From assembly GCF_009870065.1 (NCBI RefSeq), contig NZ_WWIA01000300.1, positions 1 through 41,694 of the forward strand: a stretch of 41,694 nt of DNA, written 5' to 3'. The position numbers and the translations under genes were made by a program. This DNA is from Streptomyces sp. SID5785 (GTDB lineage Bacteria; Actinomycetota; Actinomycetes; Streptomycetales; Streptomycetaceae). The number at the start of each line of letters is the position of its first letter. Positions within the stretch are counted from its first letter, which is position 1. The notes beneath the pieces were generated by a model. The model was given only the letters and a program-made list of their open reading frames with translations. It did not search any database and was not told the DNA's origin. This document shows positions 1-41,694 of the stretch, piece after piece.

Positions 1-52
1 TCAAGCCTCTCCGGCGATTGAGGAGCGGGGGTCGGGGCGGAGCCCCTGGGCG
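1..52 (-). repeat. Streptomyces-type intergenic repeat, inverted copy
   Basis: Read on the minus strand this is the same sequence found on the plus strand at 3188-3232 and 6682-6734. It has a GGGGCTCCGCCCC block followed by CGCTCCTCAATCGCCGG and AGGGGCTTGA-like ends (here AGAGGCTTGA). The GGGGCTCCGCCCC block is itself self-complementary. Such elements are common in Streptomyces spacers, and I see no coding potential here. Confidence 0.75.
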
Positions 53-108
53 CTGGGGGTGTGGTTCTGGGCTAGGGGTTGTCTGACTGGGTGTCAGGTA
101 TCAGGATG

Positions 109-121
109 TGACGGTTCGTCA
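109..121. promoter_or_regulatory. palindromic operator TGACG-N3-CGTCA upstream of the first LLM gene
   Basis: TGACG GTT CGTCA is a perfect palindrome with 5-base arms and a 3-base spacer. It starts 46 bases before the ATG at 155. The same 13-base string occurs inside the operator at 1963-1977, and related palindromes lie at 1900-1920 and 16265-16281. Size and symmetry suit a TetR-family dimer. The regulator is not encoded in this window. Confidence 0.7.
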
Positions 122-154
122 GATCAGGGTCGCGACGGTCAGGGGTAGGTACTC

Positions 155-1081
155 ATGGCGCCACTCGTATACGGGATACAGCTGCCGATCCAGTCGCAGA
201 GCACCATGTACGCCGAGCCCTGGGAGGCGGCCGCCGGGGTCGAGGACCTCGTCGCCGTCACCCTGGCCGCCGAGCGCGGCGGATTCGACTACGTCGCGTG
301 CTGCGACCACGTCGCGATCCCGCACCGGCTCGCCGACGCCATGTCCACCACCTGGTACGACCCGGTGGCGACGCTCGCGTACCTCGCCGCCGCCACCGAG
401 CGGGTGCGGCTGCTGAGCCACGTGGCGATCGTGGGGCTGCGTCATCCGCTGGTGTCCGCGAAGCAGTACGCCACCCTCGACCACCTCAGCGGCGGGCGGC
501 TCGTGCTCGGGGTCGGCGCCGGGCACGTCGAGGAGGAGTTCGCGGCGCTCGGCGTGGACTTCGCGCGGCGCGGGGCGGTGCTCGACGAGTCCGTGGACGC
601 GCTGCGGGCCGCGCTCGGGCCGGAGGAGTTCCCTTCGCACAAGGGGGAGTTGTTCGCGTTCGAGGGGCTCGGACAGAAGCCGCGGCCCGCGCAGCGCCGG
701 GTGCCGGTCTGGGTCGGCGGTTCGTCCGCGCCCGCCGTGCGCCGGGCCGCGCTCAAGGGGGACGGCTGGCTCCCGCAGGGCGACCCGCGCGACCGGCTGC
801 CCGAGAAGATCGCCACGCTGCGGCGGCTGCGCGCGGAGGCCGGGATCGAGACCCCGGTGACCATCGGGGCGATCGCCGAACCGCTCTACGTGGGCACGCC
901 CGGCTGGCACGTCGGGCGGCGCACGCTGTCCGGCGCCCCGGACGCGCTCGCCGAGTCGCTGCGCGCGTACGCCGCGATGGGCGTCGACCAGATCCAGGTC
1001 CGGTTCCGCAGTCGCGGCCGGGCCGAGCTCGTCGACCAGATCGAGGCGTTCTCCGCCGAGGTCGCACCCCAACTCACCTGA
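155..1081 (+). CDS. LLM-class F420-dependent oxidoreductase (TIGR03619-like)
   Basis: The 308-residue protein reads as a luciferase-like monooxygenase TIM barrel of the F420-dependent type. Family features seen are the N-terminal strand VYGIQLPIQ, the stretch YVACCDHVAIP, the block YATLDHLSGGRLVLGVGAGH near residue 110-128, and the late VPVWVGGSS. Enzymes of this class use reduced or oxidised F420 to transfer hydride to small organic substrates; the substrate here is unknown. It opens a plus-strand cluster: the SDR starts 12 bases after its stop. A TGACG-N3-CGTCA operator sits just upstream, so a TetR-like repressor probably controls it. FMN use instead of F420 cannot be excluded. Confidence 0.88.
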   Translation: MAPLVYGIQLPIQSQSTMYAEPWEAAAGVEDLVAVTLAAERGGFDYVACCDHVAIPHRLADAMSTTWYDPVATLAYLAAATERVRLLSHVAIVGLRHPLVSAKQYATLDHLSGGRLVLGVGAGHVEEEFAALGVDFARRGAVLDESVDALRAALGPEEFPSHKGELFAFEGLGQKPRPAQRRVPVWVGGSSAPAVRRAALKGDGWLPQGDPRDRLPEKIATLRRLRAEAGIETPVTIGAIAEPLYVGTPGWHVGRRTLSGAPDALAESLRAYAAMGVDQIQVRFRSRGRAELVDQIEAFSAEVAPQLT

Positions 1082-1093
1082 GGAGCAAGCATC

Positions 1094-1879
1094 ATGGGCA
1101 AGCTGGACGGACGCGTCGTGCTCATCACCGGGGCGGCGCGCGGGCAGGGCGAGCAGGAGGCGCGGCTGTTCGCGTCCGAGGGGGCGCGGGTCGTCGTGGC
1201 CGACGTGCTCGACGACCGGGGTGAGGCCGTCGCCAAGGACATCGGGAGCGGCGCGGTCTACGTCCATCTCGACGTCAGCAAGGAGGAGGAGTGGCAGGCC
1301 GCCGTGGAGGCCGCCACCGGCGCCTTCGGGACGATCGACGGCCTGGTCAACAACGCCGGCATCCTGCGCTTCAACGAGCTGACGTCCACCCCGCTGGACG
1401 AGTTCCAGCAGATCGTGAACGTCAACCAGGTGGGTGCTTTTCTGGGGATCAAGACCGTCGCGCCGGTGATCGAGGCCGCGGGCGGCGGGACCATCGTGAA
1501 CACCGCGTCGTACACGGGCGTGACCGGCATGGCGTACGTCGGCGCGTACACGGCGACCAAGCACGCCATCGTGGGGCTGACCCGGGTGGCGGCGCTGGAG
1601 CTGGCCGCGAAGAAGATCCGGGTCAACGCCGTGTGCCCCGGGGCCGTCGACACCGCCATGAGCAATCCGGCGCAGCTCGACCCGGACGCGGACGCCGCGG
1701 AGGCCGCCGAGGCCCTGGAGGGCCTGTACCGCAAGCTCGTGCCGCTCGGCCGGGTGGGCCGGCCCGAGGAGGTGGCGCGGCTCGCGCTCTTCCTCACCGC
1801 CGAGGAGGACTCGGCGTACATCACCGGGCAGCCGTTCGTCATCGACGGGGGCTGGCTGGCCGGGGTCAGCGTGCTCTGA
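1094..1879 (+). CDS. SDR-family NAD(P)-dependent oxidoreductase (FabG/hydroxysteroid dehydrogenase-like)
   Basis: The 261-residue classical short-chain dehydrogenase has a Rossmann glycine motif TGAARGQG near residue 13, an NNAG motif, a catalytic Ser at about 139 and YTATK at 152-156. Asp in VVVADVL after the second strand suggests NAD preference. The C-terminus with PFVIDGGW is family-typical. The best subfamily match by eye is the 3-alpha/20-beta-hydroxysteroid dehydrogenase type, which oxidises secondary alcohols on alicyclic substrates, but the substrate is not shown. A GAGGAGC Shine-Dalgarno overlaps the stop of the upstream LLM gene, so the two are probably cotranscribed. Confidence 0.9.
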
Positions 1880-1899
1880 GGCGGGGCCTTCCGCGAACG

Positions 1900-1920
1900 T
1901 AGCTGACGTTGCGTCAGCTA
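1900..1920. promoter_or_regulatory. 21-base palindromic operator, 9-base arms
   Basis: Arms TAGCTGACG and CGTCAGCTA flank a TTG spacer, a perfect inverted repeat just after the SDR stop. It contains the TGACG-N3-CGTCA core found at 109-121, 1963-1977 and 16265-16281. It is the longest of the four and lies 43 bases before the next operator, so two dimers could bind cooperatively ahead of the gene at 2003. Confidence 0.75.
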
Positions 1921-1962
1921 TTGACGCTCCCGGGCTCCGGTGGAACAGTCGTGACATCCAAT

Positions 1963-1977
1963 CTGACGGTTCGTCAG
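1963..1977. promoter_or_regulatory. second palindromic operator with adjacent half-site
   Basis: CTGACG GTT CGTCAG is a perfect palindrome 26 bases before the predicted TTG start at 2003. A further half-site CTGACG follows at 1981-1986. Its position close to the start suggests it overlaps the promoter or the transcription start, as expected for repression. Confidence 0.75.
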
Positions 1978-2002
1978 AAACTGACGAGGACGGTGAACCT
2001 CC

Positions 2003-3124
2003 TTGGAATTCGGGCTCTTTGTACAGGGATACGTGGGCAAGCAGGCGCTGACGGACCCGACCGCCGAGCACCGCGCGCTCATGAACGAGACCGAGTACGT
2101 CATCCAGGCGGACAAGTCCGGCTTCAAGTACGCCTGGGCGTCCGAGCACCACTTCCTGGAGGAGTACTCGCACCTCTCGGCCAACGACGTGTTCCTCGGG
2201 TACCTGGCGCACGCGACCGAGCGCATCCACCTCGGCTCCGGCATCTTCAACCCGCTCGCCCAGGTCAACCACCCCGTGAAGGTCGCCGAGAAGGTGGCCA
2301 TGATGGACCACCTCAGCGAGGGGCGGTTCGAGTTCGGCAGCGGGCGCGGGGCCGGCTCGCACGAGATCCTCGGCTTCTTCCCCGGTGTGACGGACATGAA
2401 CCACACCAAGGAGATCTGGGAAGAGACCATCGCCGAGTTCCCGAAGATGTGGCTCCAGGACGAGTACGTCGGGTTCCAGGGCAAGCACTGGTCGCTCCCG
2501 CCGCGCAAGATCTTCCCCAAGCCGTACGGGCAGTCCCACCCCGCCATGTGGTACGCGGCCGGGTCCCCGCCCTCCTACGCGATGGCCGCCCGCAAGGGAC
2601 TCGGCGTGCTCGGCTTCAGCGTCCAGAAGGTGTCCGACATGGAGTGGGTGCTCGAGCAGTACAAGAACGCCGTCCAGGACGCCGAGCCCATCGGCGACTT
2701 CGTCAACGACAACGTGATGGTGACCTCGACCGCGATCTGCGCCGAGACCCACGACAAGGCCGTCGACATCGCGGTCAGCGGCGGGCTCAACTACCTGCAG
2801 TCGCTGGTCTTCCGGTACCACGACACGTTCCCGCGGCCCGACGGCATCCCCGAGTGGCCCGAGATCCTGCCCGAGTACAACCGGGAGATCATCGAACTCC
2901 TCATCGCCGAGGAGCTGATGATCTGCGGTGACCCCGACGAGGTGCTCCAGCAGTGCAAGCGGTGGGAGCAGGCCGGGGCCGACCAGCTGTCGTTCGGGCT
3001 GCCGATCGGGATCTCGCACGAGGACACGCTGAACACGATCAAGCTCATCGGTGAGCATGTCGTGCCGAAGATCGACACGGATCCGGTGCACCGGACGACG
3101 CGGTTCAGGTCGGCCGGGGCCTGA
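2003..3124 (+). CDS. LLM-class flavin-dependent oxidoreductase
   Basis: The 373-residue protein is a bacterial luciferase-like monooxygenase. It starts EFGLFVQGY, carries YAWASEHHFLEEYSHLSAN (the EHHF block typical of LLM flavoenzymes) near residue 49-67, and has HLSEGRFEFGSGRG near 108-121. It is longer than the F420-type proteins at 155 and 8548 and nearer to the FMN/FMNH2 monooxygenase branch. I chose TTG as start because the family N-terminus begins there and no in-frame ATG or GTG lies upstream. The Shine-Dalgarno is weak (GAGGA, 12 bases away). Two palindromic operators lie in the 123-base gap before it. Probable role is oxidation of an organic substrate in the same pathway as its neighbours. 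Confidence 0.87.
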   Translation: MEFGLFVQGYVGKQALTDPTAEHRALMNETEYVIQADKSGFKYAWASEHHFLEEYSHLSANDVFLGYLAHATERIHLGSGIFNPLAQVNHPVKVAEKVAMMDHLSEGRFEFGSGRGAGSHEILGFFPGVTDMNHTKEIWEETIAEFPKMWLQDEYVGFQGKHWSLPPRKIFPKPYGQSHPAMWYAAGSPPSYAMAARKGLGVLGFSVQKVSDMEWVLEQYKNAVQDAEPIGDFVNDNVMVTSTAICAETHDKAVDIAVSGGLNYLQSLVFRYHDTFPRPDGIPEWPEILPEYNREIIELLIAEELMICGDPDEVLQQCKRWEQAGADQLSFGLPIGISHEDTLNTIKLIGEHVVPKIDTDPVHRTTRFRSAGA

Positions 3125-3140
3125 CCGTCCCCAGCTGCCT

Positions 3141-3170
3141 CGGCCTTCCTCCTCCCGGACAGGAGGGCCG
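3141..3170 (+). terminator. hairpin after the second LLM gene
   Basis: CGGCCTTCCT pairs with AGGAGGGCCG across a 10-base loop, ten pairs with one G-U. It lies 17 bases after the stop at 3124. There is no T-tract, which is normal in high-GC actinobacteria. It may attenuate rather than end transcription, since the amidohydrolase follows on the same strand. Confidence 0.45.
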
Positions 3171-3187
3171 GGGCCTGTCCCTGTCAC

Positions 3188-3232
3188 GGGGCTCCGCCCC
3201 GGACCCCGCTCCTCAATCGCCGGAGGGGCTTG
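3188..3232 (+). repeat. Streptomyces-type intergenic repeat, direct copy
   Basis: It runs from GGGGCTCCGCCCC through CTCCTCAATCGCCGG to AGGGGCTTG, and matches 1-52 (inverted) and 6682-6734. A degenerate partial copy (CGTCGCCGGAGGGCTTTGATG) follows at about 3262-3282. Together they fill most of the 189 bases between the LLM and amidohydrolase genes. Confidence 0.75.
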
Positions 3233-3313
3233 CCGTGGGCGCTCTGCCCGGTTCTCCGCTCTCCGTCGCCGGAGGGCTTTGATGTTGCTGAGCTGGACTT
3301 TTGGGAGCATGGC

Positions 3314-5053
3314 ATGCTCGATCACCTCATCCAGGGCGTCACCGTCGTCGACGGGACCGGCGCCCCCGCTCACGTCGCCGACGTCGGCATCCGCGACGGC
3401 CGTATCGCCGTCGTCGCCGAGCCCGGAGCCGTCACCGAACAGGCGCGGACGAGCGAGGACGCCGCGGGGCTCGTGCTCGCGCCCGGGTTCGTCGACCCGC
3501 ACACCCACTACGACGCCCAGCTGTTCTGGGACCCGTACGCCACCCCCTCGCTCAACCACGGCGTGACCACCGTCGCGGGCGGCAACTGCGGGTTCACGCT
3601 CGCGCCGCTGCACCCCGACCGGCCCGCGGACGCCGACTACACGCGCCGCATGATGTCCAAGGTCGAGGGCATGTCGCTGGTCGCCCTCGAGGAGGGCGCC
3701 CCGTGGACCTGGAACTCGTTCGGCGAGTACCTCGACGCGCTCGACGGCCGGATCGCGGTCAACGCCGGGTTCATGGTCGGGCACTGCGCGCTGCGCCGGT
3801 ACGTGATGGGCGCCGACGCGGTGGGCGGACAGCCCAGCGAGGAACAGATGCGGCAGATGCTCGATCTGTTCCACGAGGCCATGGAGGCCGGGGCGTGGGG
3901 TCTTTCCACCACGCAGTCGTCCACGCACTCGGACGGTGACGGCGCGCCCGTCGCGTCGCGGCACGCGCTGCCCGCCGAGCTGATCGCCCTCAGCCGGGCG
4001 GTCGGCGAGCACGAGGGGACGCAGCTGGAGGCGATCGTCGCCGGGTGCCTGGACCAGTTCAGCGACGACGAGATCGACCTGTTCGTCGAGATGAGCGCGG
4101 CCGCCGGGCGGCCGCTCAACTGGAACGTGCTCACGATCGACGCCGCCGTGCCCGAGCGGGTGCCGCGCCAGCTCGTGCCGAGCGAGCGCGCCCGCAAGGC
4201 CGGCGGCCGGATCGTCGCCCTGACCATGCCGATCCTGACGCCGATGAACATGTCGCTCGGCACCTTCTGCGCGCTCAACCTCATCCCCGGCTGGGGCGAG
4301 ATCCTCGGCCTGCCGGTCGACGAGCGGATCGCGAAACTGCGGGACCCCGCCGTGCGCGCCGAGATGCTGCGCCGGGCCGGCAGCAAGGAGGCGGGCGTCT
4401 TCCGGCGGCTCGCGCACTTCGGGCGGTACGTCATCGGGGACACGTACACCCCGGCCAACGAGGGGCTCACCGGGCGGGTCGTGCGGGACATCGCCGCCGA
4501 GCGCGGGCAGGAGCCCTTCGAGTGCCTCGTCGAGATCTGCGCCAACGACCGGCTGCGCACGGTCCTGTGGCCGATGCCGACGGACAACGACCCGGACTCG
4601 TGGGCGCTGCGCGCCGAGACCTGGCAGCACGAGGACGTCATGCTCGGCGGCTCCGACGCGGGTGCGCACCTGGACCGGATGTGCGGGGCGCCGTACACGA
4701 CGCGCTTCCTCGGCGACTGCCTGCGCGGGCGGAAGCTGGTCGGTCTGGAGCAGGCCGTGAAGATGCTGACCGACGACCCGGCCCGGCTGTTCGGGCTGCG
4801 CGAACGCGGGCGGATCCAGGAGGGCTACCACGCCGACCTCGTCCTCTTCGACCCGGAGACCGTCGACGCGGGCAAGGCGACACTCGTGCACGACCTGCCC
4901 GGCGACAGCCCCCGGCTCGACTCGCAGGCGCTCGGGATCACGGCCGTGTGGGTCAACGGCGTCGAGGCGATCCGCGGCGACGTGGTGAGCGGGGCCGTGC
5001 CCGGCAAGGTGCTGCGCTCCGGGCAGGACACGCGGACGGTGAGCACCAAGTGA
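3314..5053 (+). CDS. amidohydrolase, N-acyl-D-amino-acid deacylase (D-aminoacylase)-like
   Basis: The 579-residue metal-dependent hydrolase belongs to the amidohydrolase superfamily. It has an N-terminal beta domain (VVDGTGAPAHVADVGIRDGRI), a metal-binding HTH at 63-65 in VDPHTHYDA, a Cys near 92 in GGNCGF at the position of the metal-bridging Cys of D-aminoacylases, and an Asp near 448 in GGSDAGAHLD. The C-terminus closes the beta domain. I chose ATG 3314 because GGGAG lies 6 bases upstream and the fold begins there; a longer frame from 3230 would code through repeat sequence. The next gene overlaps its stop (GTGA). Many relatives sit in degradation clusters without a proven substrate, so D-amino-acid chemistry is not assured. 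Confidence 0.85.
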   Translation: MLDHLIQGVTVVDGTGAPAHVADVGIRDGRIAVVAEPGAVTEQARTSEDAAGLVLAPGFVDPHTHYDAQLFWDPYATPSLNHGVTTVAGGNCGFTLAPLHPDRPADADYTRRMMSKVEGMSLVALEEGAPWTWNSFGEYLDALDGRIAVNAGFMVGHCALRRYVMGADAVGGQPSEEQMRQMLDLFHEAMEAGAWGLSTTQSSTHSDGDGAPVASRHALPAELIALSRAVGEHEGTQLEAIVAGCLDQFSDDEIDLFVEMSAAAGRPLNWNVLTIDAAVPERVPRQLVPSERARKAGGRIVALTMPILTPMNMSLGTFCALNLIPGWGEILGLPVDERIAKLRDPAVRAEMLRRAGSKEAGVFRRLAHFGRYVIGDTYTPANEGLTGRVVRDIAAERGQEPFECLVEICANDRLRTVLWPMPTDNDPDSWALRAETWQHEDVMLGGSDAGAHLDRMCGAPYTTRFLGDCLRGRKLVGLEQAVKMLTDDPARLFGLRERGRIQEGYHADLVLFDPETVDAGKATLVHDLPGDSPRLDSQALGITAVWVNGVEAIRGDVVSGAVPGKVLRSGQDTRTVSTK

Positions 5054-6516
5054 CGTACACGGAGGGGAAGCTGTTCGTCGGCGGCGAGTGGACCGAGCCG
5101 GCCGGCGGGCACTACGACGTGGTCGACCCGGCGACCGAGCGGGTCGTGGGCCCGGCGCCCGAGGCCTCCCGGGAGCAGGTGCGGGACGCGGCGCGGGCCG
5201 CCGCCGACGCGTTCGGGCCGTGGTCGCGGACCCGGCCCGAGGAACGCGCGGCGATCCTCGACCGGGCCGCCGACCTCATGCAGCGGGACTTCACGGCCCA
5301 CGCCGAGCTGGCCCAGGCGGAGAGCGGGGCCACGACCGGCACGGCACGCGGCATGCAGGTCGCGGTCGGCGTGGCCCGGTTCCGGCGGTACGCCAGGGGT
5401 GCCCTGGAACCCGTCGAGCAGGGGCTGCCGCCGCAGATCAACGACGCGGGACCGATGGGGAAGGCGGGCGTCGTGGGGGCGCTCGCGCTGCGCCGGCCGG
5501 TCGGCGTCGTCACCTGCATCACCTCGTACAACAACCCGTGGGCGAACCCGGCGGGCAAGGTCGCGCCCGCGCTCGCCATGGGCAACACCGTGGTGGTGAA
5601 ACCGGCGCCGCAGGACCCGCTGTCCGTGTACCGGATGGCGGCGGCCCTGGAGGAGGCCGGGGTCCCGCCGGGCGTCGTCAACGTGGTCAGTGGGGCGTCC
5701 GCGGACGTCGGGCAGGCCGCGGTCGAGGCGCCCGAGGTCGACATGGTCAGCTTCACCGGCTCCACGGCGGTCGGGCAGGCGATCGGCGAGGTGTGCGGTC
5801 GCACGATGAAGCGGCAGCTGATGGAGCTGGGCGGCAAGGGCGCGGCCGTCGTGTTCGCGGACGCGGACCTGGACTCCGCCGTCGCCGGGATCGGCACCAC
5901 GTACGCCTTCTACAGCGGGCAGATCTGCACCGCCCCGACGCGGGCGCTGGTGCACCGCTCCGTGTACGACGCGTTCGTGGCAAAGCTGCGCGCCTACACC
6001 GGCTTCATGAAGGTCGGCGACCCGCGCGTCAAGGGCACGGTCGTCGGGCCCGTCATCTCCGCCGCGCACCGCGACCGCATCGAGTCGTACGTGGAGCTCG
6101 GCCGCAAGGAGGGCGCCACGGTCGTCACGGGCGGCGACCGGCCCGAGGGCCCCGGCACCGGCTTCTACGTCGCGCCGACACTCCTCGCGGACTGCACGAA
6201 CGACATGCGGGTCGTGCGGGAGGAGATCTTCGGGCCGGTCGTCGCGGTCGTGCCGTTCGACGGGGACGAGGACGAGGCGGTGGCGCTCGCGGACGACAGC
6301 GACTACGGGCTCATCGACTACGTGTGGTCCGGCGACGTCGCGAAGGCGTTCCGGGTCGCGCGGCGGTTGCGGGCGGGTGGGGTCGGCGTGAACACGGTCG
6401 CCCGCAACATGGAGGCGCCGTTCGGCGGTTTCAAGAAGAGCGGGGTGGGCCGCGACGTCGGCTCGTACGCCCTGCACGCGTACAGCGAGCTCCAGTCCAT
6501 CGTGTGGCCCGGCTGA
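5050..6516 (+). CDS. aldehyde dehydrogenase family protein
   Basis: The 488-residue NAD(P)-dependent aldehyde dehydrogenase oxidises an aldehyde to the acid. Catalytic Cys is near 293 in SGQICTAPTR and general-base Glu near 259 in MELGGKGA. The SFTGSTAVG cofactor loop and the C-terminal APFGGFKKSGVGRD are present. Length is normal for the family. The GTG start at 5050 overlaps the stop of the amidohydrolase by four bases, so translation is coupled and the two products likely act in sequence. It ends the catabolic cluster; repeat-filled spacer follows. The natural aldehyde cannot be told from sequence. Confidence 0.92.
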   Translation: MTYTEGKLFVGGEWTEPAGGHYDVVDPATERVVGPAPEASREQVRDAARAAADAFGPWSRTRPEERAAILDRAADLMQRDFTAHAELAQAESGATTGTARGMQVAVGVARFRRYARGALEPVEQGLPPQINDAGPMGKAGVVGALALRRPVGVVTCITSYNNPWANPAGKVAPALAMGNTVVVKPAPQDPLSVYRMAAALEEAGVPPGVVNVVSGASADVGQAAVEAPEVDMVSFTGSTAVGQAIGEVCGRTMKRQLMELGGKGAAVVFADADLDSAVAGIGTTYAFYSGQICTAPTRALVHRSVYDAFVAKLRAYTGFMKVGDPRVKGTVVGPVISAAHRDRIESYVELGRKEGATVVTGGDRPEGPGTGFYVAPTLLADCTNDMRVVREEIFGPVVAVVPFDGDEDEAVALADDSDYGLIDYVWSGDVAKAFRVARRLRAGGVGVNTVARNMEAPFGGFKKSGVGRDVGSYALHAYSELQSIVWPG

Positions 6517-6580
6517 CCCATTCCCCGGAGGGGCTTGATGTGGCCACCTTTCGCGTTCGCCCCGCAGGGCGAGGGCGGGG

Positions 6581-6652
6581 CTGCACACCAGCCCCGTAAG
6601 GGGCGCGGGGAACTGCGCGCTCAGCCACGACGCACCCGTCACCCGGCGACGA
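6581..6652 (+). repeat. 72-base direct repeat, copy 1
   Basis: It begins CTGCACACCAGCCCCG and ends CACCCGGCGACGA. Copy 2 at 6736-6807 differs at only two positions (GTAAGG versus GCCAGG in the loop of a CCCC/GGGG mini-hairpin). Each copy is preceded by a GGAGGGGCTTGAT tail (6526-6538 and 6717-6729), so the larger unit looks tandemly duplicated. No coding potential. Confidence 0.85.
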
Positions 6653-6681
6653 CACCGCACCCCGCAACGGCGCCACCCCCA

Positions 6682-6734
6682 GGGGCTCCGCCCCGGCCCC
6701 CGCTCCTCAATCGCCGGAGGGGCTTGATTTGGGC
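6682..6734 (+). repeat. Streptomyces-type intergenic repeat, third copy
   Basis: GGGGCTCCGCCCC, then CTCCTCAATCGCCGG and AGGGGCTTGATT, matching 3188-3232 and inverted 1-52. It lies between the two 72-base repeats, so the whole 6517-6828 gap is repeat material with no gene. Confidence 0.75.
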
Positions 6735-6735
6735 G

Positions 6736-6807
6736 CTGCACACCAGCCCCGCCAGGGGCGCGGGGAACTGCGCGCTCAGCCACGACGCACCCGTCACCCG
6801 GCGACGA
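6736..6807 (+). repeat. 72-base direct repeat, copy 2
   Basis: It is 70 of 72 bases identical to 6581-6652 and ends 21 bases before the stop of the minus-strand PHP gene. With copy 1 it fills the gap between the convergent ALDH and PHP genes. Confidence 0.85.
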
Positions 6808-6828
6808 ACCCTCAGCCTGCGGCGGCGG

Positions 6829-8355
6829 TCACGGTCCCAGGAACACCGGGTTCGTGAAGGCGGCCAGGGCGCCGGGCAGGCCCGGGACCGTCGCGGGGTG
6901 CCGGATCTCGGCGCGTACGTACGCCGCGTAGGACGGCGTCGTGCGCCAGGTCACCGAGCCGCTGCCGGACGCGGGCAGCGCCGCGGAGGTGACGAGGGTG
7001 CCCGCGTCCGTGACGAGGTGGAGGGTGCAGCCGGGCACACCGCTCGCCTCCAGGGTCACCGTCACCGGCGCGTCCGAGGGCACACGGAGCCGCTCCCCGA
7101 TGCCCGCCGCGCGGCCCCGCCCACCGGCCGCGCCGAAGGTGAGCGCGACGTCCCGGCTCTCGGCGACGTACGAGCGGCCGGCGCGCAGGCCCTCCTGGAT
7201 CGCGGTGCGGGTCAGGTCGTCGGCCAGGACGACGGTCTGCGGCCCGCCGATCCGGTCCGGGTCGCGGTGGGCGTCGCTGTTGCCCATGGCCGGGATCCAG
7301 CCGCCGCCGGAGTGCCGCCCGGTGCGGGCGTACGCGACCAGGGTGTTGTCCCAGTCGGCCAGGGACACCTCGTCGTCGGGGGTGTACGGGCCGTTCCACA
7401 CCTCCACCGCGTCGGCCTCGCCGAAGCCGAACTTCCAGCCGCAGCCGATGCACGTGGCGTGCGGGTGCGCGGGCACGACGAGGCCGCCCGCCCGGCGGAC
7501 CTGGTCGGCGTACTTCCCGAAGCGGTTGTCGCGGGCCCGGTAGCGCCAGTCGACGAACGTGCCGGGGTCGGTGCCGAGCGCGACCACGTGCCCGTTGCGG
7601 GTGGTGATCTCCTCGCCGAGCAGCACGAGCAGGTCGTCCCCGGCGACGTCCGCCCAGTGCGCGTGCGCGGAGTGCGTGTTGTGGTCGGAGGTGTTGATGA
7701 AGTCCAGCCCGGCGGCGCGGGCCAGGGCGCCGATCTCCGCCGGGGTGCGCCGCCCGTCCGAGTACCAGGAGTGGATGTGGCAGTCGCCGCGGTACCAGGC
7801 ACGGCCCCGGCCGCGGGCCCGCTCCGGCGGGTAGGAGGGGTGCGGGGTGCGGCCCTGCGCGCCGTGCGTGAGCGTGACCGTCACCGAGTACGGCAGCCCG
7901 TCGGGGGCGACCGTGTACGGGCCGAGCGCGATGTGCCAGGTGCCCGCGCGGACCGGGCCCGGGACGTAGCCGGGCGTGGCGTCGTCGGCCCGCACGAAGA
8001 ACTCCGTGCGGGCGCCGCCGGACCAGCCGCGGAAGCCCCGGCCGCCGAGGTCCGTGCCGCGCTCGTCGAAGAGGCCGATGTCGAGGGCGTTGTTCTGCGT
8101 GCCGGCCGGGACCGTCGCCTTCTCGTACGTGTAAGCGACGTGGATCTCGCGCACCCCGGCCGGCACCTCGACCGGCAGGTACACGAAGTCCGGTGCGCCC
8201 GGCGGCAGGGTGCCGGTGAGGGTCCGGGTGCTCTGCGAGCCCTCGGCGGCGCTGGCGAAGCTCATGGTGCCGAGGGTAAGGGCGGCGGCCGCCCCGGTCA
8301 CGAGCAGCGCCCGTCTGCCCGGTCCGTGTCCGTGGTCGATGGCGTCGGTGCACAT
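6829..8355 (-). CDS. exported CehA/McbA-type PHP metallohydrolase
   Basis: The 508-residue protein begins with a twin-arginine-like signal: GPGRRALLVTG, a hydrophobic run, then ASAAEG, so export to the wall or medium is likely. Residues about 35-165 look like a beta-sandwich domain. A PHP phosphoesterase domain follows, with metal ligands in GDCHIHSWYSDG, NTSDHNTHS, GEEITTRNGH, VPAHPHA and GNSDAHRD. CehA/McbA relatives hydrolyse phosphoesters and, in some cases, carbamates or amides. The start at 8355 was chosen for the signal peptide; the frame continues far upstream but only as antisense of the next gene. It is transcribed divergently from the LLM gene at 8548. Confidence 0.85.
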   Translation of the reverse strand: MCTDAIDHGHGPGRRALLVTGAAAALTLGTMSFASAAEGSQSTRTLTGTLPPGAPDFVYLPVEVPAGVREIHVAYTYEKATVPAGTQNNALDIGLFDERGTDLGGRGFRGWSGGARTEFFVRADDATPGYVPGPVRAGTWHIALGPYTVAPDGLPYSVTVTLTHGAQGRTPHPSYPPERARGRGRAWYRGDCHIHSWYSDGRRTPAEIGALARAAGLDFINTSDHNTHSAHAHWADVAGDDLLVLLGEEITTRNGHVVALGTDPGTFVDWRYRARDNRFGKYADQVRRAGGLVVPAHPHATCIGCGWKFGFGEADAVEVWNGPYTPDDEVSLADWDNTLVAYARTGRHSGGGWIPAMGNSDAHRDPDRIGGPQTVVLADDLTRTAIQEGLRAGRSYVAESRDVALTFGAAGGRGRAAGIGERLRVPSDAPVTVTLEASGVPGCTLHLVTDAGTLVTSAALPASGSGSVTWRTTPSYAAYVRAEIRHPATVPGLPGALAAFTNPVFLGP

Positions 8356-8535
8356 ATCGCGGCTCCCCAGGGGTCGGAAGTGACGGGTGCGACCCTGGCA
8401 TTGAGCCGTGAACTTCCCCGTAAGGGAAGGGAATCGGGGCATGACGGCCCTGAGTGCCGGGCCCGGCGTCGGTTTCCGGTCACCCGCCCGGCAGACCCCC
8501 GGTGAACGGGCCTGGACTCCTGTGACCCCCGGCGT

Positions 8536-8541
8536 TAGGAA
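8536..8541 (+). promoter_or_regulatory. predicted -10 element of a leaderless promoter
   Basis: TAGGAA ends six bases before the ATG at 8548, with no Shine-Dalgarno between. This is the geometry of actinobacterial leaderless transcripts. The sixth base is A, not T, so it is the weakest of the six listed here. Confidence 0.45.
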
Positions 8542-8547
8542 TGCCGC

Positions 8548-9381
8548 ATGCGGATCTCGACCACGATCTTCCTGACCGACGAGACCATCACCCCCGTGCG
8601 CCTCGCGCGCGAACTGGAACAGCGCGGCTTCGCGGGCCTCTACCTGCCCGAGCACACGCACATCCCCACCGAGCGCACGACCCCGTACCCCAACGGCGGC
8701 GACCTGCCCCGCGAGTACACCCGCACCCTCGACCCGTTCGTGGCGCTCGGTCAGGCGGCCGCCGTCACCGAGCGGATCGCGGTCGGCACCGGCATCTCGC
8801 TGATCGCCCAGCACGATCCGATCGCCTTCGCCAAGCAGATCGCGACCCTGGACCACCTCAGCGGCGGCCGCTGCACGCTCGGCGTCGGCTTCGGCTGGAA
8901 CCGGGAGGAGGCCGACGACCACGGGGTCGAGTGGCGCACCCGGCGCGAGCTGGTGCGCGACCGGATCGGCCTGATGAAGGCCCTGTGGGCGGACGAACCG
9001 ACCGCGTACGCAGGTGAGTTCGGGCAGTCGGTGCGGGCCAGCACCGCCTACCCGAAGCCGTACCGGGGCGGCGCGCCCCGCATCATGGTCGGCGGGGCCG
9101 CGGGGCCGAAGCTCTTCGCGCAGGTCTGCGCGTACGCGGACGGCTGGATGCCCATCGGGGGCGGCGGCCTGGGCCGTACCCTGCCCGAACTGCGCGAGCG
9201 GTGGCAGGACGCGGGCCGCGACCCGGCCGCGCTCCAGGTCGTCCCCTACGCGGTACTGCCCACGCCCGGCAAGCTCGCGCACTACGCGGAGCAGGGCGTC
9301 GAGGAGGTCGTGCTCCAACTGCCGCCCGGGGACACGGCGACGGTGCTCAAGGTGCTCGACGACTACCAGCAGTATCTGTAG
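8548..9381 (+). CDS. LLM-class F420-dependent oxidoreductase (TIGR03619-like)
   Basis: The 277-residue luciferase-like TIM-barrel protein is of F420 type. Seen are LYLPEHTHIP near residue 32-41, the block IATLDHLSGGRCTLGVGFGW near 107-126 with NREEADDHG following, and PRIMVGGAAG near 175. It is shorter than the protein at 155 but clearly a paralogue. It is followed 60 bases later by fbiC on the same strand, an informative pairing because FbiC makes the cofactor this class uses. No TGACG-N3-CGTCA operator is seen upstream, so it may not belong to the catabolic regulon. Substrate unknown. Confidence 0.88.
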   Translation: MRISTTIFLTDETITPVRLARELEQRGFAGLYLPEHTHIPTERTTPYPNGGDLPREYTRTLDPFVALGQAAAVTERIAVGTGISLIAQHDPIAFAKQIATLDHLSGGRCTLGVGFGWNREEADDHGVEWRTRRELVRDRIGLMKALWADEPTAYAGEFGQSVRASTAYPKPYRGGAPRIMVGGAAGPKLFAQVCAYADGWMPIGGGGLGRTLPELRERWQDAGRDPAALQVVPYAVLPTPGKLAHYAEQGVEEVVLQLPPGDTATVLKVLDDYQQYL

Positions 9382-9429
9382 GGGGGCTCATGCGCCTCAG
9401 GCGCTCTCGAAGCGGTGCGGGCTCGCTCG

Positions 9430-9435
9430 TATGCT
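9430..9435 (+). promoter_or_regulatory. predicted -10 element of a leaderless fbiC promoter
   Basis: TATGCT is followed by exactly six bases (CGGTTC) and then the ATG at 9442. There is no Shine-Dalgarno. The spacing predicts transcription starting at the A of the start codon. Confidence 0.55.
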
Positions 9436-9441
9436 CGGTTC

Positions 9442-12078
9442 ATGAGTGATCAGGACGCCGTGCCGCAGAGCGGACCGCAGACCGGCCGCCCCACCGCCAA
9501 CGCGATGCGCCGCGCGCTGAGAAGGGCCAGGGACGGCGTCGCGCTCGACGTGACGGAGGCGGCGGTGCTGCTCCAGGCGCGCGGCGCCGACCTGGACGAC
9601 CTCACGGCGTCCGCCGCCCGCGTGCGCGACGCCGGGCTGGCGGCGGCCGGGCGGCCGGGCGTCATCACGTACTCCAGGAGCGTCTTCGTCCCGCTGACCC
9701 GGCTGTGCCGCGACAAGTGCCACTACTGCACGTTCGTCACCGTGCCCGGGAAGCTGCGGCGGGCCGGGCACGGGATGTTCATGTCGCCGGACGAGGTCCT
9801 CGACATCGCGCGCAAGGGCGCCGCGCTCGGCTGCAAGGAAGCCCTCATCACCCTCGGCGACAAGCCCGAGGACCGCTGGCCCGAGGCGCGGGAGTGGCTC
9901 GACGCGCACGGCTACGACGACACGATCGCGTACGTGCGGGCCATATCGATCCGCATCCTGGAGGAGACCGGGCTGCTGCCGCACCTCAATCCGGGCGTGC
10001 TGTCCTGGACGGACTTCCAGCGGCTCAAGCCGGTCGCCCCGTCGATGGGCATGATGCTGGAGACGACCGCCGAACGCCTGTGGTCCGAGCCCGGCATGCC
10101 GCACTTCGGCTCGCCGGACAAGGAACCGGCGGTGCGGCTGCGGGTCCTGGAGGACGCGGGCCGCTCGTCCGTCCCCTTCACCAGCGGGCTGCTCATCGGG
10201 ATCGGCGAGACATACGAGGAGCGCGCCGACTCGCTGTTCGCGCTGCGCCGTGTCGCGCGCTCGTACCACGGCGTGCAGGAGCTGATCATCCAGAACTTCC
10301 GCGCCAAACCGGACACGGCGATGCGCGGGATGCCGGACGCCGACCTCGACGACCTCGTCGCCACGGTCGCCGTCGCCCGGCACATCATGGGCCCGGCCGG
10401 GAACCTTCAGGCCCCGCCGAACCTCGTCGACGGCGAGTACGCGCGCCTCATCGCCGCGGGGATCGACGACTGGGGCGGCGTCTCCCCGGTCACGATCGAC
10501 CACGTCAACCCGGAGAAGCCGTGGCCGCAGCTGGAGGAGCTCGCGGAGCGGTCCGCGGAGGCCGGGTTCGAGCTGCGCGAACGGCTGTGTGTGTACCCGG
10601 AGTTCGTGACGCGCGGCGAGCCGTGGCTCGACCCGCGGCTGCTGCCGCACGTGCGGGCGCTGGCCGACCCGGAGACGGGGCTCGCGGTCGCGGACGCGCC
10701 CGTCGTGGGCCGTCCCTGGCAGGAGCCCGACGAGGGGTACGTCGCGGCGTCGGGCCGCACCGACCTGCACCGCACCATCGACACCGAGGGGCGCACGTCC
10801 GACCGGCGTGACGACTTCGACGAGGTGTACGGCGACTGGGCCGCGCTGCGTGAACAGGCGGCGCCCGGCATGGTCCCCGAGCGCCTCGACGGCGACGTCC
10901 GGGCCGCGCTGAAGCAGGCCGCCGACGACCCGACGCGGCTCACCGACGACGAGGCGCTCGCGCTGCTGCACGCGGACGGGCCCGCGCTCGACGCGCTGTG
11001 CGGCATCGCGGACGACATCCGCAAGACGGTCAACGGCGACGACGTCACGTACATCGTCACGCGGAACATCAACTTCACGAACGTCTGCTACACCGGCTGC
11101 CGCTTCTGCGCGTTCGCCCAGCGCCGCACCGACGCCGACGCGTACACGCTCTCCCTGGACCAGGTCGCCGACCGGGCGCAGCAGGCGTGGGACGTCGGCG
11201 CCGTCGAGGTCTGCATGCAGGGCGGCATCCATCCGGACCTGCCGGGGACGGCGTACTTCGACATCGCGAAGGCGGTGAAGGAGCGCGTGCCGGGAATGCA
11301 CGTGCACGCCTTCTCGCCGATGGAGGTCGTCAACGGCGCGACCCGGACCGGCCTGTCGATCCGTGAGTGGCTGACCGCCGCGAAGGAGGCCGGTCTTGAC
11401 TCGATCCCGGGCACGGCGGCGGAGATCCTGGACGACGAGGTGCGCTGGGTCCTGACCAAGGGCAAGCTGCCGACCGCGACCTGGATCGAGGTCGTCAAGA
11501 CGGCCCACGAGCTGGGCATCCGGTCGAGCTCGACGATGATGTACGGGCATGTGGACCAGCCGCGGCACTGGCTGGGGCACCTGCGCACGCTGGCGGCGCT
11601 CCAGAAGGCCGCACTGTCCAAAAACGTGGACGGGTTCACGGAGTTCGTGACGCTGCCGTTCATCCACACGAACGCGCCCGTGTACCTCGCCGGGATCGCC
11701 CGCCCGGGTCCGACGACCCGCGACAACCGCGCGGTGACCGCGATGGCCCGCGTCCTGCTCCACCCGCACATCCCGAACATCCAGACCAGCTGGGTCAAGC
11801 TCGGCTCCGAGGGCGCCGCCGAGATGCTCCGCTCGGGCGCCAACGACCTGGGCGGCACGCTGATGGAGGAGACGATCTCGCGGATGGCCGGGTCGTCGTA
11901 CGGCTCGTACAAGTCGGTCGAGGACCTCGTCGCGGTCGCCGCCGCGGCGGGCCGTCCGGCGAAGCCGCGTACGACGCTGTACGGGGAGGTCCCCGAGGAG
12001 CGCGTCCGGGCCGCGGCGGCCTCGGACGGCCACCTGCCTCAGCTCCTGCCCGTCCTGGAGGACCCCGAGCGGCGCTGA
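9442..12078 (+). CDS. fbiC: bifunctional FO synthase (CofG/CofH fusion)
   Basis: The 878-residue protein carries two radical-SAM domains. The CofG half has CRDKCHYC (Cys 89, 93, 96) and the CofH half has CYTGCRFC (Cys 549, 553, 556), each the CX3CX2C site for a 4Fe-4S cluster. Together they join 5-amino-6-ribitylamino-uracil with tyrosine to form FO, the chromophore of coenzyme F420. Length and domain order match actinobacterial FbiC. I chose ATG 9442 (MSDQDAVP) over an in-frame codon at 9415 because a -10 hexamer lies six bases upstream. The only other F420-linked genes in the window are the LLM oxidoreductases. Confidence 0.97.
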
Positions 12079-12099
12079 CCGCGGCCCGGGGCGCCCGGC

Positions 12100-13215
12100 T
12101 CAGACGCGCGGATACCGGGCCAGCCAGCCCGGCGACGACCCGGAGGGCCCGTGCAGGGCGGGCCCCTGGGTCATCTCCATGGCGAAGTCGTCGGCGAGCT
12201 CGAGGATCGTGGAGCGGCCCTCCAGCTCCGTGATCCAGGCCGGCGGCAGCGCCGTCTCGCCGTGCAGCGCCCCGAGCAGGGCCCCGCACACGGTGCCGAC
12301 CTGCGCGGACGGCCCGCCGTGGTGCACGGCGAGGCGCAGCCCGTGCCGGACGTCCTCGCCGACCAGCGCGCAGTACACGGCGGCGCCGAGGACGCCGGCC
12401 GCGCCGCCGCCGTCGACGAGCTCGGTGACCCGGGCGCCGGTCGGCAGGCCCTGCCGGACGGCGCCGAGGGCGTGCTGGAGGGCGTCCACGACCGGCTGGT
12501 GACCGGGGCGCGCGGCCAGCAGGGCCAGGGCCCGCTGCACCGCCGCGTCCAGCGAGTCGCCGCGGGCGACGCCGTGCACGATGACCGCGTGGGCGCCCGC
12601 CGCGAGGAACGCCTCGGGCGCCCCGTGGGTGTGCACGGCGCACTCCACGGCGAGCTGGATCACGAGCTGCGGCTCCCAGCCGACGAGCAGTCCGAACGGG
12701 GCCGAGCGGGCCACCGCCTCGGGCCCGGCGTCGTCCGGGTTCTTGGGCCGGTCCAGGGTGCCCATGACGTCGTTGCCGAGGCCCAGCAGCAGGGACTGGG
12801 CGGCGCCGCGCCGCGAGTAGAGCCACTCCTCGCGGGCCAGCCAGCCGTCCTCCTTGCGGCGCTCGTCGGGTCCCCAGTCGCGCTGGGTGGCGGCCCAGCG
12901 CAGATAGGCCTTGTGCACGTCGGTGGGCGGGTGCCAGGCGCCGGCGTCGCGCCGCACCTGGGCCCGGATCAGGCCGTCGACGGTGAACAGGGACAGCTGG
13001 GTGGCCGCGGTGATCGCGCCGACGCGCCCGTACGCGGGCACGAGCTGGGTGCCGGCCGGTTCGGCGGGTGCGGCGGCGGGGTCGCCGGGCTCGTCCAGCG
13101 GGGCGCCGAGGGTGTCGCCGAGCGCTCCGCCGAGCAGGGTGCCGCGGACCCGGCTGCGGAAGTCCTGCTGTTCGGCACGGCCCCACACGGCCACGGCGGC
13201 GGACGGTGCGCCCAT
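12100..13215 (-). CDS. ADP-ribosylglycohydrolase (DraG/ARH) family protein
   Basis: The 371-residue protein matches the ADP-ribosyl-glycohydrolase fold. It has RGTLLGGALGDTLGAPLDE near residue 19-37 (the GxxxGDxxG-type start), TLSLFTVDGL-like TQLSLFTVDGL, YLRWAATQ, and late HHGGPSAQVGTVCGALLGALHG, where the G-D/S-A-Q-x-G-x-x-x-G-A pattern is family-typical. The usual metal-binding Asp pair of active DraG (D-D/S-T) is partly changed (HHGGPSAQ lacks the Asp), so activity is uncertain. ATG 13215 is preferred over 13245 because an AGGGAGGAAG Shine-Dalgarno lies just upstream. It converges on fbiC, 21 bases apart. Confidence 0.82.
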   Translation of the reverse strand: MGAPSAAVAVWGRAEQQDFRSRVRGTLLGGALGDTLGAPLDEPGDPAAAPAEPAGTQLVPAYGRVGAITAATQLSLFTVDGLIRAQVRRDAGAWHPPTDVHKAYLRWAATQRDWGPDERRKEDGWLAREEWLYSRRGAAQSLLLGLGNDVMGTLDRPKNPDDAGPEAVARSAPFGLLVGWEPQLVIQLAVECAVHTHGAPEAFLAAGAHAVIVHGVARGDSLDAAVQRALALLAARPGHQPVVDALQHALGAVRQGLPTGARVTELVDGGGAAGVLGAAVYCALVGEDVRHGLRLAVHHGGPSAQVGTVCGALLGALHGETALPPAWITELEGRSTILELADDFAMEMTQGPALHGPSGSSPGWLARYPRV

Positions 13216-13428
13216 CGGCCCTTCCTCCCTCACGGCCTCGGCCACGACCTCGGGCCGGCGTCCGGCTTCGGGCGTCCGGCATCAGACATTCGGCAAGCAC
13301 TGTAATCGACCGGGCGCGACCGGCCCCGTTCGCTTGCGTGACAGACGAGCGGCCCTCTGCCCCTAAGTGACCGGGAACACGGCGGTCTTGCGCGGGTTCG
13401 GCGTGATCTGGGTGCTTTGCGAAGGCGT

Positions 13429-13458
13429 ACGGCCCGCAGGCGCGTGTGCGCCTGCGGG
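13429..13458 (-). terminator. strong hairpin after the symporter gene
   Basis: GGCCCGCAGGCGC pairs perfectly with GCGCCTGCGGGCC around a GTGT loop, a 13-pair stem 50 bases past the symporter stop. The 293-base gap 13216-13508 holds nothing else I recognise. Confidence 0.8.
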
Positions 13459-13508
13459 CCGCTGCCGTCGTGTGCCGGCCGGTGCCGTCCGGTGCCGTGC
13501 CGCCGGTT

Positions 13509-15083
13509 TCAGAGGCGCTGCACGTCGTCCGCGGAGCCCGCGGGGGACGGCACGGTCGCGGCGGCGCCGGTGCTGCCGGGGCCGTCGTCGTCCGTGTTCA
13601 CGCGCTCGATGAGCAGGTCGCGCTCGGGGGTGTCCTCCGGCTTGACGAAGCCGATGACGATGTAGAGGACGAGCGAGACGGCGAGCGGGATCGACACCTG
13701 GTACTCGAGCGGCACGCCGCCCTCGACGTTCCAGCTGATCGGGTAGTTGACGAGCCAGAACGCGAGCAGGCCCATCGCCCAGCTGGTGAGCGCCGCCGTG
13801 GGTCCGGACTTGCGGAAGGTGCGCAGCAGGCCCAGCATCATCGGGATCGCGATCGGACCCATGAGGCCCGCGACCCACTTGATGACGACGGTGATGATGT
13901 CCTTGAACGTGGGCGAGTTGACCTGGGTGGCGACCGCCATGGACAGGCCGAGGAAGATCACCGTGGTGAGGCGGGCGGCGAGCAGTCCCTTGTTCCCGAT
14001 CCACTGCTCCTTGGCCTTCTTCGACAGGGCGGGCGCCACGTCCCGGGTGAAGACGGCGGCGATCGCGTTCGCGTCGGAGGAGCACATGGCCATCGTGTGC
14101 GAGAAGAAGCCGACGATGACGAGGCCCAGCAGGCCGTGCGGCAGCAGCTGTTCGGTCATCAGGCCGTAGGAGTCGGAGCCGTCCGGCTTCTGGGCGTGCA
14201 CCAGGAGCGGCGAGACCCACATGGGGAAGAAGAGGACGACCGGCCACACCAGCCACAGGACCGCGGAGAGGCGGGCGGAGCGGGTGGCCTCGCGGGCCGA
14301 GCCCGTGGCCATGTAGCGCTGCGCCTGGTTGAGCATGCCGCCGTTGTACTCGAAGAGCTTGATGAAGAGGAACGCCAGCAGGAACACGGTGCCGTAGGGG
14401 CCGACGAGCGGCTTGCCGTGGCCCGCGAGCTCGGGCTCGTCCCAGACGCCGAAGATGCCGCCGAAGGGGCCGAGCTTGGAGACGACGGCGACGAACATGG
14501 CGACGCCGGCGATGAGCTGGATGATGAACTGCCCGAGCTCGGTGAGGGCGTCGGCCCACAGTCCGCCGATGGTGCAGTAGATCGCGGTGATGACGCCGGT
14601 GATCAGGATGCCCTGGTTGATCGAGATGCCGGTGAAGACGGACAGCAGCGTCGCGATGGCCGCCCACTTGGCGGCGACGTCCACGATCTTGAGCAGCATG
14701 CCGGACCAGGCGAGCGCCTGCTGGGTGCCGAGGTTGTACCGGTTCTTGAGGTACTCGAGCGGCGAGGCCACGTGCAGCCGGGACCGCAGCCGGTTGATGC
14801 GGGGGGCGAACAGCCGGGCGCCGATGGCGATGCCGAGCGCGATGGGGAAGGACCAGGTGACGAAGGACGTCACGCCGTACGTGTACGCGATGCCGGCGTA
14901 GCCGGTGAACATGACGGCGCTGTAGCCCGACATGTGGTGCGAGATGCCGGAGAGCCACCAGGGCATCTTGCCGCCGGCCGTGAAGAAGTCGGAGACGTTG
15001 TCCACGCGTTTGTGGGACCAGACGCCGATCGCGACCATGATGCCGAAGTAGCCGATGAGCACGGCCCAGTCGAGACTGTTCAT
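13509..15083 (-). CDS. sodium:solute symporter family (SSS) transporter
   Basis: The 524-residue polytopic membrane protein has about 13 hydrophobic segments. The N-terminus (LDWAVLIGYFGIMVAIGVW) and the following DFFTAGGKMPWWLSGIS match the SSS/SglT family, as does PLEYLKNRYN after TM3. These carriers import sugars, sialic acid, amino or organic acids with Na+; the solute is not evident. ATG 15083 is chosen because GGAGGGGG lies six bases upstream and the first TM starts at once; the frame extends to 15209 without support. The C-terminus is hydrophilic and acidic. It may serve uptake for the nearby oxidoreductases, but this is inference from proximity. Confidence 0.92.
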   Translation of the reverse strand: MNSLDWAVLIGYFGIMVAIGVWSHKRVDNVSDFFTAGGKMPWWLSGISHHMSGYSAVMFTGYAGIAYTYGVTSFVTWSFPIALGIAIGARLFAPRINRLRSRLHVASPLEYLKNRYNLGTQQALAWSGMLLKIVDVAAKWAAIATLLSVFTGISINQGILITGVITAIYCTIGGLWADALTELGQFIIQLIAGVAMFVAVVSKLGPFGGIFGVWDEPELAGHGKPLVGPYGTVFLLAFLFIKLFEYNGGMLNQAQRYMATGSAREATRSARLSAVLWLVWPVVLFFPMWVSPLLVHAQKPDGSDSYGLMTEQLLPHGLLGLVIVGFFSHTMAMCSSDANAIAAVFTRDVAPALSKKAKEQWIGNKGLLAARLTTVIFLGLSMAVATQVNSPTFKDIITVVIKWVAGLMGPIAIPMMLGLLRTFRKSGPTAALTSWAMGLLAFWLVNYPISWNVEGGVPLEYQVSIPLAVSLVLYIVIGFVKPEDTPERDLLIERVNTDDDGPGSTGAAATVPSPAGSADDVQRL

Positions 15084-15436
15084 GTGCCCCCTCCAGGGGT
15101 CCGCCTTGTGAACGTTACGGCGCTTCGTCAGTGCGTCCGTTCCAGCGGTCGTCCCCGTGCGGGAGTGGGGACTTCGGGGATTGAACCGGTTGTCCGGGGG
15201 GCCGGTCAAGAGTTCTCGCGGTCACGGATGTGAACCGAGATCAGCAAGGCGAACGTTTTTGCCTTTTCGTGACCCTGCGGGGAGTTGTCGTGAACGTGAC
15301 CCGGGCCACACCATGAGCGGGCACTTCGTCAGTCGGACCTGCGTCACGAGGCACGGCATCGGCCGGCCGGAACGCGAACGACCGCACGGGATGCGGGTCC
15401 CGTGCGGTCGCGTGAGGGAGAGAGAGGGGGTGGTCG
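15084..15436. other. 353-base spacer between symporter and SDR genes
   Basis: It holds the symporter promoter, the SDR terminator (15379-15410) and an imperfect inverted repeat, TTGAACCGG at 15181-15189 against CCGGTCAA at 15202-15209, which could bind a regulator. CTTCGTCAGT occurs twice (15123-15132 and 15324-15333); each contains only one half of the TGACG-N3-CGTCA operator. No coding sequence is convincing. Confidence 0.4.
15379..15410 (-). terminator. strong hairpin after the minus-strand SDR gene
   Basis: CGACCGCACGGGA pairs perfectly with TCCCGTGCGGTCG over a six-base loop, a 13-pair stem 27 bases past the SDR stop. Confidence 0.8.
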
Positions 15437-16237
15437 TCAGCGCATGAGTTCGCCCGCGTTCACCAGGAGTTGCTGGCCGGTGATGGCGCGGGCCCGGTCC
15501 GAGGCGAGGAACGCCGCGGCGTCCGCCACGTCGCCGTCGGTGGCGAGCTCCGGCAGGGCCATCCGCCCGGTGAGCCGGGCCAGCACCTCGTCCTCCGGCA
15601 CGCCCTCTGTCTGTGCCGTGAACTGCACGTAGGCCTGCACCGGCGGGCCCCACATCCAGCCCGGCAGCACCGTGTTCACCCTGATGCGGTGCGGGCCGAG
15701 CTCCCGGGCGAGGGAGTACATGGCGCTCGTCAGCGCGCCCTTCGACGCCGCGTACGCGGCCTGGCGCACCTGGGACGGGGCGGCCACCGCGGACTGGGTG
15801 CCGATGATGACGACCGAGCCGCCGCGCTCCTTCAGGGCGGGCAGGCAGGCCCGCGTCATGCGCAGCGTGCCGAGCAGGTTCACGTCGATCACCTGCCGCC
15901 AGGTGTCGAAGTCGGCGTCCTCGAGCCCCCCGAAGTAGCTGTCCCAGGCGGCGACGTGCACCACCGCGTCCACCCGGCCGAACCGCTCGCGGGCCAGGGC
16001 CGCCAGCGCCTCGCACTGCTCCTCGTCGCCGATGTCCGTCGCCCGGTACGCGGTCCGGGCGCCCTCCGGGTCGAGTTCGGCCGCGGACTTGGCGAGCCGG
16101 GCCTCGGTGCGCGCGCCGAGCACCGCGTTCGCGCCGTCGCGCAGCACCGCCGCCACGACCTGGTGGCCGAGTCCGGCGCCGACGCCGGAGACGAGCACGG
16201 TCCTTCCCGCGAGCAGTCCGCTCGATGTCGTCGTCAT
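15437..16237 (-). CDS. SDR-family oxidoreductase
   Basis: The 266-residue short-chain dehydrogenase has a glycine motif SGVGAGLG near residue 17-24, followed by Arg in LGARTEAR, which points to NADP(H). YAASK lies near residue 161-165, with Ser in IIGTQSAVA upstream. The usual NNAG is replaced by VHVAAW, a deviation from the classical motif. The C-terminus ends GQQLLVNAGELMR. GGGAGG lies six bases before ATG 16237. It is divergent from the EthD-like gene, and a TGACG-N3-CGTCA operator lies between them, linking it to the cluster at 0.1-6.5 kb. Likely role is an alcohol/ketone step in that pathway. Confidence 0.88.
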   Translation of the reverse strand: MTTTSSGLLAGRTVLVSGVGAGLGHQVVAAVLRDGANAVLGARTEARLAKSAAELDPEGARTAYRATDIGDEEQCEALAALARERFGRVDAVVHVAAWDSYFGGLEDADFDTWRQVIDVNLLGTLRMTRACLPALKERGGSVVIIGTQSAVAAPSQVRQAAYAASKGALTSAMYSLARELGPHRIRVNTVLPGWMWGPPVQAYVQFTAQTEGVPEDEVLARLTGRMALPELATDGDVADAAAFLASDRARAITGQQLLVNAGELMR

Positions 16238-16264
16238 CGGTTGCCTCCCGGCTCTGGCGCTCTA

Positions 16265-16281
16265 TCTGACGGGGCGTCAGA
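16265..16281. promoter_or_regulatory. palindromic operator in the SDR/EthD-like divergent promoter
   Basis: TCTGACG GGG CGTCAGA is a perfect 7-base-arm palindrome, 28 bases from the SDR start and 51 from the EthD-like start. It shares the CTGACG-N3-CGTCAG core with 1963-1977. One dimer could control both divergent genes. Confidence 0.7.
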
Positions 16282-16331
16282 GTAGGGGCGTCGAACGGAA
16301 GACGGAACCCTCACGGCGAAGGGGAACGGGC

Positions 16332-17192
16332 ATGAGCGAGGCACCGGACACCGCGGACACCCGCAGCGACACCTACGCGGAACTGGCATCGGTCGGCCCC
16401 TACGGGGTGCGCCCGGGCCACGCCCTCATCACCATGGTCGAGCCGCACCCGGGGCACGAGTACGCGTACAACCGCTGGTACGAGGACGACCACTACTACG
16501 CCGGTGCGATGGCGATGCCCTGGATGTACGCGGGCCGCCGCTGGGTCGCCCCGCGCGACCTGCAACTCCTGCGCCGGCCCGAGAAGTCGGCTGTCGCCGA
16601 GCCCGTCACCGCGGGCTGCTACCTCTCCACGTACTGGATCACCGAGGGCCGCTACGCCGAGCACATGAAGTGGACCGTCGGCATCAACAAGCGCCTCAAC
16701 CGCGACGGCCGCGTCTACCAGGACCGCACCCACGTCTTCACGGCCTTCCAGGACCACGAGGCGACCGTCTACCGCGACGGCGCCGCCGGGCCGCGCGACG
16801 TCCACGCCCTCGACCACCCGTACGCGGGCCTCGTCCTGGAGGTCGTCGACGTGGAGCGGGCCGAGCAGCGGCCCGCGCTCGTGGAGTGGCTGCGCACGAA
16901 GCACCTGCCGCGCGCGGTCGCCGGCTCACCGGCCGCGCTGGTCACGCTCTTCCGGCCGACGCCGCTGCCGGGGGACCGGATGACCTACGTGAAGCAGGTC
17001 GAGGGCGTCGACACCCGGCTGACCCTGCTCTGGTTCCTGGAGGCGGATCCGCGGGAGTGCTGGGAGGAGCACTTCGCGGGGCTCGGCGACCAGGTGGCGG
17101 CGGCGGGGCTCGGGGCCAGGGTCGAGCTCATGGCGCCGTTCGTCCCGACGGTGCCGGGCACCGACCGGTACGTCGACCGGCTGCGCGCCTAG
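16332..17192 (+). CDS. EthD-like / dimeric alpha-beta barrel protein of unknown function
   Basis: The 286-residue soluble protein has no signal or membrane segment. The N-terminal half contains HALITMVEPHPGHEYAYNRW followed by YEDDHYY, a pattern like EthD and other ferredoxin-like dimeric barrels (a beta strand followed by N/WY-x(2)-H). A second strand-helix pattern starts near AGLVLEVVDVE, suggesting two barrel repeats. Members often accompany degradation enzymes, but no reaction is established for this subgroup. ATG 16332 has AAGGGG nine bases before it. It is divergent from the SDR and shares its operator. Family assignment is by eye and is the least certain in this cluster. Confidence 0.6.
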   Translation: MSEAPDTADTRSDTYAELASVGPYGVRPGHALITMVEPHPGHEYAYNRWYEDDHYYAGAMAMPWMYAGRRWVAPRDLQLLRRPEKSAVAEPVTAGCYLSTYWITEGRYAEHMKWTVGINKRLNRDGRVYQDRTHVFTAFQDHEATVYRDGAAGPRDVHALDHPYAGLVLEVVDVERAEQRPALVEWLRTKHLPRAVAGSPAALVTLFRPTPLPGDRMTYVKQVEGVDTRLTLLWFLEADPRECWEEHFAGLGDQVAAAGLGARVELMAPFVPTVPGTDRYVDRLRA

Positions 17193-17241
17193 GCCTGTCC
17201 GGCGGATCAGGTCGCGTCCGGGTGGCCCCGGGGCATGGCAA

Positions 17242-17280
17242 AGCCCCCTCGGCCAGGACGGCGGGCCAGTCGAGAGGGCT
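17242..17280. terminator. hairpin between convergent genes
   Basis: AGCCCCCTCG pairs with CGAGAGGGCT (one mismatch) across a 19-base loop. It lies between the convergent EthD-like and DUF397 genes, so it may stop transcription from either side. Confidence 0.4.
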
Positions 17281-17335
17281 CCAGGGTGGTGCTGGTCGTG
17301 CCGGGTCCTGCTGGATATGTCCGGACGGCGCTGAA

Positions 17336-17536
17336 TCAGAAGGAACCCGCGCTCACCTCGTGCACGAACGCGTTCCAGGACTCGGGGGTGAACCCGATCG
17401 CGGGACCCGCAGTGACCTTCGAGTCCCGCACCGCGATGGCGTGCACCACCGGCGACTTCACCTCTACACACGCGCCGTTCCCCGTGGAATACGAGGACTT
17501 GATCCAGGATTCCGCGGCGCCTTGCTGGATTGCCAT
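17336..17536 (-). CDS. DUF397 domain protein
   Basis: The 66-residue protein is a single DUF397 domain: WIKSSYSTGNGACVEVKS near residue 11-28, VHAIAVRDSK near 31-40, and FTPESWNAFVHEV near the end. Such proteins are usually encoded next to an XRE regulator with a DUF5753 domain, as here (17819-18676, same strand, upstream). The pairs act in development and antibiotic regulation in Streptomyces, often with the small partner opposing the regulator; that role is inferred here. The gap of 282 bases to the regulator is longer than usual and shows no convincing gene. Confidence 0.9.
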   Translation of the reverse strand: MAIQQGAAESWIKSSYSTGNGACVEVKSPVVHAIAVRDSKVTAGPAIGFTPESWNAFVHEVSAGSF

Positions 17537-17818
17537 GTTCTGCTCCGGTTCAGACAGTGGTCGAATTGCATCCCCGCCTGGAGGTCCAGAGCGGTTCTCG
17601 CCAAGGATGGTGTCCTGATGGCGTGATCGACGCTACTCGCCAACTGAGCCGCATGAAGTGGCCGTTCACCCGACCGGATGGCATATTCCATAGGGGTCTT
17701 CCATTTCTCCGAGGCGAAGGTGTACCGTGCGGCGCTTTGCCTCGGAGAAGCGGAATCAAGGCCGGAATCCGCCCGTCCGTTTTGCTGTCGAAGATCGACA
17801 GGGCGGGGCGGCCGTCCC

Positions 17819-18676
17819 CTAGCGGGCGTACTCCTTCGCGATGTCGGAGATGAACTGTCGCGATTGGTCCACATTCAGGGCCTGTGCCCGGAGATGCTCG
17901 TACATGACGCTGTATTTCTGAACGTCATTCGCCTTCTCCAGATAAAGATCACTGGTGACGCCCTCGATGTACACCACGCTGGAATCCGCGGCGTCCGGGA
18001 ACTCCAGAATGGCGTACTGCCCGTTCAGCCCGGGGTGCGCCCCCATGTCGAACGGGATCACCTGCACGGTCACGTGCGGCAGCTGCGACTGCTCCACCAG
18101 GTGCTCCAACTGCTCGCGCATCACGCTCTTGCCGCCGACCACGCGCTTCAGTGCGGCCTCGTCGAGCACCGTCCACAGGCGCAGCGGGTTGTCGGGCGCC
18201 TGGATGCGCTCCTGGCGGCGCATCCGGACCTGGACGCGCTTCTCGATGTCCTGCGAGACGGTCTCCGGCAGTGCGCCGTTGATCAGCGCCTCCGCGTAGC
18301 CGCGGGTCTGGAGCAGGCCCGGGACGACCTGCGGATCGTAGATGCGCAGGCTCGCCGCGTCCGTCTCCAGGCCGATGTAGACCGAGTACGGGATGTCGCC
18401 GAAGGAGTGCCACCAGCCCTGCTGGCGCGAGTCCTTGGCCATCTGCATCAGCGAGTCCACGATGCGGTGGTCCTCGACCTCGTACACCCCGCACAGGTCG
18501 CGCACGTCGCGCTGGCTGATGCTGCGCCGCCCGTTCTCCAGGCGGCTGATCTTCGACTGGGACACCAGGAGGCGCTCGGCGACCTCTTCGGCGGTCATGC
18601 CCTTGAGCTCACGGAGCCTGCGCAGCTCCTGGCCCAACCGGCGTCGCCTGACGGTGGGATTGACATTGGACGCCAC
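17819..18676 (-). CDS. XRE-family helix-turn-helix regulator with DUF5753 domain
   Basis: About 285 residues. An N-terminal HTH occupies residues 10-65 (LGQELRRLRELKGMTAEEVA, then SQSKISRLENGRRSIS). The DUF5753 ligand-like domain follows, with IYDPQVVPGLLQTRGYA and QLPHVTVQVIPF. This is the regulator half of the common Streptomyces XRE/DUF397 pair. I chose GTG 18676 because GGAGG lies ten bases upstream and homologues that I recall begin at this VASNVNP; in-frame ATGs at 18703 and 18718 are alternatives. ATAC-N5-GTAT at 18717-18729 and inverted TGCGTATC/GATACGCA copies lie at and above the start, suggesting autoregulation. Confidence 0.9.
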   Translation of the reverse strand: MASNVNPTVRRRRLGQELRRLRELKGMTAEEVAERLLVSQSKISRLENGRRSISQRDVRDLCGVYEVEDHRIVDSLMQMAKDSRQQGWWHSFGDIPYSVYIGLETDAASLRIYDPQVVPGLLQTRGYAEALINGALPETVSQDIEKRVQVRMRRQERIQAPDNPLRLWTVLDEAALKRVVGGKSVMREQLEHLVEQSQLPHVTVQVIPFDMGAHPGLNGQYAILEFPDAADSSVVYIEGVTSDLYLEKANDVQKYSVMYEHLRAQALNVDQSRQFISDIAKEYAR

Positions 18677-18716
18677 GGGACGTGCACCTCCGGCTGCGTG
18701 CATTTCGCTGTTCCGC

Positions 18717-18800
18717 ATACTTTGCGTATCTGCTGTTCAGCACATTGCCACTCGGGCGCGTCCCGGCGCTGGAAAACGACGGATATACGTGCGATACGCA
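18717..18800. promoter_or_regulatory. putative operator region of the XRE regulator
   Basis: ATAC TTTGC GTAT (18717-18729) is a perfect short palindrome. TGCGTATC at 18723-18730 recurs inverted as GATACGCA at 18793-18800. The spacing and the position above the gene fit autoregulation, but binding is not shown. Confidence 0.35.
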
Positions 18801-18913
18801 GCACAAACGCGAAGCGCGGGGTGGGGGACCGGGGCGTCGTCCGGACGCCCGGCCCCCCACCCCGCGCGATACAGCGGCTCCCGGACCGGTCGGTGGGGAC
18901 TGCGGTGCGGCGC

Positions 18914-18979
18914 TGGTGGTGCGGGTGGTGCGAGTAGTGCGGTGCTGCGGTCGTGCGGGTGGTGCGGGTGGTGCGGTGG
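18914..18979. repeat. degenerate 9-base tandem repeat (GGTGGTGCG)n
   Basis: About seven units of GGTGGTGCG and variants, in the 323-base gap between the GPP34 stop (19000) and the XRE start. No gene is visible in the gap; the XRE promoter occupies its left part. Confidence 0.6.
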
Positions 18980-18999
18980 ATCTCTGTCGTGCCGGCCGG

Positions 19000-19740
19000 T
19001 CAGTGCGCCACGGCGCGCGCCATGGAACCGTGCCGCGGCTGCATCGGGACGCCCCTGGCGGGCTCCGGTGCGCCACCCCGGCCCGCCGGGGCGGCGGGCG
19101 AACGGCGTGGCTGCGCGGCCACCCCGTTCTGGACGTCCATCACGGCGTGCGCCACGAGGCCGCCCATCGGGTCGTGCCTGATCAGGTCCCGCAGCCGGGA
19201 ACGGGACGATCGTCCCTCGTTGCCCGGGTACAGGTGCTTGCCGAGGCCGACCGCGTGGGCCAGCGCGGCGAGCGCCGCGGTCCGTGGGTCCGGCGGTACG
19301 CCGGTCCGGATCGCCGAGTCCAGCCGGGTTCTGATCTCCCGGCTGATCGCCGTGTCCGTCGCCTGGTAGCGAGTCGTCGGCAGCACTCCGCACATCTGGC
19401 CCGCCACGGCATGCACCATGCCGCACCGCTCCAGATGCGAGAGATACGTCTGGCGGAGCCCGAGACGGGGCCCGCCTATCCAGTGGACCGCCCGTACGGG
19501 AGCGCCACGCCTTCGCAGCAACTCCAACGCGCAGTCGAGTGTCGGATCTCCAGTCGGCCGTGGCACCACCACGGCGATACGATCCCCGTCTGGGGCTATC
19601 CGTCCGGCCAGCGCCAGCTCCACTAGCTGTGCACCGGCCAGACCGAGGTCGAGCGACTGCGGCTGCGCTGTGGTACCCGTGGTCGGGTCCAGAGCGAGCA
19701 GCAGAAGCTCTTCCGGAATAGTTCTGCGGCTCCTGCCCAT
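19000..19740 (-). CDS. GPP34 (GOLPH3-like) family phosphoprotein
   Basis: The 246-residue soluble protein begins with basic RSRRTIPEELLLLALDP and continues LGLAGAQLVELALAGRIAPD, the usual opening of GPP34/GOLPH3 domains. The helical middle (ALELLRRRGAP, YLSHLERCGMV) also fits. In eukaryotes the fold binds phosphatidylinositol 4-phosphate; in Streptomyces the function of these paralogues is unknown. The last 50 residues are Pro/Ala/Arg-rich and look disordered. GGGGAGG lies eight bases before ATG 19740. It is divergent from the carboxypeptidase gene. Confidence 0.85.
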   Translation of the reverse strand: MGRSRRTIPEELLLLALDPTTGTTAQPQSLDLGLAGAQLVELALAGRIAPDGDRIAVVVPRPTGDPTLDCALELLRRRGAPVRAVHWIGGPRLGLRQTYLSHLERCGMVHAVAGQMCGVLPTTRYQATDTAISREIRTRLDSAIRTGVPPDPRTAALAALAHAVGLGKHLYPGNEGRSSRSRLRDLIRHDPMGGLVAHAVMDVQNGVAAQPRRSPAAPAGRGGAPEPARGVPMQPRHGSMARAVAH

Positions 19741-19952
19741 CCATGCCTCCCCGCGTGGATGTCTGACAGGGTGACCCCTCTCACATTGGTCTGTCGAGAG
19801 TGCGTGGGGGGTTTGGACGGGAACCAGTAGGTATGTCGTTCTCGTCTACCCGGTGGGTTAAGCCCCCAGCACAGGACACTGGTACATGGTTCGGACAGCG
19901 GGACAGGGCTGGACTGTCCGGCGCTAAGTGGTGAGCGGTCGAGGAGGCATCG

Positions 19953-22556
19953 GTGGCGGGGACCCCCGACAGGTCGGAGAAGCAGACGCCGGGCGAGGAC
20001 CCGCGCCTTGCGGTGGCGCGGGACGAGCCCGCGGCGCCCCAGGGCGTGGATCAGGCGACGGCGGTGTTCTCCGTCCGTGACGCCGACGGTGGCTCCGCCG
20101 GTTCCGTGGACGACGGCGACGGCGGCGACGACGACGGCGGTACGGCCGACGCGGCCGACGCGGAGGCGTCGTCGCCCGCCGGGCCTTCCGCGTCCTCGGA
20201 GGACGCCGGTGACGCCGGTGACGCCGCCGACGCCGGTGACGCACGGCTGCGGGCTGCCGTGGCGGCCTGGGTGTCGGGCGGCACCCCGCCGGTGCCCCAG
20301 GCCCGCGAGGGCGGAGCGCCGGACGCGGAGCCGGAGGACGGGGCCGAGCAGGACGAGCGGCCCGAGGGCGGCCCTGCTGCCGACGCGCCCGAGAGCGGCG
20401 CTCAGCCCGAGCAGGACGCCCTGCCCAAGCGGGGCGCCAAGGACGCCGCCGGAGCCGACGCAGCGTCGGGCGCCAAGGCCGATGACGCTGCCGACGCCGA
20501 GGCGGAGGCTCAGCCCGCGGCCGGTGCCGAGCCCGAGCCCGCCGACAAGGCGGACGCCGAGCCGGAGACGGGCGCCGCGGCCGAGACGGGCGCTGGGGCC
20601 GATGCCGAGCAGGACGCCGGCCCCGAGGCTGCCGACGCCGACGCCGACGCCGACGAGTCCGGGACCGCAACCGCAGCCGGGGCCGACGCCGAAGGGGACG
20701 CTCAGCCCCAGGCCGATGGCGCGCCGAAGGCCGACGCCGAGCCCGAGACGGATGCCAAGCCCGAGACGGACGCCGAGCCCGACGCGCAGCAGGACGCCGC
20801 GCCCAAGGCGGACGCCGCGCCCGAGACGGGCGCCGGGGCCGACGCCGAGGCGGACGCTCAGCCCCAGGCCGATGGCGCGCCGAAGGCCGACGCCGAGCCT
20901 GAGGCGGACGCCGAGCCCGAGCAGGACGCAGAGACGGACGGCAAGTCCGACGACTCGACCGGCGAGGCCGAGGAAAAGGCCGAGGCCGACGACAAGACCG
21001 AGGCCGAGGGCAAGGGCAAGGGCGGGGTCGATCAGGCCACCGCCGTGTTCCGGGCCGTCGCCCCGCCGCAGGTGGATCAGCCGACGGCCATGCTCAAGCT
21101 GCCCGCCTCGCCCGACGCGGGCGAGAAGCCGGGCAAGGGTGAGCGGGACGTCGAGCGGACCAGTACGTTCGTGCCGCTCAAGCGGTCGGACGGGCCCGCG
21201 CCGGCGCAGCCGCCCGTACCGGAGGCGCCGGAGCGCACGACGCAGCAGCCGCTGCCGCCGAAGCCGCCGCTCGACCTGCTCGCGGAGCTGACGAACACCC
21301 CGCCGCCCCCGGAGACGGGCGTCCGCACGGCCGTGCGCCGGGTCAAGATCTGGACGCCGCTGGTCATCCTGCTCATCATCGCGTTTGCGATCGTGCAGGC
21401 CGTGCGCCCGCTGCCGACGCCGAGCCTGGAGCTCACGGCGCAGGAGACGGTGAAGTTCGACGGGGCCAGGCCCGACGTGCCGTGGCCGACGCAGGGCCAG
21501 GCCGCGATGGATGTCAACGGCATCGGCACGTTCGGCACCTCGGGTGACCAGAAGCCCGTGCCGATCGCGAGCATCGCCAAGGTCATGACGGTCTACCTGA
21601 TCCTGCGCGACCACCCCATCAAGCCGGGCGCGGACAGCCCGAAGATCCGGGTGGACGCGGCGGCCCAGAAGCACTACGAGACCGGCAAGGCCGAGCAGGA
21701 GTCGGTCGTCAAGGTCACCGAGGGCCAGAACATCTCCGAGTACGAGGCGCTGCAGGCGGTCATGCTGCCGTCCGCCAACAACATCGCGAAGCTGCTGGCC
21801 CGCTGGGACAGCGGCAGCTCCTCCGAGGACGCGTTCGTCGAGAAGATGAACAAGACCGCGAAGGAGCTGGGGATGAAGAACACGCACTACACGGACCCCA
21901 GCGGCCTGGACAAGACGACCGTGTCCACCGCCGAGGACCTCGTGAAGCTGGCCCGCGCCGCGATGGAGAACGCGACGTTCCGCGACCTGGCCCGCCAGCC
22001 GAGCTACATCGACTCGAACGGCGACAAGCAGAACAACTTCTTCGGTCTGGTCCCGACCGTCGCGATCGGCATCAAGACCGGTACGACGACCGCGGCCGGC
22101 GGCAACATCCTGTTCGCCGCCGAGAAGGAGGTCGGCGGCAAGCGCCAGGTGATCATCGGCGCGGCCCTCGGCCAGTTCGGCAAGCCCGGCGTGGCCAACA
22201 TCGACGAGGTCACCGGCGTGGTCCGGGGCCTCATCGAGTCCGGGCAGCAGGCGCTGACCGCGAAGACGATCGTGAAGAAGGGCGACGTCGTGGGCCGGGT
22301 CGACGACGGACTCGGCGGCACCACCCCGGTCGTCGCGACGAAGGACGTGTCCGCCGTCGGCTGGGCGGGCCTGACCGTGAAGCTCGCGCTCGACGGGCAG
22401 AAGGGCCAGGAGGTCCCGCACTCGGCGAAGGCCGGCACGGTGGTCGGCGTGCTCAGCGTCGGTGACGGCAAGAACGACGCCGTCGAGGTGCCGGTCGCGC
22501 TGCAGAGCGATCTGACCGAGCCCGGGTTCGGCGCGAAGATCAAGCGCGTCGCGTAG
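19953..22556 (+). CDS. D-alanyl-D-alanine carboxypeptidase (S11 family) with repetitive acidic N-terminus
   Basis: The 867-residue membrane-anchored penicillin-binding protein has active-site motifs S540-x-x-K543 (SIAK), S607-A-N609 and K708-T-G, which trim the terminal D-Ala of peptidoglycan stem peptides. A single TM at about 468-486 puts the catalytic domain outside. Residues 40-355, on the cytosolic side, are almost wholly Ala/Asp/Glu/Pro low-complexity with internal duplications. VDQATAVF (32-39, 359-366) and VDQPTAML (374-381) are repeated motifs. Most D,D-carboxypeptidases are about 400 residues, so the first 460 are an addition. GTG 19953 follows GGAGG by five bases. The tail may be a kinase or FHA target, which is inference. 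Confidence 0.93.
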   Translation: MAGTPDRSEKQTPGEDPRLAVARDEPAAPQGVDQATAVFSVRDADGGSAGSVDDGDGGDDDGGTADAADAEASSPAGPSASSEDAGDAGDAADAGDARLRAAVAAWVSGGTPPVPQAREGGAPDAEPEDGAEQDERPEGGPAADAPESGAQPEQDALPKRGAKDAAGADAASGAKADDAADAEAEAQPAAGAEPEPADKADAEPETGAAAETGAGADAEQDAGPEAADADADADESGTATAAGADAEGDAQPQADGAPKADAEPETDAKPETDAEPDAQQDAAPKADAAPETGAGADAEADAQPQADGAPKADAEPEADAEPEQDAETDGKSDDSTGEAEEKAEADDKTEAEGKGKGGVDQATAVFRAVAPPQVDQPTAMLKLPASPDAGEKPGKGERDVERTSTFVPLKRSDGPAPAQPPVPEAPERTTQQPLPPKPPLDLLAELTNTPPPPETGVRTAVRRVKIWTPLVILLIIAFAIVQAVRPLPTPSLELTAQETVKFDGARPDVPWPTQGQAAMDVNGIGTFGTSGDQKPVPIASIAKVMTVYLILRDHPIKPGADSPKIRVDAAAQKHYETGKAEQESVVKVTEGQNISEYEALQAVMLPSANNIAKLLARWDSGSSSEDAFVEKMNKTAKELGMKNTHYTDPSGLDKTTVSTAEDLVKLARAAMENATFRDLARQPSYIDSNGDKQNNFFGLVPTVAIGIKTGTTTAAGGNILFAAEKEVGGKRQVIIGAALGQFGKPGVANIDEVTGVVRGLIESGQQALTAKTIVKKGDVVGRVDDGLGGTTPVVATKDVSAVGWAGLTVKLALDGQKGQEVPHSAKAGTVVGVLSVGDGKNDAVEVPVALQSDLTEPGFGAKIKRVA
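20697..20743 (+). repeat. 47-base exact direct repeat in the carboxypeptidase gene, copy 1
   Basis: It is identical to 20853-20899, 156 bases on, and codes for DAQPQADGAPKADAE. Similarity extends about 20 bases upstream with a few mismatches. The period is a multiple of three, so expansion would keep the frame. Confidence 0.9.
20853..20899 (+). repeat. 47-base exact direct repeat in the carboxypeptidase gene, copy 2
   Basis: Second copy of 20697-20743. With it, it marks a recent in-frame duplication of the acidic tail. Confidence 0.9.
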
Positions 22557-22567
22557 CGGCGTCGCAC

Positions 22568-22605
22568 GCGGAGGCCGGGCGCCGCAGGTCGGGCCCGGCC
22601 TCCGC
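22568..22605 (+). terminator. strong hairpin after the carboxypeptidase gene
   Basis: GCGGAGGCCGGGC pairs perfectly with GCCCGGCCTCCGC, 13 pairs around a 12-base loop, 12 bases past the stop. Confidence 0.8.
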
Positions 22606-22710
22606 GGCGCCCGTGCACGGGCGCCGTGCTAGCGTCGCGAGACCGGGGCAGCGACGTTCCCTCGGTCGGCGGGGTCGGGGACGACGACGGTACGTACGGG
22701 AGTGTCAGCA

Positions 22711-24543
22711 GTGGCCACAGCGGAGCCGACGCGCGCCGACGACGACGCCGAGCCGGGCGCGGGCCGCGTACGAATAGGGCCTCCCGGGCGGGCCGGGGCC
22801 GACGCGGAGCGCGGCGGCGTCCGGGCCTGGGCGCGGCGGGCCGAGCGGCACCCGGTGATCGTCGCCACGGCGGTCGCGGCCGCCGTCCACCTCCTGTGGT
22901 TCTTCACGTTCGCGAACAGTGGCGGTGACCTCGCCGCCCAGGACGCGTGGGCCGAGTTCGTCGGCCGGCACCCCGACTCCGCGTACAACCTCGCCTGGTA
23001 CGGCGGCATGCACCCCGTCTCGTACAGCGTGGTGTCCCCGTACCTGATGTCCCTGCTCGGTGTGCGGACGACGATGATGATCGCGGGGACGCTCTCCGCG
23101 GCGCTGCTCACCCTGATCCTGATCCGCACGCGGGTCGTCGCCCGCCCGCTGTGGCCCGCGCTCGCGGGCGTCTTCGCGCTGCTGTGCAACGCGGCGTCGG
23201 GCCGCGTCACGTTCGGCCTCGGCATGATGTTCGGGCTCGCCGCGGTCGCCGCCGTGTTCTGCTGGCCGCACCGCTGGCGGTACAAGCGCTGGGCGAAGGC
23301 CGCGGTCGCCGCCCCGTTCGCCGGGATCGCGACGGCCGCGTCGCCGGTGGCCGGGCTGTTCGTGGGCCTCGTCGCGGTCGCGCTGTTCCTGCAGAAGCGG
23401 CGTCCGGGGGCCTGGGCGCTGGGCCTCGCACCGGCCGCCGTGGTCGGCCTCTCGGCCTGGCTGTTCCCGTTCTCGGGGACGCAGCCGATGTCGTTCGGGT
23501 CGGCGCTGCTGCCGCTCGTCTACGGCGCGCTCTGCTACGCGCTGGTGCCCAGGGAGTGGGTGACGGTCCGGATCACGTCCGCCGTGTACACCCTCTCCGT
23601 CCTCCTCGTCTGGCTGATCAGCTCGCAGATCGGCTCGAACATCACCCGGCTGCCGATGCTGTTCGCCGGGGTCGCGCTGCTCGCGGCGCTGCCGTTCACG
23701 CAGCGTCGCTCGCGCAAGTGGTACGCGATCGTCGTCGCGTTCGTCGGGATGAACGCGTGGGTGGGCTTCAAGTCCGTCGACGACATCGTCCACACCACCC
23801 CCGAGGCGTCCTGGACCCGCGAGCTGGCCCCCCTCGTGAACGAGTTGCAGGAGGTCAAGGCGGAGCGCGGCCGCGTCGAGGTCGTCCCGGCCCGCTCCCA
23901 CCGCGAGGCGTCGGCGCTCGCCCCGTACGTGAACCTGGCGCGCGGCTGGACCCGCCAGGCCGACATGAAGCGCAACCCGCTCTTCTACGACGACACCCTG
24001 AACTCGGCGAACTACCACGACTGGCTCGGGCGCTGGGCCGTGCACTACGTGGTGCTGCCCAAGGGCGAGCCGGACGGGGACGGCGGCGAGCGCGAGCGGG
24101 AGCTGGTGCAGCGCGGTCTGCCCTACCTGCGCCAGGTGTGGGGCGATGCGAACTGGCAGCTGTTCGCCGTCACCGACCCCACTCCGATGGCCGAGCCGAA
24201 CGCGGTCGTCGACGCCGCCGAGCAGAGCGAGCTGACCATCGAGGTCACCAAGCCGGGCCGGATCCTCATCCGCGTCCTGTACTCGCCGTGGCTGTCGGTC
24301 GTCGACGAGGACGGCAAGAGCCTCGGCGTGCCCGAGGAGACCGACGCGTCCCGGCGGGCCCGCGAGCAGGACGACACCCTGCCCAAGAAGTACGCCAACG
24401 AGCACGGCTGCCTCCAGGAGACGGAGGAGGACGCCTCCGGCGACCGCTGGACCGAACTCCTCGCTCCCCGCGCCGGTACCTACCGCCTGGGCGCCCCGGT
24501 GCAGATCCCCCGCGGCACCCCGTGCCCGGAAGAACTCCGCTGA
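22711..24543 (+). CDS. polytopic membrane protein, GT-C-like topology, function unknown
   Basis: About 610 residues. The N-terminal 30 residues are hydrophilic; then about 10-11 hydrophobic segments run to residue 360. A roughly 250-residue soluble C-terminal domain follows. The first loop after TM1 carries GGDLAAQDAWAEF, with acidic residues, and then HPVSYSVVSPYLM; an acidic first extracytoplasmic loop is typical of GT-C glycosyltransferases using lipid-linked sugars. Automated tools may call it an MFS transporter. GTG 22711 has CGGGAG eight bases upstream; GTG 22702 is in frame. A TAGCGT -10-like element lies at about 22632. It follows the carboxypeptidase and may also serve the cell wall, but this is inference. 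Confidence 0.7.
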   Translation: MATAEPTRADDDAEPGAGRVRIGPPGRAGADAERGGVRAWARRAERHPVIVATAVAAAVHLLWFFTFANSGGDLAAQDAWAEFVGRHPDSAYNLAWYGGMHPVSYSVVSPYLMSLLGVRTTMMIAGTLSAALLTLILIRTRVVARPLWPALAGVFALLCNAASGRVTFGLGMMFGLAAVAAVFCWPHRWRYKRWAKAAVAAPFAGIATAASPVAGLFVGLVAVALFLQKRRPGAWALGLAPAAVVGLSAWLFPFSGTQPMSFGSALLPLVYGALCYALVPREWVTVRITSAVYTLSVLLVWLISSQIGSNITRLPMLFAGVALLAALPFTQRRSRKWYAIVVAFVGMNAWVGFKSVDDIVHTTPEASWTRELAPLVNELQEVKAERGRVEVVPARSHREASALAPYVNLARGWTRQADMKRNPLFYDDTLNSANYHDWLGRWAVHYVVLPKGEPDGDGGERERELVQRGLPYLRQVWGDANWQLFAVTDPTPMAEPNAVVDAAEQSELTIEVTKPGRILIRVLYSPWLSVVDEDGKSLGVPEETDASRRAREQDDTLPKKYANEHGCLQETEEDASGDRWTELLAPRAGTYRLGAPVQIPRGTPCPEELR

Positions 24544-24672
24544 CCCCTCCTCTCCCCGCCCTGCCCCTCCTGTGACGGCTCAAGTCCTTTAGACGGGGCG
24601 GGAGTTGGGTACGTCCCCTGCGGAAGTTCGGGATCCGGAAGGCGCACCCAAACAGACGGGGGTCGGGACGCC

Positions 24673-25128
24673 ATGTCATGGGACGAGGACTGGGCACAGC
24701 TGAAGGCCGACGCACTCGCGCGCGGCGGACCCGACACGCGGATGCGGCTGAACCAGCTGGCCCCCGCAGCGGGCGGGGGAGGGGGAGCCGACGGCGGCGA
24801 TCTCGTCGCCGACGCCACGTCCATCGACGGGAACGCGCACCTGCTGCTGGAGATCGCGGGCGTGCTCTACGAGGGCCGCATGGACGGCGAGAACGCCACG
24901 CAGGCGCGCTCGCCGCGCGCCCACGCGGACGTGGCCGCGTCCGTCACGTCGTTCGCCCGCTACGCGCAGGACCAGTACAACGACATGGTCGTGCTGCTCG
25001 CCGCGCTCGCGGGCAACGTCCGTTCGGCGGGCCAGACCTACACGACGTACGACCAGGGTGTGCGGGCCAAGCTCGAGGAAGTGCTCCGGCAGGGCACGTA
25101 CACGCCCCCGAAGGGCGGGTTCGCGTGA
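24673..25128 (+). CDS. WXG100-like small helical protein, first gene of putative type VII operon
   Basis: The 151-residue protein has no signal peptide. It starts MSWDEDWAQLKADALARG; a Gly-rich linker (residue 33-41) is followed by a long amphipathic helical hairpin from LVADATSIDGNAH to YDQGVRAKLEEVLRQ. Length and helix pattern are like ESX/WXG100 partner proteins, although the W-x-G turn itself is not clear. Its stop overlaps the start of the next gene by one base (TGATG), so the products are made together and may form a heterodimer. I do not know a characterised homologue. Confidence 0.75.
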   Translation: MSWDEDWAQLKADALARGGPDTRMRLNQLAPAAGGGGGADGGDLVADATSIDGNAHLLLEIAGVLYEGRMDGENATQARSPRAHADVAASVTSFARYAQDQYNDMVVLLAALAGNVRSAGQTYTTYDQGVRAKLEEVLRQGTYTPPKGGFA

Positions 25129-26468
25129 TGGCGTATCGCAAGGACGTGGAGTTCCTCGAGAACACGAACCCGGCCCTCGTCGAGCGCAACGCCGCCGAGT
25201 TCCGCCGCCTGCACCGGCTCGTCGAGTCCACGGACGACGGCTTCCGCAAGGCCCGTTCGGTGCACTGGACGGGCGAGGCGCGGGAGTCGTACGGCAAGCG
25301 GCTCAAGGAGGCCGGCGCGATCGCCGAGGCCCTGTCGACGGCCTTCTCCATGGCGGCGGGCGCGCTGACCGCGTACGCGGACGCCCTCACGACGGCGAAG
25401 GGCCACTACAAGAGCGGCAAGCACACCGAGGGGCAGCTGTCCGAGGTGATGTCCCGGGAGGCCACGGCGGTCACGCCGACCGCGCGCGCCGCCGAACCGC
25501 TGCACCAGTGGGAGGACCTGCGGGCGACCACGGGCGTGGGCGACTGGTTCATGGAACTCGGCGTGGACGTGGACGCCATCAGGGAGGACGCGGAGCGCTA
25601 CTACAACGCGACCAGGAACCACTACGGCGACGCCCGGCGCGTCGAGTCCGAGGCGCGCACCGAGTGCCTGGGCGTCCTCAAGGGCGCCTACCTGTCGATC
25701 CCGGACTTCAAGAGCCCGGTCGGCGACCCGCTCGCCTTCCTGAAGAGCCTCGGCCCCCTCCAGGCGGAGGCGCGCGAGGCGCACTCCAACCCGTACGCCC
25801 AGCTGCCGGGCACGGGCCCCAAGGTGGACACCATCCCCACCCAGGCCGGGAACGTCGTCATCACGGCCCCGCTGTGGCGGATCAGCACCCGCGTGGACGA
25901 ACTCGGCGGCAGCGCCCAGGGAAACAACTACTGGTGGTGGTCGAACAGCGACGAGGGGCGGCGCAGCTACATCTCGGCGAACAAGAAGTTCATCGAGGCC
26001 GCCGCGGCCGACTCCGGACTGCCTCCGGAGATGGTCGCCGGGATCGCCTGGCAGGAGGTCGAGGGCGATCCGGGCTGGCTGGACGACGCCGCGCGGACCG
26101 GACGCGGCGTCATCCCGGGCACCGGCGACCCCGACGAGACGTCCATCGGGCCGCTGTCCATCCAGGTCAGGCGGGCCGCCGAGGTGCTCGGCTACGATCC
26201 CGAGCATCTGACGGACATGCAGCGGGACCAGGTCGTGTCGGCCACCAAGGACCCCGCGAAGAACATCTTCATCGCCTCCGAGTACCTGGCCCAGCTCAAG
26301 GCGGAGAGTGGCTTCGCGGACGTCCCGCCGGAGAAGATGACCCGGGAGCAGATGCAGGAGCTGGCGGCCCGCTACAACGGCGGACCGTACTACGAGGATC
26401 CCAACGCCCAGGCGTACGGCAGGGGATTCGACAAGAAGGTCGACCAGGCCAAGGAGGCGCTCGGGTGA
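25128..26468 (+). CDS. WXG-type protein fused to a lytic-transglycosylase-like domain
   Basis: The 446-residue protein has no signal peptide or TM. Residues 1-100 form a helical hairpin with W47-T-G49, as in WXG100/LXG secretion modules. Residues 100-270 are helical linker with a short Trp/Asn-rich GNNYWWWSNSDEG. The C-terminal domain (about 280-446) shows the three motifs of SLT lysozymes: Glu in GIAWQEVEGDP, the G-x-x-Q motif in TSIGPLSIQV, and RYNGGP for AYNAGP. It likely cuts peptidoglycan glycan strands after type VII export. Upstream and downstream genes overlap it by one and four bases. A housekeeping hydrolase is the alternative to an antibacterial effector. Confidence 0.8.
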   Translation: MAYRKDVEFLENTNPALVERNAAEFRRLHRLVESTDDGFRKARSVHWTGEARESYGKRLKEAGAIAEALSTAFSMAAGALTAYADALTTAKGHYKSGKHTEGQLSEVMSREATAVTPTARAAEPLHQWEDLRATTGVGDWFMELGVDVDAIREDAERYYNATRNHYGDARRVESEARTECLGVLKGAYLSIPDFKSPVGDPLAFLKSLGPLQAEAREAHSNPYAQLPGTGPKVDTIPTQAGNVVITAPLWRISTRVDELGGSAQGNNYWWWSNSDEGRRSYISANKKFIEAAAADSGLPPEMVAGIAWQEVEGDPGWLDDAARTGRGVIPGTGDPDETSIGPLSIQVRRAAEVLGYDPEHLTDMQRDQVVSATKDPAKNIFIASEYLAQLKAESGFADVPPEKMTREQMQELAARYNGGPYYEDPNAQAYGRGFDKKVDQAKEALG

Positions 26469-26800
26469 GCCGCACGGGGACACCGCCGCTCGACCGGCCC
26501 GCCGCGACCCGGGCCGGCGCCCTGGTCTGCGGTGCGGTGCTGACGGCCGCGAACCTGGTCACCGGCTTCGCGACCGTGACCGCGTACCGGGCGGGGCCCG
26601 CCGGTCCGTGGGACCACGAGGGGGTCACGCATGTGAAGGCCGCCGCCGGTCTCGGGGTGGGGTGCGCGGTGCTGACGCTGCTCCTGACGCTGGTGTGCGT
26701 GAAGGCCCGCTGGCTGCGGTCGGCCTGGTGGTACGCGGTGCCCGCCGCGCTCGGCGCGGCGGCGCTGCTGCGGCTGACGGTTCTCCTGCCGCACACCTGA
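26465..26800 (+). CDS. three-TM small membrane protein, possible immunity partner
   Basis: The 111-residue protein has three hydrophobic segments: about 17-40 (LVCGAVLTAANLVTGFA), 57-78 (AGLGVGCAVLTLLLTLVCV) and 86-107 (WYAVPAALGAAALLRL). The GTG start overlaps the preceding stop (GTGA), so it is translationally coupled to the hydrolase gene. I recognise no family. A small membrane protein in this position would fit an immunity protein or a secretion accessory. Its stop codon lies inside the left arm of a 20-pair terminator. Confidence 0.75.
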   Translation: MSRTGTPPLDRPAATRAGALVCGAVLTAANLVTGFATVTAYRAGPAGPWDHEGVTHVKAAAGLGVGCAVLTLLLTLVCVKARWLRSAWWYAVPAALGAAALLRLTVLLPHT

Positions 26801-26830
26801 CCCGGCCGCCGGCCGGGTCAGGTGTGCGGC
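26788..26830. terminator. 20-pair bidirectional terminator
   Basis: The arm with core GCACACCTGACCCGGCC is matched by GGCCGGGTCAGGTGTGC, with three more pairs outside, around a three-base GCC loop. It overlaps the stop of the small membrane gene and lies 14 bases from the stop of the convergent acetyltransferase gene, so it can serve both. Confidence 0.88.
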
Positions 26831-26843
26831 TCCGCCGCTGGGT

Positions 26844-27947
26844 TCAGGCGCGTTCGCGCAGGGAGCCGACCGTTCTGAGGAGGCGGTCGGCGCGGTCGCG
26901 CAGGGCCGGGTTGGCCAGAACCGTGTTGCGCAGGCCGCGGACCGGGCGGCGCCACATCCGGTGGGCGGTGGCGACCGGGTGGGCGGTGCGGGTGGCGAAG
27001 CCCTCGCCGACGCGCAGCTCACGCGTCTTGAGCCAGTCCTTGTACTCCTTCTCGCCGCGCCCCCAGTCCATCACCCTGATGCCGTCCCGGCCGGCCGCCT
27101 CCGCCATCCGCAGGTGCATCATCAGGCCGGGCGAGTAGTAGCGGAACTCCGGGTCGTACGCCGTGAACCAGGCCGCGAAGACGGTGCGGGAGGCCGGGCC
27201 GAAGTGGGCGGCGACCGGCCGGTCGCCCGCGTAGACGACGGACAGGATCCCCTTGAAGTGCTCCTCGCGGACCTCGAAGAGGTGGTCCACCAGGTGCACG
27301 ATCCAGGGCCGGGCGAACCGGTCCATGCGGCCGGTCCTGCGGTACTGGGCCGACTTCCACCGCATCAGCCGGTGCAGCACCTCCGGGTCGCGCTCGTCGT
27401 ACACGAACCGCATCTCGCCCATGTCCCGCGTGAGCCGGCGCTCCTTCTTGAGCATCGTCTTGGCCTGGCCCGGATACGAGGCCTTCAGCCACTCCGCGTA
27501 CGAACCGTGGCCGCCGTCCTTCAGATCGAGCACGGGTGACGCGAAGGTCCCGGTGACGTACGGGGCGAACGGCTGCTGGTCGTCGACGAGATGGTCGAAC
27601 TCGAGGACGGAGAGGCGGCAGGCCCGCAGCAGGGCCTGCATGTCCCAGGTGACCCCGGGCCGGTGCACGAGCGCCTGGCAGTCGGAGAGCCCGAGCCCGA
27701 TCGCCCGGCCGACGCCCCACGGCCCCCGCTCGTACGGCAGGAAGCCCACCGGGACCGTGCCCGCCCGCAGCACCGCGACGCGTGCCCCGGGCCGGAAGCG
27801 GGCCACTCCGGCGGCGAACTCCGGTGACAGGAAAGGGTTCTGGTAGTCCGGTGCGTCGTCCATCGCCGCGTGCCAGGCGGTGCGGAGCGAGTCGCTCAGC
27901 TGATCGGGTCTGTGCGTCGTGACGGTCGTGACGGCGGTGATGCTCAC
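26844..27947 (-). CDS. CelD-like GNAT acetyltransferase
   Basis: The 367-residue protein has the double-GNAT architecture of the CelD/FemAB-like (BioF2-like) group. It shows NPFLSPEFAAGVARFRPGAR near residue 36, the pattern RLMRWKSAQYRRTG in the middle, and AHFGPASRTVFAAWFTAYDP then YYSPGLMMHLRMAEAA near 275-300. It ends with a DWGRGEKEYKDWL block common to the group. Relatives acetylate or aminoacylate polysaccharide or cell-envelope precursors; substrate unknown. GTG 27947 is chosen because a GGGGGG tract precedes it; ATGs at 27971 and 27980 lack a Shine-Dalgarno. Confidence 0.83.
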   Translation of the reverse strand: MSITAVTTVTTHRPDQLSDSLRTAWHAAMDDAPDYQNPFLSPEFAAGVARFRPGARVAVLRAGTVPVGFLPYERGPWGVGRAIGLGLSDCQALVHRPGVTWDMQALLRACRLSVLEFDHLVDDQQPFAPYVTGTFASPVLDLKDGGHGSYAEWLKASYPGQAKTMLKKERRLTRDMGEMRFVYDERDPEVLHRLMRWKSAQYRRTGRMDRFARPWIVHLVDHLFEVREEHFKGILSVVYAGDRPVAAHFGPASRTVFAAWFTAYDPEFRYYSPGLMMHLRMAEAAGRDGIRVMDWGRGEKEYKDWLKTRELRVGEGFATRTAHPVATAHRMWRRPVRGLRNTVLANPALRDRADRLLRTVGSLRERA

Positions 27948-28005
27948 GGCAGGCCCCCCTGTTTCCCCCATGGGGCTCAAAGGTCGCGAAACAGTACGCA
28001 GCCTG

Positions 28006-28665
28006 TCAAGACCGCTTATGCGGCACCTTCGTGTCGTGCGGAACGTCGCGCGGAACGTCGTGGGGCGCGGGCCGTCCGGACGCCGGGTCGTCCGCGATCC
28101 GGACGTGCGTGTGCATGTCGTGCCAGCCGTCCGCGTGCAGGGCGGAGCTGCGACGGGTGCCCTCCAGCGCGTAACCGGTCTTCTCCGCGACCCGGCAGGA
28201 CGGCGCGTTGCCCGTCGAGTGCAGCAGGTCGAGGCGGTGGAACCCGGCGTCCAGCGCCCAGCGGGTCACCGTCGCCAGGGCCCGCGGGGCGACGCCCAGG
28301 CCGCGGGCGCCCGGCAGCACCCAGTAGGCGACCTCCGCGACGCCCTCGGTGAGGTCCATCGTGCGCAGTGCCATCCGGCCGAGCGCGGCGTCGTCGTCGG
28401 CCCGCGCGACGATCCACTGCGCGGCGGTCTCCTCGGCCCAGCCCCGGTGGACCTGCTCGATCCAGGCGTGCGCCTCGTCGAGCGAGTCCATCGTGCGGAT
28501 GTGCCAGTACTGCAGGACCGGGTCCTGGAACGCCTCGAACACCGCCTGCGCGTCGGCCGGCTGCGCGGGCCGCAGCAGCAGCTCGCCCGAGGCGGTGGGC
28601 AGGACGGGCTGGGGGGCGGAGGAGAAGGTGCCGGGCGGGATCACGGGCGCGAGGGTGAAGGGCAT
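28006..28665 (-). CDS. GNAT-family N-acetyltransferase (RimJ/RimL-like)
   Basis: The 219-residue protein is a standard GNAT fold: LLLRPAQPADAQAVFEAFQD near residue 29-48, VAEVAYWVLPGARGLGVAPR near 118-137 (acetyl-CoA-binding R/Q-x-x-G-x-G/A type site is within), and NAPSCRVAEKTGYALEG near 163-179. RimJ/RimL relatives acetylate protein N-termini or small amines. The tail is repetitive (HDVPRDVPHD). CATCAT lies six bases before ATG and no Shine-Dalgarno is seen, so leaderless translation is possible. It is 58 bases upstream of the CelD-like gene on the same strand. Confidence 0.88.
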   Translation of the reverse strand: MPFTLAPVIPPGTFSSAPQPVLPTASGELLLRPAQPADAQAVFEAFQDPVLQYWHIRTMDSLDEAHAWIEQVHRGWAEETAAQWIVARADDDAALGRMALRTMDLTEGVAEVAYWVLPGARGLGVAPRALATVTRWALDAGFHRLDLLHSTGNAPSCRVAEKTGYALEGTRRSSALHADGWHDMHTHVRIADDPASGRPAPHDVPRDVPHDTKVPHKRS

Positions 28666-28755
28666 GCCCGCATGATGGCGATCCGTGCGCGAGGACGCAC
28701 CCGAGATTCCCGACGCACCTGTGCTGACCTGCGAGGACGTCGACTCGGCGAGAGT

Positions 28756-28765
28756 TGTTGCAACA
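28756..28765. promoter_or_regulatory. putative IclR-type operator of the kdg operon
   Basis: TGTTGCAACA is a perfect ten-base palindrome in the divergent region between the GNAT and kdgK genes, 90 bases before the kdgK start. A half-site TGTTGC recurs at 28776. GTTGC/GCAAC cores are common in IclR-family boxes, and the operon encodes an IclR regulator. Confidence 0.45.
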
Positions 28766-28854
28766 TGTGCACGTCTGTTGCGTATGGCTTGTTACGGTCG
28801 TCTCCTCGGAGCGAGCGGGAAGACGGGAAGACGGGAAGAGCGGAGGGCGGAAGG

Positions 28855-29841
28855 GTGACGGCCGTGCGACATCCAGGGTCACAGCGACAGCAGCAGTCAC
28901 AGCCACAGTCACAGCAGCAGTCACCGGAGGTGATCTGCGTCGGCGAGACGATGGCGCAGGTCACGCCCGCCGACGGGGCGGACCTCGAGCACAGCCGCAC
29001 GGCCCGGCTCGCGGTCGCGGGCGCCGAGTCCACCGTCGCGCAGTACCTGGCCGACCTGGGGCACCGGACGGCCTGGCTGAGCCGGGTCGGCGACGATCCC
29101 TTCGGGCGACGCGTGCGGGCCTCCGTGGCCGCGCGCGGGGTGGACGTCACGGGCGTGCGCACCGACCCGTCGGCCCCGACCGGCGTCTACTTCAAGGACC
29201 CCGGCGGCCCCGCGTCCCCCGGCACCCGCGTGCACTACTACCGGGCCGGCTCGGCCGCCTCCCGGATGACACCCGCCGACGCCGAGGCCGTCGACCTCAC
29301 GGGCGTACGGCTGCTGCACCTCACCGGCATCACCCCCGCCCTGTCCCCGGGCTGTGCGGGGCTCGTCACGGCGCTGGCGGAGCGCGCCCGGGCGGCCGGG
29401 GCGCTGGTCTCGTTCGACGTCAACCACCGTCCCGCGCTGTGGAGTTCACGCGAGGACGCGGCCGACGTGCTGCTCGCGTCGGCCCGCCGGGCCGATGTGG
29501 TCCTGGTCGGCCGGGACGAGGCCGAGGCGCTGTGGGGGACGGCCACCGCCGAGGACGTCCGCGCCCTGCTGGGCGGACCCGGCGTGCTCGTCGTCAAAGA
29601 CGGGGCGGTCGGGGCGAGCGAATTCACCGGCGCGGAGCGGGAGTTCGTGCCCGCGCCGGCCGTGGAGGTCGTCGAGTCGGTCGGCGCGGGGGACGCGTTC
29701 GCCGCGGGCTGGCTCGGCGGACTGCTGCGCGGACTGCCCGCGGCCGGGCGGCTGGCGCTGGGCCACCGGCTGGCCGGCCGCACCCTGCGCAGCCTGGAGG
29801 ACTACGTGCCCGCCGACTCCCTCGACGCGAAGGGGGAGTGA
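28855..29841 (+). CDS. kdgK: PfkB-family sugar kinase, probable 2-keto-3-deoxygluconate kinase
   Basis: The 328-residue ribokinase-like enzyme begins with a Gln/Ser-rich run coded by CAG/CAC repeats, then PEVICVGETMAQVTP. The PfkB signature is VESVGAGDAFAAGWLGG near residue 276, with catalytic Asp in GAGDAF. FDVNHRPALW in the middle is typical of KDG kinases. It would phosphorylate 2-keto-3-deoxygluconate to KDPG, the substrate of the aldolase two genes on. GTG 28855 has GGAGGG about seven bases upstream. The iclR gene starts four bases after the stop. The specificity rests mainly on this operon. Confidence 0.87.
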   Translation: MTAVRHPGSQRQQQSQPQSQQQSPEVICVGETMAQVTPADGADLEHSRTARLAVAGAESTVAQYLADLGHRTAWLSRVGDDPFGRRVRASVAARGVDVTGVRTDPSAPTGVYFKDPGGPASPGTRVHYYRAGSAASRMTPADAEAVDLTGVRLLHLTGITPALSPGCAGLVTALAERARAAGALVSFDVNHRPALWSSREDAADVLLASARRADVVLVGRDEAEALWGTATAEDVRALLGGPGVLVVKDGAVGASEFTGAEREFVPAPAVEVVESVGAGDAFAAGWLGGLLRGLPAAGRLALGHRLAGRTLRSLEDYVPADSLDAKGE

Positions 29842-29845
29842 CGCG

Positions 29846-30607
29846 ATGTCGCAGACCGTCGCGCGGGCGATCGAGATCCTCGAGTTCGTCGCCCGCGAGC
29901 CGCGCACCCAGTCGGAGGTCGGCGCCCGTCTCGGCGTGCACCGCTCGACCGCCCTGCGCATCCTGGAGTCCCTGACCGACGGCGGTCTCGCCCGCAGGCT
30001 GCCCGACGGGCGGTACGCGATCGGGCTGCGGCTCGCGGGCCTCGCCCGGCTGGCGGAGGAGCAGTTCGGGCTGACCGACGTCGCCCGCGCACACCTGCGC
30101 GGCCTCGGTGCGCGCACCGGGCACACGGTGCACCTGGCGGCGCTCGAGGGCGACCGCATCGTGTACGCCGACAAGATCGACCCGGCCGACGGCATCCGGC
30201 TGTACGCGGAGATCGGCCGCCCCGTCACCCTGCACACCGCGGGCGTCGCGAAGGCGATCCTGGCCGAGCTGCCGCCGGACCGGGCCGCGGCGCTGCTCGA
30301 CGCGTCCTGCGACTTCGCCCCGCACACGGCGACGACCGTCACCGATCCGGCCGCGTACCGGGCGGTGCTCGCGCGGACCCGGGAGCGGGGCCACGCCGTC
30401 GACGACGGCGAGTACGAGGACTACGTGAACTGCCTCGCCGCCCCGGTGCGCGGCAGCGGCGGCGAGGTCGTCGGAGCGGTGTCGGTCACCGCCCTGAAGG
30501 CCCGCGCCGATCTGGCCGCCCTGACGGCGGACGTCCTGCCCGACCTGCTGACCACTGTCGCGACGATCTCCGAGGAGCTGGGATGGCGCCCCCGACCCCT
30601 GACCTGA
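29846..30607 (+). CDS. IclR-family transcriptional regulator
   Basis: The 253-residue regulator has an N-terminal winged helix (RAIEILEFVAREPRTQSEV, recognition part GVHRSTALRILESL) and a C-terminal IclR effector domain (VHLAALEGDRIVYADKID, LHTAGVAKAILAEL). It lies between kdgK and eda and overlaps eda by 25 bases, so it probably regulates its own operon in response to KDG, KDPG or a related sugar acid. GGGGGAG lies seven bases before the start. The candidate operator is at 28756-28765. Confidence 0.93.
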   Translation: MSQTVARAIEILEFVAREPRTQSEVGARLGVHRSTALRILESLTDGGLARRLPDGRYAIGLRLAGLARLAEEQFGLTDVARAHLRGLGARTGHTVHLAALEGDRIVYADKIDPADGIRLYAEIGRPVTLHTAGVAKAILAELPPDRAAALLDASCDFAPHTATTVTDPAAYRAVLARTRERGHAVDDGEYEDYVNCLAAPVRGSGGEVVGAVSVTALKARADLAALTADVLPDLLTTVATISEELGWRPRPLT

Positions 30608-31254
30608 CCCCGAACCCGAACCAGACCCCGAACCAGACCCCGGCCCCGAGCTTCGACGCGCTGTTCGCCGGGGTGCCGGTGATGGCGATCCTGCGCGGAC
30701 TGCCGGCCGACCGCACCGTCGAACTCGCCGTCCAGGCCTGGGACCTGGGCATCTCGTGCGTCGAGGTGCCGGTGCAGGACGAGGAGGCGGGCCGGGTGCT
30801 GGCCGCCGTCGTCGCGGCCGGTGCCGAGCGGGGCAAGCCCGTCGGCGCGGGCACCGTCACGACACGGGAGCGCCTGGAGCGGGCCGTCGCGGCGGGCGCC
30901 GCGTTCACCGTCGCCCCGGGGTTCGACGCCGACGTGGCGCGGGCCTGCCGGGACGCGGGCCTGCCGCACCTGCCCGGGGTGGCCACGGCGACCGACGTGC
31001 AGGCGGCGCGGGCGCTCGGCCTCGACTGGCTGAAGGCGTTCCCGGCGAGCGTGCTCGGCCCGGGCTGGTTCCGGGCGATGCGCGGCCCGTTCCCCGAGGT
31101 CCCGTTCGTCGCGACCGGCGGGATCGACGCCGGGAACGCGGCGGAGTACCTCGCCGCCGGGGCGCGGGTCGTCGCGGTCGGCTCGGCGCTCGAGGACCCG
31201 GAGCAGCTGCCGCGCCTCGCGGACCTGCTCGGCTCGTACCGTACGGATGCCTAG
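30583..31254 (+). CDS. eda: 2-keto-3-deoxy-6-phosphogluconate aldolase
   Basis: The 223-residue class I aldolase cleaves KDPG to pyruvate and glyceraldehyde 3-phosphate. Seen are VMAILRGLPADR near residue 33-44, the proton-transfer Glu in CVEVPVQDEE, PVGAGTV, and the Schiff-base Lys in DWLKAFPAS. FVATGGID is the phosphate-binding region. The first 24 residues contain a PNQT duplication (NPNQTPNQTPAP) and look disordered. It starts inside the last 25 bases of iclR with GAGGAG upstream. With kdgK it forms a short route for sugar-acid breakdown. Confidence 0.92.
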   Translation: MAPPTPDLTPNPNQTPNQTPAPSFDALFAGVPVMAILRGLPADRTVELAVQAWDLGISCVEVPVQDEEAGRVLAAVVAAGAERGKPVGAGTVTTRERLERAVAAGAAFTVAPGFDADVARACRDAGLPHLPGVATATDVQAARALGLDWLKAFPASVLGPGWFRAMRGPFPEVPFVATGGIDAGNAAEYLAAGARVVAVGSALEDPEQLPRLADLLGSYRTDA

Positions 31255-31321
31255 GGATTTCTCCGCGATCTGAGTACGAGCGCCCTGCCGGGCCGGGGTG
31301 CCCGGCGGCGACGCTGGTCCC

Positions 31322-31738
31322 ATGAGCCGAGCACCCCGCGCACGCCGCGTCCTGAGTGAACTGGTCCCGACCCTCGCCGCCGCCGGCCTCGCCGCGGCCG
31401 CCTGGGCGGGCTGGCTGGGCTGGGACCAGACCCGTGACGTCCATCCCGACGGCACGGTCACCGGTCCGTACGAGGCCTGGCAGGTCATCGGCCTCGTCCT
31501 CACCCTGCTGGTCCCGGTCGGCTGGGCGGCCGCCCGCCGGCACGTCCCGGCCGCGGTCCTGGGCGTACCCGCCGGACTCGCCGTCGCCGCGTTCTACGAC
31601 TGGTCCGACGACTCCAGCGGTCTCTTCGCGATCGGGGTCGTGCTGGTGGCCCTGGGCACGCTGGCCGGGACGGCGGTGACGACCGCGGTGATCACGGCGG
31701 CGCGGTCCGGGGGCGGGCGGGCGCGGCCGGCGGTGTAG
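31322..31738 (+). CDS. small membrane protein of unknown function
   Basis: The 138-residue protein has three to four hydrophobic segments: LVPTLAAAGLAAAAWAGWLG near the start, VIGLVLTLLVPVGWAA, AAVLGVPAGLAVAAFYDW and FAIGVVLVALGTLAGTAV. No family is recognised. It follows eda by 67 bases and converges on the ArsI-type gene. The start is uncertain: no clear Shine-Dalgarno precedes ATG 31322, and GTG 31298 is in frame. Confidence 0.65.
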   Translation: MSRAPRARRVLSELVPTLAAAGLAAAAWAGWLGWDQTRDVHPDGTVTGPYEAWQVIGLVLTLLVPVGWAAARRHVPAAVLGVPAGLAVAAFYDWSDDSSGLFAIGVVLVALGTLAGTAVTTAVITAARSGGGRARPAV

Positions 31739-31780
31739 GGCGGAGCCGGGCCGCGGGGGGCCGGGCGGAGCCGCGCGGGG

Positions 31781-32230
31781 TCAGCCGCAGGTGCCGCCCG
31801 ACCCGCCGGAACCGGCGCCGCAGCAGGACTCGGCGCCGGCCTCGGCGCTCTTGCCGAGCGTGTCGGCGTCGCCCTTGACCACGTACACCTCCCACGGCTC
31901 GCGGCCCGGGCCGTGCACCCAGACCTTGTCCTGGAGCGCGTAACAGCACGACGTGTCGTTCTCCTCGAACGTGGCGAGGCCCGCGTCCTTGAGCCGGGCG
32001 GTCGCGGCGCCGACCTGGTCGCCGGTCTCGACCTCGACGCCGAGGTGGTCGAGCCGGGTGTCCTCGCCGGGCGCGCCCTCGATGAGGACGAGCTTGAGCG
32101 GGGGCTCGGTGAGAGCGAAGTTGGCGTACCCCTCGCGGCGCTTGGCCGGTTCGGCGCCGAACAGTTTCGAGTAGAAGGCGATCGACGCCTCCAGGTCGCT
32201 GACGCGGAGGGCGAGCTGGGCACGGGACAT
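31781..32230 (-). CDS. ArsI/CadI-family VOC metalloenzyme
   Basis: The 149-residue glyoxalase-fold protein matches ArsI, an Fe(II) dioxygenase that splits the C-As bond of organoarsenicals. Seen are SRAQLALRVSDLEASIAFY at the start, LDHLGVEVE (metal His), TSCCYALQDKVW with the paired Cys that bind As(III), and EPWEVYVVKGD (metal Glu). It ends with a Cys/Gly-rich tail containing SCC and TCG. GGAGG lies before ATG 32230. It is divergent from arsR, and the operator between them should control both. Without assay, a CadI-type cadmium-induced role is also possible. Confidence 0.88.
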   Translation of the reverse strand: MSRAQLALRVSDLEASIAFYSKLFGAEPAKRREGYANFALTEPPLKLVLIEGAPGEDTRLDHLGVEVETGDQVGAATARLKDAGLATFEENDTSCCYALQDKVWVHGPGREPWEVYVVKGDADTLGKSAEAGAESCCGAGSGGSGGTCG

Positions 32231-32257
32231 GGGGTACCTCCAGAGCTCCTGCATCCC

Positions 32258-32279
32258 TGTATCGACATCCGTCGATACA
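32258..32279. promoter_or_regulatory. ArsR operator palindrome
   Basis: TGTATCGAC and GTCGATACA form a perfect nine-base inverted repeat around ATCC, between the divergent arsI-type and arsR genes. A separate direct repeat, ATATAGAAG, lies at 32302-32310 and 32318-32326, next to the arsR start. Confidence 0.75.
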
Positions 32280-32327
32280 TCTGTGACCGAGCTTGCCTCG
32301 CATATAGAAGACTGTCAATATAGAAGA

Positions 32328-32693
32328 ATGTCGAACCAAGAAGCGCCGGTGGCGGCGGACAGCGTGCCGGAGTCGTGCTGCCCGGGGCTGCTCACCGCCC
32401 CCCTGGACGAGGAGCAGGCCGCCGACCTGGCGAAGGTCTTCAAGGCGCTCGGCGACCCCGTGCGGCTGCGGCTGCTCTCCATGATCGCGTCCCGCGCCGG
32501 CGGCGAGGTCTGCGTCTGCGAGCTGACCCCGGCCTTCGACCTGTCCCAGCCGACGATCTCGCACCACCTCAAGCTCCTGCGTCAGGCCGGACTGATCGAC
32601 TGCGAGCGCCGCGGCACCTGGGTCTACTACTGGCTCCTGCCCGAGACGACCGACCGGCTGGCCGGCGTCCTGACCCGCACCGCCCACGCGTGA
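32328..32693 (+). CDS. arsR: ArsR-family arsenic-responsive repressor
   Basis: The 121-residue winged-helix repressor has LAKVFKALGDPVRLRLLSMI, the metalloid site EVCVCELTPAF (C-V-C at the start of the DNA-binding helix), then LSQPTISHHLKLLRQAGLI as recognition helix. An extra SCC lies near residue 17. As(III) binding would release DNA. It overlaps the transporter start by four bases (GTGA). The Shine-Dalgarno is weak (GAAGA) and very close to the start. Confidence 0.95.
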   Translation: MSNQEAPVAADSVPESCCPGLLTAPLDEEQAADLAKVFKALGDPVRLRLLSMIASRAGGEVCVCELTPAFDLSQPTISHHLKLLRQAGLIDCERRGTWVYYWLLPETTDRLAGVLTRTAHA

Positions 32694-33898
32694 CCGCGTC
32701 GCCCGCGTCGCCCGCGCCGTCCGCGTCGCCCGTGTCGCCCGCGCCGTCCGGGGCGCCCGGGGCGCCCGCTTCCGGGAGGGCTCTCGCCGGACGCCTGTCG
32801 TTCCTCGACCGCTACCTCGCCGTGTGGATCCTGGCGGCGATGGCCGCCGGACTGGGCCTCGGCCGCCTCGTGCCCGGCCTCGGCGACGCCCTCGCCGCGG
32901 TGACGGTCGCCGGGGTGTCCCTGCCGATCGCGCTCGGCCTGCTCGTGATGATGTACCCGGTCCTGGCCAAGGTCCGGTACGACCGGCTCGGCACGGTCAC
33001 GCGCGACCGCCGGCTGCTGCTGCCGTCCCTGTTCCTGAACTGGGTCGTGGGCCCGGCCCTCATGTTCGCGCTGGCCTGGCTGCTCCTGCCGGACCTGCCC
33101 GCGTACCGCACCGGTCTGATCGTCGTCGGCCTCGCCCGCTGCATCGCGATGGTCGTCATCTGGAACGACCTCGCCCGCGGCCACCGGGAGGCCGCGGCCG
33201 TGCTGGTCGCCCTCAACTCGGTGTTCCAGGTGCTCGCGTTCTCCGCGCTCGGCTGGTTCTACCTCCAGTGGCTGCCCGGCGCCCTCGGCCTGGAGCGGAC
33301 CGGCCTCGACATCTCCCTCTGGGAGATCACCCGCAGCGTCCTGCTCTTCCTCGGCGTCCCGCTCGCCGCCGGGTACCTCACCCGGCGGATCGGGGAGCGG
33401 GCCAAGGGCCGTACCTGGTACGAGAACCGGCTGGTCCCGCGTATCGGCCCGTTCGCGCTCCACGGGCTCCTCTTCACGATCGTCGTCCTCTTCGCGCTCC
33501 AGGGCGACGCCATCACCTCGCGCCCCCTGGACGTCGCCCGCATCGCGCTGCCGCTCCTCGGCTACTTCGCCCTGATGTGGACCGGATCGATGCTGCTCGG
33601 CCGCGCGGTGGGCCTCGACTACCCGCGCGCCACGACCCTCGCCTTCACCGCCGCCGGCAACAACTTCGAACTCGCCATCGCGGTCGCCGTCGCGACCTTC
33701 GGCGCCTCCTCCGGGCAGGCCCTGGCCGGTGTCGTCGGCCCGCTCATCGAGGTACCGGTCCTGATCGGCCTGGTCCACGTGTCCCTGTCGGTACGCCACC
33801 GCTGGTTCCCGGGGTTCCCGGCCGGGGCCGAAGCCGAAGCCGAGGCCGTCGGTGCGGCCTCGTCTCCGTCCCCCGGCAAGGAGGCCACCCGTGCCTGA
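32690..33898 (+). CDS. ACR3-family arsenite efflux transporter
   Basis: The 402-residue carrier has about ten TM segments. LARCIAMVVIWNDLARG contains the conserved Cys and GNNFELAIAVA the conserved Glu of ACR3 permeases, which extrude As(OH)3 using the proton gradient. The first 25 residues before the fold are a simple ASP/APS repeat coded by short tandem units. The C-terminal tail is Ala/Glu-rich. GTG 32690 overlaps the arsR stop. The arsC start overlaps its end by eight bases. Some annotations call such genes arsB, but the family is ACR3. Confidence 0.94.
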   Translation: MTASPASPAPSASPVSPAPSGAPGAPASGRALAGRLSFLDRYLAVWILAAMAAGLGLGRLVPGLGDALAAVTVAGVSLPIALGLLVMMYPVLAKVRYDRLGTVTRDRRLLLPSLFLNWVVGPALMFALAWLLLPDLPAYRTGLIVVGLARCIAMVVIWNDLARGHREAAAVLVALNSVFQVLAFSALGWFYLQWLPGALGLERTGLDISLWEITRSVLLFLGVPLAAGYLTRRIGERAKGRTWYENRLVPRIGPFALHGLLFTIVVLFALQGDAITSRPLDVARIALPLLGYFALMWTGSMLLGRAVGLDYPRATTLAFTAAGNNFELAIAVAVATFGASSGQALAGVVGPLIEVPVLIGLVHVSLSVRHRWFPGFPAGAEAEAEAVGAASSPSPGKEATRA

Positions 33899-34331
33899 CC
33901 CCCGACTCCCGTCCCCGTCCGTCCCGTCCGTCCCGTCCGTCCTGTTCGTCTGCGTCCACAACGCGGGCCGCTCCCAGATGGCTGCCGCCTACCTCACGCA
34001 CCTCGCCGGCGACCGCGTACAGGTCCGCTCGGCGGGCTCCGCGCCCGCGGACGCGGTCAACCCGGCGGTCGTCGAGGCGCTCGCCGAGGTGGGCATCGAC
34101 ATCACGGCCGAGACCCCGAAAGTCCTCACCACGGACGCCGTCCGCGCCTGCGACGTCGTCATCACGATGGGCTGCGGCGACACCTGCCCGGTCTTCCCCG
34201 GCAAGCGCTACCTCGACTGGCCCGTCCCGGACCCGGCCGGCCGTGACGTCGCGGCGGTCCGCCCGATCAGGGACGAGATCGAGGGGCGGGTGCGGGCGCT
34301 GCTACGGGATCTGACGAGCGGCGGGGCGTGA
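33891..34331 (+). CDS. arsC: arsenate reductase, low-molecular-weight phosphatase type
   Basis: The 146-residue reductase has the P-loop CVHNAGRS near residue 20, a redox Cys pair in MGCGDTCPVFPG near 87-91 and the Asp loop DWPVPDPAG. It reduces arsenate to arsenite for export by ACR3, with electrons from thioredoxin or mycothiol-type donors. The N-terminus has a PSV tandem repeat (PSPSVPSVPSV). The GTG start follows AAGGAGG by five bases and lies inside the end of the transporter gene. Confidence 0.94.
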   Translation: MPDPRLPSPSVPSVPSVLFVCVHNAGRSQMAAAYLTHLAGDRVQVRSAGSAPADAVNPAVVEALAEVGIDITAETPKVLTTDAVRACDVVITMGCGDTCPVFPGKRYLDWPVPDPAGRDVAAVRPIRDEIEGRVRALLRDLTSGGA

Positions 34332-34413
34332 CGGCCGGGCGCGCGGCGGGACCCTGAGCGAGAACGTGGCCGCCGGGCAGACAGGCCCCCGACACGCCGG
34401 TCATCATGGTGAC

Positions 34414-36087
34414 ATGCAGCAACTCGAGGCGCAGGAAGTGTCCCTGCACAAGGTGTTCAGCAGCGACTACGACTTCAGGATCCCGGACTACCAGCGACCG
34501 TACGCCTGGGACACCGAGCAGGCCGTCCAGCTGCTCACCGACCTCGCGGAGTCCCTGGACCGGGGCACGGACGAGCCGTACTTCCTCGGGTCCGTCGTCC
34601 TCGTCAAGGCCAAGGGGGGCGCGCCCGCCGACGTCATCGACGGACAGCAGCGGCTCACCACGCTGACCATCCTGCTCGCGCTGCTGCGTGATCTGACGGA
34701 GGACGCCGAGCTGCGCAGCGACCTGGACCGGCTGGTCACCGAGCCCGGGAACAAGGTACGCCGCCTCGCGCCCAAGCCGCGCCTCACGCTGCGGCACCGC
34801 GATGCCGGGTTCTTCGCCGAGTACGTCCAGACCAAGGGGGCGACCGACCAGCTGCGGTCCCTCGGGGAGGACGCGCTGCCGACGGACGCGCAGAAGGCCG
34901 TCCTGCGGAACGCGACGGCCCTGCACGAGCTTCTCCGGACGTGGACCGAGGACCGCCGGCTCGACCTCGTGCAGATGCTGGGGGAGCGGACCTTCCTCGT
35001 CGTCGTCAGCACCCCCGACCTGGACAGCGCGCACCGCATCTTCAGCGTGATGAACTCCCGGGGCATGGACCTGTCCCCGACGGACATCTTCAAGTCGCAC
35101 ATCATCGGCGCGCTGGACGCGACGGCGTCGGAGGAGTGCGCCCGCAAGTGGGAGGACGCCGAGGAGGCGCTCGGCCGGGACGACTTCGCCGACCTCTTTC
35201 TCCACCTGCGCATGGTGTTCGCCATGAGACGTGCCGAGCGGGAACTGCTCAAGGAGTTCCCGGAGCAGGTCCTCAACGCCTATCTGCCGGGCAAGGCCGA
35301 CTCGTTCGTCAACGACGTCGTGGTCCCGTACGCGGACGCGTACGCCCAGATCAGGGACGGCGGCTACGTGGCCGCGTCCGGCGCCGAACAGGTCAACGCC
35401 TGGTTCCGGCGCCTCCAGCAGATCGACAACAACGACTGGCGGCCCGCGGCGCTGTGGGCGCTGCGCAACCACGGCGGGGACCCGGCCTGGCTGGACTCCT
35501 TCCTGTGCGCCCTGGAACGGCTGACGGCCAGCATGTTCCTGCGCCGCGTCTACACCACTCCCCGCGTCACCCGTCACGCCGACCTGTTGCGTGAACTCGA
35601 CGCGGGCCTGGGCCTGGAGGCACCCTCCCTGGCGCTGACCGACGCCGAACGCGCGGAGACGCTGGCCCGCCTGGACGGCGACCTGTACCTCGTCACGCGG
35701 ACCCGCAAGTACGTGCTGCTGCGCCTCGACGAGATGCTCGCGGGGCGGCCCGGCGTCTCCTACGACCACGGTCTGATCACCGTCGAGCATGTACTGCCGC
35801 AGAACCCGAAGCAGGGCTCCCAGTGGCTGAGCACCTTCACCGACGAGCAGCGCGGCGAGTGGACCCACCGGCTCGGCAACCTGGTCCTGCTCAGCCGGTC
35901 CAAGAACTCGTACGCTCAGAACTACGACTTCACGGAGAAGAAGACCAAGTACTTCACCGGCAAGCACGGCGTCTCGACGTTCGCTCTCACGAGCCAGGTG
36001 CTCCAGCACGACTCCTGGGCCCCGGATCAGCTGCGCAAGCGCCAGCACCGGCTGCTCGGACTGCTGGCGGACGAGTGGAATCTGTAG
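34414..36087 (+). CDS. DUF262/DUF1524 protein, GmrSD-like putative type IV restriction enzyme
   Basis: The 557-residue protein joins two domains. The DUF262 (ParB/sulfiredoxin-like NTPase) part shows FRIPDYQRPYAWD near residue 17-29 and DGQQRLTTLTILLALL near 76. The C-terminal DUF1524 HNH-like nuclease part shows VEHVLPQNPKQGSQW and HRLGNLVLLSRSKNSYAQN. This matches single-chain GmrSD enzymes, which cut phage DNA with modified hydroxymethylcytosine. It stands alone between the arsenic operon and a methyltransferase, with no modification gene, as expected for type IV. CATCAT lies six bases before ATG. Anti-phage activity is inferred from the family. Confidence 0.88.
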   Translation: MQQLEAQEVSLHKVFSSDYDFRIPDYQRPYAWDTEQAVQLLTDLAESLDRGTDEPYFLGSVVLVKAKGGAPADVIDGQQRLTTLTILLALLRDLTEDAELRSDLDRLVTEPGNKVRRLAPKPRLTLRHRDAGFFAEYVQTKGATDQLRSLGEDALPTDAQKAVLRNATALHELLRTWTEDRRLDLVQMLGERTFLVVVSTPDLDSAHRIFSVMNSRGMDLSPTDIFKSHIIGALDATASEECARKWEDAEEALGRDDFADLFLHLRMVFAMRRAERELLKEFPEQVLNAYLPGKADSFVNDVVVPYADAYAQIRDGGYVAASGAEQVNAWFRRLQQIDNNDWRPAALWALRNHGGDPAWLDSFLCALERLTASMFLRRVYTTPRVTRHADLLRELDAGLGLEAPSLALTDAERAETLARLDGDLYLVTRTRKYVLLRLDEMLAGRPGVSYDHGLITVEHVLPQNPKQGSQWLSTFTDEQRGEWTHRLGNLVLLSRSKNSYAQNYDFTEKKTKYFTGKHGVSTFALTSQVLQHDSWAPDQLRKRQHRLLGLLADEWNL

Positions 36088-36223
36088 GGGAACGCTTCGG
36101 CCACGGACTGGCGGTCCCCGTACCGGGAATCCACCTCCGCGAGCGTTCCGGCCCGCCAGCGGGTCGGGTCGGGTCGTCACCGGCGAGCCGGACGGCGGCC
36201 GCGCCACCGGGTTCGCCCGCCGG

Positions 36224-36229
36224 TAGCCT
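36224..36229 (+). promoter_or_regulatory. predicted -10 element of a leaderless promoter
   Basis: TAGCCT is followed by six bases (CGGCGC) and the ATG at 36236; there is no Shine-Dalgarno. Confidence 0.55.
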
Positions 36230-36235
36230 CGGCGC

Positions 36236-36994
36236 ATGCCCGGGACCTCGGTGGCGCGCTTCTACGACGAACTGGCCGACGACTACCACCTCGTCTACGC
36301 GGACTGGACCGCGAGCGTCCAGCGCCAAGGGCGTGCCCTGCACGCCCTGTTGGGGCAGGACGGCGGCGCCGCCACCGTGCTCGACTGCGCGTGCGGCATC
36401 GGCACCCAGGCCCTCGGCCTCGCCCTCCAGGGCCACCACGTCACCGGGACGGACCTCAGCCGCCGCGCCGTGACCCGGGCCGCCCGGGAAGCCGCAGGGC
36501 GCGGGGTGCCGCTGCACACCGCGGTCGCCGACATGCGCCGACTCCCCTTCCCCGACGGCCACTTCGACGCCGTGGTCTGCGCGGACAACGCCCTGCCCCA
36601 CCTCCTCACGGAGCCCGACGTCCACGCCGCCCTCACCGAGATGCGCCGCGTCCTGCGCCCCGGCGGCCGACTGCTGCTCAGTACCCGCCCCTACGACGAA
36701 CTGCTGCGCGAGCAACCGGAGTCGACCCCGCCCCAGGTCCACGGCGGGGACGCGCGCACGGTCACCTTCCAGCTCTGGCACTGGCACGAGGACGGCGAAC
36801 ACTACGACCTGGAGCACTTCCAGCTGCACCCGGCCGCCGGCACCTGGCAGGTCGACGTCCGCCGGACCACGTACTGGGCCCTGACCCGCGACCGCCTCTC
36901 GGCCCTGGTCCGCGACGCGGGCTTCACGGACCCCGAGTGGCGCACACCCCCGGAGACGGGCTTCTTCCAGCCGCTGCTCGTGGCGGTGGCCTGA
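36236..36994 (+). CDS. class I SAM-dependent methyltransferase
   Basis: The 252-residue protein shows SAM motif I as VLDCACGIGTQALGLALQG near residue 48-66, motif II TGTDLSRRAV, and PFPDGHFDAVVCADNALPHL near 100-119, then RRVLRPGGRLLLSTRP. The N-terminal FYDELADDYHLVYADW is like glycine/sarcosine-type N-methyltransferases. The substrate is unknown. A leaderless promoter is predicted. It is the last gene before the element-rich right end. Confidence 0.9.
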   Translation: MPGTSVARFYDELADDYHLVYADWTASVQRQGRALHALLGQDGGAATVLDCACGIGTQALGLALQGHHVTGTDLSRRAVTRAAREAAGRGVPLHTAVADMRRLPFPDGHFDAVVCADNALPHLLTEPDVHAALTEMRRVLRPGGRLLLSTRPYDELLREQPESTPPQVHGGDARTVTFQLWHWHEDGEHYDLEHFQLHPAAGTWQVDVRRTTYWALTRDRLSALVRDAGFTDPEWRTPPETGFFQPLLVAVA

Positions 36995-37306
36995 CGGGGG
37001 CGGGGCCGGTTCCGGCCGCAGCGCGTGCACCACGGCCCTGCGGTCGCCGGACACGTTACGGATACGCAGGAGGGGCAGGCGGGGCCAGCCGGGGGCGCGG
37101 TCACCCGGTGAGGGTGTCACCCTCCTGTACCCGGATCTCCTGCCGGGATTCGACGTATGGCCGACAGCCCTCGCGCAACCCGTACCACGCCAATCTTGAC
37201 CTGATGAGGGCTACCCGGAGCGAGTTCGCGGCTGCCGTGCAGGGGAGCATCAATGGGGCGGCGCCCGAGCAGCCTTCTGTTCCCGCCGTGGCACCGCCTC
37301 GGCGCC
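36995..37306. other. spacer with possible DUF397 remnant
   Basis: In one frame 37141-37236 reads CRDSTYGRQPS and then MRATRSEFAAAVQGSINGA, resembling the VRDS and TRSEF-AAFV blocks of DUF397 proteins, but the N-terminal part and a start are not recognisable. Nothing else is seen here. Confidence 0.25.
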
Positions 37307-37443
37307 CATACCCACCGCACAGGTTAAAGGCCCCTGACCAGGAACATCTTTGGTCGGGGGTCTTCGGCGTGCGTGGTGCCCGCTGGCGACCGTGATCCCC
37401 GTGAGTTCCCGGCCCGTCAGGCACGGGTGGGGCACGACCGCAG
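37307..37443 (+). repeat. diverged direct repeat A (tRNA-Ser 3' flank)
   Basis: It aligns with 40622-40745 over its whole length with scattered mismatches and small gaps. Shared blocks include GGCCCCTGACCAGG, CTTCG-CGTGCG, GACCGTGAT, CCCCGTGAGT and GGCACGG. It starts with a decayed tRNA acceptor end (CATACCCACCGCAC against CACACCCGCGGCGC). A hairpin AAGGCCCCTGACC/GGTCGGGGGTCTT (37327-37364) survives with two G-U pairs when read on the plus strand. Confidence 0.8.
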
Positions 37444-37457
37444 GCAGGCTCGCGGGC

Positions 37458-37724
37458 TCAGCACTTCTTCTTCAGCACGTTGTAGAAGTCGTCGGCGAAC
37501 TCGTCTTCCGATTCCGCCGATGCGTACGACGGGATCATGATCGGGCGCTGCGGGTCGTTCGCGCGGTAAGCCTCGCAGTACTCGGTGCGCTCATCCTTAG
37601 TGCTCTTGTACCAGGCGCCTTCCCCGGCCGATCTGGTCGGACGCAGTTCAGGCTTCTCCTGTGCGCACGCCGTGAGCAGGGTGGCTGACAGGACCGCCAC
37701 GGTGAGTATGGGCGCGCGTTTCAT
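37458..37724 (-). CDS. small lipoprotein of unknown function
   Basis: The 88-residue protein has a lipoprotein signal, MKRAPILTVAVLSATLLTAC, with lipobox LTAC, so residue 20 would be lipidated and the rest lie outside the membrane. The mature part is short, acidic and charged, with Cys near 50 and a terminal Cys in LKKKC. No family is recognised. GGAGG lies five bases before ATG. It ends beside repeat A. Confidence 0.75.
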   Translation of the reverse strand: MKRAPILTVAVLSATLLTACAQEKPELRPTRSAGEGAWYKSTKDERTEYCEAYRANDPQRPIMIPSYASAESEDEFADDFYNVLKKKC

Positions 37725-38045
37725 GATGCCTCCGGAGAATTGAGACCATGATCTTAGAAGCTTGGCCCACGAGGCAGATTGCTGATTGAGGCTTCGCGTC
37801 CGGTGTACCTCTCAGCCCACCAAGCTCGCCTCGGTGTGCCCGCGGCCGGGAACGGCGCCCCCTTCCACCCGGTGTCGGCCGATCCCCCCGGAGGCGTCGT
37901 CCGTGACCGTGGGGCGGACGGGTGTCTGGTGCTCGACTCATGCCCTCCGAGCCCATCCACTGTGGCCGGATGTTTGATGCGGTTGAGAGGCGCGTAACAG
38001 CCCCTGACTCACGGATGGTTGGCTGATTGGGCGCTGTCCGGCGGG
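37725..38045. other. spacer without recognisable gene
   Basis: Short frames exist on both strands but none has a Shine-Dalgarno, a -10 hexamer or a recognisable motif, and their composition is unlike coding sequence around it. I see nothing to annotate. Confidence 0.4.
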
Positions 38046-38339
38046 TCATGCTTCGTGGGCGACGGTTCGGAGGTCGTAGAGGTAGGAGCGGTCATCCTTG
38101 AAGCTGCGCCAGACGGTGGCCGGGGGTTCGGGTTCGTCAGCGGGGCTGTTGAGGGGGTGGGCGGTGACGAGGCCGCCCATGATCTCGCAGTGCCAGCCGT
38201 CGACTGACGACCAGACACACCACACCTTCCCGTCCGTCCGGCGGTAGGCAGGGCGGCCGTTGCGCTCGCCGTCCCGCTCGAAGTGGTAGCGGAGCCCGTC
38301 TGCATGGCGCACAAAGGTAAAGGCTGCGAGTGCTGTCAT
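38046..38339 (-). CDS. hypothetical protein
   Basis: The 97-residue soluble protein is FTFVRHADGLRYHFERDGE then WCVWSSVDGWHCEIMGG, Trp- and Asp-rich, with an SFKDDRSYLYDLRTV end. Codon use is less biased than in the core genes, fitting the accessory region. No family recognised. No clear Shine-Dalgarno; TACAGT lies nine bases before ATG and could be a -10 with a very short leader. Confidence 0.6.
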   Translation of the reverse strand: MTALAAFTFVRHADGLRYHFERDGERNGRPAYRRTDGKVWCVWSSVDGWHCEIMGGLVTAHPLNSPADEPEPPATVWRSFKDDRSYLYDLRTVAHEA

Positions 38340-38493
38340 AGCTTCGGGACTGTATGAGATGACGCTGTCTGCGGGCTAAGCATTTCTGTGTAACCAGATG
38401 CAGGGCGTATCTCCTGGACCGAGCCAGAGCCGGATTGCGGCGACCTGTTCCCTTTCCCGCTTTTGGGCCGTCGAGGGTCCGCCGCCCTGGACC

Positions 38494-38868
38494 TCAGGCA
38501 GGAATCCTGCCCAGGACCATGATGACGAACAGAAGTGCCGCGACAAGGCCGGTGCCGGTCCACCCGATCCGGACACCGGCCCGCGGAAGGAAGAGCCCGG
38601 CCGCGGTGCCGACGGTGACGAGCGGAACGACGTACCACGCGACCACCGTCAGGGCGGTGATGAAGCGCGCGTCGCGCATCCCGTCCTGACAGGTTCCGCA
38701 GGACAACGAGAACCACGGGGCGATCCCGCCCACGAACACTCCGAACAGGAGGACCAGGAGCGCGAAAAACGCCCGCCAAGCCCAATCGCCGAGGGCGGGA
38801 CGCAACGGCTCGTCCGCCTGCGAGACCTCCGGCAGGGCGCTATCCCTCGTGGTGTCCGTTTCACTCAT
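38494..38868 (-). CDS. small membrane protein of unknown function
   Basis: The 124-residue protein has a hydrophilic N-terminus of about 30 residues and three TM segments: FFALLVLLFGVFVGGIAPW, ITALTVVAWYVVPLVTVG and TGTGLVAALLFVIMVL. A CGTC motif lies in the first loop, where a disulfide or metal site is possible. ATG 38868 is preferred over 38904 because TACTCT lies seven bases upstream with no Shine-Dalgarno. Confidence 0.65.
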   Translation of the reverse strand: MSETDTTRDSALPEVSQADEPLRPALGDWAWRAFFALLVLLFGVFVGGIAPWFSLSCGTCQDGMRDARFITALTVVAWYVVPLVTVGTAAGLFLPRAGVRIGWTGTGLVAALLFVIMVLGRIPA

Positions 38869-38875
38869 GCGGCCG

Positions 38876-38881
38876 AGAGTA
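38876..38881 (-). promoter_or_regulatory. predicted -10 element of a leaderless promoter
   Basis: On the minus strand TACTCT is followed by seven bases (CGGCCGC) and the ATG at 38868. Confidence 0.5.
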
Positions 38882-39239
38882 GGAGCCTCTGTACGGCCGC
38901 ACATCCGTGCCCGTACTCAGTTGAGGTGGGCGGTGTGTTCTCGTGAAGCCCTCTGGGACAGGGCTTGCTGGGGGACTTATGGCGAACGGATCGTCCGCGG
39001 ACCACATGTCGAGACGAAGGTCCGCAGGGGTCACCGAACACGCTTGTCACGAGTCCTGCCGCAGGCCCGTGTCCCGGCGCGCACCCCGGGAGCGCCCCGT
39101 TTCCGCTCCGTATGTCTGGTGTGGCTACCGCGACGCACGTTACGGGCCGGGTGCGCTGCGTCATGCCGGCCGGATCACTCAATCCGGGCCTGAGTATGCA
39201 CCTAGAACCGGCTCTCTGTATGAATCCGGGAACCGCCGG

Positions 39240-39560
39240 ACGCCGAGGCACTTCCGCCACTGCGAGGACTCCCCCAGCCTCGCCGCGGGGCTGTCCATGC
39301 AGGCCGTGCAGGCGCTGCTTGGCCACTCCTCGTACTCGCTCACTGTCGGCACCTGTACCTCGCTCATGCCGCAGCCCGACCAGGCGTCGCGGATGCACCG
39401 GTCGGTCTCGTGCCAAGAAGGACGAGTGCTGAGGGCACGTCAGAAGGCGCGATGGCTCACGAGGTTGTGCGGGATGCCGAAGTGCGGACACGCCCGGCCG
39501 TCGCGACGACTGTCCAGACGCCTGAAGTCGGCTGGGGCCACCGCTGTTCGCTGCCGTTGA
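39240..39560 (+). pseudogene. tyrosine recombinase (integrase) C-terminal remnant 1
   Basis: The plus frame reads RHFRHCEDSPSLAAGLS, then MQAVQALLGHSSYSLTVGTC and TSLMPQ, matching integrase box II (H-D-x-R-H), the LGHSS helix and the active-site segment. The catalytic Tyr position (TYT) is Cys (TCT), so it cannot recombine. Upstream catalytic parts are not recognisable in 38900-39240. The frame stops in CGTTGATGTCAG, identical to the block around the stop of remnant 2 at 41537-41539. Probably a relic of an actinobacterial integrative element. Confidence 0.75.
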
Positions 39561-39562
39561 TG

Positions 39563-40006
39563 TCAGCCTTGGATGGCAGACGACGGGACTGGACTCGGCC
39601 AGGGGAGCTCATCGGACGATGCAGCCAAAGGCCGACCCGCTCGAACGAAGTCGGCGTATTCGTCCTGGGTCACGCTCTCGTTGACCCATCGCTCCCGCAC
39701 AGCGCCCGTCACCTCCTCGGCGGCAGCCAGGCCGCTCAAGGGGTCCTGGACCGTGGCAACGAGGCGGCCGAAGTCTTCCTCTTCTGCGTCGGTGTCGAAT
39801 GCTGGGAACGAACTCAGGTCGAAGAAGCTCTCGTGGCCCACGTCCTCAACGGTATGGACGTAGACCTCGTAGGCCCCCCGCGCGGGGCGGACCTCGACGT
39901 AGCTGACGCCGCTTCGCCCGGAAGCAGTGACCGGCCCAAGGAACTGCTCAACTGATTGGCCCCGCTTCAAGGCGCCGACAACGAAGGACTCCGTCAGGTA
40001 TCGCAC
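39563..40006 (-). CDS. hypothetical protein
   Basis: The 147-residue soluble acidic protein reads YLTESFVVGALKRGQSVEQF, then VSYVEVRPARGAYEVYVHTV, and has an Asp/Glu-rich middle (FDTDAEEEDFG). No family recognised. I chose GTG 40006 over GTG 40015 because TAGGGT, a strong actinobacterial -10, lies seven bases before it. It ends two bases from the stop of integrase remnant 1 on the other strand. Confidence 0.65.
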   Translation of the reverse strand: MRYLTESFVVGALKRGQSVEQFLGPVTASGRSGVSYVEVRPARGAYEVYVHTVEDVGHESFFDLSSFPAFDTDAEEEDFGRLVATVQDPLSGLAAAEEVTGAVRERWVNESVTQDEYADFVRAGRPLAASSDELPWPSPVPSSAIQG

Positions 40007-40013
40007 TCTGCGC

Positions 40014-40019
40014 ACCCTA
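40014..40019 (-). promoter_or_regulatory. predicted -10 element of a leaderless promoter
   Basis: TAGGGT on the minus strand, then seven bases (GCGCAGA), then GTG at 40006. Confidence 0.55.
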
Positions 40020-40215
40020 CTGAGCGAACCCCATCAATGGGAATGTGCGCCTTTAGCTTGGGAAGCTCGGGTGATCTACGGGGAGTTGGGCGCCTGACCT
40101 GCGTGGCAGCAGGCTGAAGGCCCTCGACGTTGGCGGTCCGGTGCCCCGCCGTTCCTCGTGGTTCCCCGCGCAACCTGGCGCGGGTCTGGCACGGCAGCGG
40201 GCAGACCACGTCGCC

Positions 40216-40221
40216 TATTCT
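40216..40221 (+). promoter_or_regulatory. predicted -10 element of a leaderless promoter
   Basis: TATTCT is followed by six bases (CCTACC) and GTG at 40228; there is no Shine-Dalgarno. Confidence 0.55.
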
Positions 40222-40227
40222 CCTACC

Positions 40228-40584
40228 GTGAACGACTCTGAGGCCTTCCGTGCCGCGGTAAGGGCATGTGCAGAGGTCATCATGAGGAACGACGCGTCGC
40301 CGTACGAACCGGCCCTAGAAATCATGGGCCTTGCCAGTGGCGGGCACCCAGTCGACGACGGCGACGAAGCGGACACCGGGCTCGTGTCCATCTTCGGTGA
40401 ACTGACCGACTGGGCCGAGCTACGGCCTGAGGAAGCAGGTCGGGCCGAGGCGCATATGGTCACCGCCGCCCGTGAGTGGCTGGCGGTCGAGGGAGATCAA
40501 GGAGCTGAGGCGCGGTACTTCGACCGCTGGCTCTACGACATCCTCGGTTTCGAGCGCCCCTCGACGCAGAGCGAGCAATCTTGA
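40228..40584 (+). CDS. hypothetical protein
   Basis: The 118-residue helical acidic protein reads AFRAAVRACAEVIMRNDASP, ELRPEEAGRAEAHMVTAARE and YFDRWLYDILGFERP. No family recognised. The GTG start is set by the leaderless promoter. The last five bases of the gene lie inside the tRNA-Ser fragment, so its C-terminus was probably created or fixed by insertion there. Confidence 0.65.
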   Translation: MNDSEAFRAAVRACAEVIMRNDASPYEPALEIMGLASGGHPVDDGDEADTGLVSIFGELTDWAELRPEEAGRAEAHMVTAAREWLAVEGDQGAEARYFDRWLYDILGFERPSTQSEQS

Positions 40585-40632
40585 AAGCCGTCGAGGCGCA
40601 AGCCTCCGTGGGTTCAAATCCCACACCCGCGG
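40580..40632 (+). tRNA. tRNA-Ser 3' fragment (partial, att-like scar)
   Basis: From the anticodon loop CTTGAAA (UGA anticodon) the sequence runs as a type II tRNA 3' half: stem part GCCGT, variable arm GAGGC/GCCTC (40593-40606), T arm GTGGG TTCAAAT CCCAC (40608-40624) and acceptor strand with discriminator G. The 5' half is missing; the preceding bases are coding and cannot pair. Integrative elements leave such 3' tRNA copies at one end. Confidence 0.75.
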
Positions 40633-40745
40633 CGCAGGTTGAAGGCCCCTGACCAGGTAAATCGGTCAGGGGCCTTCGCCGTGCGGGCTCCCTGTGGGTG
40701 ACCGTGATTCCCCGTGAGTCCCTGGCCTATCGGGCACGGCCGCAG
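40622..40745 (+). repeat. diverged direct repeat B (tRNA-Ser 3' flank)
   Basis: Partner of 37307-37443, starting in the tRNA-Ser acceptor end. It ends three bases before the stop of the minus-strand gene at 40748, as repeat A ends near the stop of the minus-strand lipoprotein gene. Confidence 0.8.
40642..40676. terminator. terminator hairpin in repeat B
   Basis: AAGGCCCCTGACC pairs perfectly with GGTCAGGGGCCTT, 13 pairs and a nine-base loop, ten bases after the tRNA-Ser fragment. It is probably the original tRNA terminator. Confidence 0.75.
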
Positions 40746-40747
40746 AG

Positions 40748-40948
40748 TCAGTTCGTGTTTGGTCGACCGTCACGAACCCACGTCACCGCGGTCAGAACTG
40801 CTGTGACGAACATCAGGACACTGAAGGTGGCTACGGATTCGACGTACTGCTCGTAGCCGTCTGCACGCAGCTGGAGCGCAAAGGCAGCAAGAACAGTCCC
40901 AAGCGTGGCTGTCACGGCAGCCATGGCGACGAACGGGCCCTTCGTCAT
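40748..40948 (-). CDS. small membrane protein of unknown function
   Basis: The 66-residue protein has two TM segments, FVAMAAVTATLGTVLAAFAL and ATFSVLMFVTAVLTAVTW, and a short charged end. No family recognised. ATG 40948 has GGGGGAA about six bases upstream; ATG 40963 is the alternative. Confidence 0.6.
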   Translation of the reverse strand: MTKGPFVAMAAVTATLGTVLAAFALQLRADGYEQYVESVATFSVLMFVTAVLTAVTWVRDGRPNTN

Positions 40949-41039
40949 TGGTGCTTCCCCCAAACCAAGAGACGACTGATCGAAATCGAGGCTACATGCG
41001 CGGTGATCTCAGGGTGGAGACGAACACCTACCGAGCCCA

Positions 41040-41539
41040 CCGCTCAACCTGAGCTCCCGTCCCGTCCGCCGTCGACCCGCACATCGTGGAGCGGGCGTGG
41101 CACCAAGAGCCGCCGCCGTCGAGTTGTCCCGCTTCCGGGGCTCTGCACCGCGCCGCCCCTGCGCTGGCACCGGATGCGGCAAGCAGCTGCTCGCGCCAAG
41201 GCGGGGGAGACCTGGGCGACAGGAACGGACTACGTCCTCACCACCCGCACCGGGCGCCAGGTCGAGCCGCGCAACGTCTATCGCTCCTTCACCCGTATCG
41301 CCGAGTCCGCCGGCCTTCGTGTGATCCGGCTGCTTGACGCTCGGCACGGAACGGCCACTCTGCTCACGGCGGCCGGAGTCGCGCCCCGTGTCGTGATGGA
41401 GATCCGCGGGCACTCTCAGATCAGCATCGCCATGGACGTCTGTACGCACGTCGTGCAGGACACGCAGCGCGAGGCCATGAGTCACATGGACCGGCTGCTC
41501 AGGAAGCGGCGCCCTGATCGTGGTGATCGCCCGCGTTGA
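41040..41539 (+). pseudogene. tyrosine recombinase (integrase) remnant 2
   Basis: The C-terminal catalytic half is clear: TKSRRRRVVPLPGLC, RWHRMRQAAARAKAGETW, TTRTGRQVEPRNVYRSFTRI, then LLDARHG, RVVMEIRGHS and DVCTHVVQDTQREAMSHMDR. Relative to active Streptomyces integrases, the His of box II (L-H-D-x-R-H) is Leu, LGHS is RGHS and the catalytic Tyr (VYTH) is Cys, so it is dead despite an open frame. The N-terminal half is missing. It lies 56 bases from the tRNA-Arg gene, the normal place for an integrase beside its attachment site. Confidence 0.8.
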
Positions 41540-41556
41540 TGTCAGAAGTGGATGTC

Positions 41557-41590
41557 AAAGGCCCCGGACCATGATCGGTCCGGGGCCTTT
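41557..41590. terminator. terminator between integrase remnant and tRNA-Arg
   Basis: AAAGGCCCCGGACC pairs perfectly with GGTCCGGGGCCTTT around ATGATC, 14 pairs, with A/T ends on both sides. It can end the minus-strand tRNA transcript and the plus-strand integrase transcript. Confidence 0.85.
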
Positions 41591-41594
41591 TGGC

Positions 41595-41670
41595 TGGTGC
41601 CCCCGGCAGGATTCGAACCTGCGACACCCGCTTTAGGAGAGCGGTGCTCTATCCCCTGAGCTACGAAGGC
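41595..41670 (-). tRNA. tRNA-Arg (anticodon CCU), CCA encoded
   Basis: On the minus strand the acceptor is GCCTTCG/CGGGGGC with two G-U pairs. The D arm is GCTC-GAGC, the anticodon stem CCGCT/AGCGG has loop CTCCTAA (CCT anticodon), and the T arm is GCAGG TTCGAAT CCTGC. Discriminator A and encoded CCA follow. It reads AGG codons. Integrase remnant 2 next to it suggests its 3' end was an attachment site. Confidence 0.95.
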
Positions 41671-41694
41671 GCGGGGACAGCCTAGCGGATCGGG

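Follow-up and report, generated by a model that had tools for sequence, protein, structure and literature searches.

Why should a Streptomyces genome carry, in one transcriptional direction and without a gap, genes for a small helical protein, a protein ending in a lysozyme-like domain and a protein with three transmembrane (TM) segments? These genes, here called G1, G2 and G3, overlap and span positions 24673-26800 (+) of the window, the whole 41,694-nucleotide stretch from Streptomyces sp. SID5785 that was analysed. Published abstracts describe the type VII secretion systems (T7SS) of Firmicutes as antibacterial weapons. The operon offers a concrete candidate pair of effector and immunity protein, in a genus accessible to genetics, complete with a predicted catalytic residue (E310), a partner and a guard. 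To our knowledge, it is much less clear which proteins leave Streptomyces by its T7SSa and whether that system has any antibacterial use. We argue, with a probability of roughly two in three, that the operon encodes a type VII-exported antibacterial wall hydrolase module with an outward-facing membrane immunity protein, and thereby support, as far as sequence and model go, the original prediction of an export partner, an effector and an immunity protein.

A conserved three-gene operon

The layout first claimed for the operon is borne out by the coordinates of its open reading frames: G1 and G2 share one base (TGA/ATG), and G2 and G3 overlap by four. The gene order is kept in 33 non-redundant loci with an intact G2, the window's included, in which the other G2 proteins are 46-73% identical to that of the window; thus, the operon is not a product of chance, and chance reading frames are ruled out. 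The rows of this set have ancestry in common; L023 and L025, being identical sequences, were removed, and four loci stand outside it, two being cut by contig ends (L012, L038) and two having a broken G2 (L013, L014). The observation of a three-gene operon for a partner, a leaderless protein and a three-TM protein is confirmed (Table 1). Its surroundings differ between loci: in a comparison of 14 genome-contig loci, the upstream membrane protein and carboxypeptidase were common only to L011, and the convergent neighbour at 26844-27980 was rejected as a further part of the module, as it was near the operon in none.

Table 1. Coordinates of the operon's genes, domains and motifs in the window.
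Feature	Position	Strand	Evidence
G1, 151 aa, predicted helical export partner (EspC/PE-like)	24673..25128	+	precedes G2 in 32/33 intact loci
G1 N-terminal helix, MSWDEDWAQLKADALA; G1 core of ~100 aa
G1 [YF]xxx[DE] motif, Y123-D127	25039..25053	+	27/29 rows
G2, 446 aa, candidate effector: PPE/T7SS_signal-like N-half, lysozyme-fold C-half	25128..26468	+	T7SS_signal match, 33 aligned proteins, model me439d96fee5d
G2 residues 1-198, predicted elongated helical export domain, W47 in hairpin turn	25128..25721	+	VIA-align
G2 residues 272-446, predicted catalytic domain, unnamed family PHROG 11932	25941..26465	+	PHROG 11932, E 3.7e-13
E310, predicted catalytic glutamate	26055..26057	+	invariant 33/33
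Q346 of G-P-x-x-x-Q motif	26163..26165	+	invariant 33/33
Y416-N-G-G-P420 motif	26373..26387	+	invariant 33/33
G3, 111 aa, three TM, GTG start, predicted immunity protein	26465..26800	+	directly after G2 in 33/33
G3 GPWD motif, in the TM1-TM2 loop, predicted to lie outside	26603..26614	+	W49, D50 in >=90% of 33 rows

The export half of G2 and its partner

That G2 has no signal peptide extends to the family, as a hydrophobic leader was seen by hydropathy in none of the 33 homologues. Instead, G2 matches the Pfam family T7SS_signal (PF21725) with 29.4 bits against a cut-off of 27, in profile positions 72-151 of 241 alone. The model of its N-terminal half superimposes with VIA-align on the mycobacterial proteins PPE15 (Z 11.1, rmsd 3.0, 163 of 173 residues), PPE41 (Z 10.5) and PPE4 (Z 10.1), although BAR domains also reach Z scores of about 10, at rmsd values of 4-8.7. 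Membership of G2 in the LXG or PPE (PF00823) families was rejected, neither Pfam profile having a match listed at E values up to 1. Of the WXG hairpin originally read as W47-T-G49, the tryptophan is invariant in all 33 proteins and lies in a predicted turn between helices 36-44 and 52-111; the glycine does not hold for most of them, residue 49 being S in 31 and G in two, among them the window's, so that the motif is mostly WxS.

G1 had been described as a WXG100-like helical partner. Its place as partner is upheld by the 32 of 33 loci in which it precedes G2, but no WXG motif was seen in it, and its structure model is poor (pLDDT 55). Its Y123-D127 motif, a candidate T7SS export signal, has the strict form YxxxD/E in 15 of 29 rows, the window included, and is near universal in the relaxed form (Table 1). 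Weak full-length relatives of G1 (E 8e-8 to 9e-4) were followed up with a gene caller in 12 fetched regions, one more full-length row (G046) being left out. A G1-type gene was recovered in eight of these, in each case followed by a gene for 725-769 aa; it stands directly beside eccC in three (L163, L165, L172) and not in the other five. The relative in L163 matches Pfam EspC with 26.8 bits against a cut-off of 23.5, and because the term WXG100-like rests on this distant relative, it is indirect; an EspC/PE-like partner appears to fit G1 better.

The first reading also noted that the window holds no EccC. This stands, but an EccC is encoded elsewhere in the same genome (G000:C52). Every one of the 24 genomes in which G2 is intact has an EccC, a co-occurrence that proves little, since 225 of all 246 Streptomyces genomes have it over the cut-off anyway. 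The source genome encodes two other T7SS_signal proteins with stronger matches than G2, both in frames that run into contig ends; one has RHS-like sequence by eye.

Taken together, the T7SS_signal match, the PPE-like model, W47, the G1 motif and the missing leader argue for type VII export of G2, as do the G1-type genes beside eccC and the EccC of its own genome. For several of these reasons, it is unlikely that the operon is indeed a toxin with its immunity protein but that G2 leaves the cell by lysis or another route outside the T7SS, with G1 as a cytoplasmic chaperone. This would agree with the window lacking EccC, with locus L001, where the last codons alone are left of a destroyed G1 while G2 and G3 are whole, and with the occurrence of the same enzyme domain on other carriers, namely RHS proteins with a leader-like start and Hcp; it would leave the T7SS_signal match, the fold of the N-terminal half, W47, the G1 motif and the vicinity of eccC without a reason.

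The catalytic half of G2

The glutamate, glutamine and YNGGP motifs of lytic transglycosylases, recognized from the outset in the C-terminal domain, are invariant throughout the 33 proteins. E310 and Q346 are also invariant in the aligned RHS and Enterobacterales relatives, whereas of YNGGP the tyrosine and one glycine are retained in the distant relatives aligned. Presumably, these residues are arranged as in peptidoglycan transglycosylases. As the original prediction required, the domain models as a lysozyme/lytic-transglycosylase fold with Z scores of about 10 in VIA-align, the best match being the T6SS muramidase Tse3 (Z 10.6), followed by MltC, MltE, MltF and Slt (Z 9.2-10.3); like those of the export half, these values lie in the range below about 13 that can be common for helical models, according to the alignment tool's warning. 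With Foldseek, the domain had no match at an E value of 0.001 or better (best 8e-3), and sequence searches of solved structures gave nothing useful. Pfam SLT scores 21.8 bits for the domain alone and 18.1 for the whole of G2, against a cut-off of 21.3. A phage origin was considered for the domain, but it had no match among 50,697 phage records at an E value of 1e-3, though PHROG 11932 exists. Across G2 homologues, the catalytic domain is better conserved than the export half, a pattern unlike that of a typical polymorphic toxin.

The fold matches, the invariant E/Q/YNGGP set and the SLT score just over the cut-off for the domain alone point to a wall enzyme. Could the substrate of a domain of this fold instead be a different glycan of the cell surface, or a lipid-linked precursor near the membrane? 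Such a substrate would explain why the guard is embedded in the membrane, small TM proteins being found both in G3 and in the corresponding ORFs of other systems; the loop between E310 and Q346 is poorly modelled (pLDDT <50), leaving room for it, and a precedent exists in the T7SS effector TelC, whose target outside the membrane is lipid II, as outlined in PMC10765036. We nonetheless consider this decidedly unlikely, given that the closest folds are those of peptidoglycan-cutting enzymes and that E, Q and YNGGP follow the arrangement in peptidoglycan transglycosylases. A peptidoglycan hydrolase thus remains our preferred reading of the domain.

G3 persists without intact G2

The three TM segments first seen in the window's G3 are predicted in all 33 homologues. 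By charge, the N-terminus lies inside and loop 1, with a mean net charge of -2.06, outside. For protection from a wall-cutting enzyme, a protein of three TM segments whose outside loop is short would be unusual. G3 follows G2 directly in all 33 loci with downstream sequence and is present in tandem copies at three intact loci.

In the 246 Streptomyces genomes, 50 further places with G3 were examined, with four weaker rows (E 1.9e-5 to 7.7e-5) outside this count. At 38 of them, G3 is whole and has no intact G2 beside it, whole meaning one frame from profile position <=25 to >=95 with a start codon, except that one of the 38 (L133) has no start near the expected place. At the other 12, G3 is broken or partial. 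Wreckage of G2 lies just upstream of G3 at 16 of the 50 places, and for 31 of the 38 whole orphans the search found no intact G2 anywhere in the genome. A whole G1 without an intact G2 was seen once only, against 38 cases for G3. The ratio pN/pS, calculated without the 12 broken or partial copies, is below 1 in all 38 orphans, with a median of 0.42, the pairs being non-independent. The reading frames upstream of the orphans were compared by length and GC3 only, and some orphans may adjoin toxins of an unrecognised kind.

Independent variation of G3 and G2 had been named as an observation that would count against the immunity reading. It is found, but in one direction only: whole G3 occurs without intact G2 at 38 places, whereas none of the 33 intact G2 loci is without G3. 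As this is the direction expected of an immunity gene, such variation is compatible with immunity. From its constant pairing with G2, its orphans, their pN/pS ratios and its tandem copies, G3 looks like an immunity protein, and the strong bias towards G3 outliving G2 would record, in natural genomes, that incoming toxin selects for the guard.

Distribution and relatives of the enzyme

Intact G2 is found at 25 places in 24 of the 246 Streptomyces genomes; as the searches score part of the first-look candidates, these genome counts are lower bounds. Phylum-wide, two of 346 actinobacterial genomes match, both Streptomyces and one the window's own, and the same two were matched with the whole of G2 and with the catalytic domain alone, so the family looks restricted among actinobacteria. 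The operon also occurs on two Streptomyces linear plasmids; 13 plasmid records matched G2, and the ten examined comprise these two, seven from Enterobacterales and one from Nostoc.

Two RHS proteins end in the same enzyme domain; they are the only such carriers found in the 246 genomes and have a leader-like start and small TM ORFs downstream. In Enterobacterales, the enzyme, which also belongs to PHROG 11932, is encoded by a separate gene, mostly linked to Hcp, and is followed by a small TM ORF. In E. coli, the three-TM ORF directly after the enzyme is DUF2645 (ygiZ), a Pfam entry of unknown function. In 5426 E. coli genomes, megablast at 80% query cover found ygiZ in 4549 and the enzyme in 1253, the two being tallied separately and not paired by genome. 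G3 was compared with the RHS-linked ORFs and with DUF2645, and a relationship by sequence was rejected in both cases (hhalign probability about 1%). The Nostoc relative (L189) breaks the pairing rule, as it lies within a 1491-aa protein and the annotation shows no small gene immediately downstream. No paper on the Hcp - enzyme - DUF2645 cassette was found in our literature search.

The RHS tips, the Hcp-linked genes, the patchy presence, the changing surroundings and the plasmids argue for a toxin. Least likely of the alternatives is a house-keeping role of G2, in which the T7SS would export it to remodel the cell's own wall for sporulation, branching or opening of the wall for the secretion machine, with G3 as membrane anchor, regulator or export helper: the Streptomyces T7SS has been tied to sporulation and the catalytic domain is highly conserved, yet intact G2 is far rarer than EccC (24 against 225 of 246 genomes), its operon lies in changing surroundings and on plasmids, RHS and Hcp-linked genes carry the same domain, and a helper would be useless at the 38 places where G3 is whole without intact G2. 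A dedicated hydrolase that opens the wall for the secretion machine, EssH, is known from the T7SSb of S. aureus, as summarized in PMC10765036 and PMC13059805.

Beyond the single operon, we lean, if only slightly, towards a wider scenario in which PHROG 11932 would be a travelling antibacterial warhead mounted on three delivery machines: in Streptomyces a PPE-like type VII protein and leader-bearing RHS proteins, in Enterobacterales type VI cassettes linked to Hcp. In each case, immunity would come from the membrane, through a small multi-TM protein whose sequence family differs from system to system. The guard would outlast the weapon, and most E. coli, among them K-12, would have in ygiZ (DUF2645) a guard orphaned in this way. 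This points to a role for a PHROG family of unknown function and for DUF2645/YgiZ, the gene for which is present in most complete E. coli genomes.

A model for the module

For an antibacterial wall hydrolase exported by the T7SS, the following mechanism can be proposed. G1 would pair with the helical N-terminal half of G2 in the manner of PE/EspC with PPE proteins, and both would leave together through an EccC-type machine of the same cell. Outside, the C-terminal domain may cut the peptidoglycan glycan strands of neighbouring, mostly related, bacteria, with E310 as the putative catalytic acid and Q346 and YNGGP in the substrate groove. G3 would sit in the membrane of the producer with its acidic GPWD loop facing outward, as the predicted topology suggests, and block the enzyme at the cell surface. 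Judging from the genomic pattern, both producers and strains with G3 alone would be protected.

Comparison with known systems

The view that no described system has exactly this make-up needs qualification. The three-part plan is in print for AaEAS of Amycolatopsis azurea, likewise an actinobacterium, where, as presented in PMC12691689, a predicted T7SS targeting factor is followed by an effector with an N-terminal T7SS domain and a small predicted immunity ORF. What differs is the enzyme, the AaEAS toxin being a (p)ppGpp synthetase that acts in the cytoplasm and G2 a predicted wall hydrolase, and also the export domain, which is LXG in AaEAS and PPE/T7SS_signal-like in G2, with the three-TM G3 as guard. 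The particular enzyme and guard described here were not found in our literature search. The immunity protein of TelC is TipC. According to the summaries in PMC6193138 and PMC10765036, TelC of the Streptococcus intermedius T7SSb is likewise an effector that attacks the envelope outside the membrane and has a matching immunity protein, but TelC is a lipid II phosphatase of the LXG family, and both its enzyme and its export domain differ from those of G2.

Other systems resemble single parts of the operon. The mycobacterial proteins PPE15, PPE41 and PPE4 share a similar helical fold with the N-terminal half of G2 over 152-165 residues, but Pfam PPE has no match in G2. In mycobacteria, the PE gene lies directly upstream of the PPE gene, as G1 does of G2. 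Tse3, the best fold match of the C-terminal half of G2, is a muramidase effector, but is delivered by the T6SS, and its immunity partner Tsi3 acts as a soluble inhibitor in the periplasm, unlike the three-TM G3. Tox-Glucosaminidase, as portrayed in PMC3482391, is a toxin domain of lysozyme fold thought to cut peptidoglycan, like the C-terminal half of G2, but is found in Firmicutes with T6SS/PVC systems and belongs to PF01832, for which G2 has no match. Similar in the order of its parts is the Hcp - enzyme - DUF2645 cassette, known here from sequence, which is linked to the T6SS and has no PPE-like half, but whose guard is in E. coli far commoner than the enzyme and in which a PHROG 11932 enzyme is followed by a three-TM ORF, just as G2 is followed by G3.

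Operon structure and spread

As the original prediction had it, the genes for G1 (predicted helical export partner, 151 aa), G2 (predicted effector, 446 aa) and G3 (predicted immunity protein, 111 aa) overlap, G1 and G2 by one base and G2 and G3 by four. Our alignment set comprises 33 intact G2 proteins, the window's included, left after identical, broken and cut copies had been removed; the other 32 are 46-73% identical to the window's. G3 follows G2 in all 33, starting 1-29 bases within its 3' end, and G1 precedes it in 32. The exception, L001 of S. musisoli, has other sequence (L001:5300-6010) in place of G1 except for the last codons, with G2 and G3 whole, and so offers a natural test of whether G1 is required.

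Searching 246 Streptomyces genomes gave G2 matches in 59. Intact full-length copies occupy 25 places in 24 genomes, with one more truncated at a contig end; the remaining matches are broken copies, single-domain matches or weak N-half matches to long frames. A phylum-wide set of 346 genomes held G2 in two, both Streptomyces and one of them the window's own. Across the 14 Streptomyces loci from a scan of genome contigs, the upstream neighbours of the window's operon recur in L011 only, and the downstream convergent neighbour in none. Among 16 loci compared by blastn, three of the 120 pairs share more than 2.3 kb in summed pieces (12.2, 4.9 and 3.9 kb), the others, within the top 25 pairs listed, at most 2.2 kb, about the operon's length. 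The operon also occurs on two Streptomyces linear plasmids, with transposase genes near in both. Because locus pairs mostly share the operon's length only, and because such plasmids carry it, it looks from sequence comparison like an accessory cassette that changes genomic context.

Coordinates of the operon, its neighbours and related loci
Feature	Location	Strand	Remark
G1	24673-25128		first gene of operon
G2	25128-26468		middle gene of operon
G3	26465-26800		third gene of operon
Gene of 613-aa membrane protein	22702-24543		upstream neighbour of operon
Convergent gene	26844-27980		downstream neighbour of operon
RHS protein with catalytic-domain tip	L054:6647-15421	(-)	
RHS protein with catalytic-domain tip	L055:2455-11106	(+)	
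ygiZ (DUF2645) region, E. coli, in some strains with hcp and enzyme, in a K-12 record without	L192:1932-3463; L196:2479-2811; L197:2019-3547		

The predicted effector and its partner

The lytic transglycosylase motifs first read in a single protein hold throughout the aligned set: E310, Q346 and Y416-N-G-G-P420 are invariant, along with other residues, in all 33 sequences. The C-half (residues 272-446) also models, as proposed, like lysozyme and SLT folds, VIA-align giving Z 10.6 for Tse3 and 9.2-10.3 for MltC, MltE, MltF and Slt; Foldseek on G2 likewise ranked Tse3 first, at an E of only 8e-3. Pfam SLT scores 21.8 bits for this domain alone (cut-off 21.3) and 18.1 for whole G2, which in addition matches PHROG 11932, of unknown function (E 3.7e-13).

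Pfam T7SS_signal, for type VII secretion (T7SS), covers residues 14-93 of G2 (29.4 bits, cut-off 27; profile positions 72-151 of 241). The claim that G2 lacks a signal peptide extends to the whole set, a hydrophobic leader being absent in 33/33, and the proposed WXG motif survives in part: W47 is invariant, but residue 49 is Ser in 31 proteins and Gly in two. The AlphaFold model (mean pLDDT 73.8) shows a long helical N-half, whose best VIA-align matches include PPE15 (Z 11.1, rmsd 3.0, 163/173 residues), PPE41 (Z 10.5) and PPE4 (Z 10.1). Since BAR domains also reach Z of about 10, at larger rmsd, and VIA-align warns that helical models attain such scores easily, the PPE-like character of the modelled N-half is supporting rather than proving. 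The same genome holds two further T7SS_signal proteins with far stronger matches, both frames reaching contig ends; one of them, L065, looks RHS-like by eye.

The window's G1 matched no entry in any profile library searched, and its structure model is poor. With a family profile, weak matches over the full length emerge (E 8e-8 to 9e-4): relatives about 150 aa long that share the N-terminal helix. Twelve such regions were fetched and a G1-type gene was called in eight (L163, L164, L165, L167, L169-L172), always directly 5' of a gene whose product has 725-769 aa. The gene of the secretion ATPase, eccC, directly adjoins it in three (L163, L165 and L172; EccCa/EccCb by NCBIfam at L165) and not in the other five, which slightly weakens the export step. 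At L163 the G1 relative matches Pfam EspC (26.8 bits, cut-off 23.5), and the large neighbour gives a weak PPE match (16.3 bits, below the cut-off of 26). By eye, small secreted or lipoprotein-like ORFs adjoin the gene pair at L163 and L169-L171; the eight loci are perhaps further effector-immunity sets of Streptomyces T7SS. Near the G1 C-terminus, a strict YxxxD/E motif stands in 15 of 29 rows, the window's included, and [YF]xxx[DE] in 27; motifs of this kind act as T7SS export signals, and this one may do so in G1.

G3 as a candidate immunity protein

Three transmembrane segments, noted originally for the window's G3, are predicted in all 33, and the charge pattern points to an N-in orientation that places the acidic loop 1 outside. 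G3 matches 62 of the 246 Streptomyces genomes. We fetched 50 further G3 places, intact operons, their tandem copies and four weak rows being excluded: none has an intact G2, and 38 keep a whole G3 frame. An intact operon is present elsewhere in the genome for eight of the 50 places, 7 of them among the 38, which leaves 31 whole orphans whose genomes yielded no intact G2. Just upstream, 16 of the 50 places retain fragments of G2 (L111-L115, L117, L118, L121-L125, L129, L131, L144, L157). Whole G1 without intact G2 is seen once, at L114, whose G2 is divided by some 9 kb of other DNA, and pieces of G1 only at L122, L129 and L158. Random operon decay would spare G1 as often as G3; the observed bias towards retention of G3 is what immunity would predict. 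The independence of gene 3 from gene 2, named beforehand as contrary evidence, thus runs one way: G3 persists whole without intact G2, but none of the 33 intact G2 genes lacks G3.

Compared with their nearest relatives, the 38 orphans all show pN/pS below 1 (0.22-0.75, median 0.42), which argues that they are not simply decaying. They represent fewer than 38 independent events because of shared ancestry, as in four with a common upstream gene (L135, L136, L138 and L148), NUDIX-like by eye. An orphan on a linear plasmid (L188) has a NUDIX-type gene near too; the NUDIX-associated form is perhaps an old, vertically kept orphan. Tandem G3 copies follow three intact operons (L039-L041). In genome G025, L114:3465-14924 is a second operon copy, about 9.3 kb of other sequence entering G2 at about residue 98, with G1 and G3 whole.

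The catalytic domain in other carriers

The catalytic-domain profile matches 38 of the 246 Streptomyces genomes. Besides G2 copies and fragments, two matches are the C-terminal tips of RHS proteins that begin with a leader-like stretch and are about 2900 aa long, each gene being followed by a small hydrophobic ORF (L054 and L055, 99 and 143 aa, GRAVY 1.13 and 0.49) with three hydrophobic stretches by eye. Enterobacterales plasmid records carry the domain as a gene of its own, encoding 223-240 aa apart from one annotation shortened to 172. Three of these enzymes were scanned and match PHROG 11932 with E between 8.1e-29 and 3.4e-84; one RHS tip matches it at 2.6e-14. The E, Q and Y-x-x-G pattern is kept in alignment with distant relatives. 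A small ORF with three predicted transmembrane segments directly follows the enzyme in all seven Enterobacterales loci fetched, five being annotated DUF2645, the family of E. coli YgiZ. There, hcp lies directly before the enzyme in four loci, on the other side in one and is unlisted in two. The pairing is absent from the Nostoc relative. Polymorphic toxins are generally known to reuse one enzyme domain across carriers (see also PMC3482391), and the domain's place at RHS ends and beside Hcp therefore suggests polymorphic-toxin-like behaviour.

The E. coli PN43 record (L192) reads mdaB - hcp - enzyme - ygiZ - qseC, a K-12 record mdaB - ygiZ - qseC. The records align at 98% identity as far as L192:1859, and alignment at this identity resumes at L192:3153, which is base 23 of ygiZ; hcp and the enzyme are thus absent from K-12, where the ygiZ frame is kept with other first codons. 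At a query cover of at least 80%, the enzyme gene occurs in 1253 of 5426 complete E. coli genomes and ygiZ in 4549. NZ_MG591698.1, the PN43 record deposited as a plasmid, contains parE, mdaB and qseBC, genes that are chromosomal in the K-12 record; it may be a piece of chromosome. A literature search found no paper that brings ygiZ or DUF2645 together with most of type VI secretion, Hcp and immunity, and neither DUF2645 nor YgiZ appears in the main text of a survey of the structures of effector-immunity pairs in T6SS (PMC11148199).

Proposed mechanism and comparison with known systems

G1 and G2 would form a heterodimer and leave the cell in an EccC-dependent manner; G2 would then cleave the peptidoglycan of neighbouring bacteria, and G3 would block the enzyme from the membrane. 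We give this whole chain a probability of about two in three, on the gene order, co-inheritance, T7SS_signal match, active-site residues and loss bias observed, and on the predicted fold and membrane topology.

How does it compare with known systems? Our searches of the open-licence literature found no paper describing the operon, nor any Streptomyces T7SS effector of lysozyme fold that comes with an immunity protein; within that literature, the plan is known and this enzyme/immunity combination in Streptomyces was not found in print. DUF2645 proteins resemble G3 in kind only, with no detectable sequence relation: both proteins are small, have three transmembrane segments, adjoin the same enzyme and are kept after its loss. 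Among Firmicutes, T7SS effectors that attack the envelope are already known, TelC being one (PMC10765036), and other systems are on record with a toxin domain of lysozyme fold (PMC3482391). With the AaEAS locus of Amycolatopsis azurea, printed as targeting factor, T7SS effector and small immunity ORF (PMC12691689), the operon shares its three-part plan.
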